DNA of 64,000 nucleotides. Origin: an uncultured Saprospiraceae bacterium (lineage in GTDB: Bacteria > Bacteroidota > Bacteroidia > Chitinophagales > Saprospiraceae). How positions within the stretch are numbered: the first letter of the stretch is position 1; each line of letters opens with the position of its first letter. The notes under the pieces are model-generated. The model ran no database searches, was not told the origin of the DNA, and saw only the letters and a list, made by a program, of their open reading frames with translations. Location of the stretch: assembly GCA_937959275.1 (NCBI GenBank), contig CALGLU010000036.1:62001-126000 (forward strand), given 5' to 3'. The translations under genes and the position numbers were made by a program. Positions 1 to 64,000 of this stretch are shown here, piece by piece.

Positions 1-119
1 TTAATGCCTTTCCCGATTCCTTGATTGACGCGATAATAGTCATTGGTAATTGTTTGGGAAAATGCTGTGTAAGTAAACAGTAGACATAATAGGGTTGCAA
101 GTGTGTAATTGCATTTCAT
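1..119 (-). CDS. Secreted protein, N-terminal fragment (runs off window)
   Basis: An open frame starts at the ATG whose complement lies at 117-119 and continues leftwards out of the window. The first 39 residues are a typical signal peptide: a short polar start (MKCNYTLATL), a hydrophobic core, and a probable cleavage after TAFSQ. The mature part begins with TITNDYYRVNQG. Only the export signal can be read, so no function can be assigned. It is on the same strand as the CHAT-domain gene upstream of it, with about 240 bases between them in which I see no gene. Confidence 0.6.
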   Translation of the reverse strand, partial: MKCNYTLATLLCLLFTYTAFSQTITNDYYRVNQGIGKGI

Positions 120-361
120 AGTACTTATTTAATTTTGTTAATTAATCTTGTACTATACATGTATTGGAACTATTAAATAGTCAACAGGACCAGAAATTAT
201 TTCTACAAAAAATGAAATTAGCAATAGACTTAATGTGACGAGAAATAAGGTAAGTAGAAGCTGTACATATGAGTATGAATGGAGGAATTAACTCACGAAA
301 GTCATGATTGATGGCTTCAAAGCTTCGATTTAATCGTGCCAGATTGAAAGCTCTTGAGGCT

Positions 362-3253
362 TTAAAAGAAAAAATATCTTTTTCTCTTGATTGGAGCCGT
401 TTTTCCAGCGACAACAATACCTGCCCAATAGAAGGGGTGTGCATATTTTTCACTACTCCTTTCGATATATTCAAGATTGCTTTGTCTGAGCGCTTCATCT
501 ACACGTAAGCCCTTAATGATATTGTTGATGAAGTATTTATCGATTGTAGCTGTATGCTCATCTGGAATCTTGTAGAAACTCATCGTGATACTGGAAGCTC
601 CCGCTAAACTAAACGCTTGAGATATACTTTGAAGGCTTTTCCCGCTTTGTGCCTCTCCTTTACCAGTGTCACAGCCGCTTAGCATAGCAAGCTCTGTATC
701 CATATTAAGATCATACAAGTCGTAAGCATAAAGGTTTAATTCTTCATTTTGCCCTGAAAATACGAATTGAGATAAATCTGGATTTTCAATATCGATAACG
801 GCATGCATAGCTAAATGAACAATGTCGGCTGTACCACTGTATGTCTTCAGTACATCTTTCGATATGTGACTGCCTGTTACCGCTCTCCCTTTTTTAAATT
901 GTTTGGCTATATCAATGACACTTCGTTTAGCACTGGGTAAATTAACAAATGCTCCTCGTAGAACAAAATCTGCATAGTTTGATTGGTCTTGGTTTAAACT
1001 AGCGTATATGCTGTCATTATTTGTTTCTGCTATGTTATATTCAGGTGCAAAACCGACATACGAGTTTTCTCTAATTTTTCGTTTCTTTTGCTTATGGTAT
1101 AATAATGATTGCAATGAATATTCATACGCCACAGAATAGTTGTTGACCAAAAACGGGAATGTTTTATAATTTTCATCTTTTGCTGGAGCTTCCGTTAGTA
1201 GACTCTTAAAGGGCAGTGATTGAATGATCTCATCTGCAATAATAATCAAGTGCTTTGTTGTAGTCGGAATATTTTTCAATTCGTCCTCTAATAATAATTC
1301 ATAAAGTTTATGTGCAGACTGTGTGTATAACTCTTTATTTTCTTCAAAACAAATGATATCAGTCAAATCAGGATTAGATAACGACTCCTTGTAATTCTTG
1401 ATCGTTTTAAGTTCACTAGAGGATATTTTTTTCCTATAAATAGAGATGTCATCTTTTACTATGACTGTCGAATAGAGATATTCGCCGGCTGCATAATAAT
1501 TAATGATAGCCTCATCAGTCTCCAATTCAGTCTGGATATCTGCCATAATTGTATTTGACATACCCCAATTTGATAAGAGCTTTTTTTCATTAGACACGTT
1601 AATTAGCATGAAATCCTTGTACTCTTCTTTGATGATCTCAATTGAATCAAAATAGCTCAAATATGATTCAAGTGAAGTCTCAGTGGAATCTAATTGAAAA
1701 TGCTTGATGTCTTTTTTAAGGAGTGCGACTTTATGTTTAAGCAGCTTTTCATATTGTTTAGTTTCTTTTGAAGCAGAACTCCCTTTGAAAGGAGTAAACT
1801 TGACTTTGTTATTGTGATAAATAAGAGATTGCAAACTACTAGAATAATTTATAATACGATCACCAATAAGTGGGTTTTTAGTATACTCATACAAGAAATA
1901 CAAAATGTCAAGTGATCTTTCGTAAAAATATCTGATATAGAAGCTACGTATCTCATCATCAGGAATAAAATGTCTTTCAATGTTCCATTCTAAAATATAA
2001 TGATGAGTGTCGTTCATGACGGAGAATAAAGAATTTAGATTTTGAGGGCTATATTCATCTTTTAGTAGTTCTCCATACATAAATATGAGAAAGCTATTTT
2101 GATATATTTTATAGATTGCTTTTGTTGAATAATCATTTGATTGTAATGTTATATTAATTGCTTTATTTATTTCTCCCATTTTGTAATAAGAGTGCGCTAA
2201 AAGTTGGTAGTTGTCTGCTAGACGTAACTTAAATAGATATGGACCTTTATTGTATATTTTTATAGCCGAATAGATGTGACTAATAGCTTCTTCATGTTGA
2301 CACAATAACGTATGTGCCTGACTAATCCAATGATGAGACATAGCAATGTTTTCTGTGAGTACACCAGTAGATATTTCTAAACTTTTTTCAAACCATATTA
2401 TTGAGTTATTGTAATCACCAAGCCAGAAAGTAGTCAATCCTTTTAAATAGAAATATGAATGTCTGTGAGAATTTGAAAGCATGTCTGATGCCTGCAGATT
2501 TGATAAAAGTGTCACACCTTCTTCAAATCTTCCAGTACTCATGTAAATAGCAATTTGAGAGAGTGCGTTGTTTTGTATCAAGAGTGGCTGCTTGCTTCTG
2601 TTTGCATATAATTTGCTTTTTAAGTAATGATAGTCAACCTTAGTTCTATTACCTTGTGAAATATAGATGCTTAATATGGTTTTATGCATGTTGCTCATCT
2701 CTTTATCACTAGCATTATGCTGTGCTGCTAAGCTGATGGCTTTGAGAGCATATTGTTCAACTTTCTCAATATTATAATTATTATTTTTTGATTGTAACCG
2801 AATAAGGTCACTGTATATTCTATATGTGTACTTGGAATTATCTATAAGTACTAAGGACTTGTCAAATGCTGACTCTGCCTTTTTTTTAAGATGTAAGGAA
2901 TTATAAAATCTTCCTAAATGATAGTATAGTTCTCCTTCTAGTTCTGTCTCAGCTGGGATTTTGGTCTGTAGGAGTTTAAAATAATCTAAGCCAGATTGAA
3001 ATTCAAATTTGTCATAATAATGATCGGAGATGTCTTGAAAAATGTCTTGATTAGTCAATCGATCCTCTTGTAGATTAATGTGTCGATCAAGAATCTTATC
3101 TATCCTTTCCGCATTTAATCTAGGATTTGCAGCGTTAGTATATTCCGAAATGACAGCAAGCTCAGATTCTAAAGAATTGGTCAGGCCAGATACAGTACAT
3201 ACTAAAATTAAAGGCAATACGAGGACATAAGATAAGTGTAAGCTGCATTTCAT
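362..3253 (-). CDS. Secreted TPR-repeat protein with C-terminal CHAT (caspase-like) protease domain
   Basis: A 963-residue protein. It starts with a signal peptide (MKCSLHLSYVLVLPLILVC), followed by about 450 residues of helical TPR-like repeats, a linker, and a C-terminal CHAT domain. The CHAT catalytic pair is visible as His817 in HLAMHAVID and Cys861 in LSGCDTGKGE, with the usual QAFSLAGA and FYWAGI blocks after it. CHAT domains are caspase/separase-related cysteine peptidases; in Bacteroidota TPR-CHAT proteins are commonly found next to ECF sigma factors, as here, where the sigma/anti-sigma pair is divergent 169 bases away. The substrate is unknown. Many relatives end in a membrane segment; this one ends shortly after the CHAT fold with KRKRYFFF. 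The likely role is periplasmic or surface stress signalling or defence, which is inference. Confidence 0.85.
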   Translation of the reverse strand: MKCSLHLSYVLVLPLILVCTVSGLTNSLESELAVISEYTNAANPRLNAERIDKILDRHINLQEDRLTNQDIFQDISDHYYDKFEFQSGLDYFKLLQTKIPAETELEGELYYHLGRFYNSLHLKKKAESAFDKSLVLIDNSKYTYRIYSDLIRLQSKNNNYNIEKVEQYALKAISLAAQHNASDKEMSNMHKTILSIYISQGNRTKVDYHYLKSKLYANRSKQPLLIQNNALSQIAIYMSTGRFEEGVTLLSNLQASDMLSNSHRHSYFYLKGLTTFWLGDYNNSIIWFEKSLEISTGVLTENIAMSHHWISQAHTLLCQHEEAISHIYSAIKIYNKGPYLFKLRLADNYQLLAHSYYKMGEINKAINITLQSNDYSTKAIYKIYQNSFLIFMYGELLKDEYSPQNLNSLFSVMNDTHHYILEWNIERHFIPDDEIRSFYIRYFYERSLDILYFLYEYTKNPLIGDRIINYSSSLQSLIYHNNKVKFTPFKGSSASKETKQYEKLLKHKVALLKKDIKHFQLDSTETSLESYLSYFDSIEIIKEEYKDFMLINVSNEKKLLSNWGMSNTIMADIQTELETDEAIINYYAAGEYLYSTVIVKDDISIYRKKISSSELKTIKNYKESLSNPDLTDIICFEENKELYTQSAHKLYELLLEDELKNIPTTTKHLIIIADEIIQSLPFKSLLTEAPAKDENYKTFPFLVNNYSVAYEYSLQSLLYHKQKKRKIRENSYVGFAPEYNIAETNNDSIYASLNQDQSNYADFVLRGAFVNLPSAKRSVIDIAKQFKKGRAVTGSHISKDVLKTYSGTADIVHLAMHAVIDIENPDLSQFVFSGQNEELNLYAYDLYDLNMDTELAMLSGCDTGKGEAQSGKSLQSISQAFSLAGASSITMSFYKIPDEHTATIDKYFINNIIKGLRVDEALRQSNLEYIERSSEKYAHPFYWAGIVVAGKTAPIKRKRYFFF

Positions 3254-3422
3254 AGCTATCCGTTAGGTTTAAGAACCGTTCAGAAAGTTATATTTTTATA
3301 AAGTAACTAAGCTAATTCCAACTATATTTAACAATCTTTTTCGCAATATATTTTTAGACTTGTTAAAACTAAAATTTGTTTTTGAATCTTGTTGACTTTT
3401 TGTTGTTTCCAATTGTTGTACC

Positions 3423-3971
3423 ATGAAGCTGATTAATGAAGAGGATGTTGAGAGTATAAAAAATGGAGATATGTCCCCACTAAAGGTCATATTTAACAGT
3501 AATTATTCGTATTGTGTTGATTCACTGATTAGATTATTTGGATGTTCTCAATCGGATGCAAAGGATTTGGTTGTAGACTCTATTCTTGTGTTAAAAGATA
3601 AAATTACGGCACATGAATATTCTAATGAAAATGTTAGATCGTTTCTCTTAAAAGTAGCTTCAAATAAATTGAAAAATCAGAGAAAACGAAATGCTAGATT
3701 AGTTGATTATGATCCCATCTTATTAGGTAAATATCTATCAACGCAGACAGAGTCAGATGAATCAGATGGTATTAAGAAGCAAGTGCAAAGGATTATTCAG
3801 GGAATTCAATCACTCGGTGATCCCTGCACATCCGTTCTGCAGTTGAATTTGGTCGAAGGATTATCTCTTGAGGTTGTTTATCAACAGTTGGGCTATAACA
3901 GTAAAGGCGTCTTGAAAACAACAAAATCAAGATGCATGAAAAAATTACTCGAAGCGATTAAACATCAGTGA
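3423..3971 (+). CDS. ECF-type RNA polymerase sigma factor
   Basis: 182 residues, the usual ECF size. The N-terminal half resembles sigma region 2 (FGCSQSDAKDLVVDSILVLKDK, then NVRSFLLKVASNKLKNQRKR). The C-terminal half has a region-4 helix-turn-helix (LVEGLSLEVVYQQLGY followed by TTKSRCMKKLLEAI). Its stop is almost contiguous with the start of the next gene, which encodes a membrane protein built like an anti-sigma factor. It is divergent from the TPR-CHAT gene. The region-4 signature is somewhat degenerate (VVYQQLGYNSKGVLKT), so it is a diverged member. It probably controls this locus. Confidence 0.8.
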   Translation: MKLINEEDVESIKNGDMSPLKVIFNSNYSYCVDSLIRLFGCSQSDAKDLVVDSILVLKDKITAHEYSNENVRSFLLKVASNKLKNQRKRNARLVDYDPILLGKYLSTQTESDESDGIKKQVQRIIQGIQSLGDPCTSVLQLNLVEGLSLEVVYQQLGYNSKGVLKTTKSRCMKKLLEAIKHQ

Positions 3972-3973
3972 TT

Positions 3974-4702
3974 ATGGAAAAGTCTATATTATTACAAAAG
4001 TATCTGCATGGTGAATTGTCGGAAGCTGAAGAGGAGGAGTTTTTAAACTACTTAGAATCGGATGAGGAATTTTCTCAAGAAGTGAAGGTGCATAGTTTGA
4101 TGCATGCTAATCGAGCAAAGGAATTAGAAAAATATCTGTTTGACAGCCAATCTACTATTCCTAAAGAGTCGACTCATTCTAGGTCTACTCTTTTCAAAAT
4201 CATTCGGAATGTTGCTGCAATGGTCTTACTTGCTGCTATTTCGTATTTTTCATTTAGTACGTTAAGTAATCAGGAGACTCCATTTTTGGTTGAGGACTTG
4301 TATGCAGAGCCATTTATTTCTCCTGGTTTAAAACTAAGTTCAAGTAGTGAAGAAGATATCTGGCAAAAGGCGATTGTCTTATACAGTGACAGACAATATG
4401 CACTAGCTGAAACTGAAATCTTAAAGATTGGAAACATCAGCACTGAACAAAACTTATATCTGGGTCTTTCAAAAATGTATAAAGAAACGCCTGATTTTCA
4501 AGGAGCAATATCAATCTTTAAAGAGATAAAAGATCAAGCTAATAACTTGAACAAAGATGTCACTATGTGGTACTTAGCAATCGCCTATTTGAAATCTGGT
4601 CAGAAAAATCTAGCTAAACCTTTACTGGAGAGTATGGCTTCTGGAGACCATTATAAAAAGAAAGAAGCGAAGCAAGTATTAAAGCATTTTGACAAAATTT
4701 AG
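3974..4702 (+). CDS. Membrane anti-sigma-like protein with periplasmic TPR repeats
   Basis: 242 residues from the ATG at 3974. A GTG at 3968 overlapping the sigma stop is also possible, but the ATG gives the usual start MEKSILLQKYLHGELS. The first 75 residues are acidic and helical, with a zinc-finger-like anti-sigma layout (YLHGELSEAEEEEFLNYL) but without a zinc motif. One membrane segment lies at about 78-96 (VAAMVLLAAISYFSFST). The rest is TPR-like (YSDRQYALAETEILKI, LYLGLSKMYKE). It is two bases from the sigma gene and surely cotranscribed. Inferred role: it holds the sigma factor at the membrane and senses a periplasmic partner, perhaps the CHAT protein. Confidence 0.7.
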   Translation: MEKSILLQKYLHGELSEAEEEEFLNYLESDEEFSQEVKVHSLMHANRAKELEKYLFDSQSTIPKESTHSRSTLFKIIRNVAAMVLLAAISYFSFSTLSNQETPFLVEDLYAEPFISPGLKLSSSSEEDIWQKAIVLYSDRQYALAETEILKIGNISTEQNLYLGLSKMYKETPDFQGAISIFKEIKDQANNLNKDVTMWYLAIAYLKSGQKNLAKPLLESMASGDHYKKKEAKQVLKHFDKI

Positions 4703-5104
4703 TTATTATTCCCAACTCTCTCAATTCATTGTAGCAATAATAAAACAGATTGGCCACCATGACCAATCTGCTATCTACAAGTGAACCGAAATTGTTTATA
4801 CAGTTAAGTGGTTAGGTGTGTTTAAAGCCACAATCATTCTATTAAAATCACTCATTTATATCTTGATCAATATGTCAATTCCTCAAAATAGACTTTTAAA
4901 AAAGCACAACCGCTTTTTATAGCAGTTGTACTCCCTAAGTGTTTAGAACACTAACTAACAGTGTAAAAATAGTTGAAAGATATAAGGTAGACAATCACCC
5001 AAATGGGGGATTTTGGTGTTTTTAGCGGGATGAAGACAAATGCACCGCAGCATTAAGCTACGATGCATCTTCTTAAACACGATGTATTGTAAGGATATAA
5101 GAGA
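4703..5104. other. Gene-free spacer with hairpins and a near-palindrome
   Basis: No convincing gene. It contains an 8-bp perfect hairpin (CAGATTGG at 4746-4753 with CCAATCTG at 4763-4770) and a second, imperfect hairpin (4905-4914 with 4921-4930). The first is a candidate end of the sigma operon, although it lacks a T-run on the plus strand. An 18-bp near-palindrome at 4994-5011 is listed separately. Confidence 0.5.
4994..5011. promoter_or_regulatory. 18-bp near-palindromic site, copy 1
   Basis: ATCACCCAAATGGGGGAT; it differs by one base from the site at 11261-11278. Both are followed by a T-rich stretch ending in a GTTTT run. The near-dyad symmetry and recurrence in non-coding DNA suggest a regulator binding site. 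The regulator is unknown. Confidence 0.4.
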
Positions 5105-5640
5105 CTATCTGCGGTTTGTTATCGGTGGAGCTATAATGCTCTCTGTATCACAACCATCAATGAAGGCATGGAACACAGCACCAGCTTTCACTTCAAAGTT
5201 CTCTAATAAGTTTATCTCTGTCGAGGCATTATAATCCACCTGTGCAGGTGCGTTGATGGTTTGATCCGAGGAAATATAGCCTCCAGATTCATATTCAACA
5301 TTAGAAGACTGAGTCCCTGTCAGATCTTGATCGGGTGCACAAACACCATTATATTCGTAAGCTCCTATATCATGGCCCGAACCAAGTGGTCTCCTATTTC
5401 CATCCTGGTCCATTATTGGCCCTGATACATCTATAAGAAAATCTATGGCAGGAGACTCTTCACTTAATCTCAAATCTCCACCTGCTTCAATACGATATGT
5501 GCATTGGTGAGGGTAGTTTGGGCATAGCCTTGTCAGACTAGCGCACCATCCTCATCCCAAATGTCTTTATATCAGCTGATGAGCTTTATATCTGATGTGT
5601 TCCCATTCAAGGCCATCCAGATGTTTGAATGCCCATATTT
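5105..5640 (-). pseudogene. Remnant of a beta-helix surface protein (choice-of-anchor Q / 3-coathanger end)
   Basis: The open part (5105-5473) reads SPAIDFLIDVSGP, then RRPLGSGHDIGAYEYNG, the terminal signature of choice-of-anchor Q / right-handed beta-helix proteins. It is followed by a 3-coathanger-stack-like tail (YISSDQTINAPAQVDYNAST, then NLLENFEVKAGAVFHAFIDGC). Upstream, to about 5640, the same protein can be followed only through stops and frame changes: WDEDGALV-stop-QGYAQTTLTNAHIV in one frame, then EAGGDLRLSEESPAID in another. This is the decayed 3' end of a secreted protein. No start signal remains. Confidence 0.65.
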
Positions 5641-5743
5641 AAGAATCTATCGTTGAGCTAGGTATGCACCTTACCCACCAGCATATGCCAGTTCCGACAT
5701 ACACCAGTAGATAATGTGACTATTATTAATTTATGTGAAGGGT

Positions 5744-6265
5744 CTAATTAGAAGCGGACGGAGCCGCTATTGTATACCCAAGTGCTTTTCCAATATTTAA
5801 TACATCGACATAAGAAACCAATGTTTTGACTTTACCGCCTTCCCACAACAAAATAAAGTGATTAGGCATTTCGAGTGGAGTTCCGGTTTTTTTGACGGTT
5901 TGTTTTATGAGCAACCACGTCGCTGTCCATTCTCCTTTGGTAAAGCCACTGTCTGATTTTACAGGTAAGATGGCTACATTAGAAAGTGTTGGATTCGTGT
6001 AGGTGTCATTCGCAAAATCCATTTGTTCTTTGTACTCGCTTTTAGTCAATTCAATATTCGCTCCCGATATGCCAGTGATGACAGCATCGTCTGCAAAATA
6101 TGACATCAATTCATCCATATCAGCCTTTGAATACGCTTCGAGCATGGCTTCTGTTTTAGATACAAGGGAAGCGGCATTATCGAAATCCATCGTGACGGAC
6201 TGAGCCGTGCTGATTAAATATGAGCAGAAAAAAAGGCTTAGGGTTAAAATTAATTTGTCTTTCAT
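5744..6265 (-). CDS. Secreted NTF2/SnoaL-like domain protein
   Basis: 173 residues. A signal peptide (MKDKLILTLSLFFCSYLIST) precedes one domain of about 130 residues with the SnoaL-like / DUF4440 layout: a first helix with VSKTEAMLEAYSKADMDEL, then MSYFADDAVITGISG, and a beta sheet ending with EWTATWLLIKQ and HFILLWEGGKVKTLVSYVD. Such folds are small binding or isomerase-like modules. No catalytic residues can be named, so the substrate is unknown. The gene is monocistronic, with a gap of more than 300 bases on its 5' side. Confidence 0.7.
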   Translation of the reverse strand: MKDKLILTLSLFFCSYLISTAQSVTMDFDNAASLVSKTEAMLEAYSKADMDELMSYFADDAVITGISGANIELTKSEYKEQMDFANDTYTNPTLSNVAILPVKSDSGFTKGEWTATWLLIKQTVKKTGTPLEMPNHFILLWEGGKVKTLVSYVDVLNIGKALGYTIAAPSASN

Positions 6266-6647
6266 TTTAAAATTTTTAGTGAGAAGTTATTTTGATTACT
6301 AATGGTTGTTGCCCATTAGATTACTAGTTCTGGTTATAATTATTGGTTTTAAGTAGTGTGGAAATTGGATTTAATAAAACTTTGATTTGGAAATTGTCAT
6401 GATGTAAGGTTTTGTGTTTTCAAAAAATGTGGTTCTATTAATAAGCATCTGGATTCAATTTTCTTTAAAACTGTTTCCTGTTTTTCTATTGATACCCAAA
6501 TGTATATATGGACAGAGTTTGCTGGCCTGTACTATTTTCCCAAAGAGTAGCACAGATTCTGCATCGAGGATAAAAAGGATAGGACTATTCTCGCATTTAC
6601 ATGAAAAAAATACTATAAATAATTGATTATCAGATAGATATAGAAGA
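6266..6647. other. Non-coding spacer
   Basis: About 380 bases between the NTF2-like gene and the end of the hybrid kinase. Overlapping open frames on both strands show no signal peptide, motif or family resemblance, and I treat them as chance. No terminator or repeat was recognised. Confidence 0.4.
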
Positions 6648-9600
6648 TTAGATTTGATGTTGACGATCTCGAAAATCACTTGGCGCTTTACTAAAAAGCT
6701 TGTGAAAAGACCGAGAAAAGTAATTTGGATCATTGAATCCAACATCATAGGCAATCTCAGAAATATTCAAATCGCTTGTTTTTAGCAGCTCTTTCGCTTT
6801 CCTTAAGCGGATATTACGGATGAAAGAATTGGGCGTTTCATTCGCTATAGCTTTTAGTTTTCTATACAGTTGTGATTGTCCAATTCCGACTTCTTTACAG
6901 AGTCTCTCGATATTGAGATCTGGGTTATTGAGATTAGATTGCACCAGGGTTTTTAGTTTTTGGATAAATACTTCATCCATACTTAATTCGGTACTTGCAG
7001 AACTTGATTTTTCTGCTACATTCAAATTTTCAGATATTTTCCTTTGAAGCGCCGTTCGGATTTGCAACGAGTTTTCAAGTCTGACAAACAATTCTTCTTT
7101 ATTGAATGGTTTGGTAAGATAGACGTCTGCGCCAGTTTTGAGTCCCGCTAGCTTTGCTTCAGCTGTGGCCTTTGCTGTTAATAAGATGATAGGGATATGA
7201 CTTGTGCGTGTATCGGATTTCAATGTTTTTGTCAATTCGTATCCATCCTTCTTCGGCATCATGACATCGCTAATGATGATGTCTGGTATAATCTCCAAAG
7301 CTTTCTCTATTCCCAATTCTCCATTAGCTGCTAAGAGTATTCGATATCTATGTTGTAAAATCTGTCGGATATATGTCGCTACATCCTGATTGTCCTCTAC
7401 CAAAAGTACTACCGCTTTATCTTCGTCAGTTACATGCGAAACAAAATCAAATTCATCATTGAGAGGATCAATGTCTGGCACACACTCCATAGGTGTATTT
7501 ACTAGCTTTTGTTCTTGTACGATCTCAGCAGAATTCCGAATTGGTAATTGAATGATAAAGCTTGTACCCATTCCCATTTCACTCTGTACTGTAATGTCAC
7601 CGTGCATCAAGAATACGATCTCCTTCACCAGTGAAAGTCCAATCCCTGAACCATCGACTTGTCTAGTGTGTGTGTCATCGACCTGGTAAAACCGATCAAA
7701 TATAAATGGCAATTTTTCTTCGGGAATACCGATTCCATTATCCACAATTTTGAGAATTAATGAGGATTGTTCTCCTTCGGTTAATAGTGAAGCATGCATC
7801 ACAATCTTTCCGTCCTCAAGTGTAAATTTTAATGCATTTGACAAAAGATTGTAGACCAGATGTTGTATTTTTTGTTCGTCATAATCCATCAATACTGAAG
7901 GAATATCTGAGTAAAAAATAAGCTGTATTTTTTTTTCTTTTGCTTTACTAAAAAATGATTGTGTTAAATAATTTAGAAAGGGAATGATATCAGCCTGAAT
8001 GACGTTCAACTTTAATTTTTGATTATCTGATTTAGATAAATCAAGTAACTGGTTGACTAGATTCAATAAATTTTTGCTGTTATGTTGAATTAATTTTTGG
8101 TTTTGATTGATTTTTTCTTTTGTAAGTATTGGTAATGCTGATTTTTGGTTGGTCTCCATCAATTCATCATTAACACCCATAATGACTGTGAGTGGAGTCC
8201 TAAACTCATGTGTAATGTTTGTATATAGTCGAGTCTTAAGTTCGTTTAGTTCTTCTAGCTTTTCAGTGCGTAGTTGCTTTTCAACAATCGTATGTTTTGC
8301 TTTTAAATTTTCCAGTTTTACCTGATCGCGTTCAGCTTTCAACAACCGTGATTTAAATCCAACGATAAGTCCCAGTGTGACAACTAAAAATATGACTCCC
8401 AGTTTCATCATGTCATCGACAAATAATCCATTAATTGCTTCTGGAAGCCATCCCTCATTAAAAACAATTGTTAATACTCCTCCTAAGATGATAGGGATGA
8501 TCGCTAAGATTAATAAAAGCTTTGATTTCAACTCTGATTTTGGCGAAAACAGAATCATATAAATCCCAAGAAAGAGAGCCGAAAGGGTGTAAAAGGCAGG
8601 TGTCAAAATAGCTGGATATCCTCCATCTTCAGAGAAATGATACCTGAAAATAAAACGGGCATATGAAATGAATGTGATGATAAGATAGAACGGCACAACA
8701 CGCCTCATAAAAATACTGTCCTTAGAAATTTTCAGATATTGTGAGACAAAAAGCACTCCTCCAAACACACTTAAGTACATTGAGGAATGATATAAGACTT
8801 GACTATAAGGAATAAGAGAAGGGAAGGGAATAAAACTTTCATAATTGAATGACTGAAATGCCCGACTTAAAAACAACCCTGTACCAAAAACAGAAAAATA
8901 TAGATAAATTCTTTCTTGTGAGATTAGAAATAAAAAAACAAAAAATACAATTTGGATGCCCAAAATTCCATAAAAAATTGAGCTCTTAGCAACAACTGAC
9001 ATCTGTTTAGTAATGAGATCTTCGAAATCCAAATGCCAAAGATTAAATTCGTATAAAGGGTAGTTCATATTCACTCCCGCTAATTTTATGAAAACATCGA
9101 GAGTGTCGGTTTCATCAATCTCTATTGGAATGAGATTAGACCAAAAATAGATAGGTTTTTCTTTGACAGGAATGCTTCTGCCAGTTTTTATATGCGCTTG
9201 GTTCCCATATTGATCAATGGCATATATATCTATGTAATCAAAAGCACTTATGTCATCACCCATTTTATGAGATACGTGAAACACGTGTTGACCTTTAAAC
9301 TCATTCGATCCGACCATAGTCGTATGAAGCCAATACACCACGTTTGGCTGAGGAGCAATACCATCTACGTCCAACCATAGTAAGGTTTCCTTATTTTCTC
9401 GAATATCATCAATTGTTAAATTCTGAGAAGTATCAGAAAGGATAGACAGTGGTTGAACCAGAATCCCTTTAAATAATTTAGATTCGCTTTCTTGAAAATT
9501 ATCTGTCTTTTGGTAAAATAAACTTGCAGAGGTTTGTGCATTTAAATGACCAAGATAAACTATGGCGAGTTCGTACTCATTCGTTTGTTCAAATAAACTT

Positions 9601-9881
9601 GCTTGGAGATGCTGAATTTGTGCCTCCCAGTCAGCTCGCTTAATTGACACTGCGAAATCATAAGCTGCGTTAGATAATGCCATTGCACTATCTGGATGTT
9701 CTTCCAATAATTGAAAATTGTTTGCTCCTAATAAATTCTCAATCGCAGCTAATCGTACTGTATCTTGTTCCTGCTTATCTGACCATATTTGTAATAATGA
9801 ATCTAGGTCATTTTGTCCTTTCACAATAGACAAATTAAACACAAAAAAAAGTATGCTTAAGGAAGAAATGATCTTAGTCAT
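6648..9881 (-). CDS. Hybrid two-component system protein: 7TMR-DISM sensor, histidine kinase, receiver, AraC regulator
   Basis: 1077 residues, one polypeptide carrying a whole signalling chain. In order: signal peptide (1-23); helical region; a 7TMR-DISM extracellular beta domain (about 110-280); seven membrane segments (about 300-510); coiled coil; HisKA with the phospho-His near 557 (NITHEFRTPLTVIMG); HATPase with N-box near 680 (NLLSNALKF) and DNGIGIPEEKLPFIF / GSGIGLSLVKEI; a receiver domain with its phospho-Asp near 871 (DIIISDVMMPKKDGYE); and a C-terminal AraC helix-turn-helix pair (LCKEVGIGQSQLYRKLK, IAYDVGFNDPNYFSRSF). All catalytic signatures are intact. The architecture matches Bacteroidota hybrid regulators, but the 7TMR-DISM sensor is not the usual polysaccharide-sensing propeller. 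Target genes are unknown. Confidence 0.92.
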   Translation of the reverse strand: MTKIISSLSILFFVFNLSIVKGQNDLDSLLQIWSDKQEQDTVRLAAIENLLGANNFQLLEEHPDSAMALSNAAYDFAVSIKRADWEAQIQHLQASLFEQTNEYELAIVYLGHLNAQTSASLFYQKTDNFQESESKLFKGILVQPLSILSDTSQNLTIDDIRENKETLLWLDVDGIAPQPNVVYWLHTTMVGSNEFKGQHVFHVSHKMGDDISAFDYIDIYAIDQYGNQAHIKTGRSIPVKEKPIYFWSNLIPIEIDETDTLDVFIKLAGVNMNYPLYEFNLWHLDFEDLITKQMSVVAKSSIFYGILGIQIVFFVFLFLISQERIYLYFSVFGTGLFLSRAFQSFNYESFIPFPSLIPYSQVLYHSSMYLSVFGGVLFVSQYLKISKDSIFMRRVVPFYLIITFISYARFIFRYHFSEDGGYPAILTPAFYTLSALFLGIYMILFSPKSELKSKLLLILAIIPIILGGVLTIVFNEGWLPEAINGLFVDDMMKLGVIFLVVTLGLIVGFKSRLLKAERDQVKLENLKAKHTIVEKQLRTEKLEELNELKTRLYTNITHEFRTPLTVIMGVNDELMETNQKSALPILTKEKINQNQKLIQHNSKNLLNLVNQLLDLSKSDNQKLKLNVIQADIIPFLNYLTQSFFSKAKEKKIQLIFYSDIPSVLMDYDEQKIQHLVYNLLSNALKFTLEDGKIVMHASLLTEGEQSSLILKIVDNGIGIPEEKLPFIFDRFYQVDDTHTRQVDGSGIGLSLVKEIVFLMHGDITVQSEMGMGTSFIIQLPIRNSAEIVQEQKLVNTPMECVPDIDPLNDEFDFVSHVTDEDKAVVLLVEDNQDVATYIRQILQHRYRILLAANGELGIEKALEIIPDIIISDVMMPKKDGYELTKTLKSDTRTSHIPIILLTAKATAEAKLAGLKTGADVYLTKPFNKEELFVRLENSLQIRTALQRKISENLNVAEKSSSASTELSMDEVFIQKLKTLVQSNLNNPDLNIERLCKEVGIGQSQLYRKLKAIANETPNSFIRNIRLRKAKELLKTSDLNISEIAYDVGFNDPNYFSRSFHKLFSKAPSDFRDRQHQI

Positions 9882-9929
9882 TATGTTTTAATTGATCTGT
9901 ATTAACATTATGCAGCTGTTTTATTTAAA

Positions 9930-10832
9930 TTAAATTTGATAATAGTAGCGGTTCCTTGCTCTATGGTTTGTTCTACTTGTCCGCCCAATTGTGTCGTCAG
10001 TAAATTGACTAACAATTGTCCCAAAGTCAGAACCTCCTTCACTCATACCCGCTGATTGATTGGTGCCATTATCAGCTATTCTTAATTGTATCAAATTGTT
10101 TTCATCTTTGTTCATAGTGATAGAAATTTTTCCGTTACCTTTTTGATTGAATGCGTATTTCAAAGAAATAGTAATGAGCTCATTAGTGATCAAGCCGATC
10201 GGAATGGCAGTATCCACATCCAGTTCAATCTCTGACATATTTATATCTAGCGTGACACCATTGGCTTTTTCTCCAAAGCTATTGAGAATCTCCCTTCCAA
10301 TCGTTTCAAAATAATCTCGCATTTCAATCGCAGCAAGATTTTCTCCCTGATATAATTTTTGATGTATGAGCGCCATTGATGTAACTCGGTTTTGGCTTTC
10401 TTGTACTGCATCTAATGCACCTTGATCTTCAATAGTTTTTGATTGCAAACTGAGCAAACTCGAAATAGTTTGTAGATTGTTTTTTACGCGGTGGTGGATT
10501 TCTTTGAGGAGGACTTCATTTTTAGCATTTTGAATTTCCAATAAGCCATTGGTTTTTTCCAGTTCTATGGCCGCTCGCTTTATTCTTTCTGCATTATCTT
10601 TTTCTTTTTGATCGAAAATATTCTTTTGTTCGGTAATGGCCTTATCTGCCTTGAGACGATTGGTGCGATAGCCGATACTTAATGCGATTAAGGTGACCGT
10701 AGCTAGCATAGATATATTTATCCCCTTCACTAAAAATTCCTGCCACTCCACAGTATTGGTTTCAGAAAAAATAAATATCGTTATAAGAAGTACCAGGAAC
10801 AGGACTAGATAAAACAGAATGAAATATCTCAT
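9930..10832 (-). CDS. HWE/HisKA_2-type sensor histidine kinase, C-terminus frameshifted
   Basis: 300 residues as read: two N-terminal membrane segments (to about 50), a coiled coil, the HisKA_2 motif EIHHRVKNNLQTISSLLSLQ (His near 113), and a HATPase domain (LITNELITISLKYAF, RIADNGTN). After GGSDFG at about 10025 the frame is wrong: the open frame continues as GTIVSQFTDDTIGRTSR to 9930. The frame one base over reads QLLVNLLTTQLGGQVEQ, then GTATIIKFNLNKTAA, the normal kinase ending, and stops at 9908. A one-base indel in or next to the G2 box is the simplest explanation. The kinase may be inactive unless the shift is a sequencing error or is bypassed. Confidence 0.75.
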   Translation of the reverse strand: MRYFILFYLVLFLVLLITIFIFSETNTVEWQEFLVKGINISMLATVTLIALSIGYRTNRLKADKAITEQKNIFDQKEKDNAERIKRAAIELEKTNGLLEIQNAKNEVLLKEIHHRVKNNLQTISSLLSLQSKTIEDQGALDAVQESQNRVTSMALIHQKLYQGENLAAIEMRDYFETIGREILNSFGEKANGVTLDINMSEIELDVDTAIPIGLITNELITISLKYAFNQKGNGKISITMNKDENNLIQLRIADNGTNQSAGMSEGGSDFGTIVSQFTDDTIGRTSRTNHRARNRYYYQI

Positions 10833-11200
10833 GTTAAGCCGCCTTTTATATTCATAGGAAAATTAATAAGAGTAGCGGTTCTATGTTCTGTTCTTTGTTC
10901 TAATTGTCCGCCTAATTGAAACGTCAATACATTGACCAACATAAAACGGAAACCTGCGATACCTTCACTAATTCCTGTTAAATCATGTCTTACATTTCCA
11001 ACTAGTATGATTTGATCAATGTGTGAAGTACCTGTTAGATCTGTCAATATCTCCTCAGGCTCTACAACATCAGTCCTAAATACGCTTACTGGGATACAAT
11101 GCTGCCCAGTTTTGGCGAATTGCATAAATATCAAGGGCATGAAAACACAAAGCAGGTTAATCCGCTGCTTAGAAATAGAATTTTGAAAGTAGTTTTTCAC
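10829..11200 (-). pseudogene. 3' remnant of a paralogous histidine kinase
   Basis: 123 codons whose last 40 residues (GFRFMLVNVLTFQLGGQLEQ, then TATLINFPMN) match the ATP-binding-domain ending of the adjacent kinase, read in its repaired frame. The preceding part has no kinase core: no HisKA, no N-box, and only a degraded DNGxG-like stretch. It overlaps the start of the next kinase gene by four bases. It is best seen as what remains of a tandem duplicate. Whether the short open frame is translated is unknown. Confidence 0.6.
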
Positions 11201-11260
11201 AATCGCTTGTATGATTGTTGGAAGTAGCCTCTAAATTAAGTGATTCTTTTGTCTTATGGT

Positions 11261-11278
11261 ATCACCCAATTGGGGGAT
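11261..11278. promoter_or_regulatory. 18-bp near-palindromic site, copy 2
   Basis: ATCACCCAATTGGGGGAT, 17 of 18 bases identical to 4994-5011. It lies about 60 bases upstream of the degenerate kinase remnant, where a promoter would sit. This is a candidate operator shared by two loci. Confidence 0.4.
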
Positions 11279-11412
11279 ATTTAGGCGTTTTCTAAGAGTT
11301 TTGAACTTTACTTTGTGAATTTTGGGGGTGTTTTATGAATTCGATACATTATGTTTTCTAGGCTACGGTTGTAGGATGTGGAATTAAATCGTATCAAGTT
11401 ATGCTGCTCCTA

Positions 11413-11489
11413 GTCGTTAGTTCGGAGACCAACAACGGCAATTGCTTGCTGCTCGACAATGTCGTTGGTTCGGAGACCAACAACGGCAA
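11413..11489. repeat. Two direct copies of a 29-bp hairpin repeat
   Basis: The copies at 11413-11441 and 11461-11489 differ at one base. Each contains GTTGGTTCGGAGACCAAC or its one-base variant, a 6-bp stem with a TCGGAG loop. They lie downstream of the ABC permease gene and resemble small dispersed intergenic repeats. Confidence 0.7.
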
Positions 11490-11505
11490 AGCCACCCAGG
11501 GAGCC

Positions 11506-12321
11506 CTAAATGTCTTTTTTCATAAAATGCCAATAGGCAAGTCCAATAAAAAGGCAAATATAAATGCTTGAGGCAATCATGGCGTGTGAAGGCGTCAATA
11601 AAAAAGCAAAATCGATATCCTTCATCGGAACATTCTCTAGCTTATTCCAAGAGGGGAGCGGAGCTAAATCTTCAATGGCATTAAGCGGCCAGTAATTGAT
11701 TGAAGATGAATTTGAAACTACTTTACCATGTACAAACCATTTAAGCATTAATTCGATAAACAGTATATAACAGGTATAGGTGAAAATCGCAACACCCGAT
11801 CGTCGGATGACAAAGCCAATCAGCAATGCAAAACTGAGATAGCCCATAGACATCAAAAAGAATCGAAATATCCAAATTGGCTCATCAAATGCATTCGCAA
11901 ATGAGTAGGGATCATTATGGAAAAATCCGATAGCCACTGTGCAGATGATATAATACAAAGTCGTTGCTAAACTAATCGCAATGGCAGTATATAGTTTTCC
12001 TAAGAAATAGTCTTTTCTTGTCATGCCAGTAATGATGTTTTGACGCATCGTTTTAAAGCCGACCTCAGATGTTATCATATTCATCATAATAAAACCGAGA
12101 AAGAAAAAGACCAGCCAATTCCCAACATAGGCCATCCACTGCCAGTTGTTAGGAAACATAAAAAAGTCATTTGTATCAAGAACCATCGCTGGTAATTGTA
12201 ACTCCTTTCCAATAAAAATCACGACAGGATAAGTGACTAGATACATAACTCCAAATAAATTAAAGACGGAGTTATTCTTAAACTTTTTCCACTCAAGGGA
12301 TAATAGATTCATTGCATTCAT
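11506..12321 (-). CDS. ABC-2 type transporter permease
   Basis: 271 residues with six hydrophobic segments (for example GNWLVFFFLGFIMMNMI, AIAISLATTLYYIICTVA, YICLFIGLAYWHF) and the cytoplasmic loop of ABC-2 permeases between the second and third segments (FKTMRQNIITGMTRKDYFLG). It is the membrane half of an exporter whose ATPase is encoded 12 bases upstream on the same strand. The cargo cannot be read from the sequence; family members handle lipids, drugs, antibiotics or gliding components. Confidence 0.85.
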   Translation of the reverse strand: MNAMNLLSLEWKKFKNNSVFNLFGVMYLVTYPVVIFIGKELQLPAMVLDTNDFFMFPNNWQWMAYVGNWLVFFFLGFIMMNMITSEVGFKTMRQNIITGMTRKDYFLGKLYTAIAISLATTLYYIICTVAIGFFHNDPYSFANAFDEPIWIFRFFLMSMGYLSFALLIGFVIRRSGVAIFTYTCYILFIELMLKWFVHGKVVSNSSSINYWPLNAIEDLAPLPSWNKLENVPMKDIDFAFLLTPSHAMIASSIYICLFIGLAYWHFMKKDI

Positions 12322-12333
12322 AGACCCAGCGAC

Positions 12334-13218
12334 TTATTTAGTGATTTCAAGAAATTCTTCCTCCAATCGTTGCTTTCTGGAGACAAGGTGAGTTAAGGTG
12401 ATTCCTTTTTCAAATGCGAGTTTGTTAACTTCTGCTATGGAGTGTGTAGGATCCATTTGTGCTTCTAGTTTATCGCCAACACGTATTGCTTTTTCTAGCC
12501 ACGGAATGTTAGCCAAAAAGCTAGATAAGCCATCCAGATTCGCAGATTGCAATTCTAAGGTCACTTTATCTGAAAGAATAGAACCCACGGAACCAGTTGC
12601 TAATAAATGTCCATTCTTTATAATGGCAACATGTGAACAGATTTTCTCTACTTCATCCAAAATGTGGCTAGCCATAATCACAGTCTTGCCTGTAGATGCA
12701 ATTTGGGTCAATGTCTGCCTCACTTCTGCAATCCCTTGAGGATCCAATCCATTCGTCGGCTCATCAAAAATGATCACATCAGGCTCACCGATCATTGTCG
12801 CTGCTATGGCTAGTCGCTGCTTCATGCCCAATGAATAGGTCCGAAATGGAGACTTCTTGCGATGGGAAAGATTGACCAATTCTAACACTTCATCATAGTT
12901 GTCCGTGGTCGAGCCTTTAATATGACTGACAATCTTTAGATTATCTTCTGCCGTTTTGTAAGGATAGAAGTTTGGCGTTTCGAGTATCGCCCCAATACGC
13001 TTGCGATGTGAGGGTCCATATTTGCCGTCGAACCATTGGTAGCTACCAGTATTAGCAGCGAGTATGCCGAGTATAATACCTAAAGTTGTCGTTTTACCAC
13101 TTCCATTAGGACCAAGGATACCATAGACTTCGCCTGCGTTAATTTCAAGACTCAGATTGTCGAGCGCCTGAATTTTACCGTAACTCTTCGACAAGTTCTT
13201 AATTGTAAGTATTGACAT
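12334..13218 (-). CDS. ABC transporter ATP-binding protein
   Basis: 294 residues. Walker A is GPNGSGKTTT (about 36-45), the signature is a variant TYSLGMKQRL, Walker B is VIIFDEPTNGLD, and the H-loop is IMASHI. The C-terminal 80 residues form the extra domain of the bacitracin/GldA-like group (DRI-type exporters). It pairs with the ABC-2 permease directly downstream. It starts at the ATG giving MSILTIKNLSKSYG, the normal start of the family. Confidence 0.92.
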   Translation of the reverse strand: MSILTIKNLSKSYGKIQALDNLSLEINAGEVYGILGPNGSGKTTTLGIILGILAANTGSYQWFDGKYGPSHRKRIGAILETPNFYPYKTAEDNLKIVSHIKGSTTDNYDEVLELVNLSHRKKSPFRTYSLGMKQRLAIAATMIGEPDVIIFDEPTNGLDPQGIAEVRQTLTQIASTGKTVIMASHILDEVEKICSHVAIIKNGHLLATGSVGSILSDKVTLELQSANLDGLSSFLANIPWLEKAIRVGDKLEAQMDPTHSIAEVNKLAFEKGITLTHLVSRKQRLEEEFLEITK

Positions 13219-13614
13219 AAAGTGATTTTTCAGTCACCAAGATAGTTTTTATAGGTGTATCCAGTTTAATTTATGGATGAAGTATTCAGTTTTTTGGATT
13301 AAACGCCTGTTTCAGAATTGAAGTCTTTAATGTGAATCTCTAATGGCTCATATGCCAATGTCGTTTAGTTTGTGTTAGAGCTATTATCATTTGAAAATCC
13401 AATTGTCATGATTTTTACTAAAAATCCCGCCAAATGGAGACTTTCTTTAACCATTCCACGCGGTACTGCGTACCGCGCTACAATAATGTCGCACTTTCAG
13501 CGCTTCTATTTCCTTAACTATACGACATTGGGTCATATGCCATTGAAGGAAATCCAAGTGATTTCATACATCTAAGTCTATAGAGCTATTTATCCAAAGC
13601 GCAGCTCATTTACA
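13219..13614. other. Spacer with a strong hairpin repeat
   Basis: No gene recognised between the divergent ABC and his operons. The stem CGCGGTAC / GTACCGCG with a 3-base loop at 13459-13477 is a GC-rich intergenic hairpin unlike its AT-rich surroundings, of the kind dispersed in Bacteroidota genomes. Confidence 0.5.
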
Positions 13615-13645
13615 TTTGTATTCTAATGAAAAAACATTACTTTTG
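13615..13645 (+). promoter_or_regulatory. Bacteroidota-type promoter of the his operon
   Basis: TTTG at 13615-13618, a 19-base spacer, then TACTTTTG at 13638-13645. This matches the -33 TTTG / -7 TANNTTTG consensus of the Bacteroidota primary sigma factor. Transcription would begin around 13650, a few bases before the leader-peptide ATG. Confidence 0.7.
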
Positions 13646-13653
13646 ATTTGAAA

Positions 13654-13698
13654 ATGAAAATAATCAATACAATACATCATCATCACCATCTAGCGTAA
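13654..13698 (+). CDS. hisL: Histidine operon leader peptide (five consecutive His codons)
   Basis: The 14-residue open frame MKIINTIHHHHHLA has codons 8-12 reading CAT CAT CAT CAC CAT. It sits between the promoter and a strong intrinsic terminator, 105 bases before hisG. This is the classical arrangement for attenuation: with scarce charged tRNA-His the ribosome stalls on the His run, allowing an alternative RNA fold that prevents the terminator. The codon run is seen directly; the mechanism follows from established his-operon biology. Confidence 0.85.
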   Translation: MKIINTIHHHHHLA

Positions 13699-13767
13699 GC
13701 GGATCGTGTTGTGTATTGTCAAAAAATATATTTACAAACCCGCTTTTCTTTAAAAGCGGGTTTTTTT
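13669..13767 (+). terminator. his attenuator: antiterminator stem and intrinsic terminator
   Basis: The terminator is the perfect 9-bp stem CCCGCTTTT (13739-13747) / AAAAGCGGG (13752-13760), extended by AAA/TTT, with a 4-base loop and a 7-T run (13761-13767). Upstream, ACAATACA (13669-13676), overlapping the codons before the His run, can pair with TGTATTGT (13712-13719). Ribosome position on the leader would decide that pairing. Confidence 0.8.
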
Positions 13768-13802
13768 ATTTGCCCCTTTATAGAAAGCACAGTCATAAAA
13801 CG

Positions 13803-14657
13803 ATGTTAAAGATAGCAATACAAAAATCTGGACGGCTTCATGATGAGACCATTGCGCTGCTCAAGCAGTGTGGTCTCAAAGTTGACAAAGGCCTCGACCA
13901 ATTAAAGGCAGAAGTCAAAGGCTTCCCCGCAGAAGTCTTTTTTCTTCGAAATTCAGATATTCCTCAATATGTGGAAGATGGCGTCGTAGACATTGCAGTC
14001 CTAGGAGAAAACACCATTATCGAAAAAGCAAAGGATCTTGCCATTCACGAACATCTAGGCTTTTCAAAATGTCGATTATCAATAGCGGTACCAAAATCAG
14101 ATACAAGTTATACAGGCATACAAAGTCTACAGGGAAAGAAAATCGCAACGTCATATCCCGTAACGCTGCAGCAATATCTCGATAAAGAAGGAGTGAAAGC
14201 AGACATTCATACCATATCTGGCTCTGTAGAGATTGCTCCAAACATTGGCTTATCAGATGCGATATGTGATTTGGTAAGTAGTGGTAGTACCTTATTTAAG
14301 AATAACCTTCAAGAGAAAGATATCATCCTTAAGTCTGAAGCTGTCTTGGTAAGTCGGAAGGATATGGCTGAAGAACAAGCAGCACTCTTAGACCAATTAT
14401 TATTTAGAATCCGATCTGTTTTATCTGCTCGTAAGTTCAAATACATTTTAATGAATGTACCCAATGAGAGCCTTCAGAAGGTATCAGATATATTGCCTGT
14501 CCTCAAAAGTCCTACCGTCTTGCCACTGATGCAAGAAGGGTGGAGTTCACTTCATTCTGTCATAGCAGCTGAAGATTTTTGGGAAGTCATCAACCAACTC
14601 AAAGCCTGCGGTGCAGAAGGTATTTTGGTGTGTCCAATTGAAAAAATGGTTGTTTGA
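13803..14657 (+). CDS. hisG: ATP phosphoribosyltransferase (long form)
   Basis: 284 residues from the ATG at 13803 (MLKIAIQKSGRLHDETIALL). A longer open frame extends upstream, but it would run through the attenuator terminator and is rejected. It catalyses the first step of histidine synthesis, ATP plus PRPP giving phosphoribosyl-ATP. The PRPP-binding stretch is SDAICDLVSSGSTLFKNNL. The length and the C-terminal block (MNVPNESLQKVSDILPVLKS) mark the long form with its own regulatory ACT-like domain, so no HisZ is needed. Its stop overlaps the hisD start. Confidence 0.97.
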   Translation: MLKIAIQKSGRLHDETIALLKQCGLKVDKGLDQLKAEVKGFPAEVFFLRNSDIPQYVEDGVVDIAVLGENTIIEKAKDLAIHEHLGFSKCRLSIAVPKSDTSYTGIQSLQGKKIATSYPVTLQQYLDKEGVKADIHTISGSVEIAPNIGLSDAICDLVSSGSTLFKNNLQEKDIILKSEAVLVSRKDMAEEQAALLDQLLFRIRSVLSARKFKYILMNVPNESLQKVSDILPVLKSPTVLPLMQEGWSSLHSVIAAEDFWEVINQLKACGAEGILVCPIEKMVV

Positions 14658-15937
14658 TGAATCAGTATCACAATCCAGATTCAGCAACGATTCAGCAGAT
14701 CGTCAGACGGCCACAAATGGATACGTCTACATTAGCCGCTATCATAGGTGACGTATTTGATAATATTGAGAAGAGAAAAGACGAAGCACTCATCGAATAT
14801 ACAGAGCGCTTTGATAAGATTCGATTAAGTTCTCTGCAAGCAACAAGCGCCGAATTAGTAGGTGCAGAGCACGCATTGCCAATGGCACTCAAAACCGCCA
14901 TTCAACAAGCATATAAAAACATTACTCTTTTTCACGAAAGACAACGTACAGAATCCATTAAAATAGAAACGCAGCCAGGCGTGATGTGCTGGCAGCAAGC
15001 TGTCCCTATTGATCGTGTCGGTCTATACATTCCTGGAGGATCAGCGCCATTATTTTCTACAGTACTGATGCTGGCTATCCCAGCTAAGCTAGCGGGCTGC
15101 TCCGAGATCGTCCTCTGCTCACCGCCTAATATGCACGGGCAAATACACCCCGCCATCCTCTATACAGCTCATCTCTGTGGCGTGACCAAGGTCATCAAAG
15201 CAGGCGGCGCCCAAGCCATCGCAGCCATGAGTATTGGTACAGAAAGCGTCCCCAAGGTTGATAAGCTCTTTGGTCCAGGTAACCAATACGTGACTGCCGC
15301 TAAGCAAAAAGCATTCGAGAAGGGGACAGCGATTGACATGCCAGCGGGTCCATCTGAGGTCTTGGTTTTTGCAGACAATACGGGAGATCCTGCATTTATA
15401 GCATCTGATTTGTTGGCGCAAGCAGAGCACGGTGTCGATAGCCAGGTGATCTTTGCGACGACTAAGCTTGACTTGATCGAGCAAGTCCTAGCAGAAATCA
15501 AACAACAAGAAACCCAGCTACCTAGACAAGAGATGACTAGCATTGCATTGGAGCACAGCCATGCGGTTAGCTTCGACGATGTTCATACAGCCTTTGCGTT
15601 TGTCAACGAATATGCACCAGAGCATTTGATTATAAGTGCAGATGCCCCGGATCAATATGTCCCACTCATTAAAAATGCGGGCTCTGTTTTTCTTGGGCAC
15701 TATACACCAGAAAGCGCAGGGGATTATGCCTCTGGTACAAATCATACATTACCGACGAATGGTCACGCTAAAGCATTTTCAGGCGTAAATCTAGATGCTT
15801 TCTTTAAAAAGATTACATTTCAACAGATAAGTGATACTGGACTTGATAACTTAGGTCCGACTATTATTCAAATGGCTGAAGCTGAGCAATTGCAAGCACA
15901 TGCGAATGCAGTCAAAATCAGATTAAACCGATCATGA
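14657..15937 (+). CDS. hisD: Histidinol dehydrogenase
   Basis: 426 residues. The enzyme carries out the last two steps, histidinol to histidine with two NAD+. Visible family motifs are the NAD-binding region (IPGGSAPLFSTVLMLAIPAK), FGPGNQYVTAAK, the signature DMPAGPSEVLV, a zinc/catalytic region with DLLAQAEHG, and NEYAPEHLI, then SGTNHTLPT near the C-terminus. The ATG at 14657 overlaps the hisG stop (TGATG), implying translational coupling. Confidence 0.97.
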   Translation: MNQYHNPDSATIQQIVRRPQMDTSTLAAIIGDVFDNIEKRKDEALIEYTERFDKIRLSSLQATSAELVGAEHALPMALKTAIQQAYKNITLFHERQRTESIKIETQPGVMCWQQAVPIDRVGLYIPGGSAPLFSTVLMLAIPAKLAGCSEIVLCSPPNMHGQIHPAILYTAHLCGVTKVIKAGGAQAIAAMSIGTESVPKVDKLFGPGNQYVTAAKQKAFEKGTAIDMPAGPSEVLVFADNTGDPAFIASDLLAQAEHGVDSQVIFATTKLDLIEQVLAEIKQQETQLPRQEMTSIALEHSHAVSFDDVHTAFAFVNEYAPEHLIISADAPDQYVPLIKNAGSVFLGHYTPESAGDYASGTNHTLPTNGHAKAFSGVNLDAFFKKITFQQISDTGLDNLGPTIIQMAEAEQLQAHANAVKIRLNRS

Positions 15938-16959
15938 AATCTTTAGTCAGAAAACATTTACAAAGTCTATCCCCGTACCGATCGGCTCGGGATGAGTTTG
16001 AAGGAGAGGCAGATGTCTATCTTGATGCTAATGAGAATCCTCACGAATTTGAATTTAATCGCTATCCGGATCCTTACCAGCGAGAACTCAAGAAGAAGTT
16101 AGGGTCAATAAAAGGGATTGAGCCGTCTAGATTATTTTTCGGGAATGGCTCCGATGAAATCATAGATTTATTAGTTCGTACATTTTGTGAACCTGGCCAA
16201 GATGCCATACTGACAATTGTACCGGGATTCAGCATGTATGATGTCTCTGCTCAAGTCAATCAAATTCAAAATGATGAGTTTCAATTAAATGAGCAATTTG
16301 AATTTGAAGTAGAAGATTTGCTTACTACACTAAAGGCAAATCATAAGATCGTCTTTCTCTGTTCGCCTAATAATCCAACAGGCAATAGCATCCCAATGGA
16401 ATCGATTCAGAAAATCTGTGATGCTGCCAAAGGATTGGTCGTTGTCGATGAGGCATATGTAGATTTTTCTGAGGCAGGGAGTTGTATTCATAAAATACAA
16501 AATAAAAACCTTGTTGTACTGCAGACATTTTCAAAGTCTTATGGCTCGGCCGGTATTCGTCTAGGTGTAGGCATTATGGATCCTGAAATCATTGCGATTT
16601 TAAACGTGGTGAAGTTGCCTTACAATGTCAGTGAAATTACACAGCAACATGCCTTAGCCTTACTTGATAAGTATAGTAAGGTTCAAGAATCCATCGAGCT
16701 GATCAAACAAGAACGAGAACGATTGAGATTGGCTTTAGAGCAGATCTCAGTTGTAGATACGGTACATCCGTCAGACGCGAATTTCTTTTTAGTCAAGTTT
16801 GTGAAGGCAAGGCTAGTCTATGAATACCTGATGTCTCATGGCGTGGTCGTCAGAGATCGATCCAAGGTTGTCTTATGTCAGTGCTGTTTACGAATCACTG
16901 TTGGATTACCTGCAGAAAACGATCGTTTAATTGCTTTATTAAAAGAGTATACACCATGA
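15934..16959 (+). CDS. hisC: Histidinol-phosphate aminotransferase
   Basis: 341 residues, class I/II PLP aminotransferase. The PLP lysine is Lys201 in QTFSKSYGSAGIRLG. Other motifs are YPDPYQRELK, FGNGSDEIIDLL, CSPNNPTGNSIP and VVDEAYVDFSE. It converts imidazole-acetol phosphate to histidinol phosphate. It overlaps hisD by four bases (ATGA) and hisB by four bases. Confidence 0.97.
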   Translation: MKSLVRKHLQSLSPYRSARDEFEGEADVYLDANENPHEFEFNRYPDPYQRELKKKLGSIKGIEPSRLFFGNGSDEIIDLLVRTFCEPGQDAILTIVPGFSMYDVSAQVNQIQNDEFQLNEQFEFEVEDLLTTLKANHKIVFLCSPNNPTGNSIPMESIQKICDAAKGLVVVDEAYVDFSEAGSCIHKIQNKNLVVLQTFSKSYGSAGIRLGVGIMDPEIIAILNVVKLPYNVSEITQQHALALLDKYSKVQESIELIKQERERLRLALEQISVVDTVHPSDANFFLVKFVKARLVYEYLMSHGVVVRDRSKVVLCQCCLRITVGLPAENDRLIALLKEYTP

Positions 16960-18077
16960 AGAAACTCTTAATACTAGACAGGGATGGTTGCATCATTCAA
17001 GAAGCCGAAGATCAAATGTTGAATGAGATTCACAAGATCAGATTTTTACCTTCCTGCATTAGTTCGTTAGCCAAGATTGCGCAGCAGTTAGACTATACCT
17101 TTGTCATGGTGACCAATCAAGATGACTTAGGTGGACCTACATTTCCAGAGAAAGATTTTTGGGTTTGTCATGAGTTAATCATTGACACACTAGCTGGAGA
17201 AGGGATTCATTTTGATGGTGTCTACATCGATAAACATTTTCCAGAAGACAACTCTCCCTATCGTAAGCCAGGGACGGCGATGTTGAAAAAATACATCACG
17301 GGAGATTATGATTTAGAGCAGTCTATTGTCATCGGAGATCGGTGGTCAGACATGGAGCTAGCTAAGAATTTAGGAAGTACAGGTATTTTGATCAGCTCGG
17401 ACTTTAGCAATGAGCCTGATCATGTTGAAGAGATTAAACCAGTTGTCGAATTGAAAACGGACAATTGGAATTCGATCTACAGCCATTTGTTGAAGAAAGA
17501 TAGATTAGCGATTGTAGACCAAAAGACCAAAGAGACACATGTCCAAGCACGGTTAAACTTGGATGGATCGGGCTTGTCAGATTGTAAAACAGGTTTGGAA
17601 TTTTTTGATCATATGTTGGATCAGTTGGCTAAGCACGGTGATGTGGATTTGTCTGTACAGACGAATGGAGACTTGGAGATTGATGAGCATCATACGATTG
17701 AGGATACAGCAATCGCACTCGGTAAGCTTTATAAAGATGCGTTGGGTAAGAAGGCAGGCATTGAGCGCTATGGCTTTAATTTGCCGATGGACGATTGTTT
17801 GGCGGAGGTAGCGATTGATTTTGGAGGGCGTGCCTGGTTAGTGTGGGATGCACCGTTTGCAAGAGAGCGAGTCGGAGATATGCCAACAGAAATGGTTTAT
17901 CATTTTTTTAAGTCCTTTTCAGATCATGCCTCGTGCAATTTGAATATGAAGGTGAGAGGAGAAAATGAACATCATAAAATCGAGTCCTTATTTAAGGCCT
18001 TTGCACGAGCGATTAAAATGGCGAAGAATCGGAATTTTGAAAATATGAGTTTGCCGACAACGAAAGGGGTGCTTTGA
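16956..18077 (+). CDS. hisB: Bifunctional histidinol-phosphatase / imidazoleglycerol-phosphate dehydratase
   Basis: 373 residues, a fusion. The N-terminal HAD-type phosphatase has nucleophile Asp8 and Asp10 in LDRDGCIIQEA, plus MVTNQDDLGG, RKPGTAML and GDRWSDMELA. The C-terminal IGP dehydratase starts near residue 185 and has the His-rich metal sites FFDHMLDQLAKHGDV, DEHHTIEDTAIALG, SDHASCNLN and ENEHHKIESLFKAFARA. The two halves catalyse the sixth and eighth steps of the pathway. The start at 16956 overlaps hisC; an upstream in-frame extension inside hisC is not credible. Confidence 0.97.
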   Translation: MKKLLILDRDGCIIQEAEDQMLNEIHKIRFLPSCISSLAKIAQQLDYTFVMVTNQDDLGGPTFPEKDFWVCHELIIDTLAGEGIHFDGVYIDKHFPEDNSPYRKPGTAMLKKYITGDYDLEQSIVIGDRWSDMELAKNLGSTGILISSDFSNEPDHVEEIKPVVELKTDNWNSIYSHLLKKDRLAIVDQKTKETHVQARLNLDGSGLSDCKTGLEFFDHMLDQLAKHGDVDLSVQTNGDLEIDEHHTIEDTAIALGKLYKDALGKKAGIERYGFNLPMDDCLAEVAIDFGGRAWLVWDAPFARERVGDMPTEMVYHFFKSFSDHASCNLNMKVRGENEHHKIESLFKAFARAIKMAKNRNFENMSLPTTKGVL

Positions 18078-18457
18078 AATTAAAATCAAAATCAAAATTA
18101 AAATCAAAATTAAAGGGAAAAGGAAAATTTGAATGTTGAGCCTGCCTGTCGGCAGGCAGGTGTTGAGTGTTGAGTGTGGGCTTGAATCGGACATCCCACA
18201 TTGAACTTAGTGAATGGCAGAAATTGATTGAATGAGTTGTTAGTATGAGTTGTAAAGTAGACCAAGGGATAGGTTTTTGAAACTGAATTTTACATGTTGT
18301 AAGATTTTAAATAAATATAGAATAGAACAAAGATGAAAATGAAAAGAATGAGAATGCTTAATGAGCAGATTCTGAATCGATTTCAGAATGACGGAAAACT
18401 GGGAGCTTGGTTGCCTAGCCACTATTTACTATCTACTAGCAACTATCCACTTGAAAA
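18078..18457. repeat. hisB-hisH spacer made of simple and hairpin repeats
   Basis: 380 bases inside the his operon with no gene. It begins with an A-rich array of AAAATC/AAAATT hexamers (about 18077-18115). Next comes a GC-rich hairpin CCTGCC-TGTC-GGCAGG near 18143-18158, a motif common in Bacteroidota intergenic DNA, followed by tandem TGTTGAG units. No terminator with a T-run is evident, so transcription may continue into hisH. Confidence 0.6.
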
Positions 18458-19051
18458 ATGGTAGCAATAATAGACTATGATGCCGGAAATACCTGCAGTG
18501 TGATCAATGCACTGAAGAGGCTTGATGTCAATTTTGAATTGACTTCAGATGCCAATAAAATATTGGCTGCGGATAAAGTTATTTTTCCTGGAGTAGGGCA
18601 TGCGACACAGGCGATGAAGGCATTGAATGATAAGGGATTGGTTGACACAATTAAATTGGTGAAGCAACCGCTATTGGGGATTTGTATTGGGATGCAGTTG
18701 TTGTGTGATTTTTCTGTGGAGGGTAACACGCGCTGTTTGGGTATATTTGACGCTATCGTGCAAAAGTTTGTGCCGCTTGCTTATGAAGATTTTCATAAGG
18801 TGCCACATATGGGTTGGAATAAATTGACCTCAACGGAGGATGACTTGTTTGCGGGGATTGATGATGGAGCCTATGTCTACTTTGTGCATAGTTATTTTGT
18901 AGAAGAGAATGCACGAACCATTGGAGAGTCACATTATAACCATCCGTTTTCAGCAGCCATTCGCAAGGATAATTTCTATGGTGTCCAGTTTCATGCAGAG
19001 AAGAGTGGAGCCGTTGGGCAGCAAATCCTTCAAAATTTTCTAGAGTTATGA
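18458..19051 (+). CDS. hisH: Imidazole glycerol phosphate synthase, glutamine amidotransferase subunit
   Basis: 197 residues, class I glutamine amidotransferase. The nucleophile is Cys76 in GICIGMQLL; the His/Glu pair is in YGVQFHAEKSG. The start MVAIIDYDAGN is typical, and KVPHMGWNKL and YFVHSYF are HisH landmarks. It supplies ammonia to HisF. Its stop overlaps the hisA start. Confidence 0.97.
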   Translation: MVAIIDYDAGNTCSVINALKRLDVNFELTSDANKILAADKVIFPGVGHATQAMKALNDKGLVDTIKLVKQPLLGICIGMQLLCDFSVEGNTRCLGIFDAIVQKFVPLAYEDFHKVPHMGWNKLTSTEDDLFAGIDDGAYVYFVHSYFVEENARTIGESHYNHPFSAAIRKDNFYGVQFHAEKSGAVGQQILQNFLEL

Positions 19052-19800
19052 TTCGAATATTGCCGGCAATAGATATGATCGATGGTCAATGTGTGCGCTT
19101 GACAAAGGGCGACTATGCGACGAAGAAAGTATATGGTGATGATCCTTTGGAGATGGCGAAGCAATTTGAAGGTTGCGGCGTGGACCAAATCCATGTTGTA
19201 GATTTAGATGGAGCCAAAGAGCAATACCCAAAGCACTTAAATCAGATTGAACGCATTAAAAGTCATACGAGCCTTAAGATAGAATTTGGCGGAGGCATTA
19301 AGACAAAGCAAGCCTTGGAAGATTGTGATCAGGCTGGTGTAGATCAATTTATTATTGGGAGTTTGGCTGTGAAGTCGCCAGAGATTGTTTGCGGATGGTT
19401 AGCTGACTTTGAGCCTGACAGATTTGTCTTGGGCGCGGATGTGCAGGATGGTTTTATTGCTATAAATGGTTGGCAGGAAAAAAGTGAGATGAGTCTGAAT
19501 GCGTTTATTTCGCTGTATCATAAACAAGGCGCAAGCTATTTTTTGTGTACAGACATTAATAAAGATGGGATGTTGCAAGGCTCTTCAAAAGACCTGTATC
19601 AATCATTGCTAGTCGATTTTCCGGCGATCAAATTAATTGCAAGTGGCGGCGTATCGAGTATGGCAGAGGTTAAAGAGTTAGAGGCGATGGGCTGTGATGG
19701 GGCGATTATTGGTAAAGCGATCTATGAAGGGAGGATTGAGATGGAGGAGTTTAGGGAGTTTGTGGGGGGTAAGGAGAAGGAAGAGGGAAGATGGAAGTAG
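19048..19800 (+). CDS. hisA: ProFAR isomerase
   Basis: 250 residues, a (beta/alpha)8 barrel. Catalytic Asp9 is in LPAIDMIDG and the second Asp is in LGADVQDG; the phosphate loops are EFGGGIKTK and ASGGVSS. It isomerises ProFAR to PRFAR. The family fold ends around REFVGG; the last ten or so residues (KEKEEGRWK) are encoded by G/A-rich DNA that merges into the heptamer array following the gene, so the C-terminus appears to have been extended by repeat sequence. Confidence 0.96.
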   Translation: MIRILPAIDMIDGQCVRLTKGDYATKKVYGDDPLEMAKQFEGCGVDQIHVVDLDGAKEQYPKHLNQIERIKSHTSLKIEFGGGIKTKQALEDCDQAGVDQFIIGSLAVKSPEIVCGWLADFEPDRFVLGADVQDGFIAINGWQEKSEMSLNAFISLYHKQGASYFLCTDINKDGMLQGSSKDLYQSLLVDFPAIKLIASGGVSSMAEVKELEAMGCDGAIIGKAIYEGRIEMEEFREFVGGKEKEEGRWK

Positions 19801-19820
19801 GGAGTAGGGAGTAGGGAGAT

Positions 19821-19869
19821 GGAAGTGGGAAGTGGGAAGTGGGAAGTGGGAAGTGGGAAGTGGGAAGTG
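19821..19869 (+). repeat. Tandem array, seven copies of GGAAGTG
   Basis: Seven exact head-to-tail copies of a 7-base unit, preceded from about 19790 by degenerate GGGAGTA-like units that include the hisA stop codon. A 7-base unit is not a multiple of three, so copy-number change extending into the coding end would change the reading frame. Confidence 0.9.
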
Positions 19870-19908
19870 GGGAGCAATTGATATTGATATTGACACTGAC
19901 ATTGTTGG

Positions 19909-19942
19909 ATTTTAATTTTGATTTAAATTTAAATTTTGATTT
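19909..19942. repeat. A/T simple repeat before hisF
   Basis: ATTTTAATTTTGATTT-type units. This is the reverse-strand form of the hexamer array found after hisB and after priA. It separates hisA from hisF. Confidence 0.55.
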
Positions 19943-19948
19943 ATAAAG

Positions 19949-20704
19949 ATGCTAGCAAAACGAATAATCCCTTGTTTAGATATCAAAAATGGCCGCACAG
20001 TAAAGGGTGTTAATTTTGAAAATTTGCGTGATGCTGGTGATCCTGTTGAGTTGGCGAAGCGTTATGCTGAGGAGGGGGCAGATGAATTGGTGTTTTTAGA
20101 TATTTCTGCCACAATAGAAGAGCGAGAGACATTGTATGAATTAGTGACAAAGGTGGGAGAGCAGATAAATATACCCTATGCAGTTGGTGGTGGGATTAGT
20201 AGTGTTGAGCAAACATATAAGTTGCTGCGATGTGGAGCTGAAAAGGTGTCGGTGAATTCATCAGCCGTTAGAGATCCTAAATTGATCAAGGAGATTTCAG
20301 CAGAGTATGGATCGCAGTGCATGGTGGTAGCGATTGATGCGCGGCAGGTAGGTGATAAATGGGTTGTGCATACGCACGGTGGGTCGCGAGCTACGGAGTT
20401 AGAATTGTTTGGCTGGGCGAAACGTGTGCAGGATTTAGGCGCAGGGGAGATCTTATTTACATCAATGGATCATGATGGAACGAAGGCAGGATTTGCTATT
20501 GATGCCTTATTTCAAATGAATGAAGAGTTAAGTATACCGGTGATTGCTTCAGGCGGGGCTGGTAATAAAGAACATTTTAAAGAGGTCTTTGAGAAGGCAA
20601 ATGCTGATGCAGCTTTGGCGGCAAGTGTTTTTCACTTTGGTGAGATTCCAATCCCTGACTTGAAGCAGTATCTTTCAGCTCATAATATAGAAATGCGAAA
20701 CTGA
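19949..20704 (+). CDS. hisF: Imidazole glycerol phosphate synthase, cyclase subunit
   Basis: 251 residues, a (beta/alpha)8 barrel. Catalytic Asp11 is in [14 protein letters not shown] and the second Asp is in [19 protein letters not shown] and ASGGAGN are the phosphate loops, and [16 protein letters not shown] is a HisF hallmark. It works with HisH to give IGP and AICAR. It is separated from hisA by 148 bases of repeats and followed immediately by hisIE. Confidence 0.97.
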
Positions 20705-20705
20705 T

Positions 20706-21299
20706 ATGGAATTAAAATTTGATGCACAAACAGGGCTTATTCCGGCGATCATTCAAGATGCCACGACGTCTAAGGTACTGATGCTTGGGTATATGAATCA
20801 AGAGTCGTTCGATAAAACGCAGGAGATTGGATTGGTTACTTTTTTTAGTCGATCGAAGCAGCGCTTGTGGACCAAAGGAGAAGAGAGTGGTCATCATCTA
20901 GAGGTTGTTAGTATGAGTAATGACTGTGATAATGACACCTTGTTAATTAAGGCTAAGCCTAAAGGACCTACCTGCCACACAGGTGCTGATACTTGCTGGA
21001 ATGAATCCAACCAAGCTGATGTTTCGTTTTTAAATCATTTAGAAGCTGTAATTAAAGACAGAAAAGATAATCCGACTGATGAGTCTTACACGTCTAGTTT
21101 GTTTAAAAAAGGGATTAACAAAGTTGCGCAGAAAGTAGGGGAGGAAGCAGTTGAGTTGGTTATTGAAGCGAAGGATGATAATGATGACTTATTTAAGGGT
21201 GAGGCGGCAGATCTGTTGTATCACTATCTTATCCTATTGCAAGCTAAAGAAATAAAACTAAGTGAAATCATAGAGGTCTTAGCTGATCGACATAAATAA
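20706..21299 (+). CDS. hisI: Bifunctional phosphoribosyl-AMP cyclohydrolase / phosphoribosyl-ATP pyrophosphatase
   Basis: 197 residues, the HisIE fusion. The N-terminal HisI has TFFSRSKQRLWTKGEESGH, metal ligands in NDCDNDTLLIKA, and GPTCHTGADTCW. The C-terminal HisE starts near residue 105 with SYTSSLFKKGINKVAQKVGE and EAVELVIEAKDD. It performs the second and third steps. It is the last gene of the operon, one base after hisF. Confidence 0.96.
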   Translation: MELKFDAQTGLIPAIIQDATTSKVLMLGYMNQESFDKTQEIGLVTFFSRSKQRLWTKGEESGHHLEVVSMSNDCDNDTLLIKAKPKGPTCHTGADTCWNESNQADVSFLNHLEAVIKDRKDNPTDESYTSSLFKKGINKVAQKVGEEAVELVIEAKDDNDDLFKGEAADLLYHYLILLQAKEIKLSEIIEVLADRHK

Positions 21300-21634
21300 T
21301 ATTAATCATCTTCAATATAGATGTCTGGTAACTTTAGACATTTCACTCGTGATTTAAAAAATAATGGCTCTCTAAGTCCATTCATGCTTTTCAACAACAT
21401 TATAACAAGTTTACAAGGCCAATTTTATTTCCCTTAATTGATTTGATGTTTTGTAGCTATTCTTTTGTTTTCATAAACTATAAGACCATATTAGATATAT
21501 GATTACACAATATGTGGTTTTATGGTAAACTAAATATTTTATAATTTACGTATTGTAAACTATTTTGGTAATGTTTCAAAATATTTCACATTATCAAAAC
21601 GAATGGCTTAAGCTTAATCCAACAAATAAATACT
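21300..21634. other. Spacer after the his operon
   Basis: No gene. A weak hairpin ATGTCT (21321-21326) / AGACAT (21336-21341) followed by TTT is the only terminator candidate. The rest is AT-rich upstream DNA of the next gene. Confidence 0.4.
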
Positions 21635-22627
21635 ATGAATGAGCAAAAAGAGATACAAGAAACCTATTTCAACTTCTTGGGTAAGCGGCATTGTAATCAG
21701 ACGGTCTTGAATGATACGATGGAGGTATTACATCTTAGAAAAGGAGCTGCTTATAAACGAATGAATGGTGATTCTGCACTGACTACGGCCGAGTTGATGC
21801 GATTGTCAAAGCACTTTAATGTGTCTATTGATACGGCATTAGGTAATGAGGATTTTGTGTCTTTCCAACACCCCTTTTTGGATCGTAAAAGTGATGTTGA
21901 TTTTTTAGATCGTCTTGGCTTTTATTTAAAGCCAATCGCCAAGATGGAAAATAGCAATCTCATTTATTTGACGAATGAGTTGCCTGTCTTTTATTATTTT
22001 TCTCATAAACACATCTTTACCTTTTTGAATGCGGTGTGGAATCATTTGCATTGGCAAGATGATCGACTCGTCATTCGAGAAGTTAAGCAGGTTGATTCTA
22101 GACTTGAGCAATTAAGAACAGATGTTGATAAGTATTACGCAGGTCAGGAAATTACAGAAATCTGGAATTCTAATATGTTTGCTAATCTGTATCAGCAAGT
22201 TATTTTTAGTATTACAATCCGTGCGTTTGAGGACGTGAATTTCATTGCAAAATTAATAAAGGACATCGAATCTTTAATAGCACATCTTCACTCACTAGCA
22301 TCTGTTGGAGAGAAGAAAGGTGAAGGCGACAGCACTAAATTTAATATCTATTTAAATGAATTTGGCAATTACCTGAATATGGTCATCTTCCAATCTGAGA
22401 AATTAAATGTGACTTTCTTAGGTTATGATATTCCTCAATTCATTGTGAGTCATAATCAGAAATTTTTCGAATATTCTAAAGATTGGGTGGATCGAATCCG
22501 TAAGCGATCGGTGCTGATTTCCTCTGGTGGCTATCAATACAGAGAATTATATTTCAGAAAAATGGAAAACGATTTTCAAGCCTTTAAAGAATCTGCTGAG
22601 AAACTTGTCGATGTGTATTATGCATAG
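21635..22627 (+). CDS. Helix-turn-helix regulator with large helical C-terminal domain
   Basis: 330 residues. Residues 15-75 form a Cro/XRE-like helix-turn-helix (NDTMEVLHLRKGAAYKRMNG, then LTTAELMRLSKHFNVSIDTAL). The remaining 250 residues are helical and contain no recognisable enzymatic or ligand motif. The layout resembles cytoplasmic regulators seen in Saprospiria-like genomes. It is monocistronic. Target unknown. Confidence 0.6.
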   Translation: MNEQKEIQETYFNFLGKRHCNQTVLNDTMEVLHLRKGAAYKRMNGDSALTTAELMRLSKHFNVSIDTALGNEDFVSFQHPFLDRKSDVDFLDRLGFYLKPIAKMENSNLIYLTNELPVFYYFSHKHIFTFLNAVWNHLHWQDDRLVIREVKQVDSRLEQLRTDVDKYYAGQEITEIWNSNMFANLYQQVIFSITIRAFEDVNFIAKLIKDIESLIAHLHSLASVGEKKGEGDSTKFNIYLNEFGNYLNMVIFQSEKLNVTFLGYDIPQFIVSHNQKFFEYSKDWVDRIRKRSVLISSGGYQYRELYFRKMENDFQAFKESAEKLVDVYYA

Positions 22628-22707
22628 TCAGAAGTATTTTTGTTAGGTCTATTTAGAATCAGACCATTTCTGATTATCTTGACTGATAAAGAATATAAAA
22701 GTGTAGA

Positions 22708-23592
22708 ATGGGGAATAGGATATCTAATATAGTAGCTAGGTTTAATCAACCTTTTCCAGAGAAGAAGAGCTTTAAACATGTTGTCAATTCTGCGTTTTGG
22801 GTTGGCTTGTTTATTACCGCATTCTTATATTTTTTTAGACCTTATGGATTTCAAAATGCTAGATTTAGTATTGTTGGATATACCATTATTTTTGGCCTGA
22901 TCACATTTGTGACGATTATCTTGTTTGAATGGGTTGTGACGAATTGGGTTGGACTGAGTAGGGATAATGATAATTGGACGCTATGGAAATGGTTGGTTTT
23001 AACATTGGTGCTCATTTTTTGTATTTCTATCGGGAATTATTTATTCATGCTCTATTTAGAAAATACCAGCTTTAGTTTTAATGGCTTGTTTCAAATGATC
23101 ATTAGCACTTTTGTTCTTGGTCTTTTCCCAACCGTTATTTCTGGGCTATTGATACAAATAAATGCCATAAAGAAAAATGAAAAACAAGCTCTAAAATTAC
23201 AACCTCAAAAAGTCGCTGCAAACCAATCCGCAAATACAATTAAGCTGTTAGGACAAAATACAGATCAGTTCATTGAGTTTACTTCTGACCAACTTTTATT
23301 TGTTGAGGCTCAATCTAATTATGTATCAGTTGCCTTAATTGAAGATGAGGCATTGCGAAAAGAAAGCATTCGAAATACCATTCAAAATGTACATAATCAA
23401 ATCCCTTCAAATCTGCTTGTCCGCTGTCACCGGTCTTATTTGGTCAACCCGATGAAGATCATATCGGTAAGAGGTAATGCCCAAGGGCTCAGATTAACTA
23501 TAGATGGTTTACTTAACGATGAAATTCCAGTATCAAGATCTTATATGAAGTCCATCAATGAAAAACTCTCCGCACTAAAGCAAGATTCTTAA
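22708..23592 (+). CDS. Membrane-anchored LytTR-domain transcription regulator
   Basis: 294 residues: four membrane segments (about 30-50, 60-85, 95-115, 125-150), then a C-terminal LytTR DNA-binding domain (about 175-290) with the characteristic LLFVEAQSNYVSV, LVRCHRSYLVNPMKI and VSRSYMKSI blocks. There is no receiver domain, so it is a one-component membrane regulator. It converges on the next gene, with a four-base overlap of the 3' ends. Confidence 0.85.
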   Translation: MGNRISNIVARFNQPFPEKKSFKHVVNSAFWVGLFITAFLYFFRPYGFQNARFSIVGYTIIFGLITFVTIILFEWVVTNWVGLSRDNDNWTLWKWLVLTLVLIFCISIGNYLFMLYLENTSFSFNGLFQMIISTFVLGLFPTVISGLLIQINAIKKNEKQALKLQPQKVAANQSANTIKLLGQNTDQFIEFTSDQLLFVEAQSNYVSVALIEDEALRKESIRNTIQNVHNQIPSNLLVRCHRSYLVNPMKIISVRGNAQGLRLTIDGLLNDEIPVSRSYMKSINEKLSALKQDS

Positions 23593-24308
23593 GACCTAGA
23601 ATACTGAATCTCTTTCAATTCATCTGGCTTTCGTTTTTCATATTTCGATTTTAAAACTTTAATTGCTATTGTCCCAATAATAGTAGGTAGTATCCACGGA
23701 AGGATTTGCCAATAGCCAACTAAAACCTTACTCATGAAAGCTCTCCCACCAAAAGCAAAAAATGCCGTGTATGCCGCTATGCCACTAATAATCATACTTG
23801 AAAAATGATCGACCAGCCAGTTAACGTTCAAAGGGGGATTTCTCATCTCCTTAATCCATGCGGGAAGGTCAGACGCACCTAGGAATCCAAAAATGAAGAG
23901 TAGGGGATGTACCTCATGATTCAGATACAGGTAGGTTCCGTATGAGATTAGACTAAGAGCACATAAGATGATGACTAGACGGAAGGAGATATGCATCAAC
24001 CAAAACGATTTTGACATTGATTTTTTATATTTTAAAACAGCCGTGCCATACCATATCGGTTGTGCCGTTATAAGTGTTAAAAAGCCTAGAAATATGGCCG
24101 AATTATAATTGCCAACAATGACATTCTTGATACAAAGTAAAGCGGCACTAATGACAACGCCAGTCATGAGGAATACATAGATCTTGCCCAGCTTATTATG
24201 CCATTGACCTCCTTTCTTAGTGAAAACTGCCGGCAGCCAGAACACAACTAAACTAATCGTTCCAAAAAATATGTGAATAAATAAAAGACCTTTCGATGCT
24301 ATTTCCAT
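23589..24308 (-). CDS. DUF2306-like integral membrane protein
   Basis: 239 residues with about six to seven membrane helices. The start, HIFFGTISLVVFWLPAVFTKKGGQWHNKLGKIYV, broken by a conserved KGG-x-WH-x-x-x-G loop, is the hallmark of DUF2306 proteins. It is a predicted inner-membrane protein of unknown activity. Confidence 0.65.
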   Translation of the reverse strand: MEIASKGLLFIHIFFGTISLVVFWLPAVFTKKGGQWHNKLGKIYVFLMTGVVISAALLCIKNVIVGNYNSAIFLGFLTLITAQPIWYGTAVLKYKKSMSKSFWLMHISFRLVIILCALSLISYGTYLYLNHEVHPLLFIFGFLGASDLPAWIKEMRNPPLNVNWLVDHFSSMIISGIAAYTAFFAFGGRAFMSKVLVGYWQILPWILPTIIGTIAIKVLKSKYEKRKPDELKEIQYSRS

Positions 24309-24664
24309 GGCTATTATGATTTGTGATTCAATGTTACGGATGATAAATGAATATTGAAAGTCGAAGGGATAAATACCAAGGAATAGGGCTGTTTAGCAGC
24401 CAAAGGGACGATTGTCATTGACTTAGGGATGAATGGCAAAGGTGTCAGGGACTACTAAGCTCGACCAAAGGGAGAGATTGGTAAGCCTGGCTTTTATTAA
24501 GCTAAGTCAAAACAGAATTAGGTGGGCCCGACTTTTGCACTAGGGTTAAGCTCGGCCAAAGAAGAGATTGTTAATCCTGGCTTTTATTTTTAATGTTATT
24601 TAAAATCATTTATAGTATAACTATTTAAAATTTTATCTTCAACAAAACGTAGCAAATCGACAAA
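24309..24664. other. Spacer with an imperfect 43-bp direct repeat
   Basis: No gene. The segments at 24456-24498 and 24547-24588 are about 90 percent identical over 42-43 bases (both begin TAAGCTCG and end CCTGGCTTTTATT). The repeats separate the membrane-protein gene from the divergently oriented dehydratase operon and may be remnants of a duplicated control region. Confidence 0.6.
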
Positions 24665-25498
24665 ATGAAAGCCTATAATACCATTCAAGGTATCCTTATT
24701 GAAGACAAAGAACTGTACTATCTAATTGGTGGTCATTGGGACGAATTTATCAATAATGACCAAGTGTATGCAAATACCATAGATAAAATAAAAAACCTTC
24801 AATCATTGAGTGAAGGTTCAGAGTTATTAGATGAAGAATTATTGGCGCCTATTGGTAATCAAGAGATTTGGGCATCAGGTGTCACGTACTATCGAAGTCG
24901 TGAAGCTAGAATTGAAGAATCAAAAGATGCCGGTGGTGGTGATTTTTATGATCGTGTATACTATGCTGATCGACCAGAGTTGTTTTTCAAAAGTCCATCA
25001 TATCGAGCAGTTGGCCCCTTTGATAAAGTAAGAATTCGAAGGGATTCTAAGTGGAATGTACCTGAACCTGAATTGACTCTTGTCGTCACCTCAAGTGGGA
25101 AGATTATTGGTTATACGATTGGTAATGATATGAGTTCTCGAGATATAGAAGGGGAGAATCCTTTGTATTTACCGCAGGCAAAAAGCTATGATAAATCAGC
25201 AGCTGTTGGCCCTTGCGTATACATTACAGAAGAGGCGTTGTCAAAGGAAACCAATATCCATATCCAAATTAATAGATCAGGTGATATCGTTTTTCAGGAT
25301 AAAACGAATATCGGACAAATCAAACGATCGTTTTCAACACTAGTCGAATATTTGTTTCGCGAAACATCTTTCCCCCATGGCGTGTTACTCATGACAGGAA
25401 CTGGGATTGTACCTCCAGATGAATTTACATTGCAAAGCAAAGATGAAATACATATAACCATTGACTCAATCGGAACACTCATAAATACAGTAGAATAA
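24665..25498 (+). CDS. FAH-family dehydratase, probably 2-keto-3-deoxy-pentonate dehydratase
   Basis: 277 residues, fumarylacetoacetate-hydrolase fold. Visible are [27 protein letters not shown], the metal ligands in [10 protein letters not shown], and [20 protein letters not shown], the pattern of 2-keto-3-deoxy-D-arabinonate dehydratases rather than true FAH enzymes. Such an enzyme removes water to give 2-oxoglutarate semialdehyde, the substrate expected for the dehydrogenase one base downstream. Together they would form the last two steps of a Weimberg-type oxidative sugar-acid pathway. The exact sugar is not decided by the sequence. Confidence 0.75.
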
Positions 25499-25499
25499 T

Positions 25500-27071
25500 A
25501 TGACTATAAGTGGAAAACAATTAATAGGCGAAGCACGATCAGCCGAAGGCTCTATTCATTTTCAAGCAAGGAATCCTGCAACAGGTGAAGCTCTTCCTGT
25601 ATTGTTTACAGAAGCTTTATCAGATGAAGTGGGCCAAGCGGTCTGCTTAGCTGAATCGGCCTTCCCTGCCTACAGAGATATCTCAAACGAAGCCAGAGCG
25701 TTATTTTTAGAGACAATCGCTGATGAGATTTTAGCTTTAGGAGATACTCTTCTAGATAGAGCAATGGAAGAAACCTCACTGCCCTTGGGTAGGCTGACTG
25801 GGGAGCGAGGCCGAACGATGGGTCAACTCAAATTATTCGCCAAGGTCGTCAGAGAAGGCTCTTGGGTAGATGCTCGAATTGACACAGCCCAGCCCGATCG
25901 CCAACCCTTTCCCAAAGCTGACATCAGACAAATGCACATCCCGTTAGGTCCAGTCGGTATTTTTGGAGCAAGTAATTTTCCACTCGCTTTTTCCGTAGCC
26001 GGCGGAGACACTGCATCCGCCCTTGCGGCAGGCTGCCCCGTCGTCGTCAAAGCTCACCCCTTACATCCCGGCACATCCGAATTAGTTGGCCAAGCCATTT
26101 TAGCAGCAGCCAAAAAGACAAATATGCCAAATGGGGTATTCTCCCTCGTGCACGGCAGAGGTGTTGATGTGGGTCTGGCCATTGTCAAGCATCCCGCAAT
26201 TCAGGCCATAGGCTTTACTGGCTCCTTGCGCGGCGGCAAAGCAATCTTCGATGCTGCCAATGCGCGGCAACAGCCCATCCCTGTCTTCGCCGAAATGGGT
26301 AGTACAAATCCAGTCTTTTTATTGCCATCCGCACTTACTGCTGAAACTGCTGCTGGCTTTTGCAACTCCTTGAATCTAGGTGTTGGCCAGTTTTGTACGA
26401 ATCCCGGTATCGTCATAACTGATAACTCACAACAAGCAGAGCATTTTGTAGAATCACTCGGTACAGCTATTAAAGGAGCAACTCCAGGAAATATGTTGAG
26501 TGAAGGCATTAAGCAAAACTATGAAGCTGGTGTAGAAGCTTTGCAACAAGCTGAACAAGTTGCAGTCAAAGCCACTAGCCAAATCGCAGAACATAAAAAT
26601 GCCGTCAGTGGATATTTGTTCTCGACACAAGCTGCCGCGTTTATGACGCATCGACATTTAGAAGAAGAGGTATTTGGCCCTGCTACCTTACATGTCCGTG
26701 CTGACAGCAGTGAAGAATTAATTAAACTGGCAGCATCCTTAGATGGCCATTTGACAGCTACAATATTTGGGACAGCTGAAGAGCTAAAAGAGAATGAAGC
26801 ATTGGTGTCTGTCCTCCAACGAAAAGTGGGACGATTGATCTTTAATAGTTTCCCAACAGGCGTAGAAGTGTGCGACTCGATGGTGCATGGTGGTCCATTC
26901 CCAGCGACGACTGCGAGTCAGTCCACTTCGGTTGGCACTGGAGCGATTAAGAGATTTGCACGTCCGCTCTGCTATCAGGGCTTTCCACAAGAGGCGTTAC
27001 CAGCGGCCATAAAAGACGGCAATCCCTTGGGCCTTCACAGAATGATTGATGGTGAGATAATTAAAGATTAA
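25500..27071 (+). CDS. 2,5-dioxopentanoate (alpha-ketoglutarate semialdehyde) dehydrogenase
   Basis: 523 residues, aldehyde dehydrogenase superfamily, KGSADH type. Catalytic Cys is near 299 in GVGQFCTNPGIV and the general-base Glu near 264 in FAEMGSTNPVF. The cofactor loop is FTGSLRGGKAIFDAA, and FGASNFPLAFSVAGGD and VVKAHPLHPGTS are typical of this subgroup. It oxidises 2-oxoglutarate semialdehyde to 2-oxoglutarate. It begins one base after the dehydratase stop and is three bases before the deacetylase gene. Confidence 0.85.
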   Translation: MTISGKQLIGEARSAEGSIHFQARNPATGEALPVLFTEALSDEVGQAVCLAESAFPAYRDISNEARALFLETIADEILALGDTLLDRAMEETSLPLGRLTGERGRTMGQLKLFAKVVREGSWVDARIDTAQPDRQPFPKADIRQMHIPLGPVGIFGASNFPLAFSVAGGDTASALAAGCPVVVKAHPLHPGTSELVGQAILAAAKKTNMPNGVFSLVHGRGVDVGLAIVKHPAIQAIGFTGSLRGGKAIFDAANARQQPIPVFAEMGSTNPVFLLPSALTAETAAGFCNSLNLGVGQFCTNPGIVITDNSQQAEHFVESLGTAIKGATPGNMLSEGIKQNYEAGVEALQQAEQVAVKATSQIAEHKNAVSGYLFSTQAAAFMTHRHLEEEVFGPATLHVRADSSEELIKLAASLDGHLTATIFGTAEELKENEALVSVLQRKVGRLIFNSFPTGVEVCDSMVHGGPFPATTASQSTSVGTGAIKRFARPLCYQGFPQEALPAAIKDGNPLGLHRMIDGEIIKD

Positions 27072-27073
27072 CC

Positions 27074-27979
27074 TTGCTGAAAATAGCATATTCTCCCGTC
27101 TACAAATATGATTTGCCTCCTAGTCATCGGTTTCCTATGTCCAAATATGAACTCCTGCCTGAGCAGCTTTTATATGAAGGAGCTGTGACGAAAGACCAAT
27201 TTTTTCACCCACCACAGATTGGTCGTGCAGATATTTTATTGACACATACCCGAGACTATCTCACAAAATTAGAACAGCTGTCCCTGAGTCGTAAAGAGAT
27301 TCGGGATATCGGTTTTCCAGTCACAAAAGCTCTTATTGAAAGAGGTAAGCATATTGCGAATGGTACTTTATTGTGTGCCCAATATGCAGCTGTTGATGGT
27401 GTATCAATGAACATAGCTGGCGGCACGCATCATGCGTTTGCAGATAAGGGCGAAGGCTTTTGTGTCTTTAATGATTTTGCAATTGCAGCGAATGTTCTCT
27501 TGAAGAATCAGGTATATAAGCGGATACTGATTGTCGATCTAGATGTTCATCAGGGTAATGGCAATGCCAAGATATTTCAGGATGATCAGCGTGTCTTTAC
27601 CTTCAGTGTGCATGGAGAGAAAAATTATCCGCTGCGAAAGGAAGCCAGTGATTTGGATATTGGTTTAGCTGATCACACCATGGACGGTGTGTATTTAGAA
27701 ACACTAGCAAGACACTTACCTGATATTATCAGTTCGTTCAATCCTGAATTTATTTTTTACTTAGCTGGTGTTGATATTTTGGCAACAGATAAATTAGGTC
27801 GATTGTCTGTGAGTCGGGAAGGGTGTAAGGAGCGTGATCGATTTGTCTTCAACTTGTGCAAAGAGAATGATATACCAGTTGCTGTGAGTATGGGTGGAGG
27901 TTATTCAGAACGCTTAGTGGATATTGTGGAGGCGCATGCGAATACCTTTAGAGTGGCTATGGAGGTTTATGGGTATTAG
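27074..27979 (+). CDS. Histone-deacetylase-family (acetoin-utilisation-type) deacetylase
   Basis: 301 residues, arginase/deacetylase fold, with the zinc and charge-relay motifs GGTHHAF, GFCVFNDFAIAA, DLDVHQGNG and AGVDILATDKLGRL. Bacterial members deacetylate small acylated amines or acyl-lysine proteins. It starts at TTG (27074), two bases after the dehydrogenase stop; no better ATG exists before the conserved start LKIAYSPVYKYDLPPSHRFP. Its place in the sugar-acid operon is not explained by known biochemistry. Confidence 0.85.
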   Translation: MLKIAYSPVYKYDLPPSHRFPMSKYELLPEQLLYEGAVTKDQFFHPPQIGRADILLTHTRDYLTKLEQLSLSRKEIRDIGFPVTKALIERGKHIANGTLLCAQYAAVDGVSMNIAGGTHHAFADKGEGFCVFNDFAIAANVLLKNQVYKRILIVDLDVHQGNGNAKIFQDDQRVFTFSVHGEKNYPLRKEASDLDIGLADHTMDGVYLETLARHLPDIISSFNPEFIFYLAGVDILATDKLGRLSVSREGCKERDRFVFNLCKENDIPVAVSMGGGYSERLVDIVEAHANTFRVAMEVYGY

Positions 27980-28096
27980 AATAAATTAGCTGAATTTGGG
28001 ATTACACTCACATTTGAGCTTATAAAATCTCTATAATAGTATTTTAATTATCTACGAGTTATTTTAGACTACTCAGTAATGAGTATTGAAAATTTA

Positions 28097-28128
28097 TTTG
28101 CTTGATGTTAACTTTATAGTTAACTTTG
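28097..28128 (+). promoter_or_regulatory. Promoter and repeat operator of the toxin-antitoxin pair
   Basis: TTTG at 28097-28100, a 20-base spacer, and TAACTTTG at 28121-28128 fit the Bacteroidota consensus. Two copies of GTTAAC (28107-28112 and 28119-28124), within direct repeats GTTAACTTT, lie in the spacer and overlap the -7 element. This is where an autorepressing antitoxin would bind. Confidence 0.6.
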
Positions 28129-28134
28129 ATGAGT

Positions 28135-28476
28135 ATGAAAATTAAAAGAGAAATAATATTCTACAAGCATTATTTCCCGGAATTTTACGCCGACCAAACT
28201 GTTCAGGTTAAAGAGAAAATTGGTTATGTATTTAAAGTGATTAGAACTGTCAATAAAGTACCAGTTAAATTTTTAAAGCATATAACTGATACAGATGGCT
28301 TATATGAAATCAAAGTTGAAGTCAAGACTAATATCTATCGTGTATTCTGTTGCTTTGATAAAGGCAAGATCGTTGTCTTATTTAACGCGTTTCAGAAAAA
28401 GGCTCAGAAAACTGACAAAAGAGAATTAAAAAAAGCTAAAAAATTGAAAGATGAGTACTTTAAAAACAAAAAATAA
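28135..28476 (+). CDS. HigB/RelE-type toxin (Gp49-like)
   Basis: 113 residues from the ATG at 28135; an in-frame ATG at 28129 lies at the promoter edge and is less likely. It is a RelE/HigB-like ribonuclease fold: KIKREIIFYKHYFPEFYADQ, then VKFLKHITDTDGLYEIKVE and NIYRVFCCFDKGKIVVLFNAFQKK, with a Lys-rich tail. Toxins of this family cleave mRNA on the ribosome. The reading frame overlaps the antitoxin gene by 26 bases. The toxin-before-antitoxin order is typical of higBA. Confidence 0.8.
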   Translation: MKIKREIIFYKHYFPEFYADQTVQVKEKIGYVFKVIRTVNKVPVKFLKHITDTDGLYEIKVEVKTNIYRVFCCFDKGKIVVLFNAFQKKAQKTDKRELKKAKKLKDEYFKNKK

Positions 28477-28786
28477 ACTATCCAAAAAGCAAAGGATTTT
28501 AAAGTCTAAAACCTTCGATGAACTATTGGATATTCAATATGGAAAAATTGGCACAAATAAGCGTGATCAATATGAAGAGAAAGCTCAGTACTTTGTCATT
28601 AGTGAAATGTTAAAGGAAGCTAGAAAAGAAGCAAATTTAACACAAAAGGAATTAGCAAATAAAATTGGTACAAAAAAGAGTTATATATCTAGGTTAGAAA
28701 ATGGGAATTGTGATATTCAGCTCTCTACATTGTATAGAATATTTGAAACAGGATTAGGGAGAAAAGTAAACCTATTGTTTGGATAA
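28451..28786 (+). CDS. HigA-type antitoxin, XRE helix-turn-helix
   Basis: 111 residues. The C-terminal half is a classic XRE domain (LKEARKEANLTQKELANKIG, then KKSYISRLENGNCDIQLSTL). The basic N-terminal part (to about 45) should bind the toxin. It overlaps the toxin gene by 26 bases, coupling their translation, and probably represses the repeat-containing promoter at 28097-28128. Confidence 0.82.
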   Translation: MSTLKTKNKLSKKQRILKSKTFDELLDIQYGKIGTNKRDQYEEKAQYFVISEMLKEARKEANLTQKELANKIGTKKSYISRLENGNCDIQLSTLYRIFETGLGRKVNLLFG

Positions 28787-28928
28787 TAGATTTCAAAAGA
28801 GTGTCAAAACGCAGGTGCTTAATTTCTTTTGAATCAATCCAATTCTGGAAAATGGTTTAGAAGTGATTGCTTTTACGCTTATTTCTTTAGCTACTATATC
28901 TATACAATCGTCAATTGCATTAACGAGC

Positions 28929-31232
28929 TTATTCAAGCTTAGCCGTCCCCCTCATCCGAATCTCCAACTTCCCTCCAGCCCTAACCTGCTCATGCCTAAT
29001 GCTCAATCCAGGCATCGCCTCACCATTATACATCACTTCATCAATATAAATCCCTTCTCCACTTTTATTGATATGTAGTCGCTTACCATCTTGCGTTCGA
29101 ATCGTCACCTGATTAAACAGAGGGCTGCTAAATTCATAAATTGGATTGGCTTCAGTGCCGCCATTCATTTGGAACAAACCAAGTTTTATCAGCACGGCTA
29201 AAGAGCCCATCAAACCTTGGTCTTCGTCACCACTATAGCCCGTCTCTGGGGACAGTCCGCCAAATGTCTGTTTTGCGATTCGTGTAGTCCAATATTGAGT
29301 TAGGTCGGGTCTGCCTAACTGATTAAAGATGAATGCAGTTTGGATAGATGGTTGATTGCCATAATTAATCGGTATTCTCGCACGAGTTGGATCTTCTCCG
29401 CGCTCATGAGAATTACCGGGTGTAAAATCTAATAGAGATGCCGCTTCAAATTGAGCATTTAGTTTTTCTACAGCGACTTCATTGCCACCCATCAGATCAG
29501 CCAAGCCTGGAATATCATGTCCCACAAACCAAGTCGATTGTGCACCATTGGACTCATTAAATCCATGCTCATATTGATAAGGGTCGAATGGTTCCATCCA
29601 CTCACCGTCGACATTTTTTGGTCGCATCCATCCAGTCGTCTTATCATAGACATTCTTATAATTCTGTGATCTAGTCATGAAGGTTTTATAATCATCATCT
29701 TTACCCATTGCCTTGGCCAACTGCGCAAGCGTCCAATCCTGATAAGCGTACTCCATCGTTAAGCTTGCTCCATCTTGATGATAACCATATTTACCTTCTG
29801 GAATAGGGTGCGGTACAAATCCATTTTTGATGTAATAATCAAGACCTCCACCATAGTAGGTACTATGTTCGTAGCCTGCCTTGGACATGATGCCTTTGGA
29901 AAGGTGATTCTTTTTTAATCCATCATACATGGCCTTGACATCGTAGTTGCGCAGTCCTTTTTGATATGCACTGACTAAGAAGGGCGTAGCAGATGAGCCT
30001 GTCATCACATAGGTGTAATTGCCACCTGATGGTCCTCTGGGTATCATGCCACCATCTTGATAATACACTAATAAGGAATTAACGAATTCACTGTAGATAT
30101 CAGGATATGCCAGCCCCCAAAGTGTATTAAGTGTCCATTGTGCGCCCCAGAATGAGTCGGAGTTATAATGATTGAATTTGGGTTGGCCAGAATGATCAAG
30201 TGGTAATTGCCCAATTCTAAAACCATCTCCAGTATTGTCAGGATAGGCACCATTCACATCACTTATAATTCGTCTCCCTTGTAGAGCATGCCATAAATCT
30301 GTATAAAACCGTCTGCTCTGTAGTGGATCTTCATCACTGATTTGTATCCGACTCAACAATTGATTCCACTCGTCTTTGGAGTCATCAACGACTCTTTCGA
30401 AATCCCAGTGTGCCAATTCGGATTCTAGGTTGAGGGCAGCAGCTTGAGTTGAGGTGTAAGAGAGAGCCACCTTCATATTGAGCTCTTTTGAGGAGCGACC
30501 AAAAGTAACAATCTCAGTTTCAACACCTCCTTTTACTATCTCTGAAATTGCTTGATCGAATTTGATGTAAAAATAGACGGTCAGGTCTTTAGGGCGACGA
30601 CGTGTTGGTAGATTTATCATCTTGCCTTCAATGGTGTAGTCATCTATTTGTATCAGTTCTCCTCCAGTTATTTTTGAAGGGCCGAGAGTGCCACTCAGCT
30701 TAAAGACGACCCCTCTATTTCGATTGGGTGGATAGGAGTATTTGTGCAAGCCGACTCTTGTCGTACTCGTTAGTTCTGCCTGAATGCCATAGCGATCCAG
30801 TTCTACACGGTGATAGCCGACTTCGGCGATTTCTTTGTCATGGCAAAAGACAGAAAAATAATCATCCAACAAATCTTCTGGGGACTTGTCAAAGGTGACA
30901 GGCAGCACTGAGACACCAGACATCTGCCAGGCGTGTATATGGCTAAATCCTTTTATCGTGTCGGTATTGTATTTATAGCCACTACCCCAAGCGCCAGCGA
31001 GTTGTGTGTCGGGGCTAAGATTGACCATGCCGAAGGGCCTACAAGCAGAGGCGAAGAAGAACCATCGTGAATTAGCCGCATCCAATAAAGGATAAACCTG
31101 ATCTACTGGTCTGTTCAAATTTGATTCTACTGGCTGTGGAGATGGACGTTGATTTTTTGAGCTACTGCAACTGTAGATACCAAGAAGTAATAAGCTTGCA
31201 AAAAGGAAAAGAGTGGGTACGTTCTTAATCAC
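28929..31232 (-). CDS. GH92-family alpha-1,2-mannosidase, lipoprotein
   Basis: 767 residues. It starts with a lipoprotein signal (FASLLLLGIYSC, lipobox Cys near 22), then the GH92 two-domain fold: VYPLLDAANSRWFFFASACRP, SPDTQLAGAWGSGYKY, FWGAQWTLNTLWGLAYPD, then NYGNQPSIQTAFIFNQ and GYSGDEDQGLMGSL. GH92 enzymes are calcium-dependent mannosidases that trim yeast, algal or host mannans and N-glycans. The lipobox predicts anchoring at the outer membrane or periplasm. No SusC/D partners lie nearby, so it is not in a visible polysaccharide utilisation locus. Confidence 0.9.
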   Translation of the reverse strand: MIKNVPTLFLFASLLLLGIYSCSSSKNQRPSPQPVESNLNRPVDQVYPLLDAANSRWFFFASACRPFGMVNLSPDTQLAGAWGSGYKYNTDTIKGFSHIHAWQMSGVSVLPVTFDKSPEDLLDDYFSVFCHDKEIAEVGYHRVELDRYGIQAELTSTTRVGLHKYSYPPNRNRGVVFKLSGTLGPSKITGGELIQIDDYTIEGKMINLPTRRRPKDLTVYFYIKFDQAISEIVKGGVETEIVTFGRSSKELNMKVALSYTSTQAAALNLESELAHWDFERVVDDSKDEWNQLLSRIQISDEDPLQSRRFYTDLWHALQGRRIISDVNGAYPDNTGDGFRIGQLPLDHSGQPKFNHYNSDSFWGAQWTLNTLWGLAYPDIYSEFVNSLLVYYQDGGMIPRGPSGGNYTYVMTGSSATPFLVSAYQKGLRNYDVKAMYDGLKKNHLSKGIMSKAGYEHSTYYGGGLDYYIKNGFVPHPIPEGKYGYHQDGASLTMEYAYQDWTLAQLAKAMGKDDDYKTFMTRSQNYKNVYDKTTGWMRPKNVDGEWMEPFDPYQYEHGFNESNGAQSTWFVGHDIPGLADLMGGNEVAVEKLNAQFEAASLLDFTPGNSHERGEDPTRARIPINYGNQPSIQTAFIFNQLGRPDLTQYWTTRIAKQTFGGLSPETGYSGDEDQGLMGSLAVLIKLGLFQMNGGTEANPIYEFSSPLFNQVTIRTQDGKRLHINKSGEGIYIDEVMYNGEAMPGLSIRHEQVRAGGKLEIRMRGTAKLE

Positions 31233-31439
31233 ACAATACGTTTTCGGTGGTTATTGAATATATCCTTTAATTTAAATAAAAATTACCTAAGACATGACAT
31301 GCAAATAGGCATATATTGTTTGCATCCATTGTGCAAGAAAGATATAGATGAACGCCGAAGGTGTAACATGATTAACCCTCTCATCCACATTTCAAGTCAG
31401 CATTAAATTCCATACCTTCACCAGCTAAAGATCAGTTAG

Positions 31440-33917
31440 TTGCAATTTAAAGATGAGCATAGAAAGGCGTGTTGGGTAGATGTCATTTTACCTTTGGCAG
31501 TGAAGCAGGACTACAGCTATTCAGTACCTGTCGACTATCTAGACCATGTTAAAGTGGGAGCGCGCGTAGAAGTCCCTTTGCGGAATAAGCATTATGCGGG
31601 AGTCATCAGCCGTATTTTTACAGAAAAGCCAGTAACACCTACTCGCCCGTTTATTAGTTTGATTGACGAAGAGCCAATAGTGTCAGAGACTCATCTTAAA
31701 CTCTGGAGATGGATAGCTTATTATTATGCCTGTACGGTCGGTGAGGTGATGATTGTTGCGCTTCCCTCTGCCCTCAAGTTGAGCAGCGAGACGAAAATTA
31801 TATTAAATCCCTATGCTCAGAAATCTGCAACGCCTCCAACAAAACAAAAGAAAAAGGAGTACTTACTGCACGAAGCGCTGCAAACGCAGGAAGAGATTTC
31901 TATTTCTGAATTGAGAAAATTATTGGAGCAAAAGAATGTGTATCAATTTTTAAAAGATCAGATCAATAAGAAGCACATCTATATTAGAGAAGAATTAACA
32001 GCGAAATATAAACCAAAGTTCGATGATTTTATTAGGCTCATAGCGGGCTGGATGGATCGAGGTGATGAAGCCTTTGAATTGGTCCAGCGATCAGATAAGC
32101 AAACAAGAGTTTTATCCAAAATTATCGAATTGCATGAAGATTATATTTGGATTCCAAAGTCTATTTTATACAAGCAAATAGATACCAATAACAGCGTTGT
32201 AAAAGCACTTGAGAAGAAGGGCTTGATCGAGATTGTTAAGCATCAAGTCGATCGAATCCAAGTCAAAGAAGAACCTGTTATTGCTGATCAGCGATTGAGT
32301 GAATCACAGCAAGTAGCAGCAAATCAAATTGACAATCAGTTTGAGACTAAAAATATTATTCTGCTACAGGGCGTTACGGGTAGTGGGAAAACACAAGTGT
32401 ATATTGATAAGATTCGTAAGGTTGTTGAAGCAGGTGGGCAAGTATTATACTTATTACCAGAGATTGCTTTAACGGCTCAGATGCTTGGACGTATGCAAAA
32501 GGCTTTTGCAAATTCAGTCTTATTTTTTCATAGCCGAATGAATAGTGCTGAGCAGGTGGAGGTTTGGCAAAAAGTATTGCAAGGGCATCCTATTATTCTT
32601 GGTGCGCGGTCTTCTATTTTTCTGCCGTTTCGGGACTTGAGTTTAATCATTGTTGATGAAGAGCATGATGGTTCGTATAAGCAGCAGGATCCAACACCAA
32701 GATACAATGCCCGAGATGTTGCGGTGTATTTGTCGATGTTATATGGATCAAAAATTTTGTTGGGTACTGCAACACCTTCATTAGAAAGTCTTCTCAATAA
32801 GTTGGATCAAAAATATGGATACGTCAAGATGACGGAGCGATATGGTGATGCGCAGCTACCTACAATTCGAATCGTAGATCTGAATCCGGATCAAGAATCT
32901 AAAAAAGATAAAAAGAAGGACGATACGATCTTTTCTGAAGATCTATTGACTGCCATTCGTAATCGGGTAGAAGCTGGAGAGCAGGTATTGTTGTTTCAAA
33001 ATCGGCGAGGCTATGCGCCTTCACTGCGGTGCTTCAAATGTACTTGGGTGATGGGCTGCCCCAATTGTGATGTCAGTCTGACAACGCATAAGTTTACCAA
33101 TGAGATGAGATGCCATTATTGTGGATTCAGGAGTGGAATCGTGAAGGCTTGTCCGACCTGTGGAAATCGAGATGTGAAGTTGATTGGTTTTGGGACAGAG
33201 AAGGTTGAGAATGTATTAGCTGAACATTTTCCAGAGTACAAGATTAGACGAATGGATCATGATACAATGCGTGGGAAGAATAGTTATGCGGAAGTGATCT
33301 CAGATATGCAAATGGGTAAGATCGATATCTTGATAGGCACACAAATGGTGACAAAGGGATTAGATTTTGATAATATCACGTTGGTAGGGATCCTGCATGC
33401 TGATGCGTTGTTTAGCTTTCCTGATTTTAGAGCAGGGGAGAAGGCGTTTCAGCTATTGACGCAAGTGAGTGGTCGAGCAGGTAGGCAGCAGAGTGAGAGT
33501 GAAGTGATTATCCAAACATTTGATCCAGAGAATTGGATTATTGAAAAAGTATTGAATTACGATTTTGGTTCTTTCGCTGCTAAAGAATTACAAGAACGGA
33601 AAGCATTTAAATACCCTCCGTTTTATCGGTTGATCTCTCTTACGGTTAAACACAAAAACCGAAGACTAAATGGAGAAGCTTCTCAAATAGTAGCTCATTA
33701 TTTAAGAAAACAATTAGGCAAACGCATCTTAGGGCCAGTCGAGCCTGCAGTCGCTAGAATCAATAATGTTTATCATATGAGCATTCTCATCAAAATGGAA
33801 AAAGAGCCCGCGCGTGTGGCAGAAATCAAACAGTTTATTCAACAGGTGATTCTTGTCATGAAATCAAAGAAAGGCTTTTCGAGTGTTCGTGTGAATGTAG
33901 ATGTTGATCCGTATTAA
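31440..33917 (+). CDS. priA: Primosomal replication-restart helicase PriA
   Basis: 825 residues. An N-terminal DNA-binding domain (CWVDVILPLAVKQDYSYSVP) is followed by a superfamily 2 helicase with Walker A near 312 (LLQGVTGSGKTQVYI) and the DEEH box (LIIVDEEHDGSYKQQD). The zinc-binding insert has Cys pairs (CFKCTWVMGCPNC, then CHYCGF and CPTCG), and motifs V/VI include GTQMVTKGLDFDN and QVSGRAGR. It reloads the replication machinery at collapsed forks. It begins at TTG (31440), as no in-frame ATG precedes the conserved N-terminus. Confidence 0.95.
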   Translation: MQFKDEHRKACWVDVILPLAVKQDYSYSVPVDYLDHVKVGARVEVPLRNKHYAGVISRIFTEKPVTPTRPFISLIDEEPIVSETHLKLWRWIAYYYACTVGEVMIVALPSALKLSSETKIILNPYAQKSATPPTKQKKKEYLLHEALQTQEEISISELRKLLEQKNVYQFLKDQINKKHIYIREELTAKYKPKFDDFIRLIAGWMDRGDEAFELVQRSDKQTRVLSKIIELHEDYIWIPKSILYKQIDTNNSVVKALEKKGLIEIVKHQVDRIQVKEEPVIADQRLSESQQVAANQIDNQFETKNIILLQGVTGSGKTQVYIDKIRKVVEAGGQVLYLLPEIALTAQMLGRMQKAFANSVLFFHSRMNSAEQVEVWQKVLQGHPIILGARSSIFLPFRDLSLIIVDEEHDGSYKQQDPTPRYNARDVAVYLSMLYGSKILLGTATPSLESLLNKLDQKYGYVKMTERYGDAQLPTIRIVDLNPDQESKKDKKKDDTIFSEDLLTAIRNRVEAGEQVLLFQNRRGYAPSLRCFKCTWVMGCPNCDVSLTTHKFTNEMRCHYCGFRSGIVKACPTCGNRDVKLIGFGTEKVENVLAEHFPEYKIRRMDHDTMRGKNSYAEVISDMQMGKIDILIGTQMVTKGLDFDNITLVGILHADALFSFPDFRAGEKAFQLLTQVSGRAGRQQSESEVIIQTFDPENWIIEKVLNYDFGSFAAKELQERKAFKYPPFYRLISLTVKHKNRRLNGEASQIVAHYLRKQLGKRILGPVEPAVARINNVYHMSILIKMEKEPARVAEIKQFIQQVILVMKSKKGFSSVRVNVDVDPY

Positions 33918-33962
33918 AATTAAAATTTAAATCAAAATCAAAATTAAAATCAAAATGGAAAT
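33915..33962. repeat. A-rich hexamer repeat after priA
   Basis: An array of AAAATT/AAAATC units starting at the priA stop codon, the same type as after hisB. It separates priA from the convergent HD-membrane-protein gene. Confidence 0.6.
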
Positions 33963-34038
33963 CAAAAACGTTTAAGTTTAGCTAATAAGTCCAACACATC
34001 TCCGAATTAACACATCTGCAAATCAACACATCATTAGA

Positions 34039-35208
34039 TCAATGCACCCAAAATGCCCAAATAAAGGCAATTGAAGCGATAATCAGTCCGCCCATAAAGA
34101 CGACGTATGCCTTCTGTAAATACTTATATTTTTTGGCTAATACACTGCCTAAGAAGTACAGGTCTTTTGACAAAGATCCATAAAGCAGGTCTCGATCCTC
34201 CATGAGTTTTTTCATACCCCATTCAAATTCTTCCAAAGGCATTTGGTAAAAATTGCCAAAAAATAAAATATTGAGTTTGTTGTCCAAGAATTTCTCGCGT
34301 GTATAAGGAGCGGAGCTTACTTTTGGACGTGTCGCAAGGATCGCAAAGAACATGGTGATGATATTCACTGCAATGATGATAATTGTTGGAATCAATAATC
34401 GCTCATTGCTATCTATTTTTGGAGCCAAAGATGATAGAATGAGAGATAACATGATGGCTGTTATAGATAATAATATGTTTGCCTTGTTGTCAGCGATTTT
34501 ACTTAGCTGGTTGTGATTACGCAAAGCGACACGGTACATTGTCTCGACTCCTTTTTCTGGTTTTGCACTATCATGAACTTTTCTGATGCGTTTTAATTCT
34601 TCTTTTTGATTGGCTAAGTTTTCTTTTTTCTTTTTATTAAATAGTTTTTTACCACCTTTTGAGTACCAGCTATGGTCCTGTAGAAATTCAATATTTTCAG
34701 AAATCCAATCTTCTTGATTAATCTCATCACCATCAATTGTTTCTCTTTCATGACGTAATGATTCTGAATTAACATTGAATGATTTCTTTCCCAGATGAGC
34801 TAGATCAGCATCCTTCATAATCGACTCAAGAGCTGTTTTGGGAGCTGCAGTCATTGATGTTGCCAAGATTAAATCTTTGATCAACTCAATTTTATGTTCT
34901 GGAAATGCATGTCTTTTCAGGAAAAGGGTAGCGTTTTCAGCACTCAAACTTTCATGTATTGCAGGATTTTTAGCATAGCCTGTATCATGAAAAAGTCCAG
35001 CGAGTTGGAGGACTTCTAGGTCTTCAGCGGTAACATTTTCAAATTCTCCGATGCGTGTCGCATCTTCAGATACAGCTATAGAATGTGCAACGCAATGGTA
35101 GGTATAGGCTTTATCTGTGAAATATTGTTGAATGTCCTTTTTTGCCAAATCTACGATATCAGTAGAAGGATAAGCTTGTGTCGTTATATCTTTCACTAAT
35201 TCTGGCAT
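34039..35208 (-). CDS. HD-domain protein fused to a Pycsar-effector-like (DUF5706) membrane domain
   Basis: 389 residues. The N-terminal HD phosphohydrolase domain (to about 175) has metal ligands His42, His74-Asp75 in LFHDTGYAK, and a later DADLAHLG. After a Lys/Glu-rich linker, the C-terminal half is the DUF5706/PycTM-type module: MYRVALRNHNQLSKIADNKA leading into a membrane helix (LLSITAIMLSLILSSL), a second helix (IIIIAVNIITMFFAILATRP), and a terminal helix (FMGGLIIASIAFIWAFWVH). In Pycsar phage defence this membrane module kills the cell on binding cyclic CMP/UMP. No nucleotide cyclase is recognisable next door, so this may be an orphan effector or a housekeeping relative. Confidence 0.75.
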   Translation of the reverse strand: MPELVKDITTQAYPSTDIVDLAKKDIQQYFTDKAYTYHCVAHSIAVSEDATRIGEFENVTAEDLEVLQLAGLFHDTGYAKNPAIHESLSAENATLFLKRHAFPEHKIELIKDLILATSMTAAPKTALESIMKDADLAHLGKKSFNVNSESLRHERETIDGDEINQEDWISENIEFLQDHSWYSKGGKKLFNKKKKENLANQKEELKRIRKVHDSAKPEKGVETMYRVALRNHNQLSKIADNKANILLSITAIMLSLILSSLAPKIDSNERLLIPTIIIIAVNIITMFFAILATRPKVSSAPYTREKFLDNKLNILFFGNFYQMPLEEFEWGMKKLMEDRDLLYGSLSKDLYFLGSVLAKKYKYLQKAYVVFMGGLIIASIAFIWAFWVH

Positions 35209-35343
35209 TTTCTAAAGGTATAATCTTTAAGATGGTGTATTATTTGCATAACTTAACTAATAACAACTTAAAAGTGATAGTAATTTTTAACAAATTAGGA
35301 TGATTTGTGTTTAAAATTAAAATTGTCCAAAATTAATACGTGA

Positions 35344-37734
35344 ATGATTAGTAGTGCAGACATAAAAACCATGAGGAAACCATTTGTTGTTAAGCTAGGG
35401 TTTTCTAAACTAATTGATCAATTAGAGGAGACAAAAGCTTCTGGTTCCATGGTCGAGTCCGATTTAGCAGCTTGTGTCCTATCAAAACTGGATGATAGAG
35501 ATGCACTGCACAATGGCCTGTCTAGTTGCTCTGATTTTGAGGAGTATTCGAAGGATATCCAAACATTGCTAAGTACGCTATTCCCTAAGTCATTAACACA
35601 GAATGAGATTAAGGTCGCTCTTGCTCCTATGTCCACTGAGATACTTTTTTCTACTGTTCGCTTTCGGTCCATATTTGGTGACGATGAAGAGATCGAGCAT
35701 AAGGAATTTGGACATTCAGACGAAGATTCAGTTTACATTATGATGTGCACCCTGATACTTGCATTGCATTATGGATATCCTGTTTCTATGGGTCTACCGA
35801 CAGTTTATGATGTCATTGATTCGAATGGAATTTTAAAGTATTTCAAGTCTACATATAATGCTGAATTCATCTCAATTCGCCCACTAGGAGAACCACCAAT
35901 CATCACTGATAAAAAGGTGAAGGAGTTGTATAGTAATTATGAAGATTTGTCTCTTTGGATGGACCTATTTCCACCTGATAGTTGGGAGGTCGCTGGTTTC
36001 GGTCTCAAAAGCTTTGTTCACACAAGTGGAGAGGAATCTCTGTCGCGAATTAAAGACTTACTAATAGTTGATAATTCAACGATGAAACGCAAGGATTTTA
36101 AGCTCAAAATGGATTCATACATGAGTACCTTGCTAGAGATTCCTAATGTCCAGACTGCATTTATCATGTATGATGAGACTAAGCGGCAATTTCTGAGAGC
36201 GAAAGAAGATGAGCAGAGTTTTGCCTTACATGATATGGAGTTTTGTAATAGTGAAGATCTTTTATGTCAATCCAATCTTGACAAAATAGTCGCGCAAAAA
36301 GAGAATCTTATCATTTCAGATATCGACGACTTACGCGAAGAAGCTTTTAACCTTAATATTAATAAGAACTTGAAAGCTCAAGGCTTTAAGAGTTACATCA
36401 TGACTCCTTTATTTGATGGCAATAGATTGCTAGGTGTTATAGAGCTAGCAAGTCATATCAATGGTGTTTTTAACAAGACCCATATTTATAAAATTGACCA
36501 GATGAAAGGTCTGTGTATCAATGCGATTAAACGGTACATGAATGAACGAGAGAATCAACTAAGCTCCATTATTCAACATGAGTTTACATCCATCCATCCA
36601 TCTGTCGAATGGAGATTTAGAGAAGAAGCAGAAAAATCTCTGCACGCAGAGCTAGCCGATGACAGCTATGAAATGGATAAGATCACCTTCAACAATTTAA
36701 CGGCGCTCTTTGGGCAAATCGATATTTCTGGATCTTCACATGCGCGCAACGAGGGCATTGCGGCAGATTTACAAGAACAAATGGATCTTGTGAAGCATAT
36801 TGTTGTGTCAGTACGAGCTAATGTTGAGATGCCATTGTTAGACAGTATCTTATATCAAATCTCAATTATAAATGAAAAATTAGCTTCAGATCTTGCTGCT
36901 GGAATGGAGCAAGAGGTCATAGAATTTTTACGACTGACCATTAATCCGCTCTTTCAGCAATTAGTAAAGAGAAATGCAGACTATAAGGAGCTAATTGACG
37001 CGTATTTTGGTAAAATTGGTGTTGGTCTTGAGGTGATTTACAATAAGCGAAAGGATTATGATGATTCTGTTAAAATGATTAATAGGCATTTGTCTAGTCG
37101 AATGGATAGTGAGCAAGAATCGGCGCAAAGCATTTATCCGCACTTTTTCGAAAGATATAAGACTGATGGTGTTGAGCATAATATGTACATTGGTCAGGAG
37201 TTAACACCTGAAATTTCATACAACAAATTGTATTTAGATAATCTTAGATTATGGCAATTGAAAACGATGTGTCAACTTGAAATCGAACACCATAATCGTT
37301 TGCCAGACTTGCCCGTCCCTTTAAAAGTAGCGTCACTCATTATGGTCTATTCGAATCCATTGGCGATTCGATACAGGATGGATGAAAAACAATTTGATAT
37401 CGATGGTGCCTATAATGCCCGCTATGAAATCATAAAAAAGCGGATTGACAAAGCGCATGTTAAAGGAACGACGGAGCGGATTACACAACCAGGAAAGATT
37501 GTGATTATCTACACTCAACCGCATGACTTAGACGAATATTTAAATTATATAAATTACCTCAGTTACCAAGGTTTTATAAAAGGTGAGCCTGAGCTGTTTG
37601 ATATTGAAGATTTGCAGGGTGTGATTGGATTGAAAGGCTTGCGTGTTGATTTAAATATTGACTACGAGGTGGAGGAAGAGTCCGAAAAAAGTGCTCTACC
37701 TGAGAAAAAGCTAAGTGATGAGATTCGAGTTTAG
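35344..37734 (+). CDS. Large GAF-domain protein of unknown function
   Basis: 796 residues, cytoplasmic. A helical N-terminal part (1-250) is followed by a GAF-like sensor domain (about 265-400: NVQTAFIMYDETKRQFLRAK, then KSYIMTPLFDGNRLLGVIEL). A helical C-terminal half contains the block LFGQIDISGSSHARNEGIA near 460. That block looks superficially like the metal-binding start of class III nucleotide cyclases, but the other cyclase residues are not evident. It is transcribed away from the HD/Pycsar-like gene with 135 bases between starts. A ligand-sensing regulator is plausible; the output is unknown. Confidence 0.6.
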   Translation: MISSADIKTMRKPFVVKLGFSKLIDQLEETKASGSMVESDLAACVLSKLDDRDALHNGLSSCSDFEEYSKDIQTLLSTLFPKSLTQNEIKVALAPMSTEILFSTVRFRSIFGDDEEIEHKEFGHSDEDSVYIMMCTLILALHYGYPVSMGLPTVYDVIDSNGILKYFKSTYNAEFISIRPLGEPPIITDKKVKELYSNYEDLSLWMDLFPPDSWEVAGFGLKSFVHTSGEESLSRIKDLLIVDNSTMKRKDFKLKMDSYMSTLLEIPNVQTAFIMYDETKRQFLRAKEDEQSFALHDMEFCNSEDLLCQSNLDKIVAQKENLIISDIDDLREEAFNLNINKNLKAQGFKSYIMTPLFDGNRLLGVIELASHINGVFNKTHIYKIDQMKGLCINAIKRYMNERENQLSSIIQHEFTSIHPSVEWRFREEAEKSLHAELADDSYEMDKITFNNLTALFGQIDISGSSHARNEGIAADLQEQMDLVKHIVVSVRANVEMPLLDSILYQISIINEKLASDLAAGMEQEVIEFLRLTINPLFQQLVKRNADYKELIDAYFGKIGVGLEVIYNKRKDYDDSVKMINRHLSSRMDSEQESAQSIYPHFFERYKTDGVEHNMYIGQELTPEISYNKLYLDNLRLWQLKTMCQLEIEHHNRLPDLPVPLKVASLIMVYSNPLAIRYRMDEKQFDIDGAYNARYEIIKKRIDKAHVKGTTERITQPGKIVIIYTQPHDLDEYLNYINYLSYQGFIKGEPELFDIEDLQGVIGLKGLRVDLNIDYEVEEESEKSALPEKKLSDEIRV

Positions 37735-37773
37735 TCATAATCCTGTTCTAATATAGCCGTATTAAAAATATTA

Positions 37774-37806
37774 AAATGCATATTGGTCTCACACCAATAT
37801 GCATTT
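37774..37806. terminator. Bidirectional intrinsic terminator
   Basis: A 14-bp perfect stem (37774-37787 with 37793-37806) and a 5-base loop, with A-runs and T-runs on the outer sides. It lies between the converging GAF and S74-chaperone genes. Confidence 0.85.
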
Positions 37807-37827
37807 ATGTTTCATGTAATCACTATT

Positions 37828-38703
37828 TTATTTTATTACAGATTTGACCAGTTTTTCTAATTCTGCTAAGCGATATTCTAATGAGAGAATAATATCCTGC
37901 TGTTCGTTAATGGCTTGGATGGCAAGTGGAGAAAATCCAAGGTAGTTGACGCCAAGACGACCATCCTCCATTTCAGAAACTAAGTCAGGGAATACAGTTT
38001 GTACGTCTTGTGCAATGAATCCAGTCGTCTCATTTTCATTCCCTATATAATTATACTTTTTTAATTGGAGCTGTCGGACTTTAGGTAAAACCTGCTCGGT
38101 ATTAACTATGTTTTCTTTGGTTCTACGGTCACTAACATGAATCCAACTGGGATTGCCTGCTGCATTAATGGTCAATGTGTGATGGTAGCCAAATCCGTTC
38201 GAATACCTATAGAATCTCAAGGCTCCTGTTCCTGCATGATCTCGAAGCTCTGTTAAACGTCTGTTTGCAATATCAACAGTATAGACGCGGCCGAATGTCT
38301 TTAGATCATATTCTAGAGGAAAAGCATCAGCAGTATTCCGTGGTCCCCAATAGGCTCTTTGGCTGGGTCCCAATAAGAATAAGTTGTCAAACGGGTTGTC
38401 ATAATGATTAATGCTTAATGTGTTTTTTGTCAATTGACTATAAATAACGTTTTCATTCGTAACCTGAAATCCAATAGGCGCATCGGCTATTCTTAAGTGG
38501 GTATCAGATAGATTAGAAAAGGCGGCTCCGCTAATATCTTCATAAATTAAGCCAGTAGGGAAATGGACAGATATTCCCGGGTTGGCAATTCTAAGGTTTA
38601 GTCGTTTATTGTATTGCTCTATCTCAAGTGGATATGATTGGGCCATACTGAAAGAATTGATTATTATAGAAAGTAATAGGGGAAGAATTCTTTTGTGTAT
38701 CAT
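37828..38703 (-). CDS. Secreted protein with C-terminal S74 intramolecular chaperone domain
   Basis: 291 residues. A signal peptide (MIHKRILPLLLSIIINSFSM) precedes a beta-rich region, then the peptidase-S74/tail-fibre chaperone domain from about residue 190 (SDRRTKENIVN, KKYNYIGNENETTGFIAQDV, LGVNYLGFSPLAIQAI) ending in a coiled coil. S74 domains assemble trimeric fibres and are often autocleaved. In Bacteroidota, such secreted proteins are chromosomal adhesin-like proteins rather than phage genes. Confidence 0.8.
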   Translation of the reverse strand: MIHKRILPLLLSIIINSFSMAQSYPLEIEQYNKRLNLRIANPGISVHFPTGLIYEDISGAAFSNLSDTHLRIADAPIGFQVTNENVIYSQLTKNTLSINHYDNPFDNLFLLGPSQRAYWGPRNTADAFPLEYDLKTFGRVYTVDIANRRLTELRDHAGTGALRFYRYSNGFGYHHTLTINAAGNPSWIHVSDRRTKENIVNTEQVLPKVRQLQLKKYNYIGNENETTGFIAQDVQTVFPDLVSEMEDGRLGVNYLGFSPLAIQAINEQQDIILSLEYRLAELEKLVKSVIK

Positions 38704-38973
38704 TTAATTTTTTTTTGAGTTTGAGTTTATGAATATTATGAAATAATTATTACTTCATTCTTTGTTGGGATGAAATAGGAAGTTTACAATGCAAAGTTAT
38801 TGCTAGTCTATAAATGATGAATCATGAATTTTCGGTATTTTGTATTGACTTGGACGTGTGATGTAGAGTTAAGAATATACAGAGTTAGAGTATTTATATT
38901 AAATTTGATAAAAGGTCAATATGTGGTATAATCACAGTTATTGTTCAATTCGATCAAGCCCTAAAACAGAAAA

Positions 38974-40404
38974 ATGAGTTCACTTTTAACAACCCCCAGA
39001 GATACAGAATTAAAGGAAGTCCAACGTATTTTTGATTTACAGCAAGACAATCAATTTCAGGTAGCAAACAAAACAGCTCGTGAACGTAAAGCAATACTCA
39101 ATACCTTTCATAAAGCAGTTTTAAAATATCGACCCCAGATAAAGGAAGCATTGTTTAATGATTTTCGGAAGCATCCGAGTGAGGTAGACTTGACTGAAAT
39201 TTACCCAGTTACAAGTGAGTTAAAGCATGCAAAACGTCATATTAGTCAATGGATGAGACCTCAATCTGTTGAGACTCCCTTGGCTTTACTTGGATCAAGC
39301 TCACATATTCGTTACGAACCCAAAGGAGTGGTGTTAATTATTTCTCCTTGGAATTTTCCTGTGAACTTAACCTTTGGACCACTTGTCTCGGCAATTGCAG
39401 CAGGTAATACAGTCATGATTAAGCCATCAGAAAACACGCCTCATTCGTCCGCAATCATGAAAAAAATAATTGAGGAAGTGTTTGACGAAACCGAAGTCGC
39501 TTTGGTTGAAGGAGGCATTGAGACCTCATCAGCTCTATTGAAATTGCCATTCAATCACATCTTTTTTACAGGAGCTCCCTCTATTGGGAAAATTGTAATG
39601 GAAGCTGCTGCTAAACACTTGACCTCCGTCACCCTAGAACTTGGTGGGAAGTCACCAACAATTGTAGATGAAACTGCAAATGTAGAAACTGCTGCTCGCC
39701 GCATCGCGTGGGGCAAATTTTTGAATAATGGTCAAGTCTGCATTGCACCTGATTATATCTTTGTCCATAAAAGTAAAAAGGCTGCCTTTATAGCTGAAGT
39801 CAAAAAACATATAAAACAGTTTTATACAGAAGATGCTTCTATCGAATCCTCTTATGCGAGGATAGTGAATTCGCGTCATCATGAACGAGTGAGCAGTTAT
39901 GTTGCGGATGCGGTAGAAAAAGGAGCAAAAATAGAAATAGGAGGAAATTTTGATAGCGCGCAGAATTATATAGCTCCTACGGTGGTCAGTAATTTACCTA
40001 AAGATGCAGTTCTATTAGAAAAAGAAATATTTGGACCTATCTTGCCAATCGTAGAATACACAAAAATCTCTGAGGTGATAGAGTCAATTAATGCAAAAGA
40101 AAAACCACTAGCCTTATATATTTTCAGCAAAAGCAAAAAAAATATAAACCATATTCTTGCCAATACGAGGGCAGGAGGTAGCTGTATTAATCACGCTGCT
40201 GTCCATTTTTTTAATAGCAATTTGCCCTTCGGCGGATCGAATAATAGTGGTATTGGGAAAGGACATGGATGGTACGGATTTCAAGCTTTTTCTAATGCAC
40301 GAGGTGTTTTAAAACAGCATGTGCCCAATGCTTTAGAATTATTATTGCCACCCTATAACAAGTTTAAACAAAATCTGATTGATTTGACAATCAAGTATTT
40401 CTAA
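38974..40404 (+). CDS. Aldehyde dehydrogenase, class-3/fatty-aldehyde type
   Basis: 476 residues. Catalytic Cys is near 255 (NNGQVCIAPDYIF) and Glu near 222 (VTLELGGKSPTIV). The cofactor loop is FFTGAPSIGKIVMEAAA; ISPWNFPVNL and PFGGSNNSGIGKGHGWYGF are typical of class 3 enzymes without long extensions. It would oxidise medium or long aldehydes to acids. The last 25 residues (ELLLPPYNKFKQNLIDLTIK) are amphipathic, as in membrane-associated relatives. It is the last chromosomal gene before the mobile element. Confidence 0.88.
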   Translation: MSSLLTTPRDTELKEVQRIFDLQQDNQFQVANKTARERKAILNTFHKAVLKYRPQIKEALFNDFRKHPSEVDLTEIYPVTSELKHAKRHISQWMRPQSVETPLALLGSSSHIRYEPKGVVLIISPWNFPVNLTFGPLVSAIAAGNTVMIKPSENTPHSSAIMKKIIEEVFDETEVALVEGGIETSSALLKLPFNHIFFTGAPSIGKIVMEAAAKHLTSVTLELGGKSPTIVDETANVETAARRIAWGKFLNNGQVCIAPDYIFVHKSKKAAFIAEVKKHIKQFYTEDASIESSYARIVNSRHHERVSSYVADAVEKGAKIEIGGNFDSAQNYIAPTVVSNLPKDAVLLEKEIFGPILPIVEYTKISEVIESINAKEKPLALYIFSKSKKNINHILANTRAGGSCINHAAVHFFNSNLPFGGSNNSGIGKGHGWYGFQAFSNARGVLKQHVPNALELLLPPYNKFKQNLIDLTIKYF

Positions 40405-40435
40405 CTCAATTAGTACTTGTTCTTGTAAATTAAAG

Positions 40436-40482
40436 TGGAGCCTATCGGAATCGAACCGATGACCTCTTGACTGCCAGTCAAA
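40436..40482 (-). pseudogene. Displaced 3' half of tRNA-Ala (left attachment site)
   Basis: Read on the minus strand, this 47-base piece is an anticodon arm, T-arm (stem ATCGG/CCGAT) and acceptor 3' strand ending AGGCTCCA, with no 5' half. The last 22 bases (40461-40482) equal those of the intact tRNA-Ala at the right end. It is the host's original tRNA 3' end, displaced when the element integrated. Confidence 0.88.
40461..40482. repeat. attL core, 22-bp direct repeat
   Basis: Identical to 60943-60964. On the minus strand it is the anticodon stem-loop, TTGAC-TGGCA-GTCAA region, plus the start of the variable region. The palindromic anticodon arm is a usual crossover site for tyrosine recombinases. 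Confidence 0.9.
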
Positions 40483-40617
40483 AGATGGTCTTATTTCTTT
40501 AATTATCATATTATTTCATTTATCTTTATCAAGTGGTTGCACGTTCGATAAATTAAGGCTTTGCAATCAAAAAAATTATCATTGTATTTCATTATATGTC
40601 TTTTAGTGATTATGTTC

Positions 40618-40644
40618 ATGTATCAAATTATGTATCAAATTTTA
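40618..40644 (+). repeat. Left arm-type repeat, two TGTATCAAAT sites
   Basis: 27 bases with two tandem TGTATCAAAT units, one mismatch from 60849-60875, in the same orientation. It lies just upstream of the preferred integrase start. These are candidate arm-binding sites for the integrase N-terminal domain, 136 bases from the core. Confidence 0.75.
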
Positions 40645-40655
40645 TTTTCTGTAAT

Positions 40656-41909
40656 ATGAGTAACGCTACCATTTCAGTTTATCTAGACAAAAGAAGACTA
40701 CGGAAAAAAGATAATCTATATCCTATTCAAATTAGAGTGCATCATTTGGGTAAGCGAAAGTACTATGCTACTGGCTATAAAACCGACGAGATAACATTTG
40801 CCAAAATGTTTATGGGAGAAAAAGGAAACCTCAGTAGTACTAACAAAATTGTAAAGACCACCATTTTAAAAAACTCACTTGAAGGTGATGGAATCATAAA
40901 AGAGTTAGGAAACAAATTCACATTCTCACTATTTGATGAGTTATTCATTTACTCCAAGAAAAAGAGATATACTGTATTTGAAGCTTTTGCGAAGTACCAA
41001 GAGGAAAAAATATCAGTTTCCACCAAAGAAGGATATAAGGCAGCTTCAAACTCATTCAAGTTATTTTTAAAAGAAACTGGAAGAAACAAAACATTACATT
41101 TTCAAGATGTGACTGCTGATTGGATGCAAGAATATGAAGACTGGATGATATCAGAAGGTAAGTCATTATCTACTGTAGGAATCTATGCAAAATATATGCA
41201 AAGACTCTTCAGTAAATTCAATAAAATCAAAGGAATACAGCCATTTGGCAAAGACGAATATATTATCCCCTCTACCCTAAATATCAAAAAGGCATTGAAA
41301 GTTGAACAAATAAACTATATATATCACTTTCCTTGCGATAGTGGTAGCAATATGGAGTACTGTCGCGATATATGGGTTTACAGCTATCTTGCAAACGGAT
41401 GTAACATGAAAGACATTGCAGGTCTTAAATGGAAGAACTATGAAAATGGTAAGATTACATTTTACAGACAAAAGACGCGTAACTCAAAAAAGCGAAAATT
41501 AGCACCGATTGAAATTCTCCTTACAAAAGAGGCAAACGCTATACTTATGAAGTATTGTACAGACAATACAGACGATGAAGCCTATATACTCCCCATCTAC
41601 ACAAAAGACATGACACCTAAACAGAAACACGATAAAGTCAGACAAGAACTAAAGAATGTCCGAAAATGGATAAACAGAATATGGCAAAAGTTAGGCTATG
41701 AAGGAAAGATTGATTTCCAAGCGGCACGTCATAGCTGGGCATCAGTTTCAAGAAATGCAGGAGTTGACAAATCTTATATTAGTCAGGCTTTAGGCCATTC
41801 GTCGCAGCGAGTAACGGACTTATACCTTGATTCCTTCGAAGAGCAAAAGATTAAGGAGAATCAATCACATTTACTAGACACCACTAGAACATATTTGAAA
41901 GTAGTGTAA
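40656..41909 (+). CDS. int: Tyrosine recombinase / integrase (Bacteroidota SAM_5 type)
   Basis: 417 residues from the ATG at 40656 (MSNATISVYLDKRRLRKKDN). An upstream ATG at 40596 would translate the arm-site repeats and is disfavoured. The N-terminal arm-DNA-binding domain (VYLDKRR... YYATGYKTDEITF) is followed by a SAM-like core-binding domain (about 105-210), then the catalytic domain with KTRNSKKRKLAPIEI, Arg-His in FQAARHSWASVS, LGHSSQRVTDLYLDSF, and the terminal Tyr nucleophile in that last block. The first catalytic Arg is not obvious at the ANGCNMKDIAGLKW position, a known quirk of this family. It integrates and excises the element at tRNA-Ala. Confidence 0.9.
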   Translation: MSNATISVYLDKRRLRKKDNLYPIQIRVHHLGKRKYYATGYKTDEITFAKMFMGEKGNLSSTNKIVKTTILKNSLEGDGIIKELGNKFTFSLFDELFIYSKKKRYTVFEAFAKYQEEKISVSTKEGYKAASNSFKLFLKETGRNKTLHFQDVTADWMQEYEDWMISEGKSLSTVGIYAKYMQRLFSKFNKIKGIQPFGKDEYIIPSTLNIKKALKVEQINYIYHFPCDSGSNMEYCRDIWVYSYLANGCNMKDIAGLKWKNYENGKITFYRQKTRNSKKRKLAPIEILLTKEANAILMKYCTDNTDDEAYILPIYTKDMTPKQKHDKVRQELKNVRKWINRIWQKLGYEGKIDFQAARHSWASVSRNAGVDKSYISQALGHSSQRVTDLYLDSFEEQKIKENQSHLLDTTRTYLKVV

Positions 41910-41928
41910 ACTGAAACTTTGAATCATT

Positions 41929-42630
41929 ATGACTAGAACTTTGAGGATTTTGCTTGACATTCATGAAATATTGAAAAACGAAATTGGAGAATCTGCTACT
42001 CCAGAAATAAAAGAGAGAGTACCCTACTTGCTAAAAATTAATCCTGCAACAGATAGGACTTATGATAAAGATTGTGACGAACGACGGCTTTCAAAAGTAT
42101 ATGATTGTAATGAAGCAATAGAGGTAATTGATGATTATCGCAAGTCTCTTGAGGTTTGGAGGATTGAAATTTTAGAGCTGTTCGAATTATATCCTAGAAA
42201 ACTAAAAAAACTTGTTCCTTTAAAATACATCACTCAAGGTCTATTCCCACTAATTTACCAGCAATACGATGAAAACGGAAATGTAACAGCGACAAAGAGT
42301 ACTCAGTATTTTGGTAAAGGTGATATACCAACTTATGATTCAGAAGTCTACTATAAATATGTTGCATTATATACTATGGCAAATACTGAAATACCTAAAG
42401 CAGAAGTTTACAGGACACATATAGAAGAATTCAACCTTAAAATCATAGGAGTAACAGAAGATACTTTAAAGGCTGGTGTAAATAGGGTTAGGAACAAAAG
42501 AATACAAAAGAAGCTTTACGACTATCTTAAAAATTCTGATTCATGGGAACAATTAAATAAGTTAGTTGATGCTTATGATAAAGGCTCTATTAAATCTCTG
42601 TTAGAAGACATAAGACTAAAAGAACAATAA
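41929..42630 (+). CDS. Hypothetical protein of the element
   Basis: 233 residues starting 19 bases after the integrase stop, so probably cotranscribed. It is mostly helical and charged (KKLVPLKYITQGLFPLIYQQ, YHTM-like central part, then GVTEDTLKAGVNRVRNKRIQ). There is no signal peptide, membrane segment or known motif. A 10-bp palindrome GTACGCGTAC follows at 42650-42659. I do not recognise the family. Confidence 0.6.
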   Translation: MTRTLRILLDIHEILKNEIGESATPEIKERVPYLLKINPATDRTYDKDCDERRLSKVYDCNEAIEVIDDYRKSLEVWRIEILELFELYPRKLKKLVPLKYITQGLFPLIYQQYDENGNVTATKSTQYFGKGDIPTYDSEVYYKYVALYTMANTEIPKAEVYRTHIEEFNLKIIGVTEDTLKAGVNRVRNKRIQKKLYDYLKNSDSWEQLNKLVDAYDKGSIKSLLEDIRLKEQ

Positions 42631-42724
42631 TAATAAAGTACGGTGCGAAGTACGCGTACCATGATTCGCTAACATACGTTTTGATATAATTTTACTGTCA
42701 TTAGTAAACATTTAATAAAATATA

Positions 42725-42967
42725 ATGGCAAAGGAAGTTAAGTCACTCAAGCAAATCCACGAAGAATTCGACCTCTCACCCTCAAGACTCCATAAAGCGA
42801 CGATGCTTAATGAGTTTCCCTTTTTTAGGTTAGGCTCACAAAAAGTAGACGCTAAAAAAGATACTCGTAAAATCTTCGTGTTTAGGGATGACATCATAAA
42901 ATGGTTGACTCAGAATCGAGTCCCATCTAAGAGCGAGATCGAAGCTCAATCAGCAATCCCTGCGTAA
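42725..42967 (+). CDS. Small DNA-binding protein, excisionase/helix-turn-helix-like
   Basis: 80 residues: KSLKQIHEEFDLSPSRLHKA, then FPFFRLGSQKV and KIFVFRDDIIKWLTQNR. This is the layout of MerR/HTH_17-type phage excisionase and control proteins: a helix-turn-helix, a short wing, then an edge strand and closing helix. Its location between the integrase and replication operon fits an excisionase or transcription switch. It is followed by an intrinsic terminator. Confidence 0.6.
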   Translation: MAKEVKSLKQIHEEFDLSPSRLHKATMLNEFPFFRLGSQKVDAKKDTRKIFVFRDDIIKWLTQNRVPSKSEIEAQSAIPA

Positions 42968-42989
42968 ATAAATTATTCCCTAAACCAAA

Positions 42990-43026
42990 AATGGTCTTGA
43001 CGTGCGAGTCGAAGACCATTAAATTT
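42990..43026 (+). terminator. Intrinsic terminator after the excisionase-like gene
   Basis: Stem AATGGTCTT (42990-42998) / AAGACCATT (43012-43020), an inner GAC/GTC pair, then AAATTTTT. It separates the integration genes from the replication operon. Confidence 0.7.
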
Positions 43027-43039
43027 TTAAATAGAAAGC

Positions 43040-43393
43040 ATGATAAATATACAACATTTATTTCTGTGTCTCCAAATGGCAGGAGACAAATCGCTCAAAG
43101 AGCATAGCACGGTTGACGGCCTAGCATCCCAAAAAGAGCCAATAGAATCTTTAAACTTGAGGCTCTCAGACATGCGCAACATAACTGCAAAATACAAGTC
43201 TGGAGCATATTCTTTCAGTGGTCGAATAGTTGCGACAGTGGAAAGTGCAACATCGTTTCTGTGTAACGGATGGCGTTGGTTAGTAGTGGTAGATGATCCA
43301 GAATTAGCAGCAATGCCTGAAGATGAAAAAGAGACAATCCTTGCAGTTGAACTTTATGATTTCCTTAATCGTAAAAAGTATATTACTCAATGA
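43040..43393 (+). CDS. Hypothetical protein, first gene of replication operon
   Basis: 117 residues; an internal ATG at 43076 (MAGDKSLKEHSTVDG) gives 105 and is equally plausible. It contains a small beta-rich region (YKSGAYSFSGRIVATVESAT, FLCNGWRWLVVVDDPEL) and is not recognised. The stop overlaps the next gene's ATG, so it belongs to the operon 43040-46044. Confidence 0.6.
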   Translation: MINIQHLFLCLQMAGDKSLKEHSTVDGLASQKEPIESLNLRLSDMRNITAKYKSGAYSFSGRIVATVESATSFLCNGWRWLVVVDDPELAAMPEDEKETILAVELYDFLNRKKYITQ

Positions 43394-44169
43394 TAGTTAA
43401 ATGGATAAAAGTCTCCGTGAATTTATTCGATGATGAGAAGATCAGACTAATCGAGGCAATGCCCGAAGCTGATGCAATACTCAATATATGGCTTAGATTA
43501 ATTCTTTTAGCAGGGAAGACTAACGACTCAGGACTCATTTATATGATGGATAATGTGCCGTATACAGATGAGATGCTTTCCACCTTATTCGATAAGAAAC
43601 TAAATATTATAAGGCTTGCAGTTGATGTGTTTGAAAAATTTGGCATGATTGAAATACAAGAAGATGGGAGTATACTTCTTAGCAATTTCTGCAAGTACCA
43701 AAACATTGAAAGATTAGAAGAAATAAAAGAGCAAAACCGACTTAGACAAGCAAAGTTTCGGGGCAAAGCAAAGCAGAAAAAGCAACTTAGTTCTGGCAGT
43801 GAAAAAGACGTAACGTTATCAGTAACGTTACCTAACGGAACAGATAAGAGTAAGATAAAGAATAAGAATAGTATATATAGTCGGGTTATAGATCATCTTA
43901 ATTCTAAGATTAAGACTAAGTATAGAACATCAACAAAAAAAACACAGAGTTTAATTCAAGCAAGATTAAATGAAGGATATAAGGAAGAGGATTTTATTAA
44001 AGTCATTGAAAATAAAGTGGAAGACTGGTATGACGATAATAAAATGTCGAAGTTCCTCAGACCATCAACTTTATTTGGGGACAATTTCGAGTCTTACTTG
44101 AATTCACCTAAGAAATCGAATGAGAATGAATCAGATTATATTAAACCATATCAAAAAGGCTCAGAATGA
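43390..44169 (+). CDS. Phage replisome organiser-like protein (DnaD-type N-terminus)
   Basis: 259 residues. The N-terminal 120 residues match the phage replisome-organiser pattern: VKWIKVSVNLFDDEKIRLIE, ADAILNIWLRLILLAGKTND, SGLIYMMDNVPYTDEMLSTL, then IEIQEDGSILLSNFCKYQ and a Lys-rich coil. The C-terminal third has KFLRPSTLFGDNFESYLN, the usual ending of phage replication proteins that recruit a helicase. It overlaps the helicase gene by four bases. Expected role: recognise the element's origin and load the DnaB-like helicase. Confidence 0.85.
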   Translation: MIVKWIKVSVNLFDDEKIRLIEAMPEADAILNIWLRLILLAGKTNDSGLIYMMDNVPYTDEMLSTLFDKKLNIIRLAVDVFEKFGMIEIQEDGSILLSNFCKYQNIERLEEIKEQNRLRQAKFRGKAKQKKQLSSGSEKDVTLSVTLPNGTDKSKIKNKNSIYSRVIDHLNSKIKTKYRTSTKKTQSLIQARLNEGYKEEDFIKVIENKVEDWYDDNKMSKFLRPSTLFGDNFESYLNSPKKSNENESDYIKPYQKGSE

Positions 44170-45443
44170 GAGAACAATCAATACATAGCATTGAAAAAGC
44201 ATTAATTGGTGGATTATATTTGAAAGCATCAGTTTACTTTGATCATCATAAGGAACTACATGTAGGATTATTTTCAAATGATAAAACTTTAAAGTTATTC
44301 AATGAACTAAAGCGAATCAGAGAATCTAATCGAAAACCAGAAATCATAAGCCTATCAGATAAACTATCAATACCTAGTGAATTTATTACTGACTGCACTA
44401 AAGAGTGGAGGTCAAAGCCAACTGAGTACATTGATGCTCTACAGTCAAATTTTCTTAAAGATCAGCTTTCAGGAATTCATTCAAATGCCGCTATGGAGAT
44501 TGAGAGTGGTACAGATCCAATAGAAGCGACAGAGAATGCAAGTAAGCAAGCAAATGAAATCATCGGAACTAATTTAAATGAAGATTGTGGTATCAAGGCG
44601 GCTTGTCTTGAGGCAATGGATGAGATTCAGGAAGCAAAAAATAATAAAGGAGTAGTTGGCATCAGTACGGGAACTGAAGACCTTGATGATATGATAGGTG
44701 GCTTTTGCAAAGGTGATCAAGTAGTCTTAGCAGCTCGCCCAGGCATGGGTAAAACGACACTAGCAGCTAACTGGTTAATTGAAGTTGCAAAGCAAGATAT
44801 ACCCGTCATGTTCTTTTCGTTAGAAATGACAAAGGCTCGCTTCATGCAAGTTTTGGCAGCTATCATTTCGGGTGTATCCACAAAGAAAATGAGAAACGGA
44901 GACATCACCGCAAAAGAAGATGGATTAATTCAAGATGCATTTGATTGGCTTTATCAGAAACCAATTTATATTTCTACCAGCTCCAGAACTATTGATCAAA
45001 TAATTGGATCAGCAAGATACTATGCCAGAAAGCATAATGTAAAAGTTTTCTTCTATGATTATATACAGATTTTTAAAGGTGGTGAAAAGGGCTGGAATAC
45101 TACCTATAGAATTGTCGACTACTCGCAAAGATTAAAAGCATTCGCTAATGACTACAAAGTTTCGAATGTAGTCCTGTGCCAAGTGAACAGAAGTGTAGAT
45201 AGAGATGGCAACAATTTAAAACCGAATCTAGCGCACATTAAAGATTCAGGAAGTATTGAGCAGGACGCCACTGCTGTTTTAATGATGTACCTCCCAGAAC
45301 CAAAGGAAAATCCCAACCTATTTCAGATCATCCTCAGAAAAAATCGATTTGGAGACAAGTCATCTCTGATGAGGCTTTGGGTGAAACGGAAATTTATAAT
45401 GACAGACCAGCTACCTACTAACGAAGAATCAACACCATTCTAA
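44166..45443 (+). CDS. DnaB-like replicative helicase
   Basis: 425 residues. The N-terminal helical domain (IEKALIGGLYLKASVYF) is followed by a RecA-type motor: GVVGISTGTEDLDDMIGGFC, Walker A near 193 (AARPGMGKTTLAANW), SLEMTKARFMQVLAA, Walker B region VFFYDYIQIFK, then SNVVLCQVNRSVDRD, LKDSG-type sensor DSGSIEQDATAV and a terminal RKNRFGDKSS. It should unwind element DNA. It is coupled to the organiser upstream and a small gene downstream. Confidence 0.92.
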   Translation: MREQSIHSIEKALIGGLYLKASVYFDHHKELHVGLFSNDKTLKLFNELKRIRESNRKPEIISLSDKLSIPSEFITDCTKEWRSKPTEYIDALQSNFLKDQLSGIHSNAAMEIESGTDPIEATENASKQANEIIGTNLNEDCGIKAACLEAMDEIQEAKNNKGVVGISTGTEDLDDMIGGFCKGDQVVLAARPGMGKTTLAANWLIEVAKQDIPVMFFSLEMTKARFMQVLAAIISGVSTKKMRNGDITAKEDGLIQDAFDWLYQKPIYISTSSRTIDQIIGSARYYARKHNVKVFFYDYIQIFKGGEKGWNTTYRIVDYSQRLKAFANDYKVSNVVLCQVNRSVDRDGNNLKPNLAHIKDSGSIEQDATAVLMMYLPEPKENPNLFQIILRKNRFGDKSSLMRLWVKRKFIMTDQLPTNEESTPF

Positions 45444-45709
45444 TGAATTCTCAATGTCAAATAAAAGTGGCTTGTCTAGGTGGGGAATTTGAGTTTGTAG
45501 GTAAGTCTGAAACAATAACAGTAGCAGCGGAATATGTGACCTATAGTCAATTACCGAATAAACATATAATTGAAAATGTTGCTCCTGAATGGGTTATGAC
45601 AGTGATCTCAAAAAAGAACCTCAAGAATCTTTACGAATTAAGAAATCAAGAGCTTGACTTAGGAAAGGTCAAGCCAAATATTAATTATAAACAACAAAAA
45701 TTATTTTAA
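45443..45709 (+). CDS. Hypothetical small protein in replication operon
   Basis: 88 residues; the ATG overlaps the helicase stop (TAATG). A beta-rich start (CQIKVACLGGEFEFVGKSET) and basic end (KVKPNINYKQQKLF). No family recognised. The C-terminal QQKLF resembles a short clamp-binding peptide, which is speculative. Confidence 0.6.
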   Translation: MNSQCQIKVACLGGEFEFVGKSETITVAAEYVTYSQLPNKHIIENVAPEWVMTVISKKNLKNLYELRNQELDLGKVKPNINYKQQKLF

Positions 45710-46044
45710 TGAAAATGACAGAACAAGAAATTAATCTAAAGACAAAACACTTTAAAAATTGGTGTACTCAGAATCCTCAACTGGCTCTAGAGGTAATGAA
45801 AAACAGTCCTCTTTATTCAGAAGAAACTGTTGATGACATACTTATATCGGCTAAGGCAACTCGTAATGGTCTTATCTATCGTGGGATGGACATCACGGAA
45901 GAAGAATGGGCTATTGCTGAGAATATTGCTAAAGAGCAATCTAGCACTCCTGAGAGTATTCTCTTTGAGACAATTGACTTGATGCGTGAAAGTGCGGATT
46001 CAATAGGACTTATGGCTCGCTTAAGGAAACAACTAGAGGCATAA
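45709..46044 (+). CDS. Hypothetical protein, last gene of replication operon
   Basis: 111 residues, start overlapping the previous stop by one base. It is acidic and helical (DDILISAKATRNGLIYRGMD, ITEEEWAIAENIAKEQSSTP). No motif recognised. A strong terminator follows. Confidence 0.6.
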   Translation: MKMTEQEINLKTKHFKNWCTQNPQLALEVMKNSPLYSEETVDDILISAKATRNGLIYRGMDITEEEWAIAENIAKEQSSTPESILFETIDLMRESADSIGLMARLRKQLEA

Positions 46045-46062
46045 TACTTACCGATCAGATTT

Positions 46063-46102
46063 AAAATGGTTGCATGACATTAGTTGATTGCAACCATTTT
46101 TT
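46063..46102. terminator. Bidirectional terminator of the replication operon
   Basis: 12-bp perfect stem (46063-46074 with 46089-46100), 14-base loop, then T-run. It lies between converging genes and also has A/T-rich flanks for the minus strand. Confidence 0.8.
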
Positions 46103-46208
46103 AATTAGATATTTGAGAGTTCTCTAGTTTAAATCATTCCAGCCAGTATCAGTACATAGCTTTAGTTTATTTGGAGTCACTGAGCTAACTAAGCACTTGG
46201 TAGCCGTT

Positions 46209-47525
46209 TCAATTTAAAGCATCTGTGAGACGTTTCGGATTAATCATTAATAATCCTTTTGACTTATCAAAATCAATATTAAACCAAGAATTATTGTTAA
46301 GCATGTTTTCTTCAGACAAAGCAATTGTACTACCATTCATTTGATTAACTACAACTGAAAACCCTGTTGTATTTTTAGGTAGTGATATTGGCCTTCCCTT
46401 ATTCCAATTTATAGTTTCAGTCCCCACTGGAATCTTATCAGAATTGATCGTCGTTTTAGTTTCAACATAATTTATATCCAGCTCTAAATGACCTCTTGCA
46501 TCTTTAGCAAATGCAAAACACCCTCCATAGTTCACTAAATTTCCAATAACTTGAAAGCTAGATTCTGACTTACCATTTAAATTGTAATAGGATTCACGTC
46601 CTTTTTTTCGTTTCACTATGGATATACTATTTGGATCTATTTTGAATTCATTACTAGTTCTACTGATAGTCTTGGTTATTTTTCTACCTGGCCTTTTGCA
46701 GCAGCAGTGTGAATTCCATTCTTTATATTTTGCTTTTCTTTTAAATTTTTTAGTATTTGATTTTTTCGTGTATGCAATAATTTCAATATCTGCCATTTTT
46801 TCAGGAATATTTTGCAATGACACCTTGTAAGTGCTTTCAACTGTTTTCCAAAAAAAGATCCAGTATTTCTCCTTTTTGAAAATCTTTAATTCTCCAATCA
46901 AGTCTTTATATTCATTTCCATCTTTTACACTGGAACAATCACAGTTGAACGTAAGGTTATTTGTTGTTTCACCTATAAGCTCACATTCTTTCCCATCTAT
47001 ATTTAATGTTGGCGTTTTATAATCTAATAAAGATCCACTTATATTAATTTTGGCATTTTTTAAGTCTTTATTGGCTAGAATGTACTTAGGCTCAAAATTA
47101 GATATTTTAGGATCACGATTTGCAAATGGAAGAACGGATAGTGTAGATGAGAACTGATTCATAACCTTCCTAGTATTTTCCACCGTCTGGTCTTGGACAA
47201 GTAGTATATTGTTTAGTGTACTATTAGTATCTCTAAAGAACTTTTGTTCTAATTCTGTTAGCTGATCAAAGGTTTTATCTAAAATCTTAGATGCACTATT
47301 CTCCATGTTACCAATTAATATTTCTATGATTTGTTTTGTTTCAAATGCATTTTTGCTATAGGAATAATCCATTTCATTTATTACTGATCTTAATTCATTC
47401 GCAATATGTGTAACAATATCTTTTACTGCTGTTCCTCCAACAATTTCTAATGCTGCTCCTACTTGGGTGTTTGCTTGAGATAGTGAAGTAAGGACAATAA
47501 GAAAAGAGACAATCAATTTTTTCAT
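46209..47525 (-). CDS. Secreted accessory protein of unknown function
   Basis: 438 residues. A signal peptide (MKKLIVSFLIVLTSLSQAN) precedes a helical N-terminal domain (30-150) with repeated amphipathic helices, then a beta-rich Cys-containing region with CDCSSVKDGNEY and the cluster SHCCCKRPGRKITKT. It is isolated on the minus strand between two plus-strand modules of the element, with its own terminator, and so looks like an accessory (moron) gene expressed from the integrated state. No family recognised; a surface or periplasmic role is inferred from the signal peptide only. Confidence 0.65.
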   Translation of the reverse strand: MKKLIVSFLIVLTSLSQANTQVGAALEIVGGTAVKDIVTHIANELRSVINEMDYSYSKNAFETKQIIEILIGNMENSASKILDKTFDQLTELEQKFFRDTNSTLNNILLVQDQTVENTRKVMNQFSSTLSVLPFANRDPKISNFEPKYILANKDLKNAKINISGSLLDYKTPTLNIDGKECELIGETTNNLTFNCDCSSVKDGNEYKDLIGELKIFKKEKYWIFFWKTVESTYKVSLQNIPEKMADIEIIAYTKKSNTKKFKRKAKYKEWNSHCCCKRPGRKITKTISRTSNEFKIDPNSISIVKRKKGRESYYNLNGKSESSFQVIGNLVNYGGCFAFAKDARGHLELDINYVETKTTINSDKIPVGTETINWNKGRPISLPKNTTGFSVVVNQMNGSTIALSEENMLNNNSWFNIDFDKSKGLLMINPKRLTDALN

Positions 47526-47662
47526 GATTAAGGTAATTTTTAATTTATAATAGCGTCTACATTAACTCTATGTCAGTATACATGAAAAAGTAACCCATCG
47601 AACAGATTATTTTTTAATGTAAAATCCGTCACTATTCAACAAATTTTCCATCTATACAATGA

Positions 47663-47851
47663 ATGACTTACACAACATCCCACTACATCAATCTACTTGA
47701 TGCGATAATATACGAGCTGATGATTGAGTATAACCAGTCAACCAACTTTGAAGAAAAAGAAACTATTGCAGCTTTGGCTGTTGAGTTGAAGGGGATAGTT
47801 ATTTATCGCTTGCTGGAGAAACACCCAAAACAACATCGGACTTATAGATAA
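47663..47851 (+). CDS. Hypothetical small protein
   Basis: 62 residues, helical (INLLDAIIYELMIEYNQSTN, EKETIAALAVELKGIVIYRL). It overlaps the 3' end of the convergent next gene by 53 bases. Regular composition and a clear start support it moderately. Function unknown. Confidence 0.45.
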   Translation: MTYTTSHYINLLDAIIYELMIEYNQSTNFEEKETIAALAVELKGIVIYRLLEKHPKQHRTYR

Positions 47852-48512
47852 ACTCTTCTTTGTCAAAATCTTCCTTATTGATGTCCTCAGACAGTTCCTT
47901 TTTAAAACTATCAATGAAGGTTCGGATTGTGTCGTCCTGTTCTTTGTGCATCATCTCGTTTGTTATAAAGGTTTTATAGACAGCCCATTCACCATTCATT
48001 TGTACATCTCCTAAAAGTAGACCGTTTTTTACTTTAGTCATTGTGTATAGAACGCCATCCTTTCCTTCTCGCGCTTTTCCCATTTGGGTAGGATTGTTAG
48101 TAAAAAAGTGTTTGACCTTCTCCAAAGGCTCATTAAGTCCGAGCGACATCCTTGTATTATACCTATTGAATAAGTGACCATTGTAAACAATTAGACCTTC
48201 ATTTGATGCAGGAATTTTGAGCACTCTAAGACCAATTTTACTAAAATAATAGGTGTATACAGTCCAAGCAATGGAATCTAATCCTTTGTATGAGTTTGAT
48301 GAAAGTGATTTATTTAATACTAATGTCCAGTTGTTCTTTAGCTTTGATTTAAAGCTGTGTGATTGGCTATAGCTTTTCTTTTTATCTATCTTATTCTTTC
48401 GTCTCTTTTTATCATAGTCCTTAACTATTCTATCTATTGAGTGTTGTATAGCTTGGTAATCTTTTACAACCTCAATGTAGACTTCTGAATCTGTCATTGT
48501 ATTTACTAGCAT
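47799..48512 (-). CDS. Hypothetical protein, lysine-rich N-terminus
   Basis: 237 residues. A coiled, basic N-terminal region (IVKDYDKKRRKNKIDKKKSY) precedes a compact alpha/beta domain (GLDSIAWTVYTYYFSKIGLR, NEGLIVYNGHLFNRYNTRMS, MGKAREGKDGVLYTMTKVK). No catalytic motif recognised. An in-frame ATG at codon 6 is an alternative start. It is the first of a minus-strand block of short element genes. Confidence 0.6.
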   Translation of the reverse strand: MLVNTMTDSEVYIEVVKDYQAIQHSIDRIVKDYDKKRRKNKIDKKKSYSQSHSFKSKLKNNWTLVLNKSLSSNSYKGLDSIAWTVYTYYFSKIGLRVLKIPASNEGLIVYNGHLFNRYNTRMSLGLNEPLEKVKHFFTNNPTQMGKAREGKDGVLYTMTKVKNGLLLGDVQMNGEWAVYKTFITNEMMHKEQDDTIRTFIDSFKKELSEDINKEDFDKEEFIYKSDVVLGVSPASDK

Positions 48513-48589
48513 ATTGTTCGTATTATATTCCTTGAATTTAAATTAAGCAAATCGTGTTACATCCCTATGAATTATGTAACATTTCAATA

Positions 48590-48617
48590 AACCCTGCATC
48601 AACTAAGGTGCAGGGTT
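48590..48617 (-). terminator. Hairpin after the 60-residue gene
   Basis: 9-bp stem AACCCTGCA / TGCAGGGTT with a 10-base loop. It lies on the 3' side of the minus-strand gene at 48644-48826. Confidence 0.55.
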
Positions 48618-48643
48618 AAGAGATCATATTTGATTCAAGTTGC

Positions 48644-48826
48644 CTAATTAAGGGAACAACATACCCTATTAGCCTTTTCTTGCTTCAATTCCGATATTTT
48701 CCTTTCGGCTAACATCATTTCGAAATCTATTGTGTGAACTTCTCTTTTATTATCTGTAGAAGATAGTTCGACCCTAAGACTTTTAAGTTCTGCTTCTTGG
48801 CCTTCAATTAGATTGTCAAAATTCAT
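48644..48826 (-). CDS. Hypothetical small coiled-coil protein
   Basis: 60 residues, mostly a charged helix (NLIEGQEAELKSLRVELSST, MLAERKISELKQEKANR), predicted coiled coil. It stands alone with its own downstream hairpin. Function unknown. Confidence 0.5.
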   Translation of the reverse strand: MNFDNLIEGQEAELKSLRVELSSTDNKREVHTIDFEMMLAERKISELKQEKANRVCCSLN

Positions 48827-48943
48827 TTAGTTTGATTTAGTTTTTAAAAAAAGAGGACAGGATATACCATCCCGTGAAATTAGTCCTTACTCAATTCAAC
48901 TTTATGGATAGAGTAATTCATGTGTTAGTAATATACAGACTTA

Positions 48944-48975
48944 ATAGCCCTACACCTATAAAGGCGCAGGGCTAT
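48944..48975 (-). terminator. Hairpin after the PrtN-like small gene
   Basis: 8-bp stem ATAGCCCT / AGGGCTAT with a partly paired inner part. It is similar in layout to the hairpins at 48590 and 49236. Confidence 0.5.
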
Positions 48976-49013
48976 CAGAAATACTTATTTAAATTCAATC
49001 TGATTATGAGTGC

Positions 49014-49196
49014 CTAGCTGATTTTACCAATCAAGGATTTCTGCACACAATATAGTCCGCTACGTTTAATGATCGCTTCTGGATAACGGCTTTTAATGGT
49101 GGTTGGGTTTTTTACACCTAATATGATTGCCATTTTCGTAATCGGCACAATATCAATGTCCTTGTAGGCTAAAATGGTTAATTCTCTTTCAGTCAT
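49014..49196 (-). CDS. Small DNA-binding-like protein
   Basis: 60 residues: LAYKDIDIVPITKMAIILGV, then NPTTIKSRYPEAIIKRSGLY. The arrangement weakly resembles a helix-turn-helix of the pyocin-activator (PrtN)-like type. Own downstream hairpin. Low-confidence family assignment; existence is fairly likely. Confidence 0.5.
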   Translation of the reverse strand: MTERELTILAYKDIDIVPITKMAIILGVKNPTTIKSRYPEAIIKRSGLYCVQKSLIGKIS

Positions 49197-49235
49197 TATT
49201 ATTTATTTTGATGAGTTAGAAATGTGAAAATAAAA

Positions 49236-49261
49236 ACCCTATACCAATAAATGTATAGGGT
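49236..49261 (-). terminator. Intrinsic terminator after the 159-residue gene
   Basis: Perfect 9-bp stem ACCCTATAC / GTATAGGGT, 8-base loop; on the minus strand it is followed by TTTTTATTTT. Confidence 0.75.
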
Positions 49262-49294
49262 CTAAGAACAGTTAGATTTATGCAGTACGTCGGC

Positions 49295-49774
49295 TTATTT
49301 ACTTTTTGCGCTTTCAGCATCAAGATATTTTTTGGCATCCCTAAACAAAGACTCAGGTAACATTTCAATGTCAACCCTGCTAATTATTGAATCTGCATAT
49401 AGTTCCCGACATTGATCTTCTGGTATCTTCGTTACATGGGAGAAACTAGAAATTTTCATGTATTCGACTCCCTTCTGTAGGTCTAAGGACTTGTATGCAT
49501 TTATGAGGTTATTGTCTACGACACTCAGATTAAACTCTAAGCAACTATCGAGATCAGAATCTGTCACACTGGGGATTGTCCTTTGCACGTGGGCCAAGAC
49601 GTCAGGTCTAGATATATCTAGTTTGTTTATTATCTTTTCTGTGTTTGCTTTCTCTTTTTTCAATTCTTCGATTTTCAGTAGCGTCTCTTTGTAAAACTTA
49701 GTCATCAACTGTACATGTTGGTTAAATTCCTTTTGGCTTACGCCTAGATTTTTTTGAATGTCTGTATTATTCAT
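49295..49774 (-). CDS. Hypothetical helical protein
   Basis: 159 residues with an N-terminal coiled coil (QLMTKFYKETLLKIEELKKE) and a helical rest (DVLAHVQRTIPSVTDSDLDS). No motif known to me. It is a single-gene unit ended by an intrinsic terminator. Confidence 0.6.
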   Translation of the reverse strand: MNNTDIQKNLGVSQKEFNQHVQLMTKFYKETLLKIEELKKEKANTEKIINKLDISRPDVLAHVQRTIPSVTDSDLDSCLEFNLSVVDNNLINAYKSLDLQKGVEYMKISSFSHVTKIPEDQCRELYADSIISRVDIEMLPESLFRDAKKYLDAESAKSK

Positions 49775-49893
49775 AGTATTTATTGATTTGATTTATTGAA
49801 TTAGCAATAAGAGCAGCTTACGCTGTCAATTCATTTTATTAAGTGGTGTTAAAAGGTGTGTTAAGGGTGTTTCTCTAGGTGTTTCTTTGGGTG

Positions 49894-50457
49894 CTATGCC
49901 GCAAGGATTCTTTCTATCCTTGCGCTTCTCCATCCATCAGCTGTGACGAACTTGATAACATCAGGCGTATACTTTGCTTCTGTCTTAGCCTTATACTCCG
50001 TAGCAAGCTTTAGAGTGGCATTAGCGATTCTTATCTCACCGCTTGTTTTTCTGAATTTCAAAGCGATTGTGCCACTTTTTAAAGCGTTGATGATTCGATT
50101 TCTTTTCCAAGCTGCCTTAAGAGCTTCGCTGAAAGTCTCGTATATGCCTTTATTGAAAAAATACCATGCATCTGTAAAAATCTGCGAACGGTTAACAGAA
50201 GCTTTTGCCTCTGTTGCTGGTAGTGGTAGATTCTGGAAGAATTCAGCGAAGTATCTATCTATCATTTCAGTAGGTAGAGTTGTTTCTGATTTGATTTGAA
50301 TTAGCTCGTCTGTCGTCAACCCTTCAAATGCTTTTGTCAGCTTCTTATTCTCGCTAAATCCCTCATCCCATGTTGATTGATTAGAATTCATTTCCCAATG
50401 GCAAGGAAAATTATTAAGTCTTTCTGTTAAGGTTTGAATGTTTGATGTGTTTTTCAT
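49894..50457 (-). CDS. DUF2693/SH3-like phage-type protein under palindromic operators
   Basis: 187 residues. The C-terminal part reads IFTDAWYFFNKGIYETFSEA, then ALKSGTIALKFRKTSGEIRI, a layout seen in Bacteroidota phage and mobile-element proteins (SH3-barrel, DUF2693-like), preceded by a helical domain. The start codon lies immediately beside three tandem palindromes, so the gene is almost certainly controlled by the regulator that binds them. Its own function is unknown; a regulator of the switch is one option. Confidence 0.6.
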   Translation of the reverse strand: MKNTSNIQTLTERLNNFPCHWEMNSNQSTWDEGFSENKKLTKAFEGLTTDELIQIKSETTLPTEMIDRYFAEFFQNLPLPATEAKASVNRSQIFTDAWYFFNKGIYETFSEALKAAWKRNRIINALKSGTIALKFRKTSGEIRIANATLKLATEYKAKTEAKYTPDVIKFVTADGWRSARIERILAA

Positions 50458-50532
50458 AGTATTATTTTTATACTACAATAATATAGTATTATTTTAATAC
50501 TAACAAGTATTTATAGTATTTATTTTATACTA
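50457..50532. promoter_or_regulatory. Three 19-bp palindromic operators between divergent genes
   Basis: The copies at 50457-50475, 50484-50502 and 50514-50532 each read TAGTATT-(5 T/A-rich bases)-(A/T)ATACTA. The middle copy is a perfect 7+5+7 dyad; the outer two are 6+7+6. Start-to-start spacing is 27 and 30 bases. The first touches the minus-strand start codon and the third lies just before the plus-strand -7-like box TATATTTG (50541-50548). This resembles a phage lysogeny-switch operator array. Confidence 0.8.
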
Positions 50533-50552
50533 TTTTTACGTATATTTGCTAG

Positions 50553-50792
50553 ATGAAAGTTTTTAAAACAAAAAAAGAAGCTATCCGCTATTGTATGGAT
50601 AGAATAAAGCCTTCAACTATAGGACTAGACAATTATAACAGATTCAGGCAGTTGAAAAAGAGGTATGAAGAAAATCCCGAATCGGTCAAAGATAATGCTA
50701 CAAAGAATCTTTTTAATGTATTTGGCATCTCAGAGAATTGCACCTATGAATTAGATGAATCAAAGGCAGAATACAACCAGAAACAAGATTGA
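50553..50792 (+). CDS. Hypothetical small protein, divergent from operator array
   Basis: 79 residues, charged and helical (FKTKKEAIRYCMDRIKPSTI, FRQLKKRYEENPESVKDNAT). The start is four bases after a TATATTTG -7-like box, so the message may be leaderless. Its stop overlaps the next start. Likely an early gene of the element, regulated by the three palindromes. Function unknown. Confidence 0.6.
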   Translation: MKVFKTKKEAIRYCMDRIKPSTIGLDNYNRFRQLKKRYEENPESVKDNATKNLFNVFGISENCTYELDESKAEYNQKQD

Positions 50793-51244
50793 AACTACTT
50801 ACTTACATAAACACCATCATTAAGCTTGAGCCAAACACAATTAGCAATAATGCAAAATTGGTGTTGATCTATATGATTAGCAATTGTGATGAGGCTGGAA
50901 TATGGAAGGTAGACAAAGAAGCCTACTATCAAAGCTTTGGTATGAAGTATTCTAAAGAATGGATATTGTTAGGACTTGGTTTCTGGTTAAAGTATTTAGA
51001 CGAGGACAGAATCATTATTCCTGAATTTCTTCAACACAGATACGCAGGGCAATTGAAGAACATCAACAACACAAAATATAACCCTCTAAATAAGCTTCGA
51101 GCTTGTATCGATTCGCATAGTCTAAAATTCGATGCTGAAAAGATGCAATTAATACCCCGTTCAACGGTTGAATCAACGGTTGAATTAGCGACGATAGCTG
51201 AAAAGATGACTATTGATGCCACTCAGAGCAAAAAAGTCGCTTAG
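50789..51244 (+). CDS. Winged-helix-like replication/control protein
   Basis: 151 residues starting at TTG 50789, overlapping the previous stop. The N-terminal 90 residues (AKLVLIYMISNCDEAGIWKV, KEWILLGLGFWLKYLDEDRI, IIPEFLQHRYAGQLKN) match the winged-helix start of phage replication or helicase-loader proteins; the C-terminus is Ser/Thr/Val-rich. There is no catalytic site. Moderate support. Confidence 0.55.
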   Translation: MKLLTYINTIIKLEPNTISNNAKLVLIYMISNCDEAGIWKVDKEAYYQSFGMKYSKEWILLGLGFWLKYLDEDRIIIPEFLQHRYAGQLKNINNTKYNPLNKLRACIDSHSLKFDAEKMQLIPRSTVESTVELATIAEKMTIDATQSKKVA

Positions 51245-51293
51245 AGGGCTTATATTTAAAGCCTTGATTTCTCCTAAGATTCAATACATATAT

Positions 51294-51322
51294 TATATAT
51301 ATTGTATATATTGTATATATAT
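51294..51322. repeat. A/T-only tandem repeat
   Basis: TATATATTGTA / TATATTGTA units. It is a strongly AT-rich, easily melted stretch upstream of the accessory genes at 51362 and 51658. Possibly a promoter or unwinding element; no proof. Confidence 0.45.
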
Positions 51323-51442
51323 TAAGATTTTGTTATATATTTAAGGTAAGCAATTTTCTACTTGAGAAAGTTGTTTATATGGATCGATGGCATTACATTT
51401 GCAATCCTTTATTTATTACTTACTTACTTAATTCTGCTGGTG

Positions 51443-51613
51443 ATGGACGAAAAAATCATAAATGAATTATTAGAACGGGACATTGACAACATAGAGGTTG
51501 GACAAGACTTTTTAGACGATATGGAAAAAGAACGAGTGGACTCTAATAATGAACTAGACAGTCACAATGACATAGATCCTGACACAATGTCACTTACTAT
51601 CTCTCTCTCCTAG
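51443..51613 (+). CDS. Hypothetical small acidic protein
   Basis: 56 residues from the ATG at 51443 (MDEKIINELLERDIDNIEVG), very acidic. A TTG at 51362 would add a hydrophobic segment (FAILYLLLTYLILLV), giving an 83-residue membrane-anchored form; the sequence does not settle which is used. It precedes the protease-like gene by 44 bases. Function unknown. Confidence 0.45.
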   Translation: MDEKIINELLERDIDNIEVGQDFLDDMEKERVDSNNELDSHNDIDPDTMSLTISLS

Positions 51614-51657
51614 AGGGCCTATAGGCAATTACATCTACTCAAAATCCATAAAAATAG

Positions 51658-53655
51658 TTGCAATTACTCAAATTCACAAAGGAAAACTTTGCAAATGCTT
51701 GTTCTTATTATTGGAATTACCCTGAAGAAGTAAAGGCTAAAAATCAATTCAAATATTTTCATGACTACTTATTAAGGCAAGATTGTAATAGCATATTAGT
51801 AGAATCTAACTATGTCAGCAAGGATTTCCTCGATAATTACCAATTTTATTTTGCTTCGAGTTATAAGAATTATAACAAGAGATGCATTAGACTTCATCTA
51901 TTTTCTAAGAATGTCACTGCAAGTGATCTTCAGGAGTATATACTAAACAGCAAATCACATCTTGAAGCTTTCGAATCCCACTATTTAGGTTTTATAGTTA
52001 TCAGGCCAATACCTCAAAAGATATTTGGATTTTCATTACTAAAGACTTACAAAAATCTGTCTAAGGATAAGTTTTTTTGGGGTGTTAGACCTTATGGTGT
52101 GAACATCTTTGGTAGGAAATATAGCTTTCTCGCACTTGCTTTTCAAGAACAAGATGGCACGTTGTCAGCGTGTGCAACTACAGCTATTTGGGTGACATTA
52201 AGTAAAGCAAATTATCTCAATTATACATTATTAAGAACACCAAACCAAATAACTAAAGATGCTGGAATTACTTCAAATTCTGGTGGTAGATTATTCCCGA
52301 ACAAGGGACTTACGATTTCTCAAGTTTGCAACTCAATTGTTCGATCTGGATTAGATACAGAAGTAACATTGGCTAAAAGAATCAAAAGACAAAATATTTT
52401 AAATGAATTTAATAAAGAAGAACATTTTAAAGTTCATGATTTAGGAAGAATATTTGATTTGGATAATTCAATGCATATCAGGCCAAATCAAATAAAAAGG
52501 GTTTGTAATGCTTATAGTCAATTAGGTATCCCAATACTATGTACCCTTCAGCCATATAAAGGCTCTGTACTTCACGCTATCGCAATTAATGGCTATAAGA
52601 AGATTGAAATTGATGATAAAACAATACACAACATAAATAAATTTCATTTTGAGAGAATTGAAACGCTTTATGCCCATGATGATCAATGGGGACCATACAC
52701 TAAAATTGAATTTGATTCAAGTAAGGAATATGGGGTTGATACTATATGGACAGAGAAAAAATATCTAGATGACAGTAGCAGATTTATTTCAATTATTGTC
52801 CCAGTTTACAAAAAAGTAAGAATCAATTTTAATGACGTCGAAAAAATTATAAATGACCTTAACTCTATATACCAATTAATATTTAAAGATTTAACTGGTC
52901 CTATTAAAATTACTTATGATTACTTCGTAATTGATAGCAATGAATATAAGTCTTACGTCAATTCGGAATCAACCATTTCAGATATTGAAAAATTAAAATT
53001 TGTTCTTACATCATTACCCAAATTTGTTTGGATAATAAGAGTTTACATTAACAGTAAAATTGGGTGGGATTTGATATTGGATGCGACAGATGTAAATTCA
53101 AATATGATTGGAATTTCAAAAATTACTTATGGAAATAATCCTAAAGAATTAAACCATGTCATCAATAGGACAATATTTAAATTTAGAGATACAATTGATA
53201 CACACATTTCATTTAATTCGATTAATAAAGATTACGTTTTCAAACTAATTACAACAAATATGGAGTACAATTACATAACTCTTGCAGAAAACATATTGAA
53301 AGAAAATTTTGGGGACACCAGTTTGGAATCAATTGTTGACAAAAGGGAATTAATTATTGCGTTCTTGGAAAAGAAAGAACTTGATGAACAATTAACTGAT
53401 AATGAAATTGCTAGTTGTTTGGAGACATTTGGGTTTATTCCAGAAATTGCTGGACAAGTATTGCCTTACATTCCAATAATGTGGGCTTCTTTTTCTGCAT
53501 GTAGATATTTTTACGACCTTTATAAGGGTAAAAAAGTAGATGAATGGAGTAATGAGGAAAAAAGTAAATTTCTAAACTTTTTAAGGAATGAACTAGCATC
53601 TCTAAAGGATGTTAATGTAGAGGTTTCAGATGATAATCTAGGTGGCTTGTCTTAA
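51658..53655 (+). CDS. Papain/C39-fold cysteine protease-like protein
   Basis: 665 residues. The middle holds a papain-type triad pattern: Gln165 and Cys172 in QDGTLSACATTAIWVTL, His306 in SVLHAIAINGY, and an acidic or amide residue in HDDQWGPY (near 341-342), in the order of C39-like peptidases. An N-terminal domain of about 130 residues and a beta/alpha C-terminal part (360-600) are unfamiliar. Near 605-625 a hydrophobic stretch (IPEIAGQVLPYIPIMWASF) could be membrane-associated. It starts at TTG; no ATG precedes the conserved region. It lies in the accessory zone of the element. An effector or defence role is a hypothesis. Confidence 0.65.
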   Translation: MQLLKFTKENFANACSYYWNYPEEVKAKNQFKYFHDYLLRQDCNSILVESNYVSKDFLDNYQFYFASSYKNYNKRCIRLHLFSKNVTASDLQEYILNSKSHLEAFESHYLGFIVIRPIPQKIFGFSLLKTYKNLSKDKFFWGVRPYGVNIFGRKYSFLALAFQEQDGTLSACATTAIWVTLSKANYLNYTLLRTPNQITKDAGITSNSGGRLFPNKGLTISQVCNSIVRSGLDTEVTLAKRIKRQNILNEFNKEEHFKVHDLGRIFDLDNSMHIRPNQIKRVCNAYSQLGIPILCTLQPYKGSVLHAIAINGYKKIEIDDKTIHNINKFHFERIETLYAHDDQWGPYTKIEFDSSKEYGVDTIWTEKKYLDDSSRFISIIVPVYKKVRINFNDVEKIINDLNSIYQLIFKDLTGPIKITYDYFVIDSNEYKSYVNSESTISDIEKLKFVLTSLPKFVWIIRVYINSKIGWDLILDATDVNSNMIGISKITYGNNPKELNHVINRTIFKFRDTIDTHISFNSINKDYVFKLITTNMEYNYITLAENILKENFGDTSLESIVDKRELIIAFLEKKELDEQLTDNEIASCLETFGFIPEIAGQVLPYIPIMWASFSACRYFYDLYKGKKVDEWSNEEKSKFLNFLRNELASLKDVNVEVSDDNLGGLS

Positions 53656-53660
53656 GTTTT

Positions 53661-54407
53661 TCATTTTATCTCAACCTCCAACACGGAAGTAAGCCCTTTA
53701 GGGAGTTTTCTTAATTTAGGTTTCCACATAACAGGATTAGCCTCGATTAGCCTCTGTAGTCTCCTATACTCAACAGCAACAACATCTTGACAAGCATGCA
53801 TAAAACGTTTACGATTAAGAGTTTGTAAGAACCAGAACAGATCAACCAGCTTTACAAGTATTGGAATAGGGTCAGTGTTGTGCGTATCATTGACCACATA
53901 GTCCGCAAAGGCTTTCCATACAGTTATTTTGTGTTTCTCTACGTATTCGTCGGCCTTGGCTAATAGGGTTTGTTTTCTACCTTTCATATTGTCATCCTCT
54001 TGAAGTCCTTGCCTCCAGAAATTCATGCTTTCAGCCCAGAATTTGGGATTAAACAAAATTGATGCTGCCTCTACTTTATGAATGTGTTTCTTGACCTCTC
54101 GGTATGCTGCAAGCGAGTCATTCTTATATCTTCCATTATTATATTCATGTAGAAACTCTATATGAATAGGCTTCAATTCAGTAAAGTTAGGCTTGTCTTT
54201 TATCAGAGATTGCAAAGAAACCGTCTTATCTGATTTCCACCTTCTACACAAACGATATATGTCGTCTTCACCTTTTTTTGCGATCCTATAGATCAATGTA
54301 TTTGCATTCTTGAATTCTGTATTTGCTTTAATCGCTTCAATAAAGCTTTCATCTTCTGAGGCTTTTAGGATATAATCTAAGTCTCGATCTACTTTACTTT
54401 GGGTCAT
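53661..54407 (-). CDS. Hypothetical helical protein
   Basis: 248 residues from the ATG at 54407 (MTQSKVDRDLDYILKASEDE). A TTG start 63 bases earlier is possible. It is all-helical, with HIEFLHEYNNGRYKNDSLAA, VEAASILFNPKFWAESMNF and LVDLFWFLQTLNRKRFM. It converges on the protease-like gene (five bases between the stops) and is divergent from the helix-turn-helix gene to its right. Family not recognised. Confidence 0.6.
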   Translation of the reverse strand: MTQSKVDRDLDYILKASEDESFIEAIKANTEFKNANTLIYRIAKKGEDDIYRLCRRWKSDKTVSLQSLIKDKPNFTELKPIHIEFLHEYNNGRYKNDSLAAYREVKKHIHKVEAASILFNPKFWAESMNFWRQGLQEDDNMKGRKQTLLAKADEYVEKHKITVWKAFADYVVNDTHNTDPIPILVKLVDLFWFLQTLNRKRFMHACQDVVAVEYRRLQRLIEANPVMWKPKLRKLPKGLTSVLEVEIK

Positions 54408-54516
54408 GTATTTTTCTTGCAAAGTTGGTGTGATGACTTCATGAAGCTGGTTCGTTAAAAATGGTAACAAAAATTAACAAGTAGACATGAGATGACACAT
54501 AAGGTAATTTTGAATC

Positions 54517-54738
54517 ATGATTCACTTTCAATCTTATACGTGGTTTACTGTAGCAGAAGTTGCTCAAAAATTACAACTAAGCAGGAAGACTATCTATAAA
54601 CTTATTGAACGAGGCGAATTAGCGTCAGAAAGAAAATTCAATCGTGAAATGATAAGTGAGTCAAGTCTAGTTAATTACTTGACACCAAAAAATAAATCGG
54701 TTAATCATTCACTTGAGGCTCTACAATCTACAAGGTAG
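54517..54738 (+). CDS. Excisionase-type helix-turn-helix protein (HTH_17)
   Basis: 73 residues with the classic pattern WFTVAEVAQKLQLSRKTIYK, then LIERGELASERKFNREMISE: helix-turn-helix, wing, and closing helix. Such proteins serve as excisionases or small regulators. It starts four bases after TAATTTTG (54505-54512), a -7-like box. It heads the plus-strand packaging-type run. Confidence 0.8.
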   Translation: MIHFQSYTWFTVAEVAQKLQLSRKTIYKLIERGELASERKFNREMISESSLVNYLTPKNKSVNHSLEALQSTR

Positions 54739-54775
54739 TGGAGTCTCTTTTTTTTATATCCCAAAAGCAGAAATT

Positions 54776-55024
54776 ATGAGTCGTTTTGCACAAGCACATA
54801 AACAACAAAGTCGAGAAGACAAAATGAAACTAATAGAGCTGCGTCTAGCCATTCAGAGACAATGGAAAGCAGCTAAGTTCCAAGCCGAAACCAAAATTGA
54901 TCCTTCCAGAAAAAACGATTGGTTACAGACTAAGAGTGATGAATTGAAGGGTATATACAGACCTAAGTTAGTAGAGTTAGGTCATACCAATGGTGCAGGA
55001 TTCTGGACAAGCCTGATAGACTAA
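54776..55024 (+). CDS. Hypothetical small protein before the large Cys-rich gene
   Basis: 82 residues from the ATG at 54776 (MSRFAQAHKQQSREDKMKLI); an earlier in-frame codon would overlap the preceding gene. Basic helical N-terminus with KAAKFQAETKIDPSRKNDWL, then GIYRPKLVELGHTNGAGFWT. Family unknown. It starts the dense run to 59852. Confidence 0.55.
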   Translation: MSRFAQAHKQQSREDKMKLIELRLAIQRQWKAAKFQAETKIDPSRKNDWLQTKSDELKGIYRPKLVELGHTNGAGFWTSLID

Positions 55025-55032
55025 TAGAAATA

Positions 55033-56922
55033 GTGAGCAACTCTCTAAAGATAGACGGCATAAATTACCCTAAGTCAGATATTCTGGGTATTGATACGTT
55101 TTCATTAGTAATAGAAGAGGACGAAGATTCCAAGGTACTTGAAACAACGTTGTCTGAAGAACTAATTCTTAAAGGTCAAGCATACACAGACTTGAAGAGT
55201 GAATTTTTCGAGACTTGCGATGATAATCAAAAGCTAATTCCAGCCAAATTCTCTTCTCAGTTTTGCGATGGTTTCGATATTGATTTATTTATAACTGGTG
55301 AGACAGTTGCCTATGCTCCTTGTGAGTGTGAAATAAGAACAGGAGCGCAATCAGTTACGGAGTTGGAGTGTGCGAGTAAAAAGCTTAATGCTTATGAGTG
55401 GTTTGCTAATGGATTCGCTGAGCAGTATGATTTCCCTTTAGTTTGGTTTTGTAACCAGCCGTCGTTCCTTCAATTCATAGCTTTATTATTTAGACAGATT
55501 CTCGGTATTACGTATGCTCCAGCTAATTTAATTTTAAATGTTGCTGATAGTATAGTTGGTACAATCGTTGGTTTATTTGGTGGCAACTCTGATGATTTAG
55601 ACCTCAACCCAATTGATAATGTCTTTGCTCTTATCGATGAGTGGATAACGGGGTGCGGACGCATTGTGCCAGCTCCACTTTTAAGGGATGTATTTGAGTA
55701 TCAAGCTAACCAGTGCGGACTTGAATTTAAGGCTCCAATTTGGCAACACCCCAACAGTCCTTACTACAATGAAACAATCGCATGTTTTGAAGCTGGTTCA
55801 TATTTACGTCCTGAAGATTGCGAGGATAAAGTAGCAATATTAGAAACCTTCTATGATAACGCTCCTAATATCAGCACACTAGATTTATTACAGCAGTATG
55901 AGAAAAAATACTGTTATAAATGCAAGATTCTAAACATTGAAGGCAAGCCAACACTTTGCTTTGAGCATGAAACGTACTATCAGCAGATCGAAGGTAATCC
56001 ACTCTTTAGCTTGAGTGATATTTGCACAAAAGGACAAATTGAAAGTACACCAGTTTATTCGTATAACCTAGACAAGAACTACACAACATTATCATTAGAA
56101 TATTGTAAGGATTCGCAGGATAAGGAAGGAAATAAAACGAGAAAATTCAGAGAATCCAGTACACAGCAATTATTGATTAATGATTTAGGTGTACCAACTC
56201 AAGGAGAGTTTATTGGTTTCTACAGAGGACGTTACAGCCTATTCGAGACAGACCAATTAAACAATGGGCCATGTGATATTCCTATAGCGTTAGATGGAAA
56301 TCTAGTAAAAGAAATACCTTTTGGTGCAGCACGCTTTCAATTTGATTGCTTGGTATCTAGGAACAGGATTGATAGATACCTAGACGCTTTCCGTACTGGG
56401 GGCAGCTTTATATCTGACTTCCTATTATTGAGCAACCAAGGAGTAAGAAGAGATTGCGATTTGATAATGTATGGAGACAGTGCCCAATATTGCAAAAGCT
56501 TAATATTAGAAGACAATTTCAACTTAAAGGATGCACGAGTCAAGAAAGTAAAAACGAGTGAAGAGCTAAAGCTTGAGTTCAATGGTCAGACCTATACAGG
56601 TAGTCGTGAATGTTATGCTTATCAGTGGGATAACTGGACTGACTTTTTATTCGATAGATTTCACAAACATCTAAGAAGCGAATACAGAAGAGACAAACTA
56701 GAAATAGAAGGAAATTTGGAAATACTATGCACCTGTAATAGAGCAAAGGAGATCATTCAAAATCCTAACTCCTTATGGTTCGAAGTCCATGACGGGCATT
56801 ACGCTAAAGCTGCGAAGTGGGAAATAGATTTTAGTGAGGTAGACCCAAAGATTATTATTTCAGAAATCAAAGTATTCTGTGAACCTACCAATAAGATTGA
56901 TTCACCATTTATATACCAATAA
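55033..56922 (+). CDS. Large cysteine-rich protein, possible tail/baseplate-like structural protein
   Basis: 629 residues with a GTG start at 55033. Unusually many cysteines (over 20), spread through the protein, for example YAPCECEIRTGA, ITGCGRIVPAPLLRD, KKYCYKCKILNIEG. A hydrophobic stretch at about 150-185 (FIALLFRQILGITYAPANLI) is present; the C-terminal part is beta-rich. Some segments (PLLRDVFEYQANQCGLEF and CYKCKILNIEGKPTL) resemble baseplate/tail-associated proteins of Bacteroidota phages, but this is weak. It ends by overlapping the next ATG, placing it in the packaging operon. Confidence 0.5.
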   Translation: MSNSLKIDGINYPKSDILGIDTFSLVIEEDEDSKVLETTLSEELILKGQAYTDLKSEFFETCDDNQKLIPAKFSSQFCDGFDIDLFITGETVAYAPCECEIRTGAQSVTELECASKKLNAYEWFANGFAEQYDFPLVWFCNQPSFLQFIALLFRQILGITYAPANLILNVADSIVGTIVGLFGGNSDDLDLNPIDNVFALIDEWITGCGRIVPAPLLRDVFEYQANQCGLEFKAPIWQHPNSPYYNETIACFEAGSYLRPEDCEDKVAILETFYDNAPNISTLDLLQQYEKKYCYKCKILNIEGKPTLCFEHETYYQQIEGNPLFSLSDICTKGQIESTPVYSYNLDKNYTTLSLEYCKDSQDKEGNKTRKFRESSTQQLLINDLGVPTQGEFIGFYRGRYSLFETDQLNNGPCDIPIALDGNLVKEIPFGAARFQFDCLVSRNRIDRYLDAFRTGGSFISDFLLLSNQGVRRDCDLIMYGDSAQYCKSLILEDNFNLKDARVKKVKTSEELKLEFNGQTYTGSRECYAYQWDNWTDFLFDRFHKHLRSEYRRDKLEIEGNLEILCTCNRAKEIIQNPNSLWFEVHDGHYAKAAKWEIDFSEVDPKIIISEIKVFCEPTNKIDSPFIYQ

Positions 56923-57101
56923 TGACACAACAAGATTTTGACAAGAAGTTTGATGTTTTCATCAATGAGCTTTATAAAGACGATCCTACAGGAAAAGAGA
57001 AATTAGTTTCTAAGGCTATAGATAGGCTAATAGTAGAAGACAAGAAAAAGAAGCTGGTGCATGACAGAATTTCAAGGAAGAAGAGAAAACAAAAAAGATA
57101 A
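56922..57101 (+). CDS. Small basic protein linking the Cys-rich gene to terminase genes
   Basis: A 59-residue frame (MTQQDFDKKFDVFINELYKD ... RKKRKQKR). The ATG overlaps the preceding stop by one base (TAATG) and its stop overlaps the next start the same way. This double overlap argues strongly that it is translated. Helical acidic start, very basic end. Function unknown; possibly a DNA-binding packaging accessory. Confidence 0.6.
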   Translation: MTQQDFDKKFDVFINELYKDDPTGKEKLVSKAIDRLIVEDKKKKLVHDRISRKKRKQKR

Positions 57102-57646
57102 TGGCAGAACGCAAAAACATTCAAGAAACAACACTAAACAAATACAAGCTTTGCATAGACGAATACTATGCTAATGGCTTCAAACCTAAAGACGCTTATC
57201 AAGCTATCTACAAGGATGCAAATGATAATACGGCTAACAATATGATGTCTAAGATTATTAAGCTTCCACAAATGCAGCTTTATATAGAGCAGAAGAATGA
57301 AATACTTAGGGCAGAATCAGAGCATAGGAGGTTGAAGCTTAGAGGTGTTTTAGAATCTTGGATAAATGCAGATGTAACACAAGCTCTTTGCTTGAGTGCA
57401 GATAAAATCAAAGAACTACCAGAAGAAGTCCGAAAGCTAGTTACTGGATTTGAAACTAGCAAAACCACATTTGGAAATGATAACGGTGCGACTGGAGAAA
57501 AGGAAACGATTAAGCTTCGATTCGTATCTAAGGAGAAAGCAGCCGATTTACTATCAAGGCATTACGGAATGTTTAAAGCTGACAATGAGCAACAAAGCAA
57601 TAAAGTAACAATTGTAATCGAGGGAGACAGCGAAGATTTAGACTAA
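57101..57646 (+). CDS. Terminase small subunit-like protein
   Basis: 181 residues. N-terminal helix-turn-helix-like repeat region (YYANGFKPKDAYQAIYKDAN, NMMSKIIKLPQMQLYIEQK), a central helical part, and a C-terminal end with EKAADLLSRHYGMFKADNE, as in Terminase_2 small subunits. It is directly followed (zero bases) by the large subunit, the usual arrangement. It should recognise packaging-site DNA. Confidence 0.75.
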   Translation: MAERKNIQETTLNKYKLCIDEYYANGFKPKDAYQAIYKDANDNTANNMMSKIIKLPQMQLYIEQKNEILRAESEHRRLKLRGVLESWINADVTQALCLSADKIKELPEEVRKLVTGFETSKTTFGNDNGATGEKETIKLRFVSKEKAADLLSRHYGMFKADNEQQSNKVTIVIEGDSEDLD

Positions 57647-58918
57647 ATGAAGATTCATTTACCACCATTACATGCAAGCCAAAAAGAAGTGAATCGTAAT
57701 AAGAAGCGGTTCAACGTACTTTCGTGTGGCCGACGTTATGGCAAAAATGAATATGGTGTTCGTAAAGTTTTAGGTACACTGATTAAAGACAATAGTTATG
57801 TAGGCTGGTATGAGCCAACGTATGATAGTAGCACCCAGCAATGGAAAGATTTTGTAAACCTTTTAGAACCTATCACAGAGAGTAAGCATGAATCTTTCAG
57901 AAACCTTTACTTAGCCAATGGTTCAAGACTTGATTTCTGGAGTTTGAAGAATATCAATGCCTCAAGAGGTCGCAAGTATCACAGAGTTGTAATAAATGAA
58001 GGTGCTTTTATCCCTCGACTTACTGAGGCATGGCAACAGACAATACAACCTACTTTATTAGATTATACAGGAGACGCCTTTTTAATGTCAACACCAAAAG
58101 GAACTGACAACGATTGGTATTCATTTTATCAGAAAAAAGGTCAAGAAGATTGGGCAGTGTTTGATCTGCCTACCAGCGCAAACCCCTTGATGCCTAAAGC
58201 AGAAATAGAACGGCTAAGAAGGACACTGCCAGACAATGTTTTTCAACAAGAGTATGAAGCTAAGTTTATCGATTTCAATGCTGAGAGATTCTTTTGGGGT
58301 TACGCTGATGATCAGCATTATACAGATGAAGAATTTGACTTTATCAAAACAGAACCAGTCTGGATTAGTTTTGACTTCAACTATGAGCCTTGCGTCTGTA
58401 CTGTCTACCAAGTAGTGCCAGGCTTTGGTATTTATGGCATGAGAGAATTTGAGGCCATAGGTGGGACACGTGAACTTTGTAAGGTCATTAAGGAGTCAGA
58501 CCTAATGACAGTAGATCGTGGGTTATGGCTTGTAACTGGTGACAAGTCGGGCACTTCAAAAAGTGCAGTTAGTGGTCATGTAAATAACTTTGATATACTT
58601 CAAGATGAATTAGGGTTAAGGGATGATCAAATTATAAATACAGAGGGTAGGAATAGGAGTCACGAATATAGCAGAACCTTGTGTTGTGAGTTTTTCTTTA
58701 GTTGCCCCTTCTGGATGGATAAGCGTATGATTAAGCTGCGTAATGATCTAAAAAGAGCAAAGCCAAACCAAGCAGGGAAGTTACATAAGAATAGAGGTGA
58801 AGGCTATCCAATGGATCATGCAGATACATTCCGCTATTTTGTAGATGGTAAGTTTTGGCACGGCCCTAATAGCATTAAACAATTTGCTAGTGAGTGTGTC
58901 AATAGTAAAGCAGCATAA
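57647..58918 (+). CDS. Terminase large subunit with atypical ATPase motifs
   Basis: 423 residues. The N-terminal ATPase has a Walker-A-like motif LSCGRRYGKNEYG (Lys33 followed by Asn34 instead of Ser/Thr) and a Walker-B-like motif RVVINEGAFI (Asn117-Glu118 instead of Asp-Glu). A coupling-motif-like LMSTPKGTDNDWY follows. The C-terminal nuclease looks intact: Asp in WISFDFNYEP, Asp in LVTGDKSG, and the MDHADTFRYFVDG pair. Large subunits package DNA into capsids using ATP and cut it. The length is near the lower family range. The ATPase changes are described as a finding. Confidence 0.8.
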   Translation: MKIHLPPLHASQKEVNRNKKRFNVLSCGRRYGKNEYGVRKVLGTLIKDNSYVGWYEPTYDSSTQQWKDFVNLLEPITESKHESFRNLYLANGSRLDFWSLKNINASRGRKYHRVVINEGAFIPRLTEAWQQTIQPTLLDYTGDAFLMSTPKGTDNDWYSFYQKKGQEDWAVFDLPTSANPLMPKAEIERLRRTLPDNVFQQEYEAKFIDFNAERFFWGYADDQHYTDEEFDFIKTEPVWISFDFNYEPCVCTVYQVVPGFGIYGMREFEAIGGTRELCKVIKESDLMTVDRGLWLVTGDKSGTSKSAVSGHVNNFDILQDELGLRDDQIINTEGRNRSHEYSRTLCCEFFFSCPFWMDKRMIKLRNDLKRAKPNQAGKLHKNRGEGYPMDHADTFRYFVDGKFWHGPNSIKQFASECVNSKAA

Positions 58919-58940
58919 TTATTTAATCAAAAAACATAGA

Positions 58941-59255
58941 ATGAATACAAGACAAAAGAGATTATTGCAAGTATTTAAAGAAGAGAATGCCAATATTTCA
59001 GGTAACCTATGGGAGACGATTCATAGTGATAGAATAGATGTAACTAACGACATACGATCCTTAAAAAGAATACTTGCAGAACAGGAGCAGAAGGAAAAGG
59101 ATTTGATTATCATTGAAGCTTCAGACGCAGCTCAAGAAGCATATAGTCAACGTGTTTCAATAGGAGTACCAAGACCTGATTTAGTTGTCACTACAGGAGG
59201 CGAACCAACGATGAAAGTTTTTTGTTCAAAAGAGGTAAAGGAAAAGTTGAAATGA
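58941..59255 (+). CDS. Hypothetical protein after terminase
   Basis: 104 residues from the ATG at 58941 (MNTRQKRLLQVFKEENANIS). A helical N-terminal coiled coil (SLKRILAEQEQKEKDLIIIE) and a C-terminal region. The stop overlaps the next start. No family recognised. No portal-like length or motif follows the terminase here, unlike in typical phages. Confidence 0.6.
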   Translation: MNTRQKRLLQVFKEENANISGNLWETIHSDRIDVTNDIRSLKRILAEQEQKEKDLIIIEASDAAQEAYSQRVSIGVPRPDLVVTTGGEPTMKVFCSKEVKEKLK

Positions 59256-59413
59256 GCAACATAACAATCACCAAAGCAGGACAGGCCAGTCTTATTGTAG
59301 ACAGTAGCGAGTTAGCAAAAGGAGTCATTTCAACCAGACGTAAAAAGCGTAAAAGAATAAGAGTTAAGCGCGAACCAGAAGAAATAACTAAGTTGCCTAA
59401 AGCATTAGAATGA
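59252..59413 (+). CDS. Small basic protein
   Basis: 53 residues (MSNITITKAGQASLIVDSSE ... TRRKKRKRIRVKREPEEITK), strongly basic in the second half, which suggests nucleic-acid contact. It overlaps both neighbours (ATGA), so it is part of the coupled run. Confidence 0.5.
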   Translation: MSNITITKAGQASLIVDSSELAKGVISTRRKKRKRIRVKREPEEITKLPKALE

Positions 59414-59577
59414 GTCAAAAACCAAACCAGCCAATAAGAACAGTCTTTGGGATTTCCAAGGATGGCAAAATAAAGTACAAAAGGATTGATGAAAACGGAA
59501 AGCTAGCCAAAAGCAATTCTCATCCTGTCATCATTAGTTCTACGTCTTTTCCTGCTGGATTGACTCCGATTGTATGA
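59410..59577 (+). CDS. Small hypothetical protein
   Basis: 55 residues (MSQKPNQPIRTVFGISKDGK, KYKRIDENGKLAKSNSHPVI). The start overlaps the previous stop and its own stop overlaps the next start (both ATGA). The double coupling supports translation. Function unknown. Confidence 0.5.
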   Translation: MSQKPNQPIRTVFGISKDGKIKYKRIDENGKLAKSNSHPVIISSTSFPAGLTPIV

Positions 59578-59852
59578 ATAAGACATTAAAGGTTAGAAGT
59601 TGTATTAAAAATATGAAGTATAGACTCACACCAGACGAGATAATTTCTAAGTCACAAGATTTTGGACTAAATGCAATAGCAAGTAATTCTATTGATGGTG
59701 GTTCAATCCATATTGAAATAAGTGCGATAAAATTACCACAAAGGAAGTTAGATGAAAGTGATCTGAAATTCTTAAATCTATTGCAATTGTTTATTCCTAA
59801 TTCCAATGGAGGATTACATAGTATTTGTAGTCATGAGAATCAATGCATTTAA
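59574..59852 (+). CDS. Hypothetical protein, end of packaging-type run
   Basis: 92 residues (MNKTLKVRSCIKNMKYRLTP, SQDFGLNAIASNSIDGGSIH). It overlaps by 56 bases the 3' end of a converging gene. No family recognised. Confidence 0.5.
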   Translation: MNKTLKVRSCIKNMKYRLTPDEIISKSQDFGLNAIASNSIDGGSIHIEISAIKLPQRKLDESDLKFLNLLQLFIPNSNGGLHSICSHENQCI

Positions 59853-60117
59853 CTTTTTTGGAAATTATATTTTTGTGTATTGTTGATTCTAGAATCTCGA
59901 TACCATCGTTGTAACTATTTACTTCAAAAGATTTTTGCCTGTTGTCATATTCAGGGTTCGTTTCTCGGTTTGCCAATATCAAAGTCCACTTATCTGGCCT
60001 ATAGGGAGAAATGCCACCTAGCTGTGGCGGCTTAGGGTATTTTATATATGCAATTGGTGGATCAGTAGTAAAATTAACTAGGTCTAATATCTTCTTTATG
60101 ATTTCATCATTTGTCAT
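59797..60117 (-). CDS. Hypothetical protein
   Basis: 106 residues, beta-rich (PPIAYIKYPKPPQLGGISPY, DKWTLILANRETNPEYDN, ILESTIHKNIISKKVKCID). No motif recognised. It is monocistronic on the minus strand near the right end of the element. Confidence 0.5.
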   Translation of the reverse strand: MTNDEIIKKILDLVNFTTDPPIAYIKYPKPPQLGGISPYRPDKWTLILANRETNPEYDNRQKSFEVNSYNDGIEILESTIHKNIISKKVKCIDSHDYKYYVILHWN

Positions 60118-60186
60118 ACTTGGTTGGTTGTTATTTTCATGAATATATTTTGATTTATCGTATTTTAATAATTGATACTTAAAAGG

Positions 60187-60516
60187 TTATTTCAAAATAT
60201 CCTTCGCCCGAAGAAGAATAGAGCCTCTTTGCCCTCTTAACAAGGGTGATTCTGCGAGTTCCTTTTCTCTTTTCTTTCGATATTGGATGACCATGTGATA
60301 TATGGGCTGTAGCTCAACTGGATAATCTTCTAAGTCCGTAAATTCTTCAATTTGTTTAAGCTGTGATACTATGCTTGAGTTGTAGAGTCTGTACCGTTTT
60401 ATAAGTTCTCCAATGTCCTCTATTCCTGTCTCTTCTATGATTTTCTTCATGCCTATAAGGGTGCATAGGTGTACTGTGTTTTGACTGAAATTGTAAAGGT
60501 ATTTTGGATATTCCAT
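60187..60516 (-). CDS. Hypothetical protein
   Basis: 109 residues, helical (LCTLIGMKKIIEETGIEDIG, IVSQLKQIEEFTDLEDYPVE, YHMVIQYRKKREKELAESPL). Unknown. It lies on the same strand as the previous gene with 69 bases between them. Confidence 0.5.
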   Translation of the reverse strand: MEYPKYLYNFSQNTVHLCTLIGMKKIIEETGIEDIGELIKRYRLYNSSIVSQLKQIEEFTDLEDYPVELQPIYHMVIQYRKKREKELAESPLLRGQRGSILLRAKDILK

Positions 60517-60585
60517 GATTTGAATTTAAGTAAAATTTAACTAATTCCAATTTCACCCCCATGAAATCAAGTATACTTTTGTCGT

Positions 60586-60795
60586 ATGAGACAGTTTAAA
60601 TCTTACAGTTATTCAAATAAAGAAATCACAGGAATCAAATATGTTTGGTCTGATTTGCTTGGTAATACACTAGAAGAAGAATTTTGGTATGATCCTGAAT
60701 TTGGAAAACCTAAAATAGAGCCTAAACAAGATGAATGGGAGTTGGTCAGGTCGGTCATCATTTCACCTGAAGATTGTTTCTTTGGATTTCTATAG
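60586..60795 (+). CDS. Hypothetical small protein at the right end
   Basis: 69 residues (MRQFKSYSYSNKEITGIKYV ... EDCFFGFL). The ATG is four bases after TACTTTTG (60574-60581), a perfect -7-like box, so it is probably transcribed as a near-leaderless message. Last gene of the element before the right attachment region. Function unknown. Confidence 0.55.
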   Translation: MRQFKSYSYSNKEITGIKYVWSDLLGNTLEEEFWYDPEFGKPKIEPKQDEWELVRSVIISPEDCFFGFL

Positions 60796-60848
60796 CATCA
60801 ATTGAGAATTATATACGGAGCTAATTGAGTCCCTATAATGGAAGCTCA

Positions 60849-60875
60849 ATGTATCAAATAATGTATCAAATTTTA
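60849..60875 (+). repeat. Right arm-type repeat, two TGTATCAAAT sites
   Basis: A 27-base copy, same orientation and 26 of 27 bases identical to 40618-40644. It lies 67 bases inside the right core, a candidate integrase arm-binding site. Confidence 0.75.
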
Positions 60876-60917
60876 GTATTATATAAAGTTGTAATGTATA
60901 ATTAATTGATTATCAAG

Positions 60918-60991
60918 TGGAGCCTGGGGGAGTCGAACCCCCGACCTCTTGACTGCCAGTCAAACGCTCTAGCCAACTGAGCTAAGGCCCC
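60918..60991 (-). tRNA. tRNA-Ala (anticodon GGC), intact and hosting the element
   Basis: 74 bases, minus strand. Acceptor GGGGCCT / AGGCTCC with discriminator A, D-arm GCTC...GAGC, anticodon stem TTTGA / TCAAG with loop CTGGCAG (anticodon GGC, reading GCC/GCU, Ala), and T-arm GGGGG-TTCGACT-CCCCC. CCA is not encoded. The 3' half was supplied by the element; the original half now lies at 40436-40482. Confidence 0.95.
60943..60964. repeat. attR core, 22-bp direct repeat
   Basis: Identical to 40461-40482; here it is the anticodon arm of the intact tRNA-Ala. Confidence 0.9.
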
Positions 60992-61106
60992 GAAAATATG
61001 AGGGACATAGCGAAGTTGCCTGTCCCTTATGAGGAATGAACAATGGGAAGCTAAGGCCCGTGTTAAACATTGGCAAAAATACATTTAATTTTGAACGGTA
61101 AACATA

Positions 61107-64000
61107 TTAGCTTGTAAATCTCAAGAAATATTTTTCTCTGATTTTGATGACTCCAATAATATTTAGTGCGAGGAACAAACAAATTAGCCCCCACTGTGAT
61201 AGCGTTGGAATTTCCTGAGAATATGCCATCATGAATGTTAGGTTTGCCTCTGTAGAGCAACCAGGAAATGCCGGTGTTGGCCCTTCCGAAATAGTATTAT
61301 TTACAAAGTCTCCTTGAAAAATTATCTCCAATGTATGTTGCTCACCAAAAAGTAATTCGCTGCCATTTATTTGTGTGGTTGGCTCACCATTTATGTAAAA
61401 TTCGAATGTGCCTGGGTAATTATGAATTTCTGAGATTAAGTCTGTCAAATCATATACTTGATCATGATATAGAGGTGTCAACACTCTTGACATATCAATT
61501 TCAGGATAGCTGCATATATTAGTAATTGTAAATGTATCATTGATACTAATACCCAAATCATAAGGACCAGTTATTTGAACGCTATAACCTGAATCATCAA
61601 TATGGTCAAATAAGATTTCGTGATTACTTGTTGAAGAGTTAAATGCTAAATTATCACCTGCTGATATGCCAATGGGTGTAGACGTACCGTTTAAGGCTCC
61701 CACATCTATAACTGTCCAAGTATCAAATTGATCTGTGTTAAAAATGGAGATCGTCTCATTAAACGTGCCATCTCTAGCTCCATTTGTAGATTGGTCATTG
61801 TTACATGAGCATGGATCTTGAGTACCATAGTAATCACAATTGATTGACAAGCTGAACTGTCCAAAATCATTCAGATATTCATTTGTCATATATAATAAAT
61901 AAGTAATGGATTCCTCGGTTTGGAAATAAATAGAACTTTCGGTGTTAAAGTAAAACGATTCACATGAAAGTGACTCACAGTCAGCGTTAAATATGACTAA
62001 TTGAGGAGAATTGAATTCTGCATTAACATCAATCTGTATTACGTCTCCGCTTCCTTGATATGTATACCATAGCCCTGGACCAGTAAATGCATATGCAACA
62101 GATGGACAATAGTCAAAATCTCCTGTGTAACCTGTCGCTAGTGCGAGAGAATCAGTTACTGTATCACCACAATTTAAGTGTATAGGTGTTGCACAAAAGT
62201 CATTTTCAATAGGTTCTGCACAATTGATCTGAAAGGAAAAATCTGTTATGCCACCGTAATTCGAAGTCAGGTAGATTGAATATTCACCCTCAGGTAAATA
62301 TATAGTTTCTTGTAAGTCAGTACTATTAAAATTTAAGATTGAATTATAGCAATCCGTGACTGAACAATCATCAAGAAAAATATAAATCTGTTCTTGAAAG
62401 TCTCCTGAATAATTAAATTCATATACTATATCGCCTGTCGAAAAGAAGCTATACCAAACCCCAGGTGAAGTATTGAAGTCGTTATTACAAGAAAAATCTA
62501 TGGCCGTAGCCAAATCCAATGTTGCATTGATAAGTTGGCCACAGTTTATTTCGATAGCATCTTCACAATTATCATTTTCTAATGGTTCATGACAGGCTAC
62601 ATCGAAAGAAAATTCTCCATTTTCAACAATATCATCTCCTGTAGTAGCTCTGATGAAATATGTATTGCCGGCTTCTGCATAAAATAAATTATTTGTACTT
62701 GAATACGATAAATACAACTGCTCAGGGCAAGCATTTTCTAAGTCTCCACATGCTTGATAAGGATAAATGTGTAATCGGATGTTATTTGCTGAACTATAGA
62801 GATATGAAAATTCAATTAATTCATCAGTACCATTTATAAAGTACCAAAGATCTGCTTGGTATAGGTTAGAAACACAGTGAGAAAAGTCATTGTTTACACC
62901 AGCTAAAGCTGTATTTCCTGTGACAGAATTTCCGCATCCTATCTGAATGGCATTTTCGCATAGATCATTTGCCTCTGGTTCAGCACATGTCAAACTGAAT
63001 GAATACTGCCCTCCGCTTTGATAATTATATGTATGAACTCTGATTAAATAAGAAGTGCCAGAAGCGGCATAAAAACTTCTTGTAGAATTTGAGTTTATTG
63101 AAAATTCGGAAAGACAGCTTTCGTACTCAGCTTGACACAGATCTTGATACAGTTGAAAATAAATACTTCCAGCATAACTACCTATAAGATTGAATTCTAT
63201 AATTTGATTTGTTCCTTCTAGCACATACCACAAGTCAGGCTCTTCTTCAATGTGGCAACCATTAAAATTATTTGAATATGTAGCCATAGAGTTATCGTCT
63301 GCGATGATGGATCCACAAGTAATTGTTGTCGCAGTTTCACAACTATCGTTAATAATTGGATCAAAACAATTTAATGCAAATGCAAAATCACCTTTGGAAT
63401 CAGAGTATCCTGTAGAGACTTGAAAATAATATTGGATACCTGGCATCGTTATAAAATAGTGTGAATTGGAAGGAAGGATTTCAATAGACTGTTCAAAAGT
63501 GGCGTTGGTATCACAGCCTGATGAGAATATGTCTATGTTAATTCTTGAAATGAGTCCTTGTAAAAAAGATAATTCTATCACATCCCCTGTACCTAGAAAA
63601 GAGTACCATACATCTGATGATGAATAGTTGTTAGGAGGCAAAGCAAATTCTGTAGAGCCGACTATAACCTCACCACAGCTGATTGGACTGGCCCCAGTGC
63701 AGTCGTCATTTTCAATTGGCTCATGACACAATAACTCTAGCGAAAATTCTCCTAAGTCATCCTCATCAAATGTCACCGCTAAAAGATAGTCCGTACCACT
63801 CTCTGCAAAAAATAAATCAGAATTGTTGGATGTTACTTCAACGACTGCGTAATTGTCACAGTTATTTAATTGACAATTATCCTCAAAAATATAAATTTGA
63901 AGGCTAAAACTTGGTCCAAAAATATAATCAAAACTGTGGATCATGCCATCTCCTGTCAGTGTATACCACAAGTCAGAGAAGTGCGGATTATAATAACAAT
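61107..64000 (-). CDS. Giant repeat-containing surface protein with IPTL-CTERM signal (N-terminus outside window)
   Basis: The frame stays open to the window's right edge; the first visible residues are CYYNPHFSDLWYTLTGDG, so about 965 residues are seen. It is built of about seven repeats of 110-120 residues, each with the pattern ENDxCxxAxxIxCG, then xWYxxxGxGDxxxF and a beta-rich Cys-containing part ending FxLxCxEP. Repeat cysteines are conserved. After a divergent final domain comes the C-terminal anchor SQEIPTLSQWGLICLFLALN, then a membrane helix and basic tail: the IPTL-CTERM sorting signal. It would be exported and processed by a sorting enzyme, possibly as an adhesin. Confidence 0.85.
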   Translation of the reverse strand, partial: CYYNPHFSDLWYTLTGDGMIHSFDYIFGPSFSLQIYIFEDNCQLNNCDNYAVVEVTSNNSDLFFAESGTDYLLAVTFDEDDLGEFSLELLCHEPIENDDCTGASPISCGEVIVGSTEFALPPNNYSSSDVWYSFLGTGDVIELSFLQGLISRINIDIFSSGCDTNATFEQSIEILPSNSHYFITMPGIQYYFQVSTGYSDSKGDFAFALNCFDPIINDSCETATTITCGSIIADDNSMATYSNNFNGCHIEEEPDLWYVLEGTNQIIEFNLIGSYAGSIYFQLYQDLCQAEYESCLSEFSINSNSTRSFYAASGTSYLIRVHTYNYQSGGQYSFSLTCAEPEANDLCENAIQIGCGNSVTGNTALAGVNNDFSHCVSNLYQADLWYFINGTDELIEFSYLYSSANNIRLHIYPYQACGDLENACPEQLYLSYSSTNNLFYAEAGNTYFIRATTGDDIVENGEFSFDVACHEPLENDNCEDAIEINCGQLINATLDLATAIDFSCNNDFNTSPGVWYSFFSTGDIVYEFNYSGDFQEQIYIFLDDCSVTDCYNSILNFNSTDLQETIYLPEGEYSIYLTSNYGGITDFSFQINCAEPIENDFCATPIHLNCGDTVTDSLALATGYTGDFDYCPSVAYAFTGPGLWYTYQGSGDVIQIDVNAEFNSPQLVIFNADCESLSCESFYFNTESSIYFQTEESITYLLYMTNEYLNDFGQFSLSINCDYYGTQDPCSCNNDQSTNGARDGTFNETISIFNTDQFDTWTVIDVGALNGTSTPIGISAGDNLAFNSSTSNHEILFDHIDDSGYSVQITGPYDLGISINDTFTITNICSYPEIDMSRVLTPLYHDQVYDLTDLISEIHNYPGTFEFYINGEPTTQINGSELLFGEQHTLEIIFQGDFVNNTISEGPTPAFPGCSTEANLTFMMAYSQEIPTLSQWGLICLFLALNIIGVIKIREKYFLRFTS

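Follow-up and report, generated by a model that had tools for sequence, protein, structure and literature searches.

A cluster of three 19-bp palindromes that lies between two divergently transcribed genes of a mobile element is probably an operator whose three sites are bound by a 79-aa protein, the product of the gene at its right edge; operator and putative repressor would form one unit. All coordinates without a prefix refer to the window, which is the whole stretch of 64,000 nucleotides of Saprospiraceae DNA that was analyzed. The three dyads, to which no strand applies, all read TAGTAT-N7-ATACTA and occupy positions 50457-50475 (dyad 1), 50484-50502 (dyad 2) and 50514-50532 (dyad 3). They are exact 6+7+6 dyads that span 76 bases overall, with start-to-start spacings of 27 and 30. 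A sequence-only reading of this DNA had described the same three dyads, one touching a start codon and one beside a -7-like box, and these details proved to be exact. The start codon is that of the leftward gene (CAT at 50455-50457), and its first base, 50457, is included in dyad 1.

Chance and repetition were considered as sources of the cluster. Three exact dyads of one kind with 6-bp arms were not found in any of 1000 dinucleotide shuffles of the 101 bases from 50455 to 50555. Likewise, none of 1000 shuffles attained the observed number of sites with 6-bp arms, either exact or with one mismatch, which rules out chance AT-rich palindromes. Across the 144 contigs of the assembly (6,787,850 bases), the exact motif is restricted to the three sites of the array; this rules out a genome-wide simple repeat. 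When up to one mismatch is allowed, the assembly contains 19 sites including the three of the array, compared to 53 for a reversed-pattern control, and the near-matches therefore represent background. With up to three mismatches, 56 sites are present in the window against an ordinary expectation of 51.0, and three sites were attained in 39 of 1000 shuffles of the gap when 5-bp arms and one mismatch were permitted, so that only the perfect cluster is meaningful. Within the element, no additional exact or one-mismatch site was detected outside the array, and a three-mismatch match at 42702-42720, directly before the ORF at 42725, is at chance level; control of early or replication genes is therefore unsupported. 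Judged by its sequence, the array of three palindromes is real and is built like an operator region.

Bacteroidota promoters carry a TTG element at -33. On the minus strand of the gap, a -33-like CTTG (50504-50507) is located 20 bp from a -7-like box, TATTATTG (50476-50483), which has one mismatch to the Bacteroidota -7 consensus TAnnTTTG as described in PMC9723704. This box consists of exactly the 8 bases that separate dyads 1 and 2; dyad 1 is found between the box and the leftward start codon, and dyad 2 occupies 19 of the 20 spacer bases of the promoter-like TTG-N20-TATTATTG. On the plus strand, a -7-like box TATATTTG (50541-50548) starts 8 bases past dyad 3 and ends 4 bases ahead of the start codon (ATG) of the 79-aa gene, and a scripted search for a TTG at the -33 distance of this rightward promoter found none. 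The relative on contig C73 (see below) likewise has a TATATTTG box 4 bases before the ATG of its small gene. Toward the leftward gene, a script detected a TTG followed after 20-21 bp by a TAnnTTTG-like box (at most one mismatch), with a dyad in or largely over the spacer, in 4 of the 5 loci that are compared below, locus G1121 being the exception. Both promoters of the window are predicted from sequence, and the result of a sigma-70 scan of the gap was at chance level (4 found, 2.1 expected). The location of the array within promoter-like sequences, together with palindromes in the same gap of relatives, lends good support to the earlier proposal of an operator array in a divergent control region.

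The leftward gene (49894-50457, minus strand), which is the proposed repressed target, encodes a 187-aa protein with a C-terminal WYL_2/SH3 barrel (PF10902, phrog_1086), hereafter the SH3 protein. Its match to PF10902 (E 9e-07, 29.5 bits, cut-off 26.7) identifies a domain of the WYL superfamily, and phrog_1086, which it matches with E 1e-09, carries the PHROG label 'unknown function'. No HTH was present among its Pfam matches, and its structure model is poor (pLDDT 54), the fold matches of which were set aside. The rightward gene (50553-50792, plus strand) encodes the 79-aa protein, the proposed cognate DNA-binding autorepressor. This protein had no match in Pfam, PHROG or PADLOC, and no DNA-binding family was matched by the small protein in family searches. 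A structure model based on a two-sequence alignment is helical with a middling pLDDT of 72.5. Fold searches of the PDB with this model gave no significant match, the weak best one being chain 7ab3_D of a HipBST complex (Z 3.5, rmsd 3.6, 61 aligned), and sequence searches of the PDB gave no usable match. The next ORF (50789-51244, plus strand, 151 aa, no family match) overlaps the 3' end of the 79-aa gene, provided that its TTG start is correctly assigned, and the two are probably co-transcribed. Overlapping AT-rich palindromes (TATATATTGTATATAT) behind this ORF, at 51279-51324, mark a possible origin or regulatory site. In the leftward cluster, 47799-48512 encodes a 237-aa protein whose PADLOC match to LmuB is weak (E 5e-4, over a short stretch).

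The mobile element extends from 40461 to 60964 (approximately 20.5 kb) and is bounded by a 22-bp direct repeat, the copies of which are located at 40461 and 60943, the right copy within tRNA-Ala(ggc) (60917-60991). Family searches identified an integrase (40596-41909), a replisome organiser (43390-44169), a DnaB helicase (44166-45443), and the small (57101-57646) and large (57647-58918) subunits of a terminase. No match to capsid or portal genes was obtained with Pfam and PHROG among the 20 ORFs of this element that were scanned, nor among the scanned ORFs of the related elements described below.

Relatives were sought by two routes. A collection of species genomes was scanned for two nearby exact TAGTAT dyads, which yielded 14 stretches, and 4 viral stretches were added. 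Only 1 of these 18 two-dyad stretches (L015) contained relatives of either protein (tblastn, E 0.01); it stems from a Saprospiraceae MAG (genome G645, contig C73) and has homologues of both genes, likewise divergently arranged. In profile searches of 395, 298, 395, 297 and 305 genomes (partly overlapping sets), the small protein revealed seven credible small-protein loci in six genomes, the window and C73 included. A divergent SH3 partner is present in five of the seven, namely the window, C73, C90 (also in G645), G1121 and G1098. All four relatives of the divergent pair have palindromes in the corresponding gap; they reside in three other genomes, each in an element that carries an integrase. 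C73 was detected by means of the motif itself, and its dyads are not an independent sample; C90, G1121 and G1098 were found through the small protein alone, and their gaps contain palindromes in 3 of 3 cases, with sequences other than that of the window. The gap of C73 has two exact dyads and one one-mismatch dyad of the TAGTAT type, that of C90 three GTAAACATTTTGTKTAC palindromes, that of G1121 three GTAWC-N5-GTTAC palindromes, and that of G1098 two GTACAACTTGTAC palindromes (two sites, not three). By eye, a GTA...TAC core is common to all four operator types.

Shuffles of these gaps (1000 each) gave results that depended on the arm length. For C73, no shuffle reached the observed number of sites with 6-bp arms, exact or with one mismatch, and 2 did so with 5-bp arms. 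For C90, the count was 0 with 6- or 5-bp arms and one mismatch, and 405 with exact 6-bp arms. For G1121, which has no site with 6-bp arms, it was 0 with 5-bp arms and one mismatch. For the two sites of G1098, it was 0 with exact 6-bp arms, 3 with 6-bp arms and one mismatch, and 106 with 5-bp arms. The C90 operator occurs three times in G645, always inside the C90 array, and the exact TAGTAT motif twice in the C73 array and once elsewhere (C24:7121). The third site of the C73 array has one mismatch, a level at which the 22 sites in G645 represent background (20 in the control). One additional GTACAANTTGTAC is found in G1098 outside the array, at C85:15050.

An integrase was recognized by Pfam in all five elements, although in C73 only the SAM-like domain reaches the cut-off. 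The att-like repeats delimit elements of approximately 7.8 kb for C73 (L050:1441-9277) and 9.7 kb for C90 (L035:7492-17182), the latter overlapping tRNA-Met. Both elements encode replication genes, and C90 in addition encodes both terminase subunits (PHROG: small, E 1e-41; large, E 5e-10). No att repeat was detected for G1121, and the limits used for the elements of G1121 and G1098 are guesses. From their gene content, the elements of the window, C73 and C90 look like satellites or reduced prophages. The other two small-protein homologues, in G877 (C56, L036) and G1225 (C36, L043), are 71% identical to each other and have no SH3 neighbor and no evident array in the DNA that was read (for G877, approximately 180 bases upstream). 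A tRNA-Leu is located upstream of the G1225 gene, and in both genomes a related ORF beginning MAF-TTGTLHK is found two and three genes on from the small gene. This small protein is perhaps a domesticated regulator.

Besides L015, six of the 18 two-dyad stretches were read by eye and rejected: L005, L021 and L024 are apparently tandem or low-complexity repeats, and L004, L006 and L007 hold other palindromes. In L007, an unrelated viral contig, three TAGTATAAAAATGATACTA dyads (1365-1429) are flanked by the start of an 88-aa ORF and by the end of a 115-aa ORF whose product appears winged-helix-like by eye, which constitutes a similar palindrome array in an unrelated setting. Three small proteins had no match in a phage collection, and one had none in a plasmid collection. 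Small-protein and SH3 queries found no relative in IMG/VR by scans that need short conserved words and can miss distant relatives. Phage records gave 574 matches to the SH3 domain of C73 and 3 to that of the window, and in two of these records the matching gene lies on the same strand as all of its displayed neighbors. L009 and L010 show only partial matches to the SH3 protein. Weak matches to L026-L028 (E 0.002-0.008), of which two lie in frames of about 700 aa and one runs across stops, were not accepted, nor was the partial match to G1298 (E 2e-4), which runs across a stop.

Two comparisons among the five paired loci show which of the two proteins the operator follows. The window and C73 share the TAGTAT operator, and their small proteins are 59% and their SH3 proteins 41% identical. 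Dyad 1 and the matching C73 site are identical across 19 bp, and the gap DNA aligns with a z of 9.0 with and 7.6 without the start codons. C73 and C90, which belong to one genome bin (G645), have SH3 proteins that are 83% and small proteins that are 36% identical, with operators of the TAGTAT type in the former and GTAAACATTTTGTTTAC in the latter. Blastn homology between them comprises, at 89%, the SH3 gene and the gene that follows it. It begins in the last two bases of dyad 1, and no match was obtained over the remaining gap or the small gene; the two gaps align slightly above shuffled DNA (z 4.1 with and 3.0 without start codons). C73 and C90 differ in other genes too, their integrases being 25% identical. 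Near-identical segments, including one for a 112-aa protein (98% identical), were also seen between divergent ones. As judged by these alignments, C73 and C90 are mosaics, and the mosaic exchange is one inside a single genome bin.

The small and the SH3 proteins are the only families linked across all five elements (blastp, E 1e-3, with the bounds of G1121 and G1098 guessed). In Mantel tests, gap similarity correlated with small-protein identity (r 0.66, reached in 4 of 120 permutations) to a larger extent than with SH3 identity (r 0.21, 41 of 120). Spearman coefficients over all 10 pairs were 0.54 for SH3 (p 0.11) and 0.35 for the small protein (p 0.32), neither being significant and that for SH3 being higher, and over the 6 pairs without G1098 they were 0.49 for the small protein and -0.49 for SH3, again without significance. 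The gaps of the window and G1121 align with a z of 5.5 although their small proteins are only 33% identical. This, together with the z of 3.0 for C73 and C90, implies that common promoter boxes or composition also contribute to gap similarity. Since the Spearman result is non-significant and runs against the Mantel result, and since the window and G1121 do not match the trend, the conclusion rests on the contrasts of the window with C73 and of C73 with C90, which carry most of the covariation in a sample of five paired loci in all. In both contrasts the operator follows the small protein and not the SH3 protein, and for this reason the small protein, which has no family match, is likely the cognate autorepressor of the array. 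The earlier reading had considered neither neighboring gene an obvious repressor. The comparative evidence now points to the product of the gene at 50553, which that reading had nonetheless listed among its candidates.

It is unlikely that the array is bound and regulated by the SH3 protein, whether by itself or together with the small protein, in the manner of WYL transcription factors. Such a role would fit the WYL_2 domain, which belongs to a superfamily linked to transcription regulators in PMC4012209, as well as the position of the gene, which abuts dyad 1, the presence of the protein in all five paired elements and the higher, but non-significant, ten-pair Spearman coefficient. Yet the SH3 proteins of C73 and C90 are 99% identical in their C-terminal and 66% in their N-terminal halves while the operators differ, and those of the window and C73 are only 49% and 34% identical over the respective halves while the operator is shared. 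The window copy also has no Pfam HTH, and its G1121 relative merely has a weak DBD_HTH match (E 0.18).

Sites for a replication initiator, or origin iterons, are a very improbable identity for the palindromes. AT-rich repeat arrays are typical of replication origins, and the elements with the array encode replication proteins, but in 4 of 5 loci the palindromes are embedded in promoter-like sequences, and the initiator gene of the window is 6-7 kb from the array. Moreover, the replication proteins of the window and C73 match over 59 aa only (blastp) despite the same type of site, and G1121 has a VapE/primase-type protein instead and still has palindromes. The chances are also slim that another regulator binds the array, either host-encoded or encoded elsewhere in the element, such as the HTH_17 protein at 54517. 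Mobile elements do not always encode a regulator beside its operator, and HTH_17 proteins are also present in G1121 and G1098; against this, a single host regulator would not explain two operators in two elements of genome G645, and blastp (E 1e-3) links the HTH_17 ORF of the window to no ORF of the other four elements.

The assignment of the array to the small protein invites comparison with known control regions. In lambda, OR lies between cI and cro. As in lambdoid immunity regions, the window has several putative operators between divergent genes, and these overlap both promoters, which are predicted here, the rightward one without a -33 TTG. In such regions, as in the heteroimmune Gifsy prophages (PMC3121763), repressor and operators differ together between related elements, for which the present counterpart is C73 versus C90, one mosaic pair among five loci. 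In contrast to lambdoid phages, no CI/Cro-type repressor was detected, the small protein of 66-79 aa having matched no known family; no operator was found at the replication-operon promoters of the window element; and the second gene encodes a WYL_2/SH3 protein. Because neither a CI/Cro family match nor another operator in the element was found, the locus is not classed as a phage immunity region, although by analogy the array may work somewhat like one. The likeness to an immunity switch noted in the sequence-only reading is thus retained in that operator and small gene change together, but not in the placement of operators elsewhere in the element.

The SaPI regulatory region has a divergent layout. 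With SaPIs and other PICIs, the control regions of which involve Stl (PMC6695447, PMC6092414), the present loci share a small integrative element with integrase and replication genes, terminase genes in the window and C90, and a divergent regulatory region. The window element combines att repeats, an integrase and replication genes with no structural genes among the scanned ORFs, as a PICI does. It differs in that no Stl-type repressor was recognized and that the palindrome array is located beside a protein of no known family. With the WYL-domain transcription regulators of PMC4012209, the locus shares the WYL-superfamily domain of the leftward 187-aa protein, but no N-terminal wHTH was found in this protein, and the comparative evidence makes its gene the controlled one rather than that of the binder.

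In the mechanism that we propose, dimers of the small protein would bind the dyads. Occupancy of dyad 2, in the -33/-7 spacer, and of dyad 1, at the start codon, would shut the leftward promoter of the SH3 gene, and occupancy of dyad 3 would allow the small protein to limit its own rightward promoter. Relief of repression would then switch on the SH3 gene and the genes behind it. Operator and repressor gene would evolve and be transferred together, so that related elements residing in one cell keep separate specificities. More tentatively, the 79-aa protein might be the founder of an undescribed family of compact repressors that governs the WYL_2/SH3 genes of small integrative elements resembling satellites, probably in Bacteroidota, and that switches specificity by wholesale exchange of repressor and operator; the WYL_2/SH3 protein or its operon partners could then be the effector, possibly with an incoming or helper phage as its target. 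The locus offers a candidate regulator of fewer than 80 residues without a family match, with four natural operator types in five loci, and the C73/C90 pair in one genome represents a natural swap test. If the proposal is true, it would add a new regulator family and an immunity-like module for small integrative elements that have replication genes, sometimes terminase genes and no recognized capsid genes, and it would provide a handle on what WYL_2/SH3 proteins (phrog_1086) are switched on to do.
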